Shown here piece after piece: positions 1-64,000 of a DNA stretch of 64,000 bases; within the stretch, counting starts at the first letter, position 1, and every line of letters starts with the position of its first letter. Origin of the DNA: Camellia lanceoleosa (Eukaryota; Streptophyta; Magnoliopsida; Ericales; Theaceae); NCBI GenBank assembly GCA_025200525.1, contig CM045763.1, positions 64,181,018 through 64,245,017 on the forward strand, written 5' to 3'. Under the pieces are notes generated by a model. That model ran no database searches and was not told where the DNA came from. It was given only the letters and a program-made list of their open reading frames with translations. The position numbers and the translations under genes are program-made.

Positions 1-365
1 ACTGGGCAAAAAAAGGTAAAAAGAGACCTGACCCATCAACCTCATACACAATGCGGGTTTCGTTTGAGGGGAGCCACCTCATGCAAATAGTGTTGGAGGT
101 TAGGTCATTCCCGTCCACACCTCATGGCTCCTTGATTTGATGGGACCGCAACTAGGTGATGGTTTTCTAGTTAAAATTATCCTCTCTCTCTCTCTCTCTC
201 TTTGAGTGTGAAGGGTTAAAGTCTAGTCCCATTTCTAGCAAACTTAGTGTGTGGACTCTTGATTCATTGTGTTTCATTGAATTACTGATCCTTTTTAGTA
301 GATATTTTTCTTATATTGTCTCCACCTTAATTAACTGAGTTTGATAATTTTTCTTCATGTTATAG
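1..365 (+). other. Intron of NUP205 (3' part), open at the window edge
   Basis: This stretch has no coding similarity and ends in a good acceptor (TATAG) just before the first NUP205 exon in the window, so it is read as the end of an upstream intron. It holds a (CT)n microsatellite. A short AAAAAAG/GTAAAA sequence at 10-21 could be a donor, but no exon could be assigned there. Confidence 0.6.
182..202. repeat. (CT)n microsatellite
   Basis: About ten uninterrupted CT units lie in the intron before the first visible NUP205 exon. Confidence 0.95.
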
Positions 366-3300
366 GTTGTGGAAAATGGGAATCCCATTGAAAGGAAGAA
401 CTGGTTTCCTGATATTGAGCCATTATTCAAGCTCCTCAGTTATGAAAATGTGCCTCCTTATCTGAAGGTGGTTGTTGACTTGAATATATATATATATTTT
501 CTACATAAGCATCTGCATCTTAAATTCTTCCCTCTATAGAAGGACAGTAGCTGCCAGAGTATTTTTCTGCTGCTAATGGTTCCTGTGTGCATATCATATG
601 GTTTTCAGGGTGCTTTGCGTAACGTTATAGCTACACTCGTTCGAGTTTCTCCAAACTTAAAAGATACTATTTGGAGTTATGTTGAGCAGTATGATCTTCC
701 GGTAGTTGTTGGGCCTCATATTGGGGGCAGCTCACAGCCATTGACAGCTCAGGTTGGTTTTTACATACTATCTATATTAGTTTTCGGTTGATGACGATGG
801 TGTTGCCTATAATGCATGATGTTGGCATACAAAATATTATTATCTCCATCGCATTATTTGCCTTTTGAAGCTTGGTTATATGACATCTAACTTATTTTAT
901 TATAAAGTTTCATTTTATTGGTTAACTTCTATTTAAACTACACGTAATTTGCGCTTTTTTTGGGGTGTGGGGTAAGTACACATAATTTGCTCCTTAATAA
1001 TTTTTGTATTTTGGTAGCAGTGATGATGGAAATAATGATTAGGAAATAAAAATTTCAAATAAACATAAGTAGAGAAAATTTGAGACTGGTATAGAAGCAT
1101 CAGGCTATTACATTTTGGAGTTTGAATGGCATACATGATGAAGATGAAGTATGTTACTGTAGACCGTCCGAACTCGCTCCGCGAGCCCCCCTTTTCGGAG
1201 AGGGCGCGAATTGTGTTTTAGCTACTACAGTTCGGACTCTTGTCACGATTCTGAATTTAATCTCACAAAGTGCAATGTAAGACTGATAAATCACGAAAGA
1301 GTTCAAATCCGTCAAATTGTTTTGGAAAATCGATTTTAATCACAAAGTGCCAAACATGGACTGCTTTGCCAGATTTCAGAGTCGCAACCTAAATATTTTA
1401 TTTTGGGAAATTTAGGAAACCTTGACTAGTGCCAAAGGTCACGTGTCCGTCATCACCAAAGTTGTCTCAGCTCGAGAACTTGGGTACGAGAGGGAAAGGT
1501 CCTGAAATGAGCAGCCCCGTTGCCTAATCAAAGGATCAGCCACTACTAAACATGATATGTTGTTTTATAAACCTCATGTGTTCTTATTCCGGTTATGAAT
1601 CTAGAATTATTATGTGATGCGCACAGCATACAAGTATAGACTAAATCACTCAATTTAGAACAAAACATCTCATGTTTGTTTTTTGAAATGGTTTGAAGTT
1701 GCTACCCTCAGGTAGGCTAAAATGCGGATTTGCCACCCTCAAGTGGGCTTAAAACATGATTTGCCACAAACAAGTGGGCTTAAAACGCATATTTTGATGA
1801 ATTGTTCCAATTTAAGCAATGAAGCCTTCATCCATAGGCATTTAAGCAGTTAAACACTTAAGCAGATAGCCTCATGGCAAGCATGCTGTCATGGCAATCA
1901 CTTATACGCATGCAAGGATGTTAAAGTATAAACACTTAGAGTGTACTTCGAGCCAAAACAGAAGCTTGTTAGTAATCAATGTATGATCCTAGTTATGTCA
2001 ATCAATGCCTAATGCAACACATGCAAAATGCAACTAAGTAGGCTCGGCAATCTAAGATGGCATATGAATGCAACAATTGATAAAATGATTTGAAACATGT
2101 ATTCAAGTAAGTATTGAGATTCAATGCAGTTTGAATGATGCGTCGAGCCCGGTGCATACAAGACAAATAAATGATACAAACATGCAAAGCATAAGGTATG
2201 CTAATTGAAATATGTCATAAACTAACCATCAAAAGGGGATAAGTAAAAGGGAGAAAGACGTGGGGTTGGAAGACATTCACACACACATGCACGCTTATTA
2301 CAACATTTGCCCTCTCGACGGAGGGTCTGAATAAAATGAAAGCTAACTAGCTACGCTAATTAAGCTAACTATTACAAACTAACTAATTAACTAATTATTC
2401 TAGCTAATTAATTATTACAAACCAAATTGAATAACTAGTTAATCTAAGCTAATTAGAATATTACAAAGCACTAAGCTAAATTAATTACAGCACAGGTAAT
2501 TAACTACAACTAGCTAACAAAAGCGATAAATGGCCTCGTAGGCAAGGGAGATATGCATGCTCGGTTGCGTCCTGCCGGAAATCCACCGCCTTGCCTCAAG
2601 ACGCCTCTGTTTGCACTCTTTTGAATCTTTGAAAATTACACCGAGTTCCAAATTGCTTCTTTCTGATCTCAAGAATACCTTGAGGGCTGAAATTCCTCCT
2701 ATTGCTGCAACAGAGCACAGACAGAGGCAAGACAGTGTATTTGCAAGGAAATGTATGCATTTCCACACTCCTTATTATATCTCAAGCTCAAAGGAGTATG
2801 GCACTTGACTCTCGAGCCAACAACCAAGCATTTTCAATGCATGGTGGCCAAAGGATTAAGCCTGCGCAAAACTCAATGAATGCACACATAAGACTCGAAA
2901 GGCCTCCACCCTATCATGCACAATCAAGGGCGTCAGTGACTAAGAAATGAGGCACGTTTCATCACTTCAAGTATGAAACGTCTCTTATTTCTTGTGTTTG
3001 GATTAACGTCCGATCCAAACACATGCAATGCAACACAAGCATGTTATCTTGGCATATTTTACTTTGATTCATTTTGTTTACTCGTTTTAGATTACCGATT
3101 GATCCTTTAACCGGTTAAGTCCAAAAGTGAGAAGTCCTCTAAATGGAAAGACGGACCAAGCCACAAGCTTTTTGAGCATGAAAGAAGCATCATGCCATTG
3201 GTTAGTAGAAACCCTCAAGAGAAGGCTAAAACCATTAGGCATGAACGCCTCAATTTTGTGCTCAAACAAACAAAGGGCTTAAGACCACTTTCGAAAGTGA

Positions 3301-6300
3301 TATAACAATGAAAGGTGGAATGCAATGGCACATATTCCAGCACTGAAATGACATGCTAAATGACATCAAAGCATGAAAATGATGCATGCAAAGCATACTC
3401 AGAGTCGAAAGCATTGAAGCTAGCAAAGAGCATAACACTAGAGGCATGCAATACATAGCACAAATGACCAAACCAACCCCGGATAGAGGTTAAACATGCC
3501 AAAACAGAGGCCTAATCATGCTGAAATGGGAGCTCAAAATGCTAGAAGAACATGCACACATGTTGGCCTATGGGCAAGGCATGATACACAACCCTCAAAA
3601 GTTATGAAGAAGTGAAGTGTATGAGAGTGTGACTACACTATATGCACTGAAATTACATGCCAAATGGTGTCATACCATGCAAACATCACATGCACAACAT
3701 GTTAAAGGCCCCAAAACTCAAAGCTAGTCAAGGCCCTTTACACTACAACCATATTAAGCAATGCTCAAATGATCTTAACCATTCAAAACAGATCTAAGGC
3801 AGGTCAAAATAGTGGCAAAAAACATGCTAGACTTGTAGCATAGATGGTAAGAAAAATAAGCTCATGTATTGGCTCACAAACAAAGCATAATGCTCAACTT
3901 TTCAAAAGCATTGAAAGAGTGATTTAAGTGGAAGTATGGCAAAGATATAAGCTCTGAAATTACCTACCAAATGATGCCATATCATGCACACACCACAAAT
4001 ATAGCATGCTAAGGGCCTCAAAACTCAAGACTAGTGAAACCAATTACACTATGGCTATACAAAGCTAAGCATGCATGACCAAACCCACTCAAATCAGACC
4101 TAAAGCATGTTAAATCAAAGCCAAAAATGTGTTGGAGTGGAGCACACATGTTAGATCAATAGGCTAAAACACCAAATACACTAGGTTAGTGGACAAAATT
4201 GCACTACAAGTGCAAGGAACATGCAAGAGGCAACCAAACCATCCCAAAACAGAGTTATGACATGGCAAATAAGAAGTAGAAACAAAGTCTCAAAAATGAG
4301 CCTAAACAAAGCTACTAAGAAGTAGAAACACATGCTCTTTTGATGGGCCATCAACATATGCAAACAAGAGAAGAGGAGGGGGGACCACCCCCACCCATTT
4401 AGGACCTCAAAACTACCTTTCCACCACTGAAATTCCTCTGAGTTTCAGTGGTGAGAAGGCCAAAAAGAGATGGTCCCAAAAGCTTTAAGAGATGACACAA
4501 AGCAAAGCAAAGCAAAACAAGCCACCAAAGGGGGTAAACCAACCCTAACTCAAACAAAGCCTCAAACAACCTTTTTAAACACTTTAAAACAAAGGTTTTT
4601 GTAGTTGAAAGTAAGGCCTAAAATAGCATGCAAAGGTGGCTAAACTTGTGTGCAAAAATAAGCTTAAAAGAGGAAATTACTCACCCTTGAAGCATAACTA
4701 CAAAACCAGCAACTTCTGAGGCAAAATCAGCCCTTAAGAGCTCAAAGAAGACTTCCAAGCACCTTAGCCTCAAGGTAGAGGTGTTTGATCAAGAGTCCCT
4801 TTGCAAATGCACCAAGAATTTCCACTTTCAAGCACAAAAATAGATAGAGAGAGAGAATTTTAGAGAGAGAGTGAATTTTTTTAGAGAGAGAGGCTCCCAA
4901 ACTTCCCAAAACCTTTCTTCAAAATGAGAGAAAGCTTCCATATATAGCAATTCAAGAGCTTTGGGTCGGAAATATCTGAGTTTGGAAATATCTGGAGCAA
5001 TGCACAACAGCTGGAGCAAAACATTTGCAAAATCTAGGCTTTCTAGGCACAAGTAGTCGACTAGCTACTTTTTCTGGTCGGCAAGAATGCCTTTTGGTTG
5101 ACAAAGGCCATTTGTGGTCGACACACTCCCTTAGTGGTCGGCAGCAAAAACTAGTCCCAGTCTCCGACTTTAACCAGGCATAATTCCTTCATCTAGACTC
5201 CTTTTCAGGTTATTATTGTGTCCAAATTGAAGCTCTGGAAGTAAGTTTTCCAATGGTAGCAGCCTTGCATCAAAATTCCAAGTGTGCTAAGAGATATCCC
5301 TCTTTTAGTGAAGACTGCTCAGTTTCGGTCCATCCGGATTGATGCCCAACTTCCAACAACCATATCTCCCCCATCCGGACTCGGCTTTAGGAGATTCTTG
5401 AGTGAAAAATGAAGCCCCAGAAGTCTTCTTTCCAACGGTGGTGGCCTCATAGTTGAAATCCAAGTGTACAAATGGATAGGCCCGATTTAGCGAGGGCCGC
5501 TCGACTCTCTCTTAACGGTTCATGCCCATCTTCTTCCCCAACTTGGTTTCTTCCATCTTCTCCTCTTTTCTTCAACTCCAAACCCCTAAATAAGGTATTT
5601 TGAAAGATTTTTCAAAGATTTCATCTCTCTTTCATTCATTTCCACTTTGTCCTTACTCGGTTTACCGAAAAGCGCAACATTTAACGAAATGCGAGTGTCG
5701 GAACATCGTAGGAACTTTATTTCAAAAATTTTTAAAAGAGAGGGTTTTAAGGGCTAAAAACCATTCAAAATAGTTTTGGTCCAAAAAGGAGTGTGAGGTT
5801 GGGATTTGACTCTCCTCTTGCCGAAGAAATCGACCCTTTGCATAGCATAGCCTGCATCACTAAGTAGCAATCAGTAGTGTCCAAGTCTTGAGGGCGGTAA
5901 AAAATGGAGTGTCTATAGTTACCTCTGCATTTTGAAATTTGAAGTTGTTTTGGAAGGGGGAGCGGAAGGCTAGAGAGGTTTTGCATGGAACTAAAAGCAA
6001 TTTAGATCCTTTGCATGGAACTAAAAGCAATTTAGATCCAATGCTTTTGATAAAGAGATTGACTAGGTTGATTGGAAGAAATGAATCGACACTCGAAGGA
6101 TTTGTCGAAAATTTTATGTTTTACATGGTGATATACTTTCATTTTGGCAGTCCTTTAATTGCATGCATGTTTTGTGATGTTGCAGATATAACTTTTGCCT
6201 TCTGGATAACTGGGAGTGCAGGGTTTCTAGATATCTACTTTTGGTTTAACATTTATTGTGGCTCCAATCAAATGTTTACCATCAGATTGTATCTATACTA

Positions 6301-9300
6301 AGAGAGATGTCAATGAATGTATTTTTATGGAACTTGCTTATCAGTTTTTTATATTATTCCTGTACATTACTTTATAAAACATGTTAAGACAACTTTTTAC
6401 GTATATTATCTTTGGGTAATTGCAACACACAATTCCAATGTAATTTGATATTAATCAATTTAGGTATGTTTAAAAGATGGCTCATTTTGAGGTCTTAAAT
6501 GGGCTTCAACAGTGTTTCCCATTTCAAATGGCAAGAGATAACTCAAGCTAACATCTCAAGGTCTCCCCTATTTGTATTGCAGGAACTTTTCAAATTCTAC
6601 TTTTTATGATTTAGTAGTTATGACATGATGATGTGGATTGGCAACTTTTCATCTTCTTGTATTTTGTGGTGGTCTATCTTAAAATTTCTTCTTTTATTCA
6701 TTTCTCTTTTCTTTATTTATTTAAAAAAAAAAAAATGCATTGGCAAGTGAATTTGTTTTGCATAGTTGTAAGTGGGAATATAACTTGATAGATGCAACTG
6801 GGAACTGGATGCTTAAAGAAACCATTCAAGCCAATATTCTTGCATGGTCATGTAAGTTATGCTTATTGCAGGTTTATGATATGAGATTTGAGTTAAATGA
6901 AGTTGAAGCAAGAAGAGAACAATACCCCTCAACCATATCTTTCCTCAACTTGTTAAATGCTCTTATTGCTGAAGAAAGGGATGTCAGCGATAGAGGGCGT
7001 AGGTACTGGTCAATATTTCCTTTAAAGTTTTGTGGCACTTGAATTTTCCCCTCCTGCATGTTTCACTCCAAAGCTGGATGACATGTCTTGCAGATTCATT
7101 GGAATATTTAGGTTCATATCTGATCATGTGTTTGGGCCCTTCCCGCAAAGAGCCTATGCAGACCCTTGTGAGAAATGGCAGTTGGTTGTTGCTTGTCTCC
7201 AACATTTCCGAATGTGAGTACTACAGATCTTGGTGCACTACATAATAACCTATTCCTACTTTTAATTTAATTTGCAGAGTTACTTCAATCTAGTTTTTAA
7301 TTTTTCCTGGATTACATTAGTTGCAACAGTGTTCCTTTGTGCTGCTTCTGTGGATTTGGAATGGCTATCTTGTTCAATTTCAATGCTTTAAAGAGCTTTA
7401 TGTATCGGTTGATAAACAAGCTAAGTAGCTATTATCTTCACATAACATATTGTGCAGGATATTGAGCATGTATGACATTGAGGATGAGGATGTTGACAGC
7501 GTGGTTGACCAATCACAACTCTCAGCTGTGGCACAATCTGCTCCACTTCAAATGCAACTACCTGTCATAGAGTTAATTAAAGTATGTGTTCGTTCGCATT
7601 ATTGTTCTCCTTTCTTCTTCTGATATTGTTGTTGCTGTTGTTCACTCTTATAATTCTCTTCCTTGTCTCGTCTTATTACTTTAGTTTATTTGTTTGCTGG
7701 ATTTCTGATCCACTTGTGTATTTGCAAATGTCAGATGCTATGTAATATCTCTACCATTAGTTCCCTACTATTTCTCTTTCTAAGAAGAAGAAAATAATTG
7801 TTCCTTACCTACGTTTTGTGCCTTTGAAGCATGATTTTTAGTACAAGATTCAATTTTTTATTTTTTATTTATTTTTTAATTTTTTAAAGTTAGTATTCTT
7901 CTCCCAGTGACGTGAATATGTTTTTTGGTATGGATTTTTGTTGGTGCATGAAGTGCATTTCCTACTTGCAATATTTTTTTTTCCTTTGCTCTTGTTTGTT
8001 ATTTTGTTCGATTGGGAGTTAAGGAGTGGGGGAGATTTGCCTTTGCCTATTGCTTTCAAAGATTTAGCTTTGTTTTGCCTACTGCAATATTTTTTTTTTT
8101 CCTTTGCTCTTCGGTTATCATCTCAGCAAATGATGAACAACTTTGCCTTTGCCTATTGCCTATTGCTTTCAAAGATTATGTTTGGAAATTAGCTATTAGT
8201 TTTAGTGGATTTCTTTCTTTTATGTTTGATGTTTTGTTGACTTTGGCTCTCTTTCTTCTTAATGATATTTTTTCAGGATTTTATGAGCGGCAAAACTGTT
8301 TTTCGAAATATCATTGGTATTCTTTTGCCAGGAGTTAATTCCGTCATTGCTGAACGTACTAATCAAATTTACGGGCAACTACTAGAAAAGGCCGTACTGC
8401 TTTGTTTGGAAATTATAATCTTGGTATTGGAGAAGGACTCAACCGTTTCTGATTTCTGGCGCCCTCTTTACCAGGTATTTGTGCGTCAGAGTTGTTTTTG
8501 ACTTTTCCTGAAGTGGTAGTATTTAATAATTCTTTTATCATGATCCAAGCTTCCCAAATGCTGTCTTGGAGGTAGAAGTTGAGGCTGCACTTATCTTTGG
8601 TTAAGGAAATTCAAAAGCAACATTAGTATGTTTCACACGTGTTTTTTAGAGCAATGAGGTGTAAACTTGTTCTTAATTATTGATCGGTAGGAAGCAAGAC
8701 TATAACATTGGGTTAATATTTCAGTTCATATGTGAGGCTTAAGCCAGTTGTGTTGTGGCTGACAGACAGCTAATGTTGAATTTATGGTCATGATTCATAC
8801 TGTAAAAATCATTAAGGAAACAAGAGTTCGTGTTTATACTAGAATTGTAAATGGTTCTTAAGAACGCCAGTTTTGTTGTGTTTAGAAGATAGTTAATGTA
8901 GAATTTATGGCCACACTTTAAAAACCATTAAGAAAGCTGGAGTTGGGGTTTGTACTAGAGTTGTGAATGATTTACTTTGGAATCTAATTTTTTTGGTTGA
9001 GATGGCTGAGGCAGTGTAAGATTAGTAAAGTGGACGTAGAAACGAGCAAATCTATAACCCAAAATCGTCAGTGTAAAAGCAAAACTCGTAATGGTTACTA
9101 GCAGTGGAGGGGAGGATGAGTTGAGGTGTGCCCCCATTTTAGGAGGGGAGCTTTGCGGTGAAATTATACTATATGGCACCACTTGGTGCTTCATATAGTT
9201 TGTTATAGTGGAAAGGAATATGGGGCCCTTAAGGTCACTTCCCAAGTTGGGTTTTTTTTTGTAAATTTGACTAATTATGGGAACCTCCTTATGATAGATA

Positions 9301-12300
9301 CTTGGCAAGGGAAAGGTCAAGTGATTTTGGATTGGTCTTGTGTCTGTAGGAGGAGATGTAGGAACCTATGGATCATATATTTATATTTGGTTTTCTGGAA
9401 TGGGGTGGTGATAATGGAAAATCCTTGTCCTTTCTTTTGCATGTATTTTATATGATGTGGGTCTTCCCTAGATTGGTAGTACGTTTGATGCATTTTTGAA
9501 AGCTGTTTAAGTTTAGTAGAAGGAAAAAGAAATGGAGAGCTACACCCTTTTGTTTAACATGGTGCATTTGGTGGAAGAAAAATGAAGATCTTTTGATAGT
9601 TGATATATCATATAGGGATTCTGATTTATCTTCTAAGGAAAAAGTTGAGTTCCTTAGTTGGTTATTCTGGTGTGAATTAAATTTATTTCCTAACCCATGT
9701 GTAGTTTGGTTAATTAACAAGCTTCATAAATGTAAGCTAACAATGGTGGCTACTAGCTAGTGGTGGGTGTTATCATATTATAATTTATGATCTATGAATT
9801 TATGCAGTCCTTTGTCTACGATGCGCCCTGATTATAAAGTTTGTAGTTCTTTTTTTGGTTGAGATTTACTCAGTCTGTTTTATGTTGCTGAAACTTTTAC
9901 CAGTTTCATTGCATTATTTATCGATTCTTAATCCTTCTCATTTTTGGTCTGTAGAAGTCGTGATAATTATGGACTGGTGAATATAACCATTAGTCAAAAC
10001 TGTAAAATATTGGTTGCTTTGTATAATGGCGTAAAAGACTTGATGTTTTTAGGTTGTGGTTAATTAATTGACTAATACCTCCAGTGGTACGATTTTCATT
10101 TTTTGCTCCTTGTCAATGCAGCCTTTGGATGTCATCCTCTCTCAAGATCATAATCAAATTGTGGCTCTTTTGGAGTATGTCAGATATGATTTTCAGCCGC
10201 AAATTCAGCAATGCTCTATCAAAATTATGAGCATTCTAAGGTTTTCATTATGTGCACTTTGTCTCTTGCTTTATGTTTCTCATGAGATTTGATGGTGTGT
10301 GGTATTGGTTTAACATTCTCACTTTTAGAATATATTGTGCAACCACTTAATGACTCTGTGCGTGTGACAGTTCTCGTGTGGTTGGACTTGTACAGTTGCT
10401 GTTAAAATCCAATGCTGCAAGCTCTTTGACTGAGGATTATGCTGCCTGCCTGGAGCTACGATCTGAAGAAAGTCAGATAATAGAGAACAGCAGTGATGAT
10501 CCAGGCGTTCTCATATTGCAGGTAAGTGCTGTTGTTTTTAAATTTTTTTATTTTATTTTTTCATTCATCTATTATTATTATTGTTATTTGGGGTGGGAGG
10601 AGAGTTGAAGGGTTGTGCTGAATGTAATGTTCCTTATTTTTTCTTTAATGATGCTTATATATTTCTATCTTTTGACATTTGCAGCTGCTTATTGACAATA
10701 TTAGTCGACCCACTCCAAATATTGCACATTTATTACTCAAGTTTGATCTGGACTCCCCGGTAGAAAGGACATTGCTACAGCCTAAATTTCATTACAGGTT
10801 ACAATTGGTGACAAATGTTACAAACTAGTTAATGGTTATTGCTTTTGTAGTTAGATTGTCGTTTGTGAATTCTTTATTCTATTTGCAGTTGCTTGAAGGT
10901 TATTCTCGATATTCTTGAAAAGCTTTCAAAGCCCGATATCAATGCCTTGCTTCATGAATTTGGTTTTCAGGTTACATGCTCTTTAACTAATTTTTTTGGT
11001 CTTGGTTGATTTCCTAGTGTTTTTAGCAAAATCTTGATTGATTTTCAAATGCAGCTTCTTCATGAGTTATGCTCGGATCCACTAACATGTGGTCCTACCA
11101 TGGATCTGTTGAGCAGCAAAAAATATCAATTCTTTGTAAAGGTACAATGTGTTGTTACTGTTGTAAATATCAAGTTGTAAACTTTCAAAGCTTTTCAATC
11201 TTTCTGCTTATTTGAGCTCATTGTATGTACATGTCAAAATTTTCAATCTATCTTGGCAGCACCTGGAGACAGTTGGAGTTGCTCCACTTCCAAAAAGAAA
11301 TAACACCCAGGCGCTTCGCATCAGCTCCCTCCATCAGGTTTGTCATTGTCTCAATCACTTTGATGATTTATTGAATATTGTTTTCAACTGTTACTGAGGT
11401 GCTTGCACTTTTCAGTTGTAGTAGTGTGCAGCAGTTTTTTGAGACCACACTCTTCTATTATGTGTCTATTCTGACCTCCTTTCTTCCCCTCCCTGATGAG
11501 ACATTATTGTGCTGATACTGCTTATTGTTTGGGACAGGATCAGGGTAGTGGTCCACTAGTGTGACTAGCTTCAGTGATGTATTCATTTTTAGTTTACCTG
11601 ATCATCATATAAAGAGTTTCAATCACCTTAATATGTTTCACTTTGTATATATGAATTTAAGTGGTAAAGATGAGCAGGTGATGTGGAATGTAGCAAGAGA
11701 AAGAATTGAGAAAGAACATAAAGGTCACAACCTAAACATAGAAGGCCACATCCTTAAAACACTCACAATCTTATTAAACAATTCTAAATAATACAATGCA
11801 AAATCTAATATTATATAGACCATTAACCCTAATTAAAATCCTAATAGAAAAATCAAACTAGAAACCCTAATAAAATAGGAAATCAAATATTAGTAAAACT
11901 TCTTATGTAACTGCAATTAAAAAAGAAAATAAATAAAATACTAAATACATAAAATATAAATGGTGAATAAAATCTCTATGCTAAAATTGGTGTACACACG
12001 TTCTGCATTGGTGGGCATTTGAGATAGTTTCATGGTTATTAGAATAGAGAAATAGTCTTGATTGTTGAGCGTCTCTGGTATTGTTGGGTGCTTAGAATCT
12101 GAAATTGCACTTGATATGACTAGCGAAGCCTCTTCTGACTTTGATTGATATTAGTAGGTTCTCAGTGTGTTGTGCAAAATGTAGAAAATTATATAAAATC
12201 CAAGCAAAAAACTGTAAAATATTATATTATACGTACTTCCAGTATGTTTAGGGCTACAACATACAGAATGAAAACTATCATTGTGGTGTTACTGGTGTAA

Positions 12301-15300
12301 TATTTGACAGCATATGCACCTTTTAACTATCCAATTGTTAATTTTGTTATTCCATTACATGTTATTCCTCCAAGACCTGCCTTGGCCCTGGATTCGGCAG
12401 TGTGTTTGATCTACAAATATACATGTGGCAAAATTTCTGAGCTGGGGTAATTGCTTGATAGTGTTAGTGGCTGCCATGCGTGAGAACACAGGTCGAGTCT
12501 GAGGTAGTCATTCCATCAAATAGTGGTAGGGCTGGGGTTAGCCTCAGCTCATCCCAGGCCTAGCTCAGCACTTGGCTGGACTAACTATTATTAATTGCCG
12601 CCTTCTTTTTTTTTTTAAACCTTTCTTCTAAAATTTTGAGATAGATTCTGTATTGTGACAGATTGTGCTTATCATTTTTATTCAGACAGTTTGGAGAATT
12701 TCCTTTGAGTGGTTTCATTTAATTAATTTTATGTGGCTTTTCATCCTTATTTATTTATTGTTTCCATGCCTTTACTAGAGAGCTTGGCTATTGAAGCTTT
12801 TGGCTATTGAGTTACACACTGGTGATATGGTTTGTTCCAGCCATCGGGAAGCATGCCAAAGTATTCTTGCTCATATTTTTGGGCAGGACGTCATTGAGTA
12901 TGGCACCGATTTTAATACTTCTCACTCATTTCTCCTTCAAAATAGTGCTGATGGTGTGGGAACCAGAACAATCAGCAAGAGTAAGGTACCAGTGGTCACC
13001 ACTTACTGTTTTCTTTTGTTTTTCACATATAACTATAGCATATAGATTGGGTCTGAATGTTGCTTACCTGATGCTTCTGAATGAATTCTCTATGCACATT
13101 ACATACCCATCTCTATTTTAGATCAATATACTTTTTGTTGGTCAGTGAACTCCATCATTTGAGATCAACATATTCTTTCTCTTGTCTGACCTCCATTGGC
13201 CCTTCACAGTTAATTGAATTTACTGGCTTCTTGAGCTGTTGCTGTCCATTGGATCCAATTCTCTTATTCCCATCCTTTTTTGTTTGTGACCTCAAACTTC
13301 TGTCCATACCTCGAGGAGATTTGTTGCTCATAACCATCATAATAAACACCTGGTATGGCATTAAGGTTCTTAATCATCTCAAAACCCATTCCAATGTTTC
13401 ATTGCATATATCCTTTTTTACCCCTTTCATTGAATCCAAGCCCTCCACTTTCCCAGCTTTAGCATAGCAATTGTCACACAGTCAAGAGGGTATAATGAAT
13501 CAAGGTCCTTCCGTCTCATCATTTCAAGATAAATTTCCACAAGTCTCAATTCTACTCTACAATCAAACCAAATTCCTTCTTCAGAGAGATGAAATTCATC
13601 ACTCATCCTTCTTAGGCTAGATCTACCAGAGTCCACCTATTGTCACTCCAGAATTCAGTCTTTCTGCCACTTTCTTGCACATTTAGCCTTATCATACCAA
13701 TCCCGTTCTCTTTTTAATCAGATCTTCACCATCACTAAAATCTGCTCATCTCTTATTTTCATAATAGGGCCTGCTTTCTAATGCCTTTTCTGTGTGGAAG
13801 CTAATTAACTTTTGCCTGCTTTTGTTGTCTAGGTGTTAGAATTGCTCGAAGTTGTCCAGTTCAGGTCTCCGGATACCAGTATGAAGTATTCTCAGGCTGT
13901 TTCTAATATGAAATTTGGGTTTCTGGTATGATGCTAAAACTTGATGTTGTTTCATATGTTGTTTCTCTTCTGTATCTGATAATATGTGTTTTGTAGGCTG
14001 AGGATATACTCAGGAATCCGGCAACTTCTGCAAAGGGAGGTATTTATTACTATTCAGAGCGTGGTGATCGTTTAGTTGACCTTGCTGCATTCCGTGACAA
14101 ACTTTGGCAGGTTGTCTTCTTTGGTTTATAAATTTCCTGTATCGTGTTTTCGTTTTTTTACGTCTAAAGTATGTCTTCTCTAGCTTAGTGTAACTTCTTT
14201 TTTCCAAGCTTTTGGTGGAGTCTCCTCTTGTGCTGATTTTGAGTTTGCTGTTTCAGAAATGCAACAACATTAATCCCCAACTGAGCTCTTTTGGCAGTGA
14301 AGTTGAGCTCAATGAAGTAAGTGATACAATTCAACAATTATTACGATGGGGATGGAAGTATAATAAGAACCTCGAAGAACAAGCTGCCCAACTTCATATG
14401 TTAACTGGTTGGTCCCAGATTGTTGAGGTCAGTGTCTTTAGTTTATGATTTATTGTTTCAAATTCACCTGGAATTCTCTGTTTTCCATTGTTCTCTCATA
14501 CTAATGCTTGTTTTTCAAACTTTATATTTCTCTCGTGTCTTTATCTTTTTATTGCCATGATAGGTCTCTGCATCCAGAAGAATATCATCTCTTGAAAATC
14601 GATCAGAAATTTTGTTTCAGTAGGTCACCTTTTTATCTTCAGTATTTCGTCTTTTATTTTCTATAGTCACTGTGTAATTATTCCATCTCAATACTGACAG
14701 GTTGCTTGATGCCTCTTTGAGTGCTTCTGCTTCTCCGGACTGTTCCCTGAAGATGGCAATAATATTGACCCAGGTAGTATTATTATCTGCTTACCTGTTT
14801 TGACCTTTAATCACTGAACAATGACTTGAGCAATTTCTTGGTTTATTGTTTTGATCTCTTCAATTGCTGAAATTTCCCAAGGTTGCTCTTACATGCATGG
14901 CCAAACTACGCGATGAAAGATTTTTATGCCCTGGAAGTTTAAACTCTGACACTGTGACATGTCTTGATATTATCATGGCTAAACAATTGTCAAATGGAGC
15001 CTGTAACTCGATTTTGTTCAAGCTTATCATGGCGATCCTTAGAAATGAATCATCAGAAACATTGAGGAGACGGTATGGTTTAGTTAGGTTCTCAATCATT
15101 CCTAATTGATTAGTTTGATTAGTTTTTAGTATATGCATCTGACCTTTAATATTTATGCATTCAGCCAATATGCCTTGCTTCTTAGTTACTTCCAGTACTG
15201 TCAGCATATGCTTGATCCAGATGTTCCGATGTCAGTTCTGCAGTTCTTGTTGCTCAATGATCAAAACACTGAGGATCTGGACCTCCAGAAGGTTTGAAGT

Positions 15301-18300
15301 TTTGAATTCCTTATCGTCCATTCGTGTAATATCTTGTCACAAAATATCTTACTAAATATTGTGCTTTTCAGGTTGACAAAGAGCAGTCAGAATTAGCTCG
15401 AGCCAATTTTTTTATTCTAAAGAAAGATGCTCAAGCAATTCTAGATTTGGTGGGTGCCGTGATATATTTTTCATATATGTACTTCAGAGCCTATTTTGCT
15501 TAGCTATGTTTTGTTTGTTTACCTTCTTTTAACCAGGTTGACATTGGTGGATAAATTCTTAATTCTCATTGTACTTAAATTTGCATCATTACCATGTCCA
15601 CAATTTGCCCTTGTGCCTTGAAGACTGCTAGACTTGCTATCTATGTACTTCAATTGTGATCACTTTCTTTTTCCTCTTCTGCATATAAGTTATTTTTATT
15701 CTTTTCTTTTTAATTTTAACCTTCAGGTTATAAAGGATGTTACTCAAGGCAGTGAATCTGGAAAGACAATATCACTTTATGTCCTGGATGCATTGATTTG
15801 TATTGATTATGAGAAGTACTTCTTAAGCCAACTTCAAAGTAGAGGTTTCCTAAGGTCTTGCTTTATGAGCATCAGCAATCTTTCTTACCAGGTGAGTGTT
15901 CCTTCTATGAAATTACTTCTTTTAATTATTATTCTCTTTTAGCTTAAAAAAAGTATTATCGATATTTTTTCAAAAATGCTAATAGCTAGATGGCCTGCTA
16001 TAAAGATTGGAGGATGTGAGGCATTGCAAATTTCTGGATATTTAGTTTATCATGCTGTAAAACTTTTATGTACTTCATTAAGGCTGAGAATAGATAAGTT
16101 TTCTATTTCTGATGAAATTTATTTAGATAAGCTGTAGAGCTTTTCCCTTTGATGTGTGATCTGAAAGGTCATCCTTTTTCTTAAGATACTAGTTTTTCTT
16201 CTTGCATTTGATAAGTTTAAAAAGAAAACACCTGCCTTTGGAACCAGCTGATTACATTTTCACAAGTTGTGATGATGCCTATCAGCTGACCATTTGATAA
16301 TGGTCTCGACTCTGGATTAAGTAGTGTTTTGTGATCAACTTCAAACCAACAACTGCAGAGATCCTTCATACCTGTTATATTAGCCATCCTTGCTTGTAAG
16401 CTTTATAAACTAACTTGCAGTCAATCATGTCTAGGAAATACCTGAGTTTGTTTGTATTCATACATTCTATTTCTGTGTTTGCTGAAGTGTAATATCAATC
16501 AAAGTTTAGCACCCTGTTGTTCCTTTGATAACTATTTTGGATTTTATCATAGTTCTATTGCTCCTGATCAAAGCAAACTCTACTGTTATATCACTGTGTA
16601 ATTTTTAGGATGGTGGGCGATCATTGGATTCATTGCAGCGAGTTTGTACTCTTGAGGCAGAACTTGCTCTATTGTTGAGAATTAGCCACAAATATGGGAA
16701 ATCAGGCACCCAGGTTCTATTTTCTATGGATGCTTTGGAACATATTGCGTCATGCAGGGCAGTCAATATGCAGATTAAGGTATTGTTTGTGTTCATCTCT
16801 CTCTTTTATTTCATTTAATTTTTACCCACTCTATGTTGCATTTTTTACCAGGGAAGTCTAAGGCGGGTTGATGCTAAGTTTGGGAGAGATTTATCTGTGG
16901 ATGTTGATAAACGACGAATGATCATAGCTCCAATTTTGAGATTAGTGTTTTCTCTGACTTCATTGATTGATGCATCTGATTTCTTCGAGGTCAGTCTCTA
17001 TTTGCCTTTTCAAGACCTACTTGCTTAGGTCTTACCGTCTTACTTGTGTAAATTGGTGTATATATCTATTTATTATTTGTTAGAATTTTCTTTTCCAGTG
17101 AAGTTCTCACACTAGAATCGTGATTCCATGCTCCTTTGTGGCTTGTGGGACCAACACCTATTAGTGTTGGAATTGCTGTTTAGTGTTGTTAGTTCTCTCT
17201 TGCATTTCCAAATCTTTAAATCACTTTCAGAAATATACTTCTTGAAACCCGTTTGTGCTTCTGCTTCAGTGTCCACTGTGCCGCGTGAGTGCTGGTGGAA
17301 TTATCGTATCCTATTCTTAGTTGAATAAATGTGCTTCTGCATGCAGCAGCCTTTCTTTGTGTTCCTTTATGTTCAGTTCTTGTCCCGTTGGTGGCTGTTA
17401 TGTTGTTGTTTTGTGTCTTTGCATGGTCTTATTTGCTTTCTCGATCCATTTGTTCTGCTTCTGCCCCTGCTTTGTACTTCAAGAATGTATGTTATTGTTA
17501 TTAACATATCATTATTCTAAGTCCCAGATTCTTGTGTTTTCTATTTATCATGTAGCTTTTCTTGAATGTGTGTATAACTTTAAATTGTTTAGAAAATCTG
17601 GAAAGTCCAAATGCTTTGACAGTGAATCATCTTTATATGCACTACTCTTCAGCTTGCTGTCTTTTTCATTTTATAATTTATACATGAATATGCTTATTTT
17701 CTGTACAGAGATATCCATTTCAAAACTTCATATCATATGTTATTACACTGCAATGATAAATGTACGAGGGTACTAGATGGTATAGTTTTAAATAAAGTAG
17801 TAAGAGGATTGTGGAGATATGTTTAAGTAAAACTAAGACAATATATGAAGTGTATTTTTAGCTAAACTAGAAATAGAATATGAAGTATATAAAATCTTTA
17901 TGAAGTTCTTTATCTCTTTACATTTATTAGCTACTGTTTCATGGTTATTGCTTCTATAAATTCTAGAGTTGAGTAGATTGTAACTAAGTAATGAAGGGAA
18001 CTACTTTAAACCTTTCATTTATTTTTACTTCTTTTTGCTCTTGCCATGAGTTACCGAGTAATTACCGTAGGACTTGTACATTTTTGTTTCTTGTGATTCT
18101 TCGTACCTCTTTGTTTACTTTTCAAGCATTCATTAACATTATTTTTGTTAATCCTGGGCATCTAATAGGTGAAGAATAAAATTGTTCGTGAAGTAATAGA
18201 TTTTATCAAAGGGCATCAATTTCTCTTTGATCAAGTTCTTCGGGAAGATGTTTCTGAAGCTTCCGATGAATTGACTCTGGAGCAGTTAAATCTTGTTGTT

Positions 18301-21300
18301 GGTATACTTAGCAAGGTAAATCTAGTTTGAGCTGTACTGGCCTTCAGTTGGCTCTGCAGCTTTTGTGTAACCTCATCTTTGAGCTCCCTTGTTTGGGAAA
18401 AATAATAATCACTAAGATACTGTTCGGTTCACTGGAATTAAATAGAACGGAATGGAATGATCATTGCTTAGCATTCCTATGGAATGACTATTCCTTTACA
18501 AAGGTAAATAATGATTCCGTAAAATACATTTTCCATCATTTTTTAAGTGAACCAATCGTGAGAATGGACATTATGATAGAATGATTATTCCATTCCACTT
18601 GGAACCAAACATTGCATAATAACATTTGGATGCATCCAAGTCAACATTCTTGTCCCTTGTTTTTTTACCCCATGAACTTGTCCTTCATGGAATCTTTTCT
18701 TCACATTTAATCCTGCGTTTGATTACACAACTCTTTTATGTCCTGTAGGTTTGGCCATATGAAGAGGGTGTCGAATATGGTTTCGTTCAAGGTCTCTTTG
18801 GGATGATGTGTGCTATTTTCTCACGTGATTTAGAATCTCTTACTTTCACACAATCTGTACAGACTCTAGAGGTAACTCATCTCAGTTGGCAGTTTAATAG
18901 GGAAGGTACAGACTTGATCAAAATGAATTTATATTTAACTTCTCTCTTCATTTCGTTATTAATTCTCAGAATCAGCAGAGATTGGAGCTGAACACATTTT
19001 GTCTTTGCTTTAGCCTGAGCTCTTACCTATATTTTCTGGTCACAAAGAAAACCTTAAGACTACAGGTAGATATGGACAAGTGTAGAGATCATAAAATATT
19101 GGTTTTTATATTATTAGTCCAAAAATTTCGAGATTTGTCTTTGTTAAAATGATGTGACAGATTCTTCTTGTCTATGTCTCTAACCACCATGATTCGTCTT
19201 AGGTTTCAGATAGTCTCCCGGATTATCAAGCACCTGCTGTGCAGAAGCTGCCCACACTTACTTTACTTGGTTCTTTTCTTAATTCTGTGACAACTGCTCT
19301 TGAAAGAGCTGCTGAGGAAAAATCTTTACTGCTTAACAAGGTAAAGATGGTTTGCTGCTGTTGCACTGCTTTCCATATGTAGTCATTATGTGCTTATTTT
19401 TTTTTTGTTAAGTTACAACTAAAGGTTATTTACCTTTATGTTTTTCTAGATTCAAGACATAAATGAACTGTCGAGACAAGAGGTGGATGATATTATCAAT
19501 ATGTGTGTTCAGCAAGATCGTGTTTCTTCATCTGACAATATACAGAAAAGGTATTTAACATGGATTTGTTTGTTTCTTTCTTTTAGGTGAAAGAAAGAAA
19601 TATTAAAATATTAGAGGGAATTCTGTCTGAAAGTTTGTTTTATTTTTAGGTATAAAATATTAAAATTAGAAGTAATAGCCATAAGCAGGTACTTATAGAG
19701 AGTTTGTGTTCAATTTTAAAAAATAAAGACCACTTGCATCTTGAAAAGGACTTGCTTCAAATGTATATAGAACAATGCATATGTAAAGGAAAATCAAATC
19801 AAGGGGATATGTAAGTTGTATTCAAATAACTTGACTTTTAATGATAGAAGTATGACACATGAAGAAAGGAGAGGAGTCATGGAAATTTCCATTTGTTTGC
19901 ATCAAAATAGCCTAAACGTTTCCGTTTACGAAGAGACCGAAATGGAGCAATGGATAAAATAATGAAATTCTTGTGTTTCCATACAAACATACCGGAACAT
20001 AACAAAACAAATAGATAAAAATATAAAATGCTCATGAGATATAGTAATACTATCGCTATTATTGACTAAATAAATTTGTAGATCTTATTTTGTTGGGAAT
20101 CATTTATACTTATGTTAAATAAAATTGAGTTAAGAAAAAATGTGAATGGGGGAATTGGATCGATGATAAAATGGATTCTTGGGTCGTGAATTGTGATTTG
20201 TTTGATGATGGAGAAAGAGAACTTTGGCTCAATAAAATTGAGTTATTTGATAGTACTAAACAATTTTTGATTTGTAGCAATATAGATTTTTATTTTTTTT
20301 ACACTCGTTCATTTGTGTGAATGATTATTTAAATCTCGATATGTTTAATTAATCAATGACTAGGCTTTTATTCATTTACATATATGTGTACTTTCAATAT
20401 CTTTTCGTTGCTTCCGAAACTTTCCGTGCTACTCGAAACAAATCACTGAAACTAATTTTTTATCCTCGTGTATGGAATGCAGCATATTGTATTAGCGATA
20501 TCTGTCTGTATAATCACTTGATCTAGAAAGAGCTGCCTAATATTCCTTTTAATGTGTGTTAAATATGTTCTCTCTCCCTATGCAGGAGGTATATTGCAAT
20601 GGTGGAAATGTGCCACATTGCTGGAAATAGGGATCGACTTATTACTTTACTACTACTGCTTGCAGAGAATGTACTGAACATTATCTTTATCCATTTCCAG
20701 GACGGGTATGCCCCTTATTACTTTGCTGTTGCATTATTCATGAAAGTTATTTGTTTTGTTGATCCAATGCTCTGTTGCCAGTTCGTATCAACGTGATACA
20801 GGTACATCAATGAAAATGATTACGTACAGCACCAAGCCTGATACTGAGGAGGAGGATATACCTTTGCTGTGCGGAAAGTTAATTCCAACTTTAGAAAGAC
20901 TTGAGTTGCTGAGTGAGGTCCGCTGCTTAAATCTTCCTTTTTGTTTTGTGTGCTATTTAGTATTTTGGTTTTCTTAGCCATCCCAATCTAGGTATGTCTG
21001 GTATATGCTGTATTGCTATTTTCAACTTCACTTTACACACTCATTTGTGGAATAACTGCTTACCTGGTATCGGGGCTACTTTAGTTATTTTATTTATTTA
21101 TTATTATGTTAAATCGTAAAATTATGAGTAAATTATGCCTGCTTGAACACTCTACATCTTTTTTGGATTGTCTCTAGATTATTATTATTATTATTATTAT
21201 TATTATTTTTTCCAATTAAGCGTTGTAACTTTCCATATTTGTCCAGTATCATATACTGAATTGCTGAAAGATGACACTGTAGACTGGGGGCTAAATTGAA

Positions 21301-21576
21301 CAAATTTAGAAAATTAAGAGGGTTTATTTGAATGAAAATTTAATGGGCTTAATCCGAAAATGGTGTAAAGTTTAACAGCTGGTGCAATTTACTTCAAAAT
21401 TAGTATTCATTGTAGCTGGGACTCTGTTCGATCCATGAATTATCCTAACGTTAATTATGAACGGTTCTTATGGTGTTTACTTGGATATGCAGGACAAAAC
21501 AGGTCATGACCTGAAGGTTTTCCACAGACTGGTGAATTCACTCAAGGAAATTACAATTCAAAAGTTAGCATCATGA
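366..21576 (+). CDS. NUP205: NUP205, nuclear pore scaffold nucleoporin (3' part)
   Basis: This is a large alpha-helical scaffold nucleoporin of the inner ring of the nuclear pore (Nup192/Nup205 family). Exons: 366-467, 609-752, 6872-7002, 7094-7213, 7458-7581, 8277-8474, 10122-10240, 10371-10521, 10685-10797, 10889-10970, 11055-11141, 11260-11337, 12779-12985, 13833-13925, 13997-14110, 14257-14427, 14564-14619, 14701-14773, 14882-15072, 15165-15291, 15372-15449, 15727-15891, 16609-16779, 16852-16989, 18169-18315, 18749-18871, 18970-19065, 19203-19340, 19450-19550, 20586-20705, 20782-20917, 21493-21576. They sum to 3,978 nt (1,325 codons plus TGA) with consistent phases, which supports the splicing. 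Recognised stretches include NPIERKNWFPDIEPLFKLL, YDLPVVVGPHIGGSSQPLTAQ and DILEKLSKPDINALLHEF. Plant NUP205 has roughly 1,800 residues, so about a quarter is missing upstream. No stop or frameshift was seen, so the gene looks functional. Identity comes from remembered family sequence. Confidence 0.93.
1151..5925. mobile_element. Unclassified non-coding insert in a NUP205 intron
   Basis: The intron from 753 to 6871 is far longer than its neighbours because of this block. Its base composition and texture differ from the flanks: many CATGC/GCATG words, a GC-rich start with a hairpin (GTCCGAACT near 1167 against AGTTCGGAC near 1228), and a long non-coding middle. No credible protein is encoded. 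The outer ends are weakly inverted: GTTACTGTAGAC near 1152 against the complement of GTCTATAGTTAC near 5920 (about 10 of 12 match). No convincing target-site duplication or direct LTRs were found, so the class is unknown; a non-autonomous retrotransposon derivative or a DNA element are both possible. Confidence 0.5.
3337..4230. repeat. Degenerate tandem repeat, unit about 305 bp
   Basis: Similar blocks start near 3339, 3647 and 3952. Each begins with a CTGAAATTACATGCCAAATG-like string, followed by GCATGCAAA-rich text and then CCTCAAAACTCAAAGCTAG-like text. Spacing is close to 305 bp and the copies are strongly diverged. They lie inside the large intronic insert. Confidence 0.65.
5980..6039. 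repeat. 30-bp perfect tandem duplication
   Basis: Two head-to-tail copies of a 30-bp unit containing GCATGGAACTAAAAGC, just right of the large insert in the NUP205 intron. The copies appear identical, which suggests a recent duplication. Confidence 0.85.
8743..8970. repeat. Diverged tandem duplication, unit about 123 bp
   Basis: Two copies start at GCCAGTTGTGTTGTG (8743) and GCCAGTTTTGTTGTG (8866). Both continue with a GAATTTATGG block, an ATTAAG block and a TACTAGA-TTGT block. They lie in the NUP205 intron between the exons at 8277 and 10122. Confidence 0.7.
9190..9720 (+). mobile_element. Probable LINE (L1-type) 3' remnant
   Basis: Broken plus-strand frames resemble the region after the reverse transcriptase of plant L1 LINEs (zf-RVT). 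They contain a stretch ending WRATPFCLTWCIWWKKNED, preceded by an MMWVFPRL-like string and by remnants of a Cys-rich segment. Plant LINEs typically show W..APLCL.W..W.ERN at this point. Several frameshifts make it clearly dead. It lies in a NUP205 intron, so it is tolerated there. The assignment rests on motif memory. Confidence 0.45.
11338..12778 (+). other. Long NUP205 intron without recognised gene
   Basis: AT-rich intron sequence. Part of 12440-12590 contains words reminiscent of a tRNA-like A box and B box (GTTAGTGGC and AGGTCGAGTCT), so a decayed SINE is possible. Nothing else could be supported. Confidence 0.4.
12986..13832 (+). other. NUP205 intron with possible decayed coding fragment
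   Basis: The sequence is less AT-rich than neighbouring introns. The minus strand at 13427-13636 has an open frame with text such as LVEIYLEMMRRKDLD. No family was recognised and stops interrupt the flanks. It may be an old retroelement or gene fragment; it is not called a gene. Confidence 0.3.
18415..18620. mobile_element. MITE-like element in a NUP205 intron
   Basis: The left end TGTTCGGTTCACTGGAAT is nearly the inverse of the right end ATTCCACTTGGAACCAAACA, with an AT-rich interior of about 170 bp rich in GGAATGAT words. This is typical of a small non-autonomous DNA transposon, possibly hAT-like. A clear target-site duplication was not identified. Confidence 0.55.
19551..20585 (+). other. 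AT-rich NUP205 intron
   Basis: No coding potential and no clear inverted or direct repeats were recognised. Confidence 0.5.
21178..21207. repeat. (ATT)n microsatellite
   Basis: About ten ATT units in the last NUP205 intron. Confidence 0.95.
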
Positions 21577-23110
21577 AATGCAAAGAGTGTTTTTACGTGG
21601 ACCGGTGCAAATTGTTTTCACATGACTCGAGTCAATTCCAGGTCGTCGTTAATATAGTCATGTTGTCCCCGGGATGGTGTGCTTCGGCTCATCTTGTATG
21701 TAAAATGTGTAAAATGTTTTTGTATTCTTATTTATGAGTAGTTGCTGCTTTCATTCCAAATCGTGGTTAGCCGATCTCCCTTGATTTTACAAGACTCTTG
21801 ACTTTACAATTTATATGTCTTTTCGGTTTCTGAGGTTTTCCTGGCTACCAAACTGTAGTTCATGGGAGCATATTGAATAAGAACCGAGACTGCGATGAGA
21901 ATTAGTATGGAATAGGCAAGTCTGAATGAGGGAAAACATTTTGTAAGTACAGATTAATTTTAAGTTTTCATTTAACTTTAGACTATGTCTGAATGATAGG
22001 ATTATATCTTAAGGGGAATGAGATGTACTATGATTCCACTGTTTCGATGAGGTTTGAAAGGGAATGTGATTTCTGATTTACTAATATTCCAAGTAGAACC
22101 AGTTTCCTAAATTAGTGGGAATTTGATCCTCCTCTTTTTTCTTTTTTTCAGTACAACACAAAATTCCATTCCTGGTTTTTGAATTCATGCAAACATAACC
22201 TTAATTCATATCATGTATTCATTCTCATACTTGGGGGGCTATTTATATGAGTAGTTTGTTGTTTAATTTGACTTGAAAATTGAACAAATTTTATATTGTT
22301 TTCAAGTTTGACTTGTTTTAACCTAGTTTAAATTAGTGGTTTGATTGATTTATTTATTTATTATATTGTGCATATAATTTTTGAACCAAATTTTGTGTTT
22401 ATTTACCGAGTCTCAAATAAATTAGTAATACTAAGAACACTAACAAAGATACCAATTAATACACAAGATTTATATTTAAGTTATACCACTTGATGTGAGG
22501 CTCACTTAACGTTTTATCTAATTGGTATGTTTATTGACACGCTTGTTAGTGTTCATAACATTATTATAAATAAAAAGGGGTTTAATCCAAACAAAAGGGC
22601 CATCAAAATAAATATTGAGTGATTTTTGCATTCAGAAAACTCTTTTGTGCCCTGGTCTTCGTTGTTCTTTGCACTTCTTTTTTATAATGAATCAAACTTG
22701 CTTTGTGTCCGTGTCTTACTGTGTCTGATTTTGTATGTCAAGTGTGTGATCGAAACACAAGTTGATTGATTTAAAATAATGAGTTTATAATTTTAAGTGG
22801 GGTTAGTATAGATTTTGAATGTAGAGCTACATTTTTTTAAGACGGTAGAGCCTACGATTTTAAACCAATCAAAATACATGTTTTGTTCACCTACTAACAA
22901 ATTCATTTTCCTGTTATAGTTTAGAATCTCTTTAATTTTATTGTTCAGTGATCAAAATATTTCCCAATTTATGTTATGTGAATCAATACTTATGTTAGTA
23001 TATCTTTTATTTTTCTTGAATCAGATTGTATTAATTCTTGTGGGCTGAATTTCCTTTTGGATTGTAAATTGGAATTTGGTTGACTATACTTGTGTTAATT
23101 TGTTACAATT
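21577..23110. other. NUP205 3' UTR and AT-rich intergenic DNA
   Basis: Sequence after the NUP205 stop is non-coding. The first few hundred bases are likely 3' UTR, but no decisive polyadenylation signal was picked. An imperfect inverted pair (CTATGTCTGAATGA near 21985, and the complement of TCATGCAAACATAA near 22186) hints at another old MITE. Nothing codes for protein. Confidence 0.5.
22435..22554. mobile_element. Small MITE, 120 bp
   Basis: The left terminus GAACACTAACAA is the exact inverse of the right terminus TTGTTAGTGTTC. The similarity continues loosely inward (ATACCAATT and AATTGGTAT). The target-site duplication is uncertain. Confidence 0.65.
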
Positions 23111-23116
23111 TGTGCT

Positions 23117-23760
23117 TTAGGCTAGGTTGGGAAAGATGGTTTGTGGCTATTTTACTCACAAAAGACAAAATAGATTATTTTAGACCATCTCCAACGGAGA
23201 ACCAAACCCAGCATCAGATTCAAAATTTGATGAAAAATCCACTTTTTGAAGCTCCAACCGTTGCACCAAACTCATATCAAAATGACAATTCAGCAAACAA
23301 AACATCAAACTGATACCAAGACACAGATTTTACCAAATCACTATTACTGACCGTTGAAGGTGGTACACCGGTCAACCAACCGGTCGCCTGGCCGGTTGAC
23401 CAACCGGTCGCCCGGTTCTCTTTGAAATACATGGGTTCAAATCGGTCAAAAACAGTTTAAACAGTTAAAAAAATAAAAAAAAAAAAAATTTGCCTTTGCC
23501 GATCGACCGGTTGGTCAACCAGCTTGTCGACCACCTCCCCAATTTCACTTTGATGCTCACCGTTGGAGCGCCTCGTATCAAATTGAGAAAATCGTCATTT
23601 TCTTCTTCAAATTTGATGAAAAAAGAAATGCAGCGTTGGAGATGCTCTTAGCCATAACAAATAAAACATCATATTCAACCCATAATCATTACATTCTTTT
23701 CTCACAAAAAAAAGTTAAAAAAGCCAAAAAGTCAAAAAGTCATTCCCAAACCAAGCCTTT
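23117..23760. mobile_element. Older MITE carrying a nested PIF/Harbinger-type MITE
   Basis: Left text AGGCTAGGTTGGGAA (about 23119) matches the complement of right text TTCCCAAACCAAGCCT (about 23742-23757). Both ends continue into GACTTTTTGGCT-like words. The interior is split by the younger 465-bp element. The exact ends were not fixed. Confidence 0.5.
23183..23647. mobile_element. PIF/Harbinger (Tourist-like) MITE
   Basis: Terminal inverted repeats GACCATCTCCAACG and CGTTGGAGATGCTC match at 13 of 14 positions. They are flanked by TTA on both sides (23180-23182 and 23648-23650). A 3-bp TTA/TAA duplication is the hallmark of PIF/Harbinger elements, and the ATCTCCAACG terminus is common among plant MITEs. 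The interior has self-complementary CCGGTCAACC and GGTTGACC blocks at 23370-23530. No coding capacity. Confidence 0.8.
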
Positions 23761-24513
23761 TTGCCCAGGCTAAAATAGTCAAAAAAGTCAAAAAACCAAT
23801 CTACTTTCCAAAAAGCCAACCCATTATAATTTTAGATTATTTTGGTGTTTGTTACTTATTATAAATGCAGTTTTGCTATCTATAAAAAGTAAGTTTTAAA
23901 CGTAGTTTTGAAAGTTATATATAAAAGTTCTACACGGAGAGAGAGAGCAGATCTCTCTATGAGATTTTCAATGGTATTTCAGTTATGCTCTGACGATTCT
24001 TTTTATACTTTTAAAATATAGGTATACATTCCTAGAGTATAGATTTGCAGTTTTAAAGCATAAATCTGAATTTTTTATGCCTGAAATAGGGGTTTGAGAG
24101 TTTTCTCTCCCAATTTTGGCCTAAATTTTTAGATTTTGAATACCCATTATAATTCCCTTCTATCTCAAGCTTTCTCCCATACCATTGTGAATGTAATTCT
24201 TCCTTAACTCTAGCTTTTGGCATTGTTTGAAGTATAGAGGTGGCAATAGCGGTCGCAAAGTTGGACAGCAACGACAAGGATGATGTCGATAAGGACGGCA
24301 GACTTTCAAACAGATCTTGCTTAGTTTATTGCAAATCTTGCTTTCTAGATGATATCTTTGAGAAGACTGGTGGTTTTCCCTCATTCGTAGTTGGCTTTTT
24401 TTTGACAAATTTATTTATTTATTTTTGTTGTTGTTGTCGTCGTCTTTTTTTGTTGTTGTTGTTATTATTGTTGTATGGTTTGTATGGCCCATTGGGATCT
24501 TGTTTCTGTATGA

Positions 24514-24522
24514 TATTTTTAA
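24514..24522. repeat. Left target-site duplication of the 10.4-kb MULE
   Basis: TATTTTTAA is repeated exactly at 34948-34956 on the far side of the element. A 9-bp duplication is typical of Mutator-like elements. Confidence 0.85.
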
Positions 24523-24546
24523 GGGATTTTAGGTCAAAACCCCCTT
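24523..24546 (+). repeat. Left terminal inverted repeat of the MULE
   Basis: Begins GGGATTTTAGGTCAAAAC and mirrors the right end at 34924-34947 with three mismatches. Confidence 0.85.
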
Positions 24547-24753
24547 CCATGAGGCCCATTAGGTGTAAAGCCCATGGATGAAAACAATTGTGCCAAAAGT
24601 CCCTCGATTAAAAAAATATCGTGATTTGACTGAAATGCCCATCCATATAAGGGTGCAAATACGAAACAATTGCACCGTTTCTCTCCCGTTCCTCTGTGTC
24701 ATCGATTCAAAACCCTCCTCTCTTTTGAATATGATCGTTCGAAACCCTAGGAA

Positions 24754-25015
24754 CGATTGAAACCCTTATCTGTCTCATTACTCTCGCTGTCTGTAGCTAG
24801 TTCGTTATAGTTTCTTCGATTGAAACCCTTCTCTCTCTTATTACTCTCGCTCTGTGTAGCTACTTTGTTACAGTTTCTTCGATTGAAACCCTAGCAACGA
24901 ACTCGGCATTAGGCTTTACTCTCTCTCTTAAACCCTTCTCTGAGTCTCATTACTCTCGCTTTGTGGAGCTACTTCGTTACAGTTTCGTGGATTGAAACCC
25001 TAGCAACGCTTTACT
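24754..25015 (+). repeat. Tandem repeats in the leader of the Ulp1-type gene
   Basis: Three to four copies of a roughly 63-bp unit start with CGATTGAAACCC near 24754, 24818 and 24881, with a shortened copy near 24989. Shared words are CATTACTCTCGCT and GAGCTACTTCGTTACAG. The CT-rich, GAAACCCTAG-rich style resembles plant 5' UTR DNA, and the block ends at a possible splice donor (ACAG/GTGATT, 25041). Confidence 0.75.
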
Positions 25016-25295
25016 CTCTCTCTTGGACACACATTTTACAGGTGATTTTTTTCTCTTTTTGCTAGTTTTTCGATATTATGAAGTCTGTCTGGGTTTGTTT
25101 TCATTTTGGGAGTGTGTGTATGAGATTACGTTGGGTGAGTGGAATTTGGGGATTTTTGGTTGCACTAATCATCTGTTCTAAAATTTTTATCACTATCTTA
25201 AAAATACTTTAAATTACTAAATCATGTGAAAATGTTAAGGATTGGTTTGAAAACTAATTTAGGTATTTTCAAAATGCTTTGAAATTCACTTGCTT

Positions 25296-26290
25296 CAGAG
25301 TAAAATTTTACTTCAAACTAGAGTAAAATTTTTCAGAGTAAAATTTTTCAGGGTAAAATTTTACATCCAACTAGAGTAAAATTTTACTCTGAAATGAGAG
25401 TTCTACTTCTTACAGAGTAAAATTTGACTTTAACTATAGCCTTTTGTTCAGTACGTTTTAATTTCTGTAGTGTTTTTGTCCTGCCATTTTAATTTGCTTC
25501 ATGAATTTTTCAGAGTAAAATGTTAAAATACACTTGTTTCATGAATTTTTTAGAGTAAAATTTTACTTCCAAAACCAGAGTAAAATTTTACTTATAATGA
25601 GAGTAAGTCAGAGTAAAATTTTACTTCCAAAACCAGAGTAAAGTTTTACTTATAATGAGAGTAAAATTTTAGTTATTAGAGAGTAAAATTTTACTTTAAC
25701 TCTAGCCTTTTGCTCACTACGCTTTAATTTTTGTAGTGTTTTGGTCCTGTCATTTCAATGCTTTCAAATTCACTTGCTTCATGAATTTTTCAGAGTAAAA
25801 TTTTACTTCCAATCAGAGTAAAATTTTACTTCCAATCAGAGTAAAATTTTACTTCCAATCAGAGTATAATTTTACTTTAACTCTAGCCTTTGCTCATTAC
25901 GTTTTGATTTCTGTAATGTTTTCGTCATGCCATTTCAATGCTTGCAAATTCACTTGCTTCATAAATTTCTCAAAGTAAAATTTTACTTCCAATCAGAGTA
26001 AAATTTTACTTATAATGAGAGTAAAATTTTACTTTTACTCTAGCCTTTGCTCATTACGCTTTGATTTCTGTAGTGTTTTTGTCCTGCCATTTCAATGCTT
26101 TCAAATATACTTGCTTCATGAATTTTTCAGAGTAAAATTTTACTTCCAATCAGAGTAAAATTTTACGTCCAATCAGAGTAAAATTTTACTTTTGCCAAAC
26201 AGAGTAAAATTTTACTGTCTCACGACAATACTTGTGCATTTTGTTTAGTGCTTATTTGTTTTGTGACATTGTTTAAAGTAAAATTTTATA
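25296..26290. repeat. Palindrome array A (AGTAAAATTTTACT), about 17 copies
   Basis: The self-complementary core AGTAAAATTTTACT recurs about 17 times by eye, often as a 23-bp unit with TCCAATC spacers, plus degenerate copies. Longer spacer units containing GCTCATTACG and TGCTTCATGAATTT also repeat. The array falls in the presumed leader intron (25041-26302) of the Ulp1-type gene. Confidence 0.9.
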
Positions 26291-26324
26291 CTGTTGATAC
26301 AGGGGAACTTTTTTGTGTTTGAAA

Positions 26325-29300
26325 ATGGTTGTTACAAGAAGCAAATATGGTAATGATGATGATGATGATGATTTTGAAGTTCTACCAACTGTTTTACAAA
26401 AGAAAAAAGTCCCTAAAAAAGTGAGCAAAAGTAGTAAAGAAAGTCCTTCAAAGTTGAATATTATGCATGGAGTACGGGAGAGGGAGAATTATATGAAACA
26501 ATATAGGTCAAATATTGTTTCATTGATAAACGTAATGCGAGACACAAGGTTCACTAAAAGACACATTACTACCCTTGAGAGAACACCTTTTGGAATGTTG
26601 TTTAAATGTTTTTGGAAGAAAGATGATGTGGAGTTAAAGAACTTCAAGAAAGTTGACGATAATGTGATGGATGTGATCAAATGTTATGACTTTCATGCAA
26701 AGGGATTTAAGCTTGGGGGGAAGATATGTGACATACGGGATAGTGACGTTACCTTGATTTTTGGGATAAAATCGGGAACGAAAAAAGTAGATGTGTCATA
26801 TGGGAAAAAACAAGAATCAGCTTTTGTGCAGAGAAGGTTTCGTAATTTGTCAAGAATATCTGTAAAGAGTTTGCGAGAGGCGTTAGGAGATGCGTTGGAA
26901 GGCACAACGAGAGTTGATATTGAGGATGTTGCACGCATAATGTGTCTATTTGTTGTGGCGACTTTGCTATTACCAACAACTGGTCTAACAGTTGGATGGG
27001 CCTTTGTTGCCCTTGTAGAAGATTTGGAAATGATGAATTCGTATGCATGGTCGACTGCAGTTGCATCCACGTTGACTACTTCAATCCATTCTTCATTAGG
27101 AAGTCCTGAAAATGTTACTGGATGTGTACTTCTTCTGTTGGTAAGTAAATTGAACTACTTGAAATATTATGCAATCTATCTTTAGAGAATTTAACTAATT
27201 TCGATTTTTTATTTTATAGTACTGGTTATGCGAGCATACTACCCTCATTCAACCTGAAGGAAAAAATTTGTGTCCAAGGCTCCTGCGATGGGACTTATCA
27301 ATATTGAGAAAAAAACTAATGAAGAGGTCATTGCAAACACTAAAGCCCGAAGAGGTATCATCTTTCCAAACTCAGCCCGAAGAGTAAAAGTTTACTTGAA
27401 ATCAGAGTAAACTTCTACTTTAAATCAGAGTAAACTTTTTCTTACATTCAGAGTAAAATTTTACTTAGTCTTGAACAGAGTAAAAGTTTACTTTAAATCA
27501 GAGTAAAATTTTACTTACTCTTCAACAAAGTAAAAGTTTACTTTAAATCAGAGTAAAAGTTTACTTTAAATAAGAGTAAAATTTTACTTACAGTCAAAGT
27601 AAAATTTTACTTGCTCTTGAACAGAGTAAAAGTTTACTTCAAATCAGAGTAAAAGTTTACTTTAAATGAGAGTAAAATTTTACTTACAGTCAGAGTAAAA
27701 TTTTACTTACTCTTGAACAGAGTAAAAGTTTACTTCAAATCGGAGTAAACTTTTACTTTAAATCAGAGTAAAATTTTACTCTGAGTCAGAGTAAAATTTT
27801 ACTTGCTCTACTTTAAATCATAGTAAAATTTTACTTACAGTCAGAGTAAAATTTTACTTACTCTTGAACGCAGTAAAAGTTTACTTCAAATCAGAGTAAA
27901 ATTTTACTTGCTCTTGTACAAAGTAAAAGTTTACTTTAAATCAGAGTAAAATTTTACTTACAGTTAGAGTAAAATTTTACTTACTCTTGAACGCAGTAAA
28001 AGTTTACTTCAAATCAGAGTAAACTTTTACTTTAAATCAGAGTAAAATTTTACTCTAGTGGTTAAAGTTTGCTTAATTGCTGGCTTCTTTTCTTTTTCTA
28101 TTTTTCAATTGCAGGTAAATCACAATGAATCAAGCCCGCTTTCCAAAGAAGAAATGGAACTCATTTGCAATGATGATGAAGAAGATGCTTTGGACATAGA
28201 GGAAAATTTGGAGACTGAAGAAGATTCATTGGACACAGAGGAAAAGTTGGAGACTGAAGAAGATGCATTGGACATGGAGGAAAAGTTGGAGACTAAAGAA
28301 GATGAAGATGATGTAGCTGAAATTTTAGGAGATGATCAACCTTTGAAGAACTTCATTGATCTTCAAAAGGAAAACAAGAGGCTGAAAAGTGAGAATCTGG
28401 CGTTGGTTGAAGAATTGAAGAAACTGAGGGAAACAATACAAAAAATGAAAGAGGAGCAAAACGTAAAAACAAAAGAAACGATGGAAAAGATGAGCAACAC
28501 AGAGAAAGAAATGGAGAAAATGAGAAAGGAGATTGAAGTACTTGAATCTGAAAATAAACAGTTGGTTGAACAGATTGAAGAAAATGCAGTTCATGCGGCT
28601 ACCCAAGGTTTATCTTCCAAAGAAATGCCACATGCTAAAGGAGTAGAACAAGAGGAAAACATTGGGATTCAAAGTACATTGGAAGAAATACCCATAGTCA
28701 TAGAGCCATTGCAAACATCCATGGTGAGGAAAATCAAAATCAAGTCGAAGAAGAAGAAAGAAATGTCTGATTTTGAATGTGAGCCAAGAAAAGCAAAGAA
28801 AAAAAAAACCAGAAAACAAGGAATTGAAGTGATGTCAAAACAAGTCATTTGTGTTGAAAACTTGCCTCTAAGCCAAGCAAAGCCAGTTGAAAATCAAGTC
28901 AAAGCAAAGAAAAAAAAAACCAGAAAACAAGGAATTGAAGTGATGTCAAAACAAGTCATTTGTGTTGAAAACTTGCCTTTAAGCCAAGCAAAGCCAGTTG
29001 AAAGGGTTTTGTTTCCAGATAAGGCTGCAATATGCAAATTGCTTGATGAGGATGACAAGTATCTACTGAACAAGATTTATAATTTGGAAACCACAGAGTA
29101 AGACCATGTTAATTTTATCAAACAACAGATTTTTACTATTATCCAACTGCAGCATGTTAATCAACATTTTTTTTACCTTATGACTAGTGCAATCATATGG
29201 TCCGGCACAAGACATGGAGTATATGTTACATTGCATGATGTGGATGCAATTCTGAGAGATGGTGATACTGCAAATAATGTAAGTGGCAATACAAGTTTCA

Positions 29301-30187
29301 ATGACTAGTGTTCACTTAAATAACTAAAAATAGTTCACTTTATTAATATATATTTAATTGATTTTTGTTTTGTAGGTGATTGACAGCTTCATAGAAATGC
29401 TTGAGATTGAGCTACAAGTCAAGAAGCCAGAAAAGAATAAATCATTCTTTTTCTTTAGCCTTTGCTGGGTAAGCCATCAATTTGTATTTAGTTTGAATTG
29501 ATAAATTTTTACTATGGTTTAGTGTAACATATCAGTGTCTCTTATACGATTAAATGCAGTCTTTAGTGAAATGGGGTTATGGGGAGCTGAGAAATCATCT
29601 AATTGATGAAGTCCTTGCACAAGATTTGAGTGGATATAGATACCTTCATTTTTGCATGAATTCCAATGGGAACAAAAAGGAAGAAAAACCCTACCACTGG
29701 ACACTCCTTTTATTTGACACTGAACTTGATGAGTGGAGACATTACAATTCTTTAAGGCCAAGAGACAACAGAGAAGATGATTACCTTAAGGATGCAAAGA
29801 AGATTGTAAGTGCTTTGCATCATATTAACAGTAATTTTTTGCTGTATTTTATTCTTGAATTTAATCCTGACCAAATAATTATGCAATGATGTTAGATAAC
29901 ATATGTGGATAGCAAGTTGGGCAACAAAATGAATAAAGGTACAAGAAAGTTTTCAAACTTAGTTTCGGTGAAAGATAGTCCACAACAACGCCCAACATCG
30001 TAAGTATTTCACGCTACTATTATATGCTTGAATTGGTAGTTTTCAAATTTGAGTAAATCTAACAAGCGATTGATTTTTATTTAACAGTGTTGATTGTGGA
30101 ATTATTGTATGTTATATCATGCGCCAAATCATAAGAGATGAGCCTATTCCAAATTCTATGGAAGATGATGAAATTAACAATTTCTGA
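26325..30187 (+). CDS. Ulp1-like (C48) protein with DUF1985-type N-terminus, MULE-encoded
   Basis: Exons 26325-27140, 27220-27354, 28115-29097, 29188-29278, 29376-29468, 29560-29805, 29896-29999 and 30088-30187 join in phase to 855 codons plus TGA. The N-terminus has an acidic DDDDDD run, then a region (TPFGMLF, ICDIRDSDVTLIFG) like the DUF1985/plant-mobile-domain part of MULE Ulp1 proteins. The middle is acidic with a coiled coil (about residues 410-500) and KAKKKKTRK nuclear-signal-like clusters. The C-terminal C48 domain shows His in YHWTLLLFD, Gln in SPQQRPTS and Cys in VDCGIIVC. The usual DSL aspartate reads NSL (HYNSL), so peptidase activity is uncertain. The stop is probably a CGA-to-TGA change, because the same frame stays open to 30292 with family-like text (VHQFLNDYPKAWTEEQFNL). 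The start ATG at 26325 follows an acceptor at 26302. Family members are linked to transposon biology, including anti-silencing VANC proteins. Confidence 0.8.
27383..28056. repeat. Palindrome array B, inside the second CDS intron of the Ulp1-type gene
   Basis: About 14 perfect GTAAAATTTTAC cores alternate with near-palindromic variants AGTAAAAGTTTACT and AGTAAACTTTTACT. A larger unit (motif, TACTCTTGAACAGAGT, motif) repeats. The array fills the intron 27355-28114. Confidence 0.9.
28791..29012 (+). repeat. 111-bp in-frame tandem duplication in the Ulp1-type gene
   Basis: Two nearly identical 111-bp units (starting at 28791 and 28902) encode two copies of a 37-residue segment with AKKKKTRKQGIEV followed by QVICVENLPLSQAKPVE. 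The units differ at very few bases, so the duplication is young. It doubles a basic, nuclear-localisation-like cluster. Confidence 0.9.
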
Positions 30188-30637
30188 GCGTCAATAGTGC
30201 ATCAATTTTTGAATGATTATCCAAAAGCATGGACTGAGGAACAGTTCAACCTCAAAAAAAAAAATGCGCTAGAGCTAAGACCTCAAGGATGACAATGTGG
30301 ACAAGTTTTGGGAAAGTACTGTGAATGATATATGTAATTTAGGTTTTTGTAAATGAAAGAACAGTGAAAAAGTGATTGTAAGTGAAAGAATACTAAGAGA
30401 GTATTAGATAGAGGCTTAAATTTTTTTTGACTGAATGTTGCTATGAATGTTGGAATGAATGTTGCTATGAATATTGTTTTGACTGGGAATGAATGTTGAT
30501 GATATATTTAGTTGTGTTGTTAGATTTTTTTTGCACAAAGATTGCATGATGATCATCAGGGGAGTTTGTGTGTTGTGGTAAACTTTGGTGCAGGTTGGAA
30601 ATGTTTTTCTAAGGGGACTAACATATTTTCTGAACTG
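30188..30637. other. 3' region of the Ulp1-type gene
   Basis: This holds the continuation of the reading frame beyond the TGA (to 30292) and then AT-rich DNA with short GAATGTTGCTATGAAT repeats (about 30430-30475). It is probably the 3' UTR. Confidence 0.5.
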
Positions 30638-31262
30638 AAGTAAAATTTTACTCTGAACTGAAGTAAAATTTTACTTTATATTCTAAAAGATGAGTAAATT
30701 GTTGCACTCTAAATCTAAAAGTAAAATTTTACTCTGCATGAAAGTAAAATTTTACTCTGCTTGAAAGTAAAATTTTACTCTGAACTGAAGTAAAATTTTA
30801 CTTTATATTCTGAAAGATGAGTAAATTGTTGCACTCTAAATCTAAAAGTAAAATTTTACTCTGAACTGAAGTAAAATTTTACTTTATATTCTGAAAGATG
30901 AGCAAATTGTTGCACTCTAAATCTAAAAGTGAAATTTTACTCTACTTGAAAGTAAAATTTTACTCTGCATAAAAGTAAAATTTAACTCTGAAATAAGAAT
31001 AAAATGTTACAGCCTGAATAAGTAAAATTTTACTCTGTATAAAAGTAAAATTTTACTCTGAACAAAAGTAAAATTTTACTCTGTATGAAAGTAAAATTTT
31101 ACTCTGAGGGTCGAGTTAAATTTGGACTCTAAATCTAAAAGTAAAATGTTACTCTGCACTAAAGTAAAATTTTACCCTCCATTAAAGTAAAATTTTACTC
31201 TGAAATAAGGTAAAATTTTAATCTAAAAGTAACATTTTCTCTGAATATAGTAAAATTTTATT
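30638..31262. repeat. Palindrome array C, between the convergent genes of the MULE
   Basis: About 14 cores of GTAAAATTTTAC lie here, mainly in the context AAAGTAAAATTTTACTCTG. A larger unit containing GATGAGTAAATTGTTGCACTC repeats about three times. The array separates the 3' ends of the Ulp1-type gene and the transposase. Confidence 0.9.
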
Positions 31263-31469
31263 GTCAAACCACAGGCTCATCACACCCATACACAACCATT
31301 CAACCACAAAACATATCAAAAACTAGAACAGACAACCATTCAAGGACGTAGTAAAAATGTATTTTATTGCAATGTTTCCTTACAAATCTACTCTAAAAGA
31401 CTATACTATTATTGCTATGGACTACTTATTGCAAAAGAACTGCATTATTTTCATACTTCTATTACAAAA

Positions 31470-33708
31470 TCAATAATGTCTTTCACGGCAATGCCTCATT
31501 GCAAGTCTTCCTATTATGACCAGATTTCGCATATACCGTGACTGCACTCGTCTTATCTTCTCACCCCTAGATGGGATCCTATTCTTCCTTGGCCTACCAG
31601 GTGGCTTCTTACAAATTGGAGGAAGGACAACAACATCATCCATAGCTACAAGAGGTTTCTCAACAGTGGGTATTGGATAAACGGACTCAGCATAGCAATC
31701 TTTGAACTTGCTAGTGTAATAAAATGGTTCCACATGTGCATACAAATCACCTCCGCTCTTTTGGATAGCGATGTCAGCGTGAGCACAAAGAAATCCATTC
31801 AATTGCCATTGGTAACATGAGCAAGTTCTATTCAAGAGGTCAACGCTAACCGATGGCCGGGATTGAACCTCAAAAACATGATCACTTGAACGACTAACCA
31901 ACCAAGTTCTTTCACTTTTAAGAGCATTTACTAATGCTGAATCTATCTCCGGACAAAGAAAAGTATTCCATTTCTTAGCTTGTTCTCTCCTTCTCGACAT
32001 CAAATCCATGATCTTCAACCTAATTGAATCAATCATCTTTGTAGTGGGCAAATGGTGAGCTTGACGGATCCATGAATTGAAAGACTCTGCCACATTCGAG
32101 TGCATTTCACCGTATTTTTGTCCTTTAAAATATGCATTAGTCCACTTGTCATAGGGCAAATTGGATAGAAACCCACAAACGATCCCTTTTCCCTCATCTT
32201 GTAATTCTTTCAAGCATCGATTAAAACATCCCAATCGGAGCGTAAGCACACGAAGAAAACAAAAAACTATTCTACTCTGAAAGTATTGTCAAACTTGGAC
32301 CAGAGAACCTATCCTCAAATTGGCCTTCAAGTGTTGGAGACAAAAATAGTGGTAAGCGATGAGGTAAAACCTTGGGTAAAGCCTCCAAAAGTCCAAAGTT
32401 CGATCAGATATGAAGGTAATTGGTCTTTCATCCAACAATATATTCGACAAATGCATAAAAACCATTCCCAATGCTTATAGTCTCCAGACGACAATTGCCA
32501 TTGCAAGAGGGAAAAAACCTGAAAAATAACATTTTACAATTAGTAAGTATATTAAATAAAAAGGACAAATCTGAGCTCAGAATAAGTAACTTGTTACTTT
32601 TGAATAAACTATAGTAATATCTACCTTGATCCCCATCCTTCGCTGTAGCTGTTAACAAGGTGCCCTTATATTTCCCCTTAAAAAAAGTTCCATCGATAAA
32701 TAATAGAGGACGACAATGCCTAAACCCTTGAATAGAAGCATTAAATGCAACAAAAAACCTCTTGAACCGTCCACTTTGATAGTTATAGTCAAGACGCAAA
32801 TAGCTATAAGGATTTGTGCTCATCACAATATCCATATACCATCGAATCTCATCATAGGACATAGAGAAATCTCCAAAACTAGTAGTCCTAGCTTTCTCAA
32901 CTCCCAACCAAGCGTGATTGTACGTAATGGTGAGCAGATATTGATCTCAGAATTGACGCACAACATCAATTGGACGAGTTTGGGGATTCCCACAAACTTC
33001 ATTAACAATCAAACTTACAACCAAATTTGAACTCATCCTTGAGTTTTTAGAAGTACGAACTGCAGCTCCACAAGTATGCTCATCATGTAGAGTCCTAATG
33101 TAGAAAAAATTATTAGCACTTTCTAGAGATGCATGTACTCGCCATAAACAAGCTTTCGATTCCCGCATTGAACACACAGCAGTGACCCGATACTTCTCAT
33201 TCTTCACATACACAAACTCAAATCCTATCTCAATAGCATATTTACATAATGCAGTCCGGAAATCCTTTGCACCTCCAATAAATCTTTGAACTACATGAGT
33301 AATTCCATTCACCCATCTACTAGACAACAAAGTCCTTTCTTCATGTTGACAAAACATAAGGAGTAAATCCATTTCATCATCAGTAATGTTGGATCCAGTA
33401 GCGTTCCCTGATTCTCTAACTCCATGTTTTTCATTTGAAATGCCCATTTCAGTAATAGTCACATCAATCCGGTCAACACCAAGGGGATAAACAAGCGACA
33501 ACATATTCTGAAAATCAGAATCATCATCAATCATGCATTGCGAATGTCCAGGCAAACAGTACGATAATAGTATGCAACCACTATTGTCAAACTTCTTCAA
33601 TTTACAACTTAAGAAATCAGTTAAATCCTTCAACGTGTAGTTTGACACAATCTTGAACACAATGGTACGATCACCATACTTGCATAACAACATAAGAGGT
33701 AGAACCAT
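31470..33708 (-). pseudogene. MuDR-type transposase, inactivated
   Basis: The start is the ATG at 33708, right after an acceptor-like TTTGCAG. Order of parts: a PB1-like N-terminus (CKYGDRTIVFKI); the MUDR zinc-binding domain (KYRVTAVC ... CLWRVHAS ... TLHDEHTC); and a DDE domain with first Asp in LLFIDGTFFKGKYKG, second in FISDR and Glu in NVAESFNSW. A SWIM zinc finger (CSCYQWQLNGFLCAHA) and a PPGRPRKNR AT-hook-like motif follow. Lesions: in-frame TGA at 32947-32949 (RQF-stop-DQY); offset frames near 32440-32490 around HWEWFL; a TGA near 32290; a one-base offset near 32228; and a C-terminal zinc knuckle (KSGHNRKTC) readable only in another frame near 31500. An intron is inferred between KDGDQ (about 32628) and FFPLAMA (about 32520). 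The protein cannot be made as one chain. Confidence 0.88.
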
Positions 33709-33730
33709 TTTACAAATCTGCAAACAATTA

Positions 33731-34291
33731 ACAGTAAAATTTTACTGTCACTATCAAAGTAAAATTTTACTATCAATATCAAAGTAAAATTTTACTGTCA
33801 CTACAATTTTGGTTTAGTTTGAATTGAAACATGAATCTAAAAGTAAAACTTTACTCTGCACCAAAGTAAAATTTTACTTTGATATAGGAGTAAAATGTTA
33901 CAAAAGGAATCTAAAAGTAAAATTTTACTCTGCATAAGAGTAAAATTTTACTATCACTACAATTTTGGTTTAGTTTGAATTGAAACATGAATCTAAAAGT
34001 AAAACTTTACTTTGCACCAAAGTAAAATTTTACTCTGATATAGGAGTAAAATGTTACAAAAGGAATCTAAAAGTAAAATTTTACTCTGCATAAGAGTAAA
34101 ATTTTACTCTGAAAAACAACTAAAATTTTTGCAGACAATTAACTTGTTTGGTGCAACTTTTTTGCTAGTTAAAAATTGGTAACTAAAATGCATAAGCTAA
34201 AAGAACATATCTCCCCTATCTTCTCAATAATCAAAATTTTACTTTAATTAAATGAGAGCAAATGTAACCAGAGTAAAATTTTACTCTGGTT
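33731..34291. repeat. Palindrome array D, upstream of the transposase
   Basis: About ten GTAAAATTTTAC cores lie here. An internal direct repeat of about 140 bp starts with the CACTACAATTTTGGTTTAG string near 33804 and again near 33955. The copy at 34266-34291 is a perfect 26-bp palindrome whose core is CAGAGTAAAATTTTACTCTG. The array abuts the acceptor before the transposase ATG, so it is probably in a leader intron, as array A is for the Ulp1-type gene. Confidence 0.88.
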
Positions 34292-34923
34292 CTATTGCTG
34301 TCTATTGTTAGATTAATAAGTCAATTTTACTCTGTGTCTTTTGTCAAAAACAAAATTCTGTCTATTGTTAGATTAACAAATCAACAAAAACAAACGAACT
34401 CGATCAAAATAAAAATAAATCAAACAAAAAAAAACGAACCAAAACAAAAAAAAAAAAAAAAAAAAATAATTAACAGATCTGTACAACTCGAGTAATTGAG
34501 AAGAAAAACCTGTACTCGATCAACAATCACAAAATTGAATGAAACTCTCGTTTAATTTGAGAGCGTTGATCACCGGCCACCAAATGACAGTTATTCGGCT
34601 GCGAGATCGTCTATTGTTGAACAATTGAGAGATATTCGGCTGTGAGATCTTCAGATCTGGAGGTCGTCTTCATCGATTTTGTGAAGTATGATCGATTTGC
34701 AGATCGGCTTCATCCTCTTCATCGGCTGCGAGATCTTTAGCTGTGATTTCAAAATTTTCAAACGTATGATACTATATATATATATATATAAGGGCAATAT
34801 TGTCATTAAAAAAAATAAAAATAAAAATTATAAAATATCCTTATTGAGGTAGGCATTTCTTACTCAGGGACTTTTTAAAAGAAAATTAATTAGATTATCC
34901 TTTATTCTAATAAAAAGGCCCAA

Positions 34924-34947
34924 AAAGGAGTTTTGACCAAAAATCCC
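34924..34947 (-). repeat. Right terminal inverted repeat of the MULE
   Basis: Read on the minus strand it begins GGGATTTTTGGTCAAAAC, mirroring the left end. It is followed immediately by the TATTTTTAA target-site copy (34948-34956). Confidence 0.85.
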
Positions 34948-34956
34948 TATTTTTAA

Positions 34957-35420
34957 TATAAATATTTTTCATGTTCTAAAAAAATAAAAAATAAAAAATA
35001 AAAAAAAGGTGAGAAAAAGAGAAAAAAATTTATATATATGGAAACAAATTTCTTCTTTATTTATTTTTTTGAATATCTTTGCCTAGGGGCTCCAAAAACT
35101 CAGGGCCGGCCTTGCCATCAATGAGGTGAGAGGTTCCTCCCCATGTGAGCTCACCATGTGGCTATGGGGAGAAAATATTACAAACAAATGTTCCACCCAT
35201 TTATATACGTGAAAACAAAATTCACTGTTTCATCAATTTTTATTTTCCAAGTATAATTTATCGAGGCAGTTACAATGTGCTTTCTAACAATTGTGTTGAA
35301 GTAATAGGTCCAATAATTACATAGATTGGTCCAGACCAAGAAAGTATATGCACTACGTACTATAAGCAACTTCAAGCAGCTCACAGAAAAACCTCTTTTA
35401 CCTGCAACAGAAAATAGTAA

Positions 35421-35466
<46 letters not shown>

Positions 35467-36266
35467 CAATTGAGAAAAAAATGAGGAATAAAAGAGAGCA
35501 AGGGTTTCACTTTTTAACAATTGAAAGCATTTTCAAGGGTAACTTGATTTTTTTTTTTTTGTGTGTTTATAACAATGAAACAACAATCCAATTGTACTTT
35601 GCTTTGTGAACTTTCTAAGGGTAACTTGATTTCGCTTTCAACAATCGAAGATGTTTTCAAGGGTAATTGAATTTTTTTCTAGTGTTTTTAAGAATGAAAC
35701 AAACAATCTCCTCATACATCACTTTTATGCCTTTAGTAGGGGTTATTAAAAGGAAAATTCACAAGACAGCTATAAGACCCAATCATGCTTTGTATCACAA
35801 AATGCACAATCAAGAAACAATACATTAGCAAAATAAATGAATCTGAGATGAGGATGACAGTGTGGCAAAATGAGGAGACTTAGGGTTAAGAATGACTGAA
35901 GTCGTGATATGATACAGGTAAGCACCTATTAATTAAAGATAAAATGAAGAAAACCGACCAGGATTGTTTGGACATGTACAACCAAAGCCAATAAGTGCCC
36001 CGGTAAGAAATAGAAACACTATCCACATTGAGGATAATGATAGTTTGGGTTGAAATAATAAAGAAAGACATGCTAGCTTGTAGTTTAATTGAAATTGTAG
36101 TGCCAAATAGGTTTTCCTCAGAATGAGAAAGAGCTGAAAAAGTAAATCAGATATGTGTGTGTTGTAAATCAGATCAACCATAGGAATAGAGTTCTAGATT
36201 CATACCTCATGAAACTGACATGTCTGATCTGAGATGGCATGGCAGGGTAGTTATTAGCATGTAGCT
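34957..36266. other. Intergenic DNA, MULE to DUF3119 gene
   Basis: No gene was seen. It includes an (AG)n tract at 35431-35462 and a lone CAGGGCCGGCC motif near 35101, which resembles the tip of some plant hAT-type elements but has no visible partner. The part next to 36266 is probably the 3' UTR of the minus-strand gene. Confidence 0.5.
35431..35462. repeat. (AG)n microsatellite
   Basis: Sixteen uninterrupted AG units, preceded by a short (TG)n run. Confidence 0.95.
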
Positions 36267-39200
36267 CTAAGACTCTTTTGGACCGCTAGTTTTTGAAGGG
36301 CCTGCTCGTTCTACCATAACGTCATAAAGTTGCTTCCCATCCTATTTGGAGCAAGACAACAGACAAAGATCAATATTGACTTTTGCAAAGGATATGTCAA
36401 AGAAGCAGATTCTTTAACGAAACGGTTCTCGGGTTTTTTGTTTTCTGTTTTTGTTTTCAATTTTTTTTTGGAAAATAGAAATTGGAAATAAAAACTTGTT
36501 TGGTATGTTATTATTGTTTTCATAGAAATGGAAACAAAAAAGAAGAAGCTCTCTTTTGACATCAAAATAAAATTCAATACTGGCTAGTTGATCTCCCGTG
36601 ATTTCTGACTCCCCCTGGTGACCTCTGGCAACACTCTGGCCACCAACTCTGACAGCCACAATAGTTGACCTCTTGCAATTTCCAATCATACTCCACCTGA
36701 TGACCTCCGGCAACACTCCAGCCATCAATTCTGAAGGCCCCCACGTCCAGCCACACTCCACTGTTGGGCTCTGACAACTCACCAAACAATTGTTTTCAAA
36801 ATATCTGTGTATACCAAAGAGGTTTGTTTGTATTGTTTTTGTTTTTGAAAACTTGTTTCCTGTTTTACGTAAACAAAAACCAAGACATTGACAACATTAT
36901 CAAAGGACCCCTAAGATTCACCGTCTTTTTTGCTTTTCCTTTTATTGTTGGTTGGTGAACTGCCTAAAGGCTAGGTTATCTTCCCACCAAAGTTGCTAGT
37001 GGCACTATGAAGTCTTGATCTTTTGAAATCAACCTATCCCTTCTTCCCATGGTGAAGAGGGAGCTAATTACTATTAGTTTTACAAACTGATTAAGTTTTT
37101 CGCCTCTTCATACTTACAAAGATTACTGGGAAAAAGTGCACTTGTCCTTCAGGCTTCGTTTGTGTCTCCTTAAAATACACTAAAACCGGAAAATTTGGCC
37201 ACCAGAGCTCCCAATTTACAAATGTTGAGTACCTGCAACAAAATTTTCGTGTCAATGAACTATGATAACCCTAAAAAATATATGGTCATACAATGTCTAC
37301 TCACTTCCAACGGTTTTTTCCACCCACAAAAACATTTTCACCCGACTCCTCAAGCTGCTCTCCAACTTTTACTTCCTGCATTCACAAAATAGGGTTAGTT
37401 TTCAATAAGTTATAAATTCGTCTCTTTGTTTCAGAAAACAATTTCACTAAATTGAGAAGATTGAAGGGACAAACCAGAGCCTCATTATCGAAGACAAATC
37501 TCACCCTAGTTGTCTGGAGAAAAAAAAAAAAAAGAAGAAAAAAACTAAATGAGCAATGGTAAACCAAATGGCAAGAAAACAGCCAAAATAAACTGTAACA
37601 GAACAAGGAATTTGAGGCATCCATATTATCATCAATGAAAGGCACGCTTCCAGTGGCATCTTTAAACTATTTTTGTGTTTTGTATGGAGCATCGAAATCC
37701 ATTAGGGATCGAGAGGTCTGTCTAAGAAATATCGTATAAATAAAGAGTAGTAATTTAGAGCTGTTATTACTATTCTTATCAGTACCTGGACTAATAGGAG
37801 TAATCCGAGAAGACCAACAGGAGCTGCTGGTAACAAATTATTTGTATAAACTAAGCCACCAGCGAAACCTGTTCCATATTAAAATCCAGAATCATACAAG
37901 GTAAAATATCTAAATATTATTAAGAACAATTTTATATTAGGTTCTCAACCAACTCTAACTGTAAAATTCAATCAGTGCTTTAGTAATATTTATCATTGAG
38001 AAAAAAGCAAATCTAAATGTGAACAGTTCTATTGAGGTATTTTACCTCATCAAATACTTAAACACCCAAACCCAAACCCAATTTGATGTAGAAAACACCA
38101 ATGCTTGTTCATAAGGTAGTTGAATATTGATATCTATATTTGACTACCAAAATGGTGTAGTGTGTACATGTCTGACACATATTGGACACCGACAAACCCC
38201 GTGGCGCGTAAATTTTTTTATATAAATTTTTTTAGCAAGATACGCTGAGGACACTTCAGACATATGCTTGTCCTGTGTTCGGACATGCCTCAAGACACTT
38301 TTTGTGGATTTTGTTTTTTCATAATTTTATATAGCTGATTTAGGAACAAAATAAAAAAATATATGGAGACAAAAATGGGGGAAAAGTAGAAAAAACAAAA
38401 ATAAAAAATAGACCCACATATACATTGATGCCTCGCATAAGTTGTATCTCTATACCCTAAATTTATATCCATATACATATCAGCTAAAAAAATATTTTTT
38501 TGGTATCTTAGCCATGTTTGCATCCTTAATTTTTTTTTCAAAATCACTCCGTCTGGACATAAATCAAATCAAATCAAATCAAACTAAACTAAACTTTGTA
38601 TTGCAGCCAAGCAGAGTCAGCTATATGAATAATATTTCAACATTATGCTCTGTCAAGGGCCTTGAGACCTCTCTGGACATACAGTTTTCAAAATTCTACT
38701 CGGGAAGTTTGAATGAACTTTCACTTTACATATATTGATATACATGAGATGTATACAATAATACCCACCAAGTAGGACAATTGGTATACGGTAATCTGGA
38801 TCAGGAATAACAGTTTCTTTCTTGACCTTCTTTCCAACCTGCCAAACATGAAAAATTGACCCATAAGAGAGTATTGTACCAAATGGAATAAACCCATATG
38901 CCAAAAATCATGGATGGAGAAGTAAAATTGGTTATCCAATCAATCATTTTCAGAATTCTTGCTGCCTGAGTGATACGGCTTTGGGCATTATAAACATTCA
39001 TATCAAATTATACAAAATTTATAATAAAATTTTCAAGATAATCATCAAAATGGAAGCAACAATTAAACACAAGTAAGGAGATTAAGAGTGGAGTATTATG
39101 AACCGCTGAGGCTAATATGCCGGTGCTGCCACGGCGGATACTGATATCTCTGCCCACAAAACTTCTGTTAAATATCAGTTTTCCATGAAACGAGCTCTGA

Positions 39201-41064
39201 AAATTCCTCAATAGTCCACCCAATTCTCTATCTGTTTTGAAGTAGAATAAAAATGATCAGCTCCAAATTCAATATATATATACTATTATATAAAACACAC
39301 AACTCACTTGGCATCAACAACATCGTCATACAATTTGATTCCCCAAAAAACCCACAACACTACATATTTTCCCAAATATTGATCTTGCCTAGTAGTGGCA
39401 ATTACTATAAGGACCCAAAAGTAAAATCATTAAACTAATAATTGCTATCTACTACACATGACTCACTCTCTCTACTGTCACACACGATGCTAGTGTGCGT
39501 ACACTTCTAATATATTAAATAAAGCACACAACTCTGAAGCTTCGTTACGCTTTTTGTTTACCCAAAAAAAACCCTTAAAATTGGTAACTGCAAAACTCAA
39601 CATCCATTAAACCTTTTTCTAATTCAATCCTCATTTGTTACACCATCCAAAAATTTAGATGAGCAATTGCAAATGCATCGCATTTACATTGCACCCGTCT
39701 CTTTCTATACACATATCTTCACAACCCATGGTCTTAAATTATAATTCTTTACAGCTTCATATCATTAAACAATCAAGAAGGCTTGAAAGTAGGATATATA
39801 TATATACTACTATCTATCTATCTTCATTATAAAAAGAGAAGGCCTAACTTGGGGAAATTCTATTTTCACACACCACATTGTCTCTGTGCACATTCTTTCT
39901 CACTCCACTCACTTAGTAATTTGATTTTTAGGCATTTATCTCAATCCACACTCCACATTCCAAATATACCCATTTAATAAAAAATGTGTGTACATCCTCA
40001 TATTAGTCCACACAAATATTCGTAGTTGTCGTGCTGTGCCGACAGGGCCTGCCATGATTGATGACAATCATATTGAACCTTACAAACTGGATGTTACAAT
40101 CAGATTAACTACAATTTATATGAGTTCCACTAATATATTCATCTGGGTTATGCATTTCAATTTGTTTCATATTTGTTTGTTTATGTTTTTGGTTTAAAAT
40201 TGTATCTGGGTTTGAAATTTTCTTTTTGATTTGGAATTTGGATCGGTTGAATTTTGATAGTTTGTTATTTTATGTAAATTGAGTTTTTTGAAATCTACAA
40301 TTTCACTCACATGTAACCATGTATTTTGCAAGTAAGTTCTTCTGATTCAGTTTCATGCCCTGGGCTTTACATTTTTGTTTATTTATTTATTTTTTCATTA
40401 ATGTACAAATTCATATATTGCATTTGAAAATGTGGAAGTAGAAGCCTAATACTTGGTGTTGTTTCTATTATTTTCAGTTTATGTATTGAGAAATCTATGA
40501 AATCATATTCCAGTTGTCCAGTTTGTAAGATTCAATCTGATTGTGTGATGTGTGTAGATGGATGTTTATTTTGGTCATTTTATTTAAAGGTAAATTTGTA
40601 ATGAAAATAAAATTCATTAAGTGTGTGGACAGAGATAATGTGATGTGTGGAAATAGAATTTCTCCCTAACTTGGTGTTTATGTCTCATTTTTTGGTTTTC
40701 CCAAAATACCCCTATAGCAATTAGCTGGGTAGTCACCTGAATTCAGGATTTTTTTTTTTTTTTTTTTCCTTTTTTCTTTCAAATCTCTCAACTTCTGATT
40801 TCTGATTTTGAATACAGTTAAAAATCTTATTTTGCGGAAATAAAATATTCATATACATACACATCGCGTGTGCCACCACTTCTAGTATATATATATTATG
40901 AGTTATCATCCAAATGAGAATCTGAAACATATATGAGACCATAATACAATGGATTGGTTTTGAAGATTAGATAGCAAAATTGAAAGAGAGAGAGAGAGAG
41001 AGAGTGAAAAATGCTTACTTTGTGAAGAGAGAAACCGAGAAGACGATAAGAGAGCACTCTCCAT
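36267..41064 (-). CDS. DUF3119-type chloroplast membrane protein
   Basis: There are eight exons on the minus strand: 41064-41019, 39231-39104, 38838-38769, 37868-37786, 37513-37475, 37375-37305, 37232-37118 and 36341-36267. They sum to 627 nt (208 codons plus TAG) with consistent phases. The N-terminus MESALLSSSRFLSSQ is Ser-rich, basic and poor in acidic residues, like a plastid transit peptide. Then come VIPDPDYRIPIVLLG and GGLVYTNNLLPAAPVGLLG (two hydrophobic, probably membrane-spanning segments), VRFVFDNEAL, GENVFVGGKNRWKYSTFV and GKQLYDVMVERAGPSKTSG. This pattern fits the plant/cyanobacterial DUF3119 family, whose function I do not know. The family name is from memory; the gene structure is firm. 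Intron 1 carries a MULE, and another sits about 190 bp upstream of the ATG. Confidence 0.85.
36420..36920. mobile_element. Possible MITE in the last intron of the DUF3119 gene
   Basis: TTTTTGTTTTC-rich flanks occur on both sides of a more GC-rich centre holding two similar blocks (TGACCTCTGGCAACACTC near 36620 and TGACCTCCGGCAACACTC near 36703). The edges could not be defined, so this is tentative. Confidence 0.35.
39852..40664. mobile_element. Non-autonomous MULE, 813 bp, in intron 1 of the DUF3119 gene
   Basis: The left end GGGAAATTCTATTTTCACAC mirrors the right end (GAGAAATTCTATTTCCACAC on the complement). The inverted similarity continues for about 40 bp. A perfect 9-bp target-site duplication CCTAACTTG lies at 39843-39851 and 40665-40673. 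This identifies a Mutator-like insertion. The interior is AT-rich apart from a less AT-rich patch at 40015-40110 that may be captured sequence; it was not identified. Confidence 0.85.
40983..41005. repeat. (GA)n microsatellite next to a splice donor
   Basis: A GA tract in intron 1 of the DUF3119 gene, 14 bp downstream (in the sense of the gene) of the first exon; it is a (CT)n tract on the transcript. Confidence 0.9.
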
Positions 41065-41403
41065 TTTGTACTCTGTTTGTTTCTCTGTTTTTTTCTTTTG
41101 TTTTCCAAAAACAAATGGATGTGTTTCTGTTTTTGGGATATGGGTGATGATGGTTGAGGGGCTGTGCTTGGAGTGGGTGTCTTTTGAGGATAAAGATGAA
41201 TTGACGATAATGCCCTCCTTGATGTGAATTCTGTTCACATAGGACCTTTACTCCGGGGAATTCTATTTCCACCCCCTTAAAAAACTCAGGACAAATCTTT
41301 TCTCAATACACATCTCTACTAATTTAATTTTTAAGTAATTATCTCAATCTACATCCTTAAAATTACAAATAAATCCTTCACTCATATGTACACACACTTT
41401 AGG

Positions 41404-42053
41404 ATAATTCTATTTATATACCATTACTTATCTTAGCACACATCATTTACTCTGTGCAAACCATACACAAATCAAAAATTTTAATTTTACCTCAATACAC
41501 ACCAATAATTTTCAGATAATACTAAACTACCCTCATCTTGTCCAACAAACCCTAACCCTATATATATTTCAATGGTGAGGCTTTTGAATATCATCTTCTA
41601 AGTTGGAAATGTGACTGTGTGGGTTTAACAGTCGTAGGTTTTTACTCGTGTGTTTTTGTATGATTTTATCTGGAACTTCATTTTTCAATTCTGATTTTGC
41701 TTCAGGTTGGAGGGTTCTTTCCGTAGTTACTCTAGGCCTGTGCTTCATGCAGCAGCTAGAGTTGTGCAGGAGATGGGTAAAAGTCGGGCTGCAGCTTTTG
41801 CTGTAGGCTTACAGGATATTGACGAAGGAGCTCATGTAACTGAAATGCTATGAAGGTGGTGATGATCGGAAGAGGGAGAGGTGGTTGGGTGGTCGGCAAT
41901 GGTAAATGTTAGGGTTGAGTTAAGAGAGAGAGAGGGAGGGAGGGAGAGAGAAATGGAGGGGTGTATTGGTAATTTGATTAAATGATAGAAATGTAATAAA
42001 AAAATTAGAGAAATTGTGTGAATTGAGAGAAATGATGATGTGTAAATAGAATT
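41404..42053. mobile_element. Nested related TIR element within the 921-bp MULE
   Basis: GATAATTCTATTTATA near 41404 mirrors the complement of TAAATAGAATTACC near 42052, and the pair continues as ACACATCAT words. No clean target-site duplication was found. It could be a nested insertion or an internal duplication of the termini. Confidence 0.5.
41707..41853 (+). pseudogene. Possible captured exon of unknown origin, 48 codons
   Basis: A stretch of clearly higher GC content lies in an AT-rich element. It follows a TTGCTTCAG acceptor-like sequence and is open for 48 codons to a TGA, with protein-like text such as SYSRPVLHAAARVVQEMGK and AAAFAVGLQDIDEGAHV. I do not recognise the parent protein. 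MULEs often capture gene fragments, so this is probably one. It is not expected to be functional. Confidence 0.5.
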
Positions 42054-43018
42054 ACCTTTAAAATTAGAGAAATGGCTATTATAGTAATTTTTAATTAGGA
42101 TATAATTGTCATTAATTTAATTTTTCATTAAGTGTGTTGACTGAGTTTATCAGGGTGGTGGAAATAGAATTTCCCCTTTACTCCATATGCTCCTCCTTAA
42201 ATTACCCCTGGCTTTGGCTACAGGGAGCTAATTTTGTGGGAAAGTTTTTATGTTAATAACTTTTTATTTATATTTTCAAAAAGATTAAAAATGGGAAATA
42301 AAAATCTTTTACTATCTATTTTTCTTTTAATATAAATAAAGTACGCAATTTATAAATATTATCGAAATCTAATAAATACAAAATTTATTCTTACTTGTTT
42401 TGATAATAAATTTTCTTTCATTTTTCCTTCCCTCTTCCTCCTAATAATGTCATTGGCCAAACCTTCAGCCCTGCAATCGATGAATCCTTCCTCCCATCGG
42501 CCGCTAACTGTTACCTGTTAGTGAATCTCCACCTTCGACATCACTCTTCGTCACCAAGTCTGTTCTAACTTGTTTTCAAAATAAACTTGTTGAAACATAT
42601 ATGCACCAAACATATTTTCAGTAATAAAAATAATAATAAACTGTAATTGTTAATCAACAACATTAATACTTCAAAAAAAATTCATGGGTTTTCTAGTATT
42701 TTAGAAAGAAAGTAAGTAAAGTAATCAAGGCAGCTTTTATTAGCACACAACAAAACTTTTCAATTCATACTATTTTTTAGTTCGGATATTAATTATAAAA
42801 TAAAAAGTAATTGTTCAAATATTAACAATTGACTAAAAAAATCAGCTCAATTGTTAGTATCTGAAAAATTAAATTTTATATCAACTAACTAATTTTTATT
42901 TAATAGTTAATATCCGAAAGAAACTGAGAAAAAAATGAATATAAAAATAGAAGCGCCCAATAACCAAGGTCATTTTGGTAAATTCATTAAATTATTAGTT
43001 TACAATTGAGAATTTAAA

Positions 43019-43059
43019 AGAGAGAGAGAGAGAGAGAGAGGGGGAGAGAGAGGAGAGAT
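43019..43059. repeat. (GA)n-rich microsatellite
   Basis: GA repeats with a short GGGG interruption. Confidence 0.9.
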
Positions 43060-43097
43060 AGACTTACTGCTTCTGTAGCATAGCTTGAAATTTTTAA

Positions 43098-43180
43098 GGT
43101 AACTTACACCTACTTTCCTTAAAATTTAAAAAAAAATACAATTAATCTCGCATTTTTGACATAATTATACTAATGTCTCT
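43098..43180 (+). mobile_element. Left part of a TIR element split by the LTR retrotransposon
   Basis: GGTAACTTACACCTACTTTCC and the following AATACAATTAATC...TTTTTGACATAATTATA blocks are the inverse of text at 54430-54504 on the other side of the LTR retrotransposon. A pre-existing inverted-repeat element therefore received the insertion. Confidence 0.6.
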
Positions 43181-43283
43181 TTGGTATGATTAAAACTATT
43201 GAAACTAATACCAATAGTAGGTAGATATACACTAAAATAAAAAAATTTATACAAATATAAATTTTAGTAAAAAATAGATGATA

Positions 43284-43288
43284 ACATC
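43284..43288. repeat. Left target-site duplication (ACATC) of the LTR retrotransposon
   Basis: ACATC recurs at 54344-54348 right after the 3' LTR. Five bp is the usual length for Ty3/gypsy integration. Confidence 0.85.
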
Positions 43289-44091
43289 TGAAGGGGCTAA
43301 ATGTGAAATGGGTCAGGTCCAAGCCTTGGGCCGGCTCAATCCGACAAAGTCCGAATCCAAGTGGGTCAGATGAGTATATGGACAAACCAGTTGAGCCCAA
43401 CTTCATGATCAACAGCCCACCCAAGTCCTCAAGTACTTGGGCTCAACTCGCAGTGGAAAGGCTAGCCCACCAAAAGGTTAGTCTGGCCGAATCGCGAATG
43501 TAATTTCAGGAGCGAACAGATATTGGTCCGGCCTATTTTGATGAATGATCCTAAAAGGCGATCAAGACATCGAATCAAGTACATGAGTACCGAGCTGGAT
43601 AAATCTCACAAGGAAACGTGGGATCTGTGAGTGCAAGCATGTGCAGGTTGCCACCTCAGCTGGTCCCCTACACTTAGAATCACGGAAGTTGTTGAACCAA
43701 AGGAATGTGGTTAGTTATCAGCATGCCTACAATGAGAATATGCAATCAATGACAACTACCAAGTGGTCCCCCACCTGGAGCAATGCTGAAAGGACACCTG
43801 GTAGCATATACACTCCATAAACTCACCTTGAGAAGCAAGTAAGGAACACTATATATACAACATGAACTCCACATTGAAGGTAACTGAACTATTCCGAGCG
43901 AAACCATATCTACATGCGAATTCAACCCTCTATACACTACTTCTCCGATCACTAATTCCCACACCGGAGGGGTTATCCGCCAACTACCGGCAATCTAATC
44001 TTCTTGTGGCAGGAGTCCCGGTCCCTGGATAGTCCAACTGAGAGCGGAGCCCCGATCCACTTTTCATCTAGTGCGGAATCCGGTATGCACA
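43289..44091 (+). repeat. 5' LTR
   Basis: Runs from TGAAGGGGCTAAATG to GGTATGCACA, 803 bp, and matches the 3' LTR along most of its length. A TATATATACAA string near 43851 is a candidate TATA box. Confidence 0.9.
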
Positions 44092-44093
44092 AT

Positions 44094-44111
44094 TGGTGCG
44101 GTGAGCGTGGA
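44094..44111 (+). promoter_or_regulatory. Candidate primer-binding site
   Basis: TGGTGCGGTGAGCGTGG lies two bases after the 5' LTR. It begins with TGG as expected for pairing with a tRNA 3' CCA end. The tRNA was not identified. Confidence 0.55.
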
Positions 44112-44148
44112 TTGCTCTTATCTCTGAGCTCTGCATTAAGTTCCGGCA

Positions 44149-46028
44149 ATGAGGATTGAGGATATTCCGCCTTTAACACATACTCCACAGACGGAGAAGA
44201 CGAAGGACAAAGGTTTGGTACTCCCGACAGTTCTGGAGGAGCAAACTGGAAACAATAATCGAACCCCCGAATCCGTCGAGCATCGATTGCCCTTCGCCGA
44301 AGGTTCTTCTCATCATTTCCTTTTGGAAAAGGATTATAGAGATCGAATTATAGATTCCATGGGAATGGAGATACAGGAATTGAAAGCTCAACTTAAGAAA
44401 GTGTTGGGTGATCCAACGGAAAATAGGACGAAAGCAAAGCCCTCTCGTTTGCAACAAAGGAGCTCGTCCAAAGAACTACCAGTGAAAAAATTCCCCAGAA
44501 ATGACTCTGGACAACGAAGCCAACCTATCCCAACACAGAGTGAAGCGGCGAGTAGCCACACACGCGGGTCACACCGGAGGAGGGCCAAGAGGCAGAAGAC
44601 GGGTAGTCAACAACTGAATACCCTCCTCAGGACCTTCGTACTCGGCTGATTGACAATAGGCAGAACGAGCAACATCGAGATCATCTGGACCGTACTGTTC
44701 ACCAGAGAGAACATCAAGCGCTAGACAGACCAGTCTCTTCGCCATTCTCTCCGGAGATTGAGACCATGAGACCTCCCAAGAAGTTCACTCCACCAAAGTT
44801 CACTTCGTATGATGGGAAATCGGACCCTCTGACACATATCAGCCATTTTAGACAGATGATGTCCCTTTAGAGCCGAGATGAGGCACTGATGTGCAAAGTC
44901 TTCCTATCTAGCTTGGGAGAAACCGGACTCCGATGGTTCGATTGACTCCTCGCTGGATCAATTCATGGTTGGAAGCAGCTCTCCGAAGAGTTCCTGGCCA
45001 GGTTTGTCTCCAATACTAAGATCCCAAAAGAGCCGGATACACTGTTCGGCCTCAGAAAGGAGCAAGAGGAAACGCTGTGCAGTTATGCCAGGAGATACTG
45101 GGAAAAGTATAACGACCTAGAAGAAAATGTGTGCAGTGAGCAAATGGTCGTCATGTCCTTCAAACATGGTCTGCGCCCGGAAAGTAAGTTGAGACAATCA
45201 CTTATTAAGAGCCTGGCCACAGCTTTGAAAGACTTGCGCGCCAGGATTGAGCAGTATGCCCGCCTTGAAGACGATCAGATCCCTATCGAGGTAGTATCAG
45301 CAGAACAAGCAGCTCGCCCGAAAAAGAAAACTGACTGAGGAGAACACCGAGGGATTGCAGTGAATGAGGTGGATAAGTCCAAATCCCACGAAGCCATTGT
45401 GACTATGTTCAAGGAGCCAATCTATCGAATCCTGGAAAAGATCAAGAGAGAACCCTTCTTTGCTTGGCCGCCGAAAATGTTGGGAGATCCAGCTTGGCGC
45501 AATCAGAAGCTCAGATGCACCTACCACCAAGACAAGGGACATATGACCTAGAATTGTAGGGCACTGAAGCAATACTTGGAAGACCTGGTGGCAGCTGGGC
45601 ACCTGAGGGAATACATTGATCAGGGTAAGGAAGTGGCCGAACTGGGGAACCCACCTCCAGAGGCAAATGTTGAGCATCCACCCTGGCTGATAATAAATGT
45701 GATCCATGGGACAACGGCTTAGAAATCTGAGGAGGCACTGAAGGAAGAGATCGCTAAGGCTGCACAAATTCAACGAATCATGTCAGTGGAGCCGGCATCG
45801 AAAAAGGTGCGTACCGTACCTAAGTTCCCCCTGTGCACTGTTTCATTTATTAGCAAAGATTTAGAAGGCATACAACACCCACATACTGATGCATTAATTA
45901 TAACTGTTGGGATTGGGAAACGATTTGATGTGAAACGAGTCCTAGTAGATCAGGGTGTAGCAGACATACTGTATTATGATTTGTTCAGAAAGCTCGGCCT
46001 CTCTGAGCAGCATCTCACCCAGCCGTAG
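44149..46028 (+). pseudogene. gag and protease region of the Tat element, with stops
   Basis: The first open part (44149-44649) is a charged N-terminal gag region with a short coiled coil (MEIQELKAQLKKVL). After a stop, the retrotransposon gag (capsid) domain is readable from about 44765 (PPKFTSYDGKSDPLTHISHF, YARRYWEKYNDLEENV). It is interrupted by stops near 44868 and 44944. A C-X2-H-X4-H-X4-C zinc knuckle (CTYHQDKGHM) follows at about 45520-45560, with a TAG inside it. The protease has the motif VLVDQGVADILYYD near 45940; DQG is common in this lineage. A TAG at 46027 separates it from RT. Confidence 0.85.
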
Positions 46029-46033
46029 CCCCG

Positions 46034-48340
46034 TTGGTCGGTTTCAATTCACAGCCAGAATGGCCGCTCGGCAGAATAGTATTACCAGTTGTAGCGAGGA
46101 CGAAAACCCTCCAGATAGAGTTCTTAGTTATTAATACACCATCCCCTTATAAAGCCATACTTGGCCGCTCGTGGATTCATCAAATGGAAGCAGTCCCTTC
46201 AACCTATCACCAGCTCATCCGTTTTCTGACGGAACACAGAGTAGAGCAGATTTCAGGGGATCAAGTTGTGTCCAAACATTGCTTTATGGCAGCATCAAAG
46301 GCAAAACAACTCTACAACCGGGTACAGACGGTGGAAGTGGCCGGACAGCCAGTCTTGGAAGATGTGGGAGGAACTCCAGAAAAAAAGATGGTGGAGGATT
46401 TGGAGAAAGTCTTGATAAAAGAAGACAACCCGAAAAAGTACTTCCTAATCGGTACCTCGCTAGGCACTGATGAGAAACTTCAGCTGCTGGAATTGCTGAG
46501 GGAAAATATGGAGGTATTCGCATGGTCAGTATATGATACTCCAGGGTTGGACCTAGAATTTGCTTGCCACAAGCTCAACATCAATCCTTCAGCTCGGCCT
46601 ATCGTACAGAAAAGTCAGAGATCCTCAGTTGAGCACACCAAAGCAGTAATTGCCGAAATCGAAAAACTCCTGGCCTCGGGAGCAATCAGAGAAGTTCAGT
46701 ACCTGCAATGGCTGTCTAACACAGTTGTGCTCAAGAAGAAGAATGGAAAATGGAGAGTTTGTGTCGATTTCACTTGCTTGAACAAAGCCTGCCCTAAAGA
46801 TAGTTTTCCACTGCCTCGCATCGATCAACTAGTAGACTCAACAGCAGGGGATGAACGCATGAGTTTTCTAGACGCTTATAGCGGTTATCATCAAATACCA
46901 TTGTTCGGTCTGAATCAAGAAAAGACAGCGTTCATCATTTCGAGAGGGATTTACTGCTACAGAGTGATGCAGTTCGGCCTCAAGAACATCGGGGCGACCT
47001 ACCAGCGAATGATCACTCGGATGTTCAAAGACCAACTTGGGAAAACCATGGAAGCCTATATAGACGATATGGTAGTAAAGAGCAAGTTTGCTACAAACCA
47101 CCTCACAGACTTGAGAGAAGTTTTTAGCATCTTGAAAAACCACCAGCTTCGCCTCAATGCCTTGAAGTGCGCCTTCGGGGTAGGAACAGGGAATTTCTTG
47201 GGGTATATGGTCACTCACAGAGGAATTGAAGCGAATCCGCATCAAATCAGGGCAATGCAGGATCTCGAAGCGCCAACAAAGTCCAAGGAACTGCAAAAAC
47301 TAACCGGAATGGCGGCTGTACTGAATCGGTTTATTAGCAAATCCTCAGATCGGATGAAGCCTTTCTTCCAGCTCTTGAGGAAAAAGGCAGCATTTGAATG
47401 GAGTAGTGAATGTACCGAAGCACTGCAGAGTCTCAAAAGATACCTCAGTACACCCCCTCTATTATCCACTCCAACCGGAGAGGAGTCAGATTCTATCTAT
47501 CTAGCAGTCTCAGATCATGCCGTGAGCGCAGTATTAATTCGAGAAGTTGATAAGGAACAGAGACCAGTATATTACGTTAGCAAGACTTTACTAGATGTCG
47601 AGACACGGTATCTACCACTGGAAAAGTTAGCTTACGCGCTGCTTATCGCCTCAAGAAAGTTGCAACATTATTTCCGGGGGCATACCATTAATGTCCTCAC
47701 TGAATTCCCCCTCAGATCTGTATTTAGCCGAGCCGATTTCTCTGGCCGAACAGCAAAGTGAGCGGTAGAACTTGGTGAGTTTGACATTCGGTATCAACCC
47801 AGGACAGTAATCAAGGCCCAGGCCTTGGCGGATTTTGTCGCAGAATTCACTCCCACCCGTAGTAATCAACCGGAATCTGAAACGACAAAAGTGCACCATC
47901 GAACAAGAAAACCAGTAACCGGAAGCATGGAATCTCTTTATTGGAAACATTTGGCAACTCTACGTCGATGGTTCATCCAATAACCGAGGCTCGGGGGCAG
48001 GAGTAGTTCTTATCTCTCCAGAAGGATTTATCTGGGAACAGGCTCTCAGGCTAGGCTGGAAGGCTTCAAACAACGAGGCCGAGTACGAAGCGTTATTGGC
48101 CGGCTTGCGTAGCGCCGAACACTTCAGTGCAGAACAGCTTCTTGTTTTCAGCGACTCACAACTAGTGGTAAACCAGCTTTCTGGAGTCTACGAAACTCGA
48201 GATGAAAGAATGGCTATGTACACAGGCAAGGCCAGAGACCTACTCAGAAAATTCTAATCCATACGAGTGGAACGAATCAGTCGGGACAAAAATAGCTACG
48301 CAGATGCTCTGGCATGCCTAGGCTCATCAGTGGACACAAA
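46034..48340 (+). pseudogene. Reverse transcriptase and dual RNase H of the Tat element
   Basis: The open part to 47761 has the RT core: [46 protein letters not shown] and the catalytic [10 protein letters not shown], then the connected RNase H ([28 protein letters not shown]). After a TGA at 47761 and a frame change, a second RNase H follows, with LYVDGSSNNRGSGAGVV near 47960, NEAEYEALLAGL near 48075, FSDSQLVVNQL near 48150 and ADALACLGS near 48305. The extra RNase H is characteristic of Tat elements. Stops at 47761 and near 48256 make it inactive. Confidence 0.9.
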
Positions 48341-48426
48341 GGATGCCAGAAGAGTTTGGGTTGAGTTCGTACCAGAACCAAATATCGCATCTCCAGTCCT
48401 CTACAATAACTTAAGAGCCAAGCTGG

Positions 48427-49629
48427 ATGGATCCGATATTGGTCTTTCTGAAATCTGGTAAACTCCCCGAAGATAGAAAGGAAGCCAACAAGATCAGGCA
48501 TAAATTAGCTCGATTCTGGATCTCATCGTCTGGGAAGCTGTACAGACGTTCTTACCTTGGCCCCTACTTCCTATGTGTGCATCCAAATCTCGTCGAGAAT
48601 GTTCTCTACGAAATTCACGATGGGATTTGTGGATGCCACGTTGGCGGAAGGTCACTGGCGCACCGAGCCCTAACTCACGGGTACTGGTGGCCACGAATGC
48701 AGCAAGATGCACAACAGTATGTACAAAGGTGCGACAAATGTCAGAGGTTCGCTCCACTCATTCATCAGCCAGCCAAAACTCTCACTCCACTCACCAGCCC
48801 ATGGCCCTTTGTGCAATGGGGCCTGGATATTGTTGGACCACTGGCGCAAGGTACTGGGAACAGACGATTCTTCATTGCTGCAACTAACTATTTCACCAAA
48901 TGGGTTGAAGTTGAGGCATTGGCAAGCATCAAGGAGGCAGACACGAAGTGGTTTGTTTTGAGAAATGTGGTAGTGCATTTCGGCATTCCGCGGATACTGA
49001 TTACGGACAACGGAACACAGTTCGATGGGAAGATCTTCAGAAAATTTTGTGCTGATCTCAGAATTGAGTATAGGAACTCTTCTCCAGGGTACCTGCAGAG
49101 TAATGGACAGGCAGAAGCGTCGAACAAAACCATTATCAATGGAGTTAAAAAGTGGCTTGAACATGCCAAAGGCAAATGGGTTGAAGAGTTACCTCGTGTA
49201 TTATGGGCCTACAGAACTACAGCACGACGCCCCACAGGAGAAACACCTTACTCTTTAACCTATGGAATGGAGGCCATCATCCCACTTGAAGTAGGTCTCC
49301 CAACCCTTCGGTCTGAATTATTTGAAAGCTCCAGTAATGAGGAAGCTATCGCGCAAGCACTGGATATGGCAGAGGGCCGAAGAGAGGTAGCATTGATCAG
49401 ACTCGAAGCATATCAGCAGCAGCTCATCAGAAGTTTCAACCAAAAAGTTTTCCCAAGGCAGTTTATACCAGGAGAATTGGTTCTGAGAAAAGTCATGGAT
49501 CACAAACGGGTGCCTGGTGAGGGCAAACTTGGGCCAAACTGGGAAGGTCCCTATAAAATCACAGCCATTGCTGGAAATGGAGCTTACTACCTAGAGGATC
49601 TGAATGGCAAAGCAATACCTCGGCCCTAG
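48427..49629 (+). pseudogene. Integrase of the Tat element
   Basis: About 400 residues are still open. There is an HHCC zinc-binding module (IHDGICGCHVGG ... CDKCQRF), then the DDE core: Asp in LDIVGPL, Asp in ITDNGTQF and Glu in NGQAEASNKTI. A C-terminal GPNWEGPYKI domain follows. A stop (TAG, 49627) falls just before the expected last residues (NVANLKKYY). The domain is complete but is separated from RT by stops, so it is not made from a normal polyprotein. Confidence 0.88.
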
Positions 49630-49756
49630 AACGTAGCAAACCTTAAGAAATACTACCAATAGGATCATCTCCTAACTTCTCTATCAGGATGTAAAGACAC
49701 TTATTTGTTGACCAATGCAAATGTTTTCCCACTCCTCTCAGATTTGTCCAATTCTT

Positions 49757-49915
49757 GTAATTAGCTTTGATGTTTATCAAATGGAATTAGTTTTGGTCTT
49801 TACCAAACGGAATTAGCTTTGGTCTTTGCCAAACAGAATTAGCTTTGGTTCTTACCAAACAGAATTAGCTTTGATGTTTGTCAAACCGAATTAACTTTGG
49901 TTTTAACCCAAATGG
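49757..49915. repeat. Tandem repeat, unit about 30 bp, downstream of pol
   Basis: About five to six diverged copies of a unit such as AATTAGCTTTGGTCTTTACC followed by AAAC-GG or AAACAG. Further looser copies continue to about 50100. It lies between integrase and the antisense ORF. Confidence 0.85.
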
Positions 49916-50867
49916 CTCAGTTTCAGAACGACTGAACGGAATTTAAATTTAGTTAGCACTTAAGCATGCTAAGTGGTATAGGTTGGTGGAAAAATGTTTG
50001 GCAACTAAATTGGAATTTAGCCAAGTGGAATTGCTTGGTGGAAACCGCACTAATGTATCTTAAGTAAAACATCTCTATTTAGCCAAGTGGAATTTCTTAA
50101 GTATCAGCACATCAACACTTCAGTATTGATTCAAACCAGCAGAGTTGGAACAAACTCAACTGAGCTACGTCAAGAGCAAACTTCTAGCATCAGCTTTACT
50201 CAACTCCAGCTGGGGGCAAACAATTGTTTGTTTTTTTTTCTTTCAAAACCCTACCTGGACCTGAGTAAGACATCTCTCTTTGCATCTCTCTCATTCAAAT
50301 GCGCTCATACTATCAAAGTTGAAACAGACTCAAGCAGTTCTATACAAGGGACAACTCTTCAGTATCGATCTTACTTAGCTCCAAGTGGGGGCAAATAATT
50401 GTTTTCTTTCGAAACCAACCTGGACCTAAGTAAGACCCACTTACGAACTCAAAGTACAGCCATACCACATATCCATCAGCCACGCCGATCACTAGTTCTC
50501 CCGAGGGCAACAAGATAGCCCACACCGAAGCATCGCCGCCCCGAGGCCCAAACAATGCTCTACGGGGCAAGCAAAGATGTAATCGCAGAACATCTATTTA
50601 AAGGCAATACAGAACCAGATCGAGCATCTATTCGGCCTTGAGGTCCCAACAATGCTCGGCCGGGGACAAGCAGTATAGGAAATGTTCAAACATAGAAGCT
50701 AAACAGAATCAAATTGCAAGTTCAAAGAGAAAACTATATCATCCAGCAAAAGGCACAGAAGGTCTCACAATCAGCAGCAAAAAAAAAAAGAAAAAAGAAG
50801 AGCAAGAAGAAAAGGAAAAATTGTCTTCACCAAAACAGAAAAGCAAAAAGTTTAGATCCTTTCAACA

Positions 50868-53223
50868 TCAATTTTCATCAACAGTGGGCAATTCAGGAGC
50901 AGCATCGGCAATTTTGTCCAGGCCATCTGCGGGAGGAAAAGTAGAGGAAGCTCCAACTTCCTGAGAAACAGGAGCCACCTTAACCACATCTCCCGTGGCT
51001 TTGGTCTCTAGGGTTTCAACCCCTTCAACGTCCACCGTTTCAGCGGCAACATTCATGCTCTGGGTCTTGCTTACAGAATCATCTTCTGGGGAAACATTGT
51101 CTGGCAGTACAGCAGGGGTAGGAGTAGTCTTCAAACCCAAGGATTTCGAAGGAACAGGGACATCATGATACAGAGAAGAGCCCTCAGGAACCATCGCAGC
51201 GGCTAAGGCACTCGTCCAACCCTTCACAAAGAGCTTGTCTCGCAGCACTAGAACCTCCTCCTTGTACGCCGCCCCAGGTTTATCCCCACTGCTGCGGTGC
51301 TTGGTCTCCAAATAAGAAGACGTTCGGCAGCCATCACAGCAATAACGGCCTCCAGTTCGGCCACCTTCCCCTCAAGTTGAGCCTAGGTCTCAATGGCAGC
51401 CTCCTTCGATTGTTCAGCAGAAACGACAATCTTGTTCAAACGAAAGGCTTCCTTCTCAGCGGTTCGGCGTCCTTCTTTCTCTGACTCCAAGTTTACTGTC
51501 AGTCTTTCTACGTTCATTGCAGCCTCCAGCACGGCCCTTTCCAGCTCTTCAGCACGGGTAATGGACAGGTGCATTCTCTGGATACACTGCAAAGGACGAC
51601 AAGGAACTTAGAAAAAAAGGAAGACATCAATGCAACAGTGAAGTCAAGTAAAACGAAGAAGACACTTACAGCAGTCATCATTTGAAGGGTCCCCTTCAAG
51701 ATAGGAATGTCACGAGGCCCATTATGGTCGGCCATATCAACAGGCATCAACAAAAACTTGGTCAAATTAAAAGCAAAATCTTGCGAAGCGACAACTGAAT
51801 CAGAGGTGGAAATGGGCTTGCCCTCATACGATATTGGCGGCTCCTATTTCTCAAAAGCATTATCCTCAACAGGATCCTGAGAAGCTTCCCCCACCACTAC
51901 TTTGCCGGTTTCCCTTCTTCTCTTTTTTGCTCACAGAATCGGTCAAGGGTCGCCGATCACAGGGGTCCCAGAAGCTCCAACTTCCATCTTTACCTCCATG
52001 AGGCTCTTCACATCGGTCTTCTCCAGAGGGATTTGCAAAGCGCCGGAAGCTCCGAAGGCCTCGGCCTCCAAATCCACCAATACCCTTCTTTTCGCCACAG
52101 ACCCGCTCCCTGCGAAGCGGGGGGTAGGGGAGGGCACTCTCTTAGAAAATGCATCTTGGCTTCTGCGACGTTTCGAGACCAGAGGAGTGAGAGACGTGTC
52201 AGTCTCGGTATCAGAGTCCAGAAGGGCAGCAGCGAGCCTTGCCTTCTTTGGAATAACAGAATGGTAAGTTGACTGGTAGTCCAATAACTCAGGTGCAGAT
52301 CTCTTCTTATATCTCAAGGCAGCCTTAATGGCTTCAGCATTCTCACGATTCGGCCTTCATTGGAAACGGGAGGACTCTGTATAAAAGAAATCAACCCATC
52401 AGAGCAATATTCAAAATAAAGTAAGAAACACCGAAGGCATTAAAGGGAGAGGCCCGGACCTGGGTAGCCGTCTTTCTGTGGCATCCGTTCAGACTGGAAC
52501 TCGGTTCTGGCGGGGAACTCCCAATTTCCACCAACTTGAAGAAAATCGTCATTGTGTTTATTTGAATCAGGTAATCCAGTAACTAAATGACAATCAGCCG
52601 AGCGAACACGCATGTAGTATGTACTATAGTCTTTGTTATGAGAAAGGGTGTAACATCCCAAAATATCCCATATATCAAGGTTCAGGCCCAGTCGTCTATT
52701 GAGGGCAGATACGCCGCAAACAACACGGAAAAGATTCACAGACACCTGCATTGGGGTTAACTGGACTTGATGCAGAAAACGGCACACTAACGGGTCAAGA
52801 GGAAACCGAACCCCTCCCTCGACTATCGCAGCGATGGGAAAGGAAACGGTGTTCCTCGTACCCATACGTTTGGCGTCTACTTTCGCCAGTGAAAGGGTAA
52901 CGTCATGAGGAATATTGTAATCCAGACGGAACATGGCCATGGCCTCTGGCGTATCAACCAAGGAACGGAACTTCCCCATTCGACTAAACTAGCGAGACAG
53001 AAGTGGGATTCAGATAACAGGATATGGGACATGGATAGCAAGCGGACCAGACCAGATGTTTAAAACAGAAAGGGGAAAGAGAAGAAGAGTCACTAGAGGA
53101 CTTACAGAGATCACGACGGTGATAGCGAAGCAGGATCAGTAGCGAAAAAGCCCAAGCGGAGCACCAGCGAGATCGGTCCAGAGGAATGGGAAGAAGCTCT
53201 TTCTCTCTCTCTTTGGAACTCAC
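50868..53223 (-). pseudogene. Antisense, apparently spliced extra ORF of the Tat element
   Basis: The main exon starts at the ATG at 52979 and runs to about 52459. It matches the 'putative gypsy type transposon' family of antisense ORFs (HQVQLTPMQVSVNLFR, LVTGLPDSNKHNDDF, GGNWEFP). The next segment, below about 52376, is basic with a nuclear-signal-like VSKRRRSQD. An intron with good sites (CTGTAAGTG ... TTTGCAG, about 51668-51592) precedes a coiled-coil segment (about 51590-51390: AEELERAVLEAAMNVERL). The frame ends at the stop at 50868. A 5' leader intron is likely (donor CTGTAAGTCC near 53107, acceptor TCGCTAG near 52990). In-frame stops (for example near 52358 and 51383) show decay. Its role in Tat elements is unknown. 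Confidence 0.72.
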
Positions 53224-53501
53224 TAGAGGAACGAGAAAATTAAATCAAGGGGTTTGAATCGATAGCCTGAGCATTTATTACACCAGTCGGCGCGCAGGCA
53301 CACGAACCACGACCTTCGATATGGAGTCGGCGCATTACCTCTGCACACCTATCACGCGCCACCACGTGTTACATGAAAAGACGCATGCAGGAATTGTGTG
53401 TCAGGATTGAACCATCACCAAGGCTGAACTGGAGGAGAACCAAAACGACACGACGCTTGGAAGGCAGAACAATAGCTCCCCCCAAGGGAAACCTCAGCGT
53501 G

Positions 53502-53515
53502 AGCTAGGGGGCAAA
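53502..53515 (+). promoter_or_regulatory. Polypurine tract
   Basis: A purine-rich AGGGGGCAAA sequence lies directly before the TG of the 3' LTR, where second-strand priming occurs in LTR retrotransposons. Confidence 0.7.
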
Positions 53516-54343
53516 TGAAGGGACTAAATGTGAAATGGGTCAGGTCCAAGCCTTGGGCCGGCCCAATCCGACAAAGTCCGAATCCAAGTGGGTCAGATGA
53601 GTATATGGACAAACCAGTTGAGCCCAACTTCATGATCAACAGCCCACCCAAGTCCTCAAGCACTTGGGCCCAACCCGCAGTGGAAAGGCTAGCCCAGCCG
53701 TAGTGCTGGTTTGGGCCGAACTGCTGGACGGAATCTGTGAGCGGAACAGATAATGGTCCGGCCCATTTCGATGAATGATCCTTAAAAAGGCCGAGCCGAG
53801 GCGCATCAGTACCGAACTAAAGTACATGAGTACCGAGCCGGATAAATCTCACAAGGAAACGTGGGATTTGTGAGTGCAAGCATGTGCATGTTGCCACCTT
53901 AGCTGGTCCCCCACACCTAGAATCACGGAAGTTGTTGAACCAAAGAAATGTGGTTAGTTATCAGCATGCCTACGATGAGAATATGCAATCAATGACAACT
54001 ACCAAGTGGTCCCCCACCTGGAGCAATGCTGAAAGGACACTTGGCAGCATATACACTCCATAAACTTACCTTGAGAAGTAAGTAAGGAACACTATATATA
54101 CAATATGAACTTCACATTGAAGGTAACTGAACTATTCTGAGCGAAACCACATCTACATGCGAATTCAACCCTTTATACACTACTTCTCCGATCACTAATT
54201 CCCACACCGGAGGGGTTATCCGGCCAACCCCGGCCGGGCAGCACTAACGGTGTTTCTTGTGGCAGGAGTCCCGGTCCCTGGATAGTCCAACTGAGAGCGG
54301 AGCCCCGATCCACTTTCATCTAGTGCGGAATCCGGTACGCACA
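53516..54343 (+). repeat. 3' LTR
   Basis: Runs from TGAAGGGACTAAATG to GGTACGCACA, 828 bp. It matches the 5' LTR except for substitutions, a diverged patch at 53695-53820 and an extra GC-rich stretch at 54220-54255. Confidence 0.9.
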
Positions 54344-55782
54344 ACATCATTTTTTTATTTACATGAATCACGATTTATTAATGAAAAATGACTCAAAAGT
54401 TATGTGAATTAAAATCTTGAGAAAAATTAATATAATTATGTCAAAAATATAAGATTAATTGTAAATTTATCAAATCTTAGGAATGTGAATGTAATTTACC
54501 CAAATCTTTACTACCAAGCACCACCAGAGAGAGATTTGTGTTTCTATCCGTCTGAAAAATTTGGGAGACAGCATTTGTAAGTACCATCTTTTCTTTTTTT
54601 CTTTTCTTTTATTTATTTATTATTTTAATTTTCAGAGGTAAAAAGCACATTTTGTAATGGAGCTGGCTTTGTTGGTGGATTCGTGAGAACCTTTGATGAA
54701 TAGAAGTGTATAGATACGGTTTGGATCTTCAGTGAGAAGAAGAGACAGTAAATTATTTTTCTGTCTCTTCGTCTTTGTATCTTAGATGGCAATGCCATAC
54801 ATCAGCATGTCATTCATTTGCTAGAAAATCAAAAACAGAGATTCAAAATCCACTAAAAAGTTGCTCGATCCTTGATTTTTTTTGTCACAATGTTGTAATT
54901 ATGGTTGCACCGCATATTAGATTTGATAATTTTTAACTTTGTAAAGCAGTTTGAAAACCCACAAAGCTACACTAGGAAGAAAATATGCTTATAAGTTAAC
55001 GAATTTTTAAAATGTGTTCAAACTCAAACTTATTTTATGTACCGAATCGATGTCAAACAAACATTTTAACTAGCTAAACACAGGTCAAATCCAAATAAGT
55101 GGGTTATGTTAACATATGTCAAGAGACATGGGTTCACTTTATATTGGAGTTGTCACTTCCTTGTCAACAAACGAAATGGAGACTAATTGAACCTAAAAGA
55201 ACAAATGTAGACTAACTGAACTTAAAAAACAAAATCATCAAATAAAAAAAACATAATTATCTTGTGTTTCGATCATAAATTTGAAAAAAAGTAAAAATAA
55301 ATAAATAAATAAATAAAATAAAGCAAATGTGAATGAAATATAAATTAAATTTTTTATTATTTTCCTTATTCTATTTATTTTTCCTTTCCAAATCTATAAT
55401 TCAAACACAATGATTAGCTCTGTTTGGTAATGTTTTCGTTTCCAAAAAAATGACGACAGTTTCAAAATTTGAAGAAAGACAACAAAAAAAAAAAAAAAAA
55501 AGGAAGAAAGAAGAATATCTTTTTCATCTTTTTCCTATCACCCAAACAGATCAAACTCACTCAAATTACCAAGCTTTGCATATCATCATAACTTCAAAAC
55601 AGTCACCAAATTGGTACCCACCTCAATATCAATATCACGATAGACCTGATTAAGCAAACAGATGAATACTCTGAAAGATATACCAAAATAGTTGAAACAA
55701 ATAGATTTTATGACAGCCAAAGCTCATATATGCACAATTGAAAGAACAAGTTCACAACAACAGGAGCTGCAGTATTCGTGAA
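54344..55782. other. Intergenic DNA between the LTR element and HO1
   Basis: It begins with the ACATC duplication and then the right half of the split inverted-repeat element (to about 54504). The rest is AT-rich with an (AAAT)n tract near 55290-55320 and a poly-A stretch near 55483. A donor-like CATTTGTAAGTACC near 54575 was noted without an identifiable exon. The part next to 55782 is likely the HO1 3' UTR. Confidence 0.5.
54425..54504 (-). mobile_element. Right part of the TIR element split by the LTR retrotransposon
   Basis: The complement reads GGGTAAATTACATTCACATTCC ..., matching the left part at 43098-43180. Together they show a nested insertion. Confidence 0.6.
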
Positions 55783-58700
55783 TCACGACAAAATTAAACG
55801 AATAATATCACCCGAGAACTTGAATGACTTCTCAGTTTCTTCCAAACAATGGTCCTTCTCCTCTCTAGTCCAACTCTGATTCAACCCATATAGTATTTTA
55901 TATGAGTAAAGGGAAGATAATAATGTAATCATACAGACGGTTAATTTATAACAAAAAACAGACAACATCGATATAACAGAAAGCCAAGAAAACTACCTCG
56001 GCAACACTATTGAGCTTCTCTCTCACATTCTGCAACAGTTGAGAAAGGTCACCATTCCATTTGTAAAATTCCAACTCCTTGTTGTTTAGTATCTTTTCAG
56101 CTACCTGAAGTAGGGTTACCAAACAGAAATTGAGTCCACTGCGCATTTGGTTGTGTTTTCGTTTTCTGGATTTGAACTAGTTTCATGAACTATTTCTAAA
56201 AACTATTTTTGAGAAAATTTTCTGAAAAAACCACTCTTTAGAAAGAATCAAAAAGATGAATTCAAATTTTCGAACACTGTTATGAAAACGAATTGGTAAT
56301 TTTGAAATTTCCATTATTATTATTTTTTTCGAAAACACATAAAACAAAAACAAAAACAAAAACAAAAACGGTGTGGCCAGAGTAGATATTTTTTTTCGAA
56401 CAATGATGGATATGTTTGTTAAACTTCATCAAACGCTAATAAACAGCCCATGTATGAAAAATAATTGTTTTAGAGATATACGGTTAACATACATGCCTAA
56501 TTTGAATTCAATTTCCAAGTTAATAGCTAATGATTTAGACACCTTTTTCCCAATCATTCGACCGCCAGCGGTGTGGGCAAAGTATGTATTATAGAAGTGG
56601 CAAAGGAATGCTTGAGGATCCTTCTCTGATAATTCCTCAAGATAATTAGCATAGCTAACACCGGGAGAAGATGGTTCAGGAATGGCATGGCCTTGCTCTT
56701 TAAACCATTCCAAATCTTTTGCCAGACTTTCTGACCTTTCCAATCCCGTGTTCCTGAACTCAGCATCTGCAGAGGAAACAATAAAATAGTCTCAAGCTTT
56801 AAAAATACATGAGCTCATCGATCAGATCATCCATATCTAACTCCAATCGCTTATAAAGCGATAACTTTCAAACTAAAGGAGCCACTCAAAAAGCAAAAAA
56901 CTATTTAATAGTTCAGTCACGAAACAGTAACACGGTTCATAACTTCACCTAACACCTATCCATCATGAAAGTCCATAAATTTAGAGCTTTAGTAGTATTT
57001 TGAATGCAAAGAGATCTAGATATTGGACATGTTCATCGTTTTCCTAAAACATGACCCAAGAAATTTCCCAATTTCCGATTTTCCATTCATTACTGCAGGG
57101 GGGGGTGGGGTGGGGTGGGGTGGGTGGGTGGGTGCTTGCAACCAAAATTCTTCTGCATAATGATACCCCACATCTAGGAAGGCCTTTGCAGTTAGAAAAT
57201 AAGGCTGCATTTGCACCATTACAACTCCAGAAGACGGAGACTTTATAAAATTCCTAATGAAGGAAACGAACCCGAATTTACTCCAAATTAAACAAAAGCG
57301 AACAAAAAGGACAACTGGCTAAATAGGTGCATCTCTTGTACATGTGAGACAAGAAGCTTCTTTTTTCCCTTTTTCTCCTTTGTTGTGCCGGGGTGTGTGT
57401 GCGAGCATGCATGTGTGGCGGTGAGGGGAAAGCTTGGGTTGGTGTCTAAACTAAAATCTCTTAATTATAAGGATTTTATCTAGTTTACCAATAAATTACG
57501 AAGGAAAACTAAGATCATAACATAAAATAATCATCATTTATTCCCCCCCACCCCCCAAAAATAAAAATAAAAATAAAATTAAAATTAAATAAAATAAGTA
57601 ACACATATGATCATCAATCGAAGTTCATAAAATTCATTCTAAAGTCCTTAGAATATGACTGCATTTCAGATTAAAATTAAGGACCACTAATTTGATCTAA
57701 AAGAGTCAACACAAAGTGCATTTTAGGTACAAATTTTGAATTGTAAGATGTCCTAGGCTCCTAGTAAGAAGCAGAAAACAATTCCATTTGTTCTTATTTC
57801 TTAACATGAGCTGTTATGTTTCTCAAGGGCTTAGGCAAGTCTGAAAGAGATCTGACACAGCACCAAAAAAAAGAGAAGAAGAAAAACAGATAACCAATTT
57901 TAGACAACATCTCAATATCAATTATTCAATATTCAAATCATATCATGGTCTAGTCTTCTTAAACCATTACATGAAACCATATATATAGGCAAACCAAATT
58001 AAAGGAATAATCCAGTAAAGAAACAAAATCCAAATTAAAGTATAATTCCTAACAAAACGATAAAACTATATAAATATAAAATACTGTCAAAATAAATCAT
58101 TAAATGTTTATCCAATGCCTTTCCAATCCCCATCAAGAACCCTTAGTTAATCCGAGACTCAAATTTCCTACTGCTTCACAAAGCATGAATTTGGATAACT
58201 CATCAAAAAATTGAATAATATCAATTCCACCTCTCAAAGTTTTCAACCTTTTATTAACTATAGCTAAATTTTAAGAAATTTGTGACCTTGAATAGCAAGA
58301 AGTATAGAAAATACATGAGAAAGGGGAAACTTATGAAACATACAGCTCCCATAAATGGGGCAACATAGGAAAGAGAAGAAGGACCTAATAAGCGACTTGT
58401 GACTTTTCATCAGCAATTAAACATTTAGTAGTTCCTTCAAATGACAAAAATAAAGACCCGTCACTGGATCAAGAGGACTCAAGAGACATTGATAATCCCC
58501 AAACCACAACCTAATCAGTAACTTGCGACTATTCATCAGCAACTAAACATGTACGCAATTAGATAGATATATTGACATAAAACCTAAAAATTTAAGATTT
58601 CAAAATCTTAAACATAATGTAATTTCTTAAAAGTTCGGATAGGCTAATGGCTTCTCTTTACCCAATAGGGCCCACAGGTTCAAGAGAAGCCCAAGAAAGA

Positions 58701-60082
58701 AGGATGAAACAAATTTCCTCCACAAGACAAGAGGGAACATGTACATATGCACACCAAATCAAACTAGAGTAGCTGGAATATTATTGACTTCCAAATAAGA
58801 AGCAAATCACTGCTACAATACAACTCTAACCTGAGTCTTAAAAATGGCAACAACTTCAAAATTGAAGACACGTAAAATCCAAGATCCTAGAAGATTTCAA
58901 ACAAAAGTAGGCCCCTTGCAAGAAACAGCCCAATCCTCCGTTTCACATTTCTAAATTAAATGTTTTTGCACTTAAATTCACAATGGGGAACAAAATAGGA
59001 TACATGCTCCCAAGGCATTCGTAAACTAAACTCTTACCTAACATCCAAAGCAAGAGGGAGCTGAAAATTTCTCCAACAATTTTGTTTAGCATCATGGAAG
59101 AGAACAATCTGGTGGAGGAGGAATGGGGACCACATTTTTTTTTTTTGCGTCGGCTATAAGATGTTTGATTCACAAAATGTTATGGGATTGCTAGTCCAAC
59201 GGTGTTGCAAATCCCCAAACGGTGGGATTGGCAATACCATCCCCTTCTTATCCCATACTATATCCTAGTCTAATCAAAGATAGTACAAATACTCCACGAT
59301 ATATATAATCTCATCTTGTATCCTACTTGTTACTAATCCCGACCTTAATGCTATGGTATTATCAATCCAAACAGTACTAAAAAATCTAATCCACCTATCA
59401 AACATGGCCTAAAAGTCATAAAGCGAATAGCATTCAAACTAAACCACAAGAAAATATCCAAACAAATTCAAGCCATGTTTTTTTTTTTTTTTTTTCCCAC
59501 CACATCAGAATCTTTGCCAAGTGACACCCAACAAGCAAAGCAGAACAATTTCAGAACCCAATTCACAATCTCCAAACAATCCATCAATAACCACAAAAAA
59601 ACCAAACAAACCCAATTAACAAAAAAACCAATCTAAACAAACAACAACACAAAACCACAAAAAACAGAAGCAATATTCAATATCTTACATTCAGGAAAAG
59701 CAGCTTTCTGAACAATCCGCTCGAGCGTATCGTAAACAAACTTACTGTCAACAAGAAACCTCAAGTAGCCATCAATGGTTGGGACCCACTTGGCCACCGG
59801 CGGACCCTCCGCCTTCTTCTCCCCCTCCTTGGACTGGTCCTTAGTGTGCAATTTCATGGCCACAAACCTCATTTCCTCCACAAAGCCCTTCACCTCCCCC
59901 GGATACCGCTTCTTCGGCTTCTCCGCTGCCGTCGTCGCTGCTCTGCAGCCGGCGGAGGAAGACTTTCCGGTGAAATCGGGGTTTATGTTTATGGAGAACT
60001 TGGATGGAAAAATGCTTGGTCTGAATTGGATTTTGTTGAAAAGGGGTTGGGATTGGGAAATGGGTGTGAACGAAGCCATCAC
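55783..60082 (-). CDS. HO1: Heme oxygenase 1, chloroplastic (HY1)
   Basis: The enzyme cleaves heme to biliverdin IXalpha, CO and iron in the plastid stroma using ferredoxin. Biliverdin is then reduced to the phytochrome chromophore. Exons 60082-59689, 56766-56543, 56104-55997 and 55875-55783 join in phase to 819 nt (272 residues plus TGA), close to the usual plant length. The first ~50 residues are Ser/Thr-rich and basic, a transit peptide. Diagnostic stretches: [19 protein letters not shown], the proximal heme His at about residue 79 in MKLHTKDQ, and the distal-helix glycines in HTAGGRMIG at about 196-204. [18 protein letters not shown] lies near the end. Two adjacent ATGs start the frame; 60079 is an equally possible start. 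Intron 1 is long (2.9 kb) and holds repeats. The gene looks intact. Confidence 0.96.
57098..57134 (+). repeat. G-run tract, potential G-quadruplex
   Basis: Eight or more runs of three to eight G separated by single T bases lie in HO1 intron 1, on the strand that is template for HO1. Such DNA can form G-quadruplexes. A C-rich tract (CCCCCCCACCCCCC) follows at 57543-57557. Confidence 0.85.
57560..59150 (-). other. Middle of HO1 intron 1
   Basis: AT-rich intron DNA. No coding region or clear transposon end was found. CATCAGCAATTAAACAT and CATCAGCAACTAAACAT near 58410 and 58530 are parts of a short duplicated block. Confidence 0.4.
59151..59412. mobile_element. MITE-like element in HO1 intron 1
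   Basis: GGCTATAAGATGTTTGAT at the left mirrors the complement of ATCAAACATGGCC at the right. GGATTGGCAATACC and GGTATTATCAATCC form an inner inverted pair. The size and style fit a small DNA transposon derivative. A target-site duplication was not confirmed. Confidence 0.5.
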
Positions 60083-60572
60083 GAGGAAGAGTAATTTGAT
60101 GTGATTTTTGAGGAAGAGAGAGAAATGAAGAGGGTTCTTGAGGCTTTATTAAGTCAAAGCGATAGATATAGATGTGTGTATAGGTTTTTCAGTGTATGAG
60201 AATGGTGTGTGTGTACCGGTGAGAGTCTGCTTCCATGGATGTGCTTTTTCTTTTCTCTTTCTTGTTTGGAACAGAAAATTGTGTTTTTTTCCAGGAAAAG
60301 GCAAACAGAGGTTTGCTTTGGGTTATGTCATTGTTGGTGGGAAATTACGGCGTCGTTTTGATAAGGTAGAGAGAAGTACGGCGTGGTTTTGGGTGATTCT
60401 TTCTTGGTTTGTGAGACTTGGCATTTTTGGTGCCATGAATTTGGAAAGAATAAAATGAAAATTAAAATTGAAAGGTTGAAGATGAAGCTTAAATCCTTAA
60501 AAAAAATGCTTTAGAGCTTTAATAGTTCTAATAGGGAGAGTCATTTTTTTTTGTGTGTTTTGTTTATTACTT

Positions 60573-60604
<32 letters not shown>

Positions 60605-60925
60605 CATCTCAAGTTTTTTTTTTATTCTGATTTTAAAAGGATGAATCATAACCTAAACTCTATTGGTAAGTCATCTTTTTTCCTGAAGCATACCAGCCAG
60701 CCATCATCTCTCTCTTTTATGGGAGAGAGACTATAATGGCTTTTTTTTTTTTTTAAAATCTAAAAAAATAATTTTTTATTAATTAAAATTAAATTTATAC
60801 AAAAATAAAATAAAATTAATAGAGTTTAACTTAAACTAATTATGCAAATTGTAAATATCTCATTATCATAATTTTTTTTGACCTAATAATTTTTTTTTTA
60901 ATCAAAATACCATCTAAAACTAAAA
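60083..60925. other. HO1 upstream region
   Basis: This is the likely promoter and 5' UTR of HO1 (minus strand). A CTATATCTATC string near 60161-60168 (complement) could serve as a TATA element about 80-90 bp before the ATG. A pure T tract lies at 60574-60604 and further T-rich DNA follows. No other gene was seen. Confidence 0.4.
60574..60604 (+). repeat. Poly-T tract
   Basis: A run of about 31 T upstream of HO1. Confidence 0.95.
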
Positions 60926-62521
60926 GTGATTATTTCATTTTTACTCCTATTCTTTTACACGATTTTCATTGCCCCTAGACTATTCTTATTTTCATGCATA
61001 CCTCTATACTATTTAAGTTACTATCAATTTTGTCTATGTCGTCATATTTGAAATAGAAAACGTTAAAAAAATTACATTTTAGCCCTAAATTTCAAAATAA
61101 AGATGCAAACCAACTCTCCTAACACTTCTTCAACCCGCAGACGAATTGTTTCGATTCAACAATGTCGACACCAGCCCTCCTAACACTTCTCCACCAAACG
61201 CGACTTCTTGGGATAAATCCTTGCCATTATTGAAATCTCCATGGTTCGCTCACGCCGTTCAAATTGATGATTACTATTCATACACAGGGCTAATGGGTTC
61301 TCTTGTTCGTGAAAAAGGCCATATATACTTGCTTGCCACCTCTGGCGACTTGTTATACACTGGTTCTGATAGCAAGAACATTCGGGTATGGAAGAATCAG
61401 AAGGAGTTTTCTAGGTTCAAATCTAATAGTGGGTTAGTTAAAACCATTGTAATTGCAAATGAAATCATCTTCACGGGCCATCTAGACGGGAAGATTTGAT
61501 TATGGAAAGTATTTGCGAAGAATCCAACAATTCACAAACGAATCAAGACTTTACCCACGTTGAAACCTTATATAAAGTGCTCGATCAATCCGAGCAATTA
61601 TGTTGAGGTGAGAAGGAATTGCAATACGGTTTGGATCAAACATTTCGATGTGATTTTGTGTCTTAGTTTGAGCGAAGACAAATCTTTGTTATACTCAGCT
61701 TCTTGGGATAAGACAATAAAGGTTTGGAGAGTATCGAATTTGAAATGCTTGGAATCGATTCATGTTCATGATGACACAATGAATGCGATGGTTGCAGGAT
61801 TTGATGGGTTGGTCTTCACCGGCTCCGCAAATGGGATTGTCAAGATATGGTGGTGAAAGATGCAAAGGAAGGGTACCAAACACTTTTTTTCACAGAATTG
61901 CACTACATGGGTTGTAATGTTTTGAAATTTTCAAAATTAGTTTTCAAACACCTTTCAGCATACCAAAACCGCTCATTACACGAAGAAGTGAGAAAGCAAG
62001 GTAGTATAGGGCGAAGCAGGAAGTAAAGTGAAGAGAATAGCGAAAGAATAAAGTAGAACCGTCAAGAATCGAGAAATATATGAAGTCTAAAAAATGGCTC
62101 GAAGAAAAATAAAAAATGAGAAGAAAAGACTTTTTTTTAAAATTATTATCAACTTTCGAAGCTTTGATAACATCCAAAAAGGAGAAGAACGAGACGTGTG
62201 AGATGTAATACGAAAACTAAACCGTGAGTTGAATCCAACGACGTAAAAATGAGACGAAACAGAGTTATGACGAAAGAGATAGAAGGGCTTGAAGTGGTGG
62301 TTGGTGGTGGTGGTTTGCTGGTAGGAAATGATGGGTTTGCATATTTCTTTTGAAATTTGGGGCCAAAATGTAATTTTTTTAACGTTTTCCCTTTCAAATG
62401 TGATGGCAGGGGCAAAATTGATAGTAACTTAAATAGTATGGGGGTACGCATGAAAATAAGAATAGTCTGAGGGGTCATTGAAAATCGTGTAAAAGTATAA
62501 GAGTAAAAATGAAATAATCTC
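60926..62521. mobile_element. Pack-MULE, 1.6 kb, with long TIRs and captured WD40 gene fragment
   Basis: Long inverted repeats of about 187 bp (60926-61112 and 62334-62521) start GTGATTATTTCATTTTTACT and GAGATTATTTCATTTTTACT. They remain highly similar along their length (for example AACGTTAAAAAAATTACATT in both). A perfect 9-bp target-site duplication AAACTAAAA flanks the element (60917-60925, 62522-62530). Long TIRs plus a 9-bp duplication define a classical MULE, and the interior is a host gene fragment without a transposase, hence Pack-MULE. It lies about 840 bp upstream of the HO1 ATG. Confidence 0.9.
61113..61920 (+). pseudogene. Captured JINGUBANG-like WD40 fragment
   Basis: Matches plant WD40 proteins of the JINGUBANG-like group: GSLVREKGHIYLLATSGDLLYTGSDSKNIRVWKNQ, then LVKTIVIANEIIFTGHLDGKI, KTLPTLKPYIKCSINP, NYVEVRRNCNTVWIKHFD, LLYSASWDKTIKVWRVS and GLVFTGSANGIVKIW. 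About four blades are present; the usual seven are not reached, and similarity ends near 61920. TGA at 61497-61499 replaces the expected Arg codon (GKI-stop-LWKV), and another TGA lies at 61855. The fragment has no introns, as is usual for this gene group. It is not a functional gene. Confidence 0.85.
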
Positions 62522-62530
62522 AAACTAAAA

Positions 62531-62930
62531 TGAAATTATCATACTATGATTATTTTTATTCACCTGCCACCAAATCACAATATTATCTAAGGTCATTTTT
62601 TGATAAATCATCTTTCAAAGTGTTTTATTCCATATAACCCATATTATTTTTAATTATTCCATTAGGTCCTATTTAATGTAATATGACCAAATCATCTTTT
62701 TTAATTTTTTGTACATATTTTTATTTTGAAACTAATACATAACAATAGTTACTTATTTTATGGAGGAAATCTCTCCCCCATTCCTAAAAGAATTTTTTTT
62801 CCGTATTCGGTGGATAAAATCTCTCCCTTGTTCTAAAAAGAAAATCTCTCCCGCATTTCATAGAGAAAATCTCAAATTATGAATTTTGAACCTTTTTTTA
62901 TAAAACTTGAAAAATAATGTAACAAAAAAT
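62531..62930. repeat. AT-rich DNA with AATCTCTCCC repeats
   Basis: Three spaced copies of an AAATCTCTCCC-containing unit of about 40-50 bp occur at 62766-62860. Nothing codes for protein. Confidence 0.65.
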
Positions 62931-63900
62931 CTAAATGAAAATCAAAATATAATGTGAATGTTCACAGTAAATAACAAACATATAATTAACTTTTGAAAAA
63001 ACAAAACACATACTAAAGTACAATGTGAATGTTCACAATAAACAACAAATATACAGCTACCTTTCGAAAAAATAAAATTTATAATAAAATACAATATGAA
63101 TATTCACAATTTATAATTAACATATAACTAGCCTTAAAAAAATAGCTCATACTAATGCAAACATTTATACTGCAATGTAAAAATATAAAATAAAAATTAA
63201 AAAAAGTAAAAATCGACTATTTCAATTATTCAATGGTAACAAAAATGATTGTTCAACTAACAAACATAGTAACAAAAACAATAAACATATAATTAACTTT
63301 CGAAAAAATAAAACTTATACCAAAATACAATGTGAATATTCATAATTTACAATTAATATACAATTAGTTTTTTAAAAAAATAAACTTATATGAATATGAA
63401 CATTTACACTACAACGTGAAAATATAAAATAAAATTAAAAAAAGAAGAAGTAAAAATCCGACTATTTTGATTGTTCAATGGTAATAAAAATCATTGTTCA
63501 ACCAACAAGCATAGTAAAAAAAAAAAAAAAGAAACCAAAATACAACTAACTTTAAAATTTTTTTAAAAAAAAACTCATACTAAAATACAATGTGAATGCT
63601 CACAAGTTACAATTAACATACAACTAACCTTTAAAAAATTAAATTCATACCAATGTGAACATTCACAATGCAACATGAAACAAAATTGAAAGAATAAAAA
63701 AATGATTATTTCAATTGTTTAATGGCAATAAAAAATAATTGTTCAAACAACAAAGTATATTAACAAATAAACAATGATATGTAAACATTCACATATTGCA
63801 AAATATATAATTATGTTCATATTTATATTCCGACACTTATTTCTCAAATTTTCAAATAATGTGAAATGTGAACATTCACACTTATTGACAAAAAATAGAA
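62930..63900. repeat. AT-rich tandem repeat, higher-order unit about 245-250 bp
   Basis: TTCAATTATTCAATGGTAAC (63218), TTGATTGTTCAATGGTAATA (63468) and TTCAATTGTTTAATGGCAAT (63710) mark successive units. Each also contains AATGTGAATGTTCACA-like strings, an AATTAACATATAACTA-like string and CGAAAAAATAAAA. The units are diverged and run toward the window edge. It may be a minisatellite or part of a larger AT-rich transposon that leaves the window. Confidence 0.75.
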
Positions 63901-64000
63901 ACAATGGCAGCAATAGAATTAGAAATAATAATAAAAAAAAACTCAATTACTCCATAAAAAAAAAAAAAAAAATCACCCATATTCTCATCTTATCATCTTC
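63901..64000. other. AT-rich DNA at the window edge
   Basis: No recognisable feature; contains a poly-A tract near 63956-63972. Confidence 0.5.

Follow-up and report, generated by a model that had tools for sequence, protein, structure and literature searches.

A MULE of Camellia lanceoleosa with a VANC-like gene and non-coding arrays of a palindromic word

The locus analyzed here raises the question of whether a DUF1985/Ulp1-type protein encoded by a MULE in C. lanceoleosa recognizes a short palindrome that is repeated throughout the non-coding DNA of the same element. Passages in two papers (PMC5735166, PMC10398659) describe a precedent: VANC proteins bind to short motifs that recur in the non-coding DNA of cognate copies, which then lose their silencing marks, and RNA-directed methylation works on regions that overlap the VANC targets. 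The whole stretch of DNA that was analyzed (64 kb, hereafter the window) contains the element at positions 24523 to 34947.

Anatomy of the element and its palindrome arrays

The initial annotation described a bounded MULE with terminal inverted repeats and a perfect 9-bp target-site duplication, and this description holds: of 24 positions the two ends share 21, and TATTTTTAA flanks the element on either side (table 1). According to passages of PMC6446971, MULEs of the VANDAL clade have a 9-bp target duplication and terminal repeats that are absent or short and degenerate. The window element shares the 9-bp duplication, and its terminal repeats are short (21/24 bp) yet present. As in a VANC system, a MuDR-type transposase gene and a DUF1985-class gene lie side by side inside one MULE. 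The transposase was compared in pieces only, and separate pieces matched the profiles DBD_Tnp_Mut (4.9e-12) and SWIM (8.3e-6). Because the transposase gene is broken, the window copy is non-autonomous as it stands.

Table 1. Features of the window element and of two gene-less elements (positions of L035 and L036 are those of the respective locus)
Feature	Position	Strand	Remarks
Target-site duplication TATTTTTAA, left copy	24514..24522	.	perfect 9 bp
Left terminal inverted repeat GGGATTTTAGGTCAAAACCCCCTT	24523..24546	+	21/24 positions equal to right end GGGATTTTTGGTCAAAACTCCTTT
Array A	25300..26289	+	palindromes: 17 exact, 24 at ≤1 mismatch; putative 5'UTR intron of VANC-like gene
VANC-like gene	26325..30187	+	GT-AG exon model, 8 coding exons, 855 aa
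Exons of VANC-like gene	26325-27140, 27220-27354, 28115-29097, 29188-29278, 29376-29468, 29560-29805, 29896-29999, 30088-30187	+	
Array B	27384..28053	+	palindromes: 14 exact, 26 at ≤1 mismatch; within the second intron of the modeled VANC-like gene
Stop codon ending VANC-like protein	30185..30187	+	30 to 46 residues short of the C-termini of P0012, P0009 and P0014
Array C	30640..31261	-	palindromes: 15 exact, 20 at ≤1 mismatch; separates the 3' ends of the two genes, which converge
MuDR-type transposase gene, broken	31470..33709	-	in-frame stop 32947-32949; frame changes ~32520 to ~32250
Array D	33734..34284	-	palindromes: 10 exact, 14 at ≤1 mismatch; putative 5'UTR intron of transposase gene
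Right terminal inverted repeat GGGATTTTTGGTCAAAACTCCTTT	34924..34947	-	21/24 match to left end
Target-site duplication TATTTTTAA, right copy	34948..34956	.	perfect 9 bp
Gene-less MULE-like element L035	1931-3048		1,118 bp; perfect 9-bp duplication TCTGATTTA; 10 exact sites, 11 with up to 2 mismatches
Gene-less MULE-like element L036	2201-3588		1,388 bp; duplication with one mismatch; 6 exact sites, 10 with up to 2 mismatches

The palindrome GTAAAATTTTAC occurs 56 times in exact form in the window (0.03 expected from shuffles), always between 25300 and 34284, and both the transposase stretch (31470-33720) and the eight exons of the Ulp1-type gene are free of these sites. The earlier count of about 55 copies, essentially all in the non-coding DNA of the element, is thereby borne out. 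Allowing one mismatch raises the number to 84 sites, all within the element, and allowing two gives 91 within it and four elsewhere in the window. The core was also said to be a 14-mer, and 41 of the 56 exact sites are indeed 14-bp perfect dyads, AGTAAAATTTTACT. The word differs from published VANC motifs, as had been noted: the element contains no YAGTATTAY (VANC21) and a single AGTTGTMC (VANC6).

The sites are grouped in four arrays. Array B takes up most of intron 2 of the VANC-like gene model, and arrays A and D may each lie in a 5'UTR intron, since each precedes a start codon and is bracketed by splice-like borders (for array A, CAG/GTGATT and TACAG/GGG as read from the sequence, with the slash at the border). 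The flanks in array C run in the opposite orientation to those in arrays A and B. When sites were anchored on one half-site, the opposite half was 86-100% conserved, and most positions at least four bases outside were conserved at 33-72%. Comparison of the arrays with one another gives 94-96% identity for the core and 24-49% for the flanking spacers; for units exactly 23 bp apart, spacer identity reaches 48-74%, and the four arrays therefore probably share an ancestor. The distance of 23 bp is the commonest between neighbors in the window and accounts for 320 of 647 gaps (gaps of up to 80 bp) pooled over copies of this family (family 1). In the set of 84 sites, the central pair accounts for 15 of the 28 mismatches, and ten of these 15 represent one variant that is restricted to array B. 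The arrays are nearly free of CpG (7, 3, 1, and 0 in arrays A, B, C, and D, 11 in 2,833 bp), in contrast to the element ends with ~28 CpG per kb. A 26-bp perfect dyad at 34266-34291 in array D is built around the core.

Outside the element, the window contains the remains of a Ty3/Gypsy-type retroelement at 44140-49629 (matches to gag, reverse transcriptase, RNase H, and integrase) and two host-like reading frames, neither of which matched Pfam at 0.001. By eye, we take the frame at 59633-60145 (-) to resemble a plastid haem oxygenase and that at 61101-61499 (+) a WD40 protein.

The VANC-like protein and its relatives

The gene model has GT-AG at its exon borders and a single open frame of 855 codons, and relatives agree with it in parts, namely exon 2 (Rhododendron, Vaccinium) and the C-terminal region (P0012, P0014); the spliced Ulp1/DUF1985-type protein of the initial annotation thus stands as a model. 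The best Pfam match of the whole protein is PMD (2.4e-6, 27.4 bits, under the curated cut-off of 34.9), followed by Peptidase_C48 (4.4e-4, 20.6 bits, 0.1 bit under the cut-off of 20.7) and DUF1985 (3.1e-3, 17.9 bits, under the cut-off of 35.1). The exon-1 frame alone matched DUF1985 at 1.8e-4, likewise under the curated cut-off, and the relative P0012 matched C48 above the cut-off (5.8e-6). By motif, His752, Asn769, and Cys826 are the predicted Ulp1 catalytic residues; the middle place is Asn in both the window protein and Rhododendron, in contrast to Asp in SENP8. A structure model of the Ulp1 part was too poor for use (pLDDT 40.8). Residues 400-428 display a leucine zipper pattern which, together with the dyad symmetry of the site, makes binding as a homodimer plausible.

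Two protein searches, each scoring only the nearly 8,000 candidates with the most shared words, returned 11 relatives (eight from Camellia, one from Rhododendron, and two from Vaccinium) and 70 relatives, respectively. Camellia proteins predominate, with fragments up to 94% identical, and the proteins of 72 relatives contained no translated traces of the palindrome. The predicted DUF1985/PMD domain of one relative matches the VANC21-DNA structure 9lnj. The fold comparison used a model of this relative rather than of the window protein, which points, by way of the relative, to a predicted DUF1985-class DNA-binding domain with the VANC21 fold. At the sequence level, no VANC21 chain was found among the matches listed (best 60 of 69, and four more), in a searched set that may lack that chain. 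No close relatives were found in viral contigs by two DNA patterns, and at the protein level none of the five viral stretches that fit a peptide pattern was confirmed as a relative; the paired motif was not found in prokaryote genomes.

Copies, gene-less elements, and related families in one genome

The 2,999,249,670-bp assembly that contains the window was searched for the word. Overall, GTAAAATTTTAC occurs 15,241 times, compared with 1,120 for the reversed control, and exact pairs spaced by 23 bp occur 2,916 times, compared with none. The initial annotation proposed to ask whether the word is enriched only in this MULE family, and enrichment in the genome was found. Of the first 50 listed places, all on contig C1, 36 have another site within 500 bp, and the 14 isolated ones count against the VANC-type explanation favored below.

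Two dense clusters among these 50 places led to two gene-less elements, L035 and L036, which retain terminal repeats at both ends together with arrays. The VANC-like protein and three transposase pieces found no match in either (tblastn, E 0.01). All 239 rows of DNA matches between L035 and the window element fall within the arrays, as do 165 of the 168 for L036; the other three map to array D or its immediate vicinity, close to the right end. A long dyad with the arms AACCAGAG...CTCTGGTT is present in all three elements, with 26 bp in the window (34266-34291), 34 bp in L035 (~2626), and 30 bp in L036 (~2774).

That these gene-less elements keep both terminal repeats and arrays would also be expected if the palindromes were sites for the transposase or an accessory transposition protein and the VANC-like protein did something else. 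The joint inheritance of transposase and arrays and the closeness of the end of array D to the transposase start agree with such a role. In En/Spm-type sub-terminal arrays of transposase sites, the repeats adjoin the element ends. Here, the first and last palindromes are 777 and 663 bp away from the ends, the 24-bp terminal repeats contain none, and the arrays occupy introns (array B by the gene model, A and D putatively) and the space between genes. Furthermore, a DNA-bound structure is available for a relative of the DUF1985-type domain, and passages in PMC5735166 describe VANC21 as binding to motifs that are short and repeated. We regard a transposition site as an unlikely explanation for the palindromes, and recognition by the VANC-like protein is preferred.

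Exon 1 of the VANC-like gene identified further members of family 1 in the assembly: 40 of 137 candidate places were scored, and 35 (window counted) are near full-length and 92-100% identical. A non-random choice of 20 of the 39 loci other than the window was examined, and all 20 contain the word, with 4-61 exact copies each. Left terminal repeats were found by a loose pattern in ten of the 20 (L009-L017 and L020), mostly the closer ones. In two loci (L027 and L028) exon 1 is interrupted (matches 1-121 and 121-816 lie apart), and GTAAAAGTTTAC is relatively more frequent. Substitutions in the coding region weakly suggest that the protein is under constraint: the ratio of non-synonymous to synonymous changes is 800:467 (1.71) across the 20 copies, compared with a neutral expectation of 2.59, and 199:85 (2.34) in the ten close copies L009-L018, which is near neutral. 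A further 40 changes across the 20 copies lead to stops.

Array segments range over 1057-1162 bp for A (11 copies), 504-881 bp for B (17), 560-1286 bp for C (17), and 495-652 bp for D (3). This wide variation implies fast turnover, as expected if the arrays were neutral tandem repeats, passengers expanded by slippage, with drift accounting for the motif differences between families. The rates of change in core, spacers, and other non-coding DNA were 0.020, 0.062, and 0.025 in L009-L018 and 0.057, 0.142, and 0.075 in L019-L028; the spacer rate is inflated by misregistration of the arrays, which confounds the evidence for constraint on the core, and an ungapped comparison of core and spacers between copies left no pair that passed the filters. 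Neutral expansion is nonetheless improbable in view of a dyad that is 94-96% common to four arrays with different spacers, of related families with their own words in non-coding DNA, and of arrays carried by gene-less elements as well.

A paralogous family 2 (P0045), with a domain 37% identical, was sampled at four loci (L029-L032) picked for long gene matches, from a search in which 51 of 19,114 candidates were scored. These loci contain no exact family-1 word and 29-40 copies each of CAGAGAAAWTT, and the 10-mers AGAGAAAATT and AGAGAAATTT lie outside the coding matches in all four, with the exception of two sites in L031. For a third lineage (P0060), 136 of 5,193 candidates were scored. One locus, L033 (35% identical), lacks the words of families 1 and 2 and contains 20 copies of TGATAAATTT (0.15 expected) and 12 sites near TGATAAATTTATCA (0.6 expected). 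L034, from a subgroup at 71%, has four TGATAAATTT in 5 kb and no full site, and because this locus is weak the third family rests on L033 and a genome-wide excess of 8,917 against 248. A loose pattern found no terminal repeats in L029-L033, and the status of these loci as MULEs is putative. Many matches of the third lineage occur as same-strand pairs ~9-12 kb apart, often with one ~85% and the other ~70% identical, as if a single element held two DUF1985-type genes of unlike sequence.

Protein and motif thus vary jointly over the window and 20 loci in family 1, four loci in family 2, and one clear and one weak locus in the third, and the co-divergence that the initial annotation proposed to look for is present, with the third family represented by one clear locus. 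This co-variation is silent on which protein binds, because the transposase and the VANC-like gene are inherited together. Judging from the words themselves, the half-sites of the three families (CAGAGTAAAA, CAGAGAAAWTT, and CAGTGATAAATTT) appear to be related. Among the candidate readers of the words, a host factor shared by the families was rejected on the grounds that each word is exclusive to its family.

Array B is intronic by the gene model, and arrays A and D are putatively so; this, together with the scarcity of CpG in the arrays, would fit sites that serve intron-mediated expression or insulation by recruiting a host factor, be it a chromatin or AT-rich-DNA protein or a small-RNA or splicing process. 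Such recruitment would not predict unlike words in related families of one host, and we consider it very improbable.

Relation to known systems and meaning

Taken as a whole, the explanation that we hold to be likely is that the window element belongs to a multi-copy MULE family and carries an anti-silencing module of the VANC type, in which the element's own protein binds AGTAAAATTTTACT and acts on cognate copies only. The VANC-like system proposed at the outset gains support from the fit of the relative's DUF1985/PMD domain to the VANC21-DNA structure and from the joint change of protein family and motif. In the proposed mechanism, the DUF1985/PMD-type protein would bind the 14-bp dyad, probably as a homodimer via a coiled coil, at targets that recur, for the most part at 23-bp intervals, in introns, promoter-side DNA, and 3' non-coding DNA. 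The bound protein would remove or block silencing marks on cognate copies only, both autonomous and gene-less, and the Ulp1 domain may have a role in anti-silencing. Each family would serve its own members, given that the words differ between families of this genome whose proteins are related.

To the extent that it can be read from DNA, the anatomy of the element fits the established VANC model. VANDAL21 (Hiun) of Arabidopsis thaliana is likewise a MULE with a transposase and a DUF1985-class protein, VANC21, and a short motif tandemly repeated in non-coding DNA that differs between related families, according to passages in PMC5735166; the fold of the DNA-binding part (9lnj) is shared as far as the model of the relative indicates. 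The window element differs in its site (a perfect dyad of 14 bp, spaced mostly by 23 bp, compared with YAGTATTAY) and in its short but clear terminal repeats, and may differ in its Ulp1 domain. VANC genes with an Ulp1 domain inside a MULE (Kaonashi, KIU) are described in parts of a 2026 review (PMC13317346), which reports that such genes are conserved in eudicots and that KIU-carrying VANDALs are hypomethylated through motifs; the Camellia system has another host and another motif. The independent origin suggested by the initial annotation is not supported, in view of this conservation and of the predicted fold shared with VANC21. PMD is also the domain of MAIN and MAIL1, described as host silencing factors in the source passages, whereas the PMD of the window protein is located in a mobile element with target-like arrays.

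The kind of system is thus already known, both for Ulp1-carrying VANC genes and for VANC diversity in eudicots. A 2022 EMBO J paper is said to report that VANC systems have diversified since their origin in eudicots and that motif density and helical spacing are important, and parts of the present findings may already be printed there. The palindrome as text was not found in the literature searched, whose scope excluded most subscription papers, and no title on a Camellia VANC system was among the matches listed, though PMC10801548 contains both "Camellia" and "VANC". Apparently new are the dyad-symmetric, regularly spaced word, the several words for related families in one Camellia genome, and the gene-less carriers of arrays.

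In the literature covered, anti-silencing proteins with known DNA words come from Arabidopsis, and the loci described here would add a second plant lineage. With families that exist side by side and have their own words, a relative of solved fold, and sites in the thousands, it would become possible to test how protein and target co-evolve; words of 10-14 bp make swaps of domains or words feasible, and the VANC-type proteins are candidates for the sequence-specific removal of silencing. We lean slightly toward the broader view that at least three VANC-type protein families radiated in one genome, each with a word built on a related half-site that two of the families read by means of dimers on dyads, and that the genome holds sites in the thousands as well as gene-less target carriers. 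If true, this three-family radiation would constitute a natural series for the joint change of a transposon protein and its DNA word.
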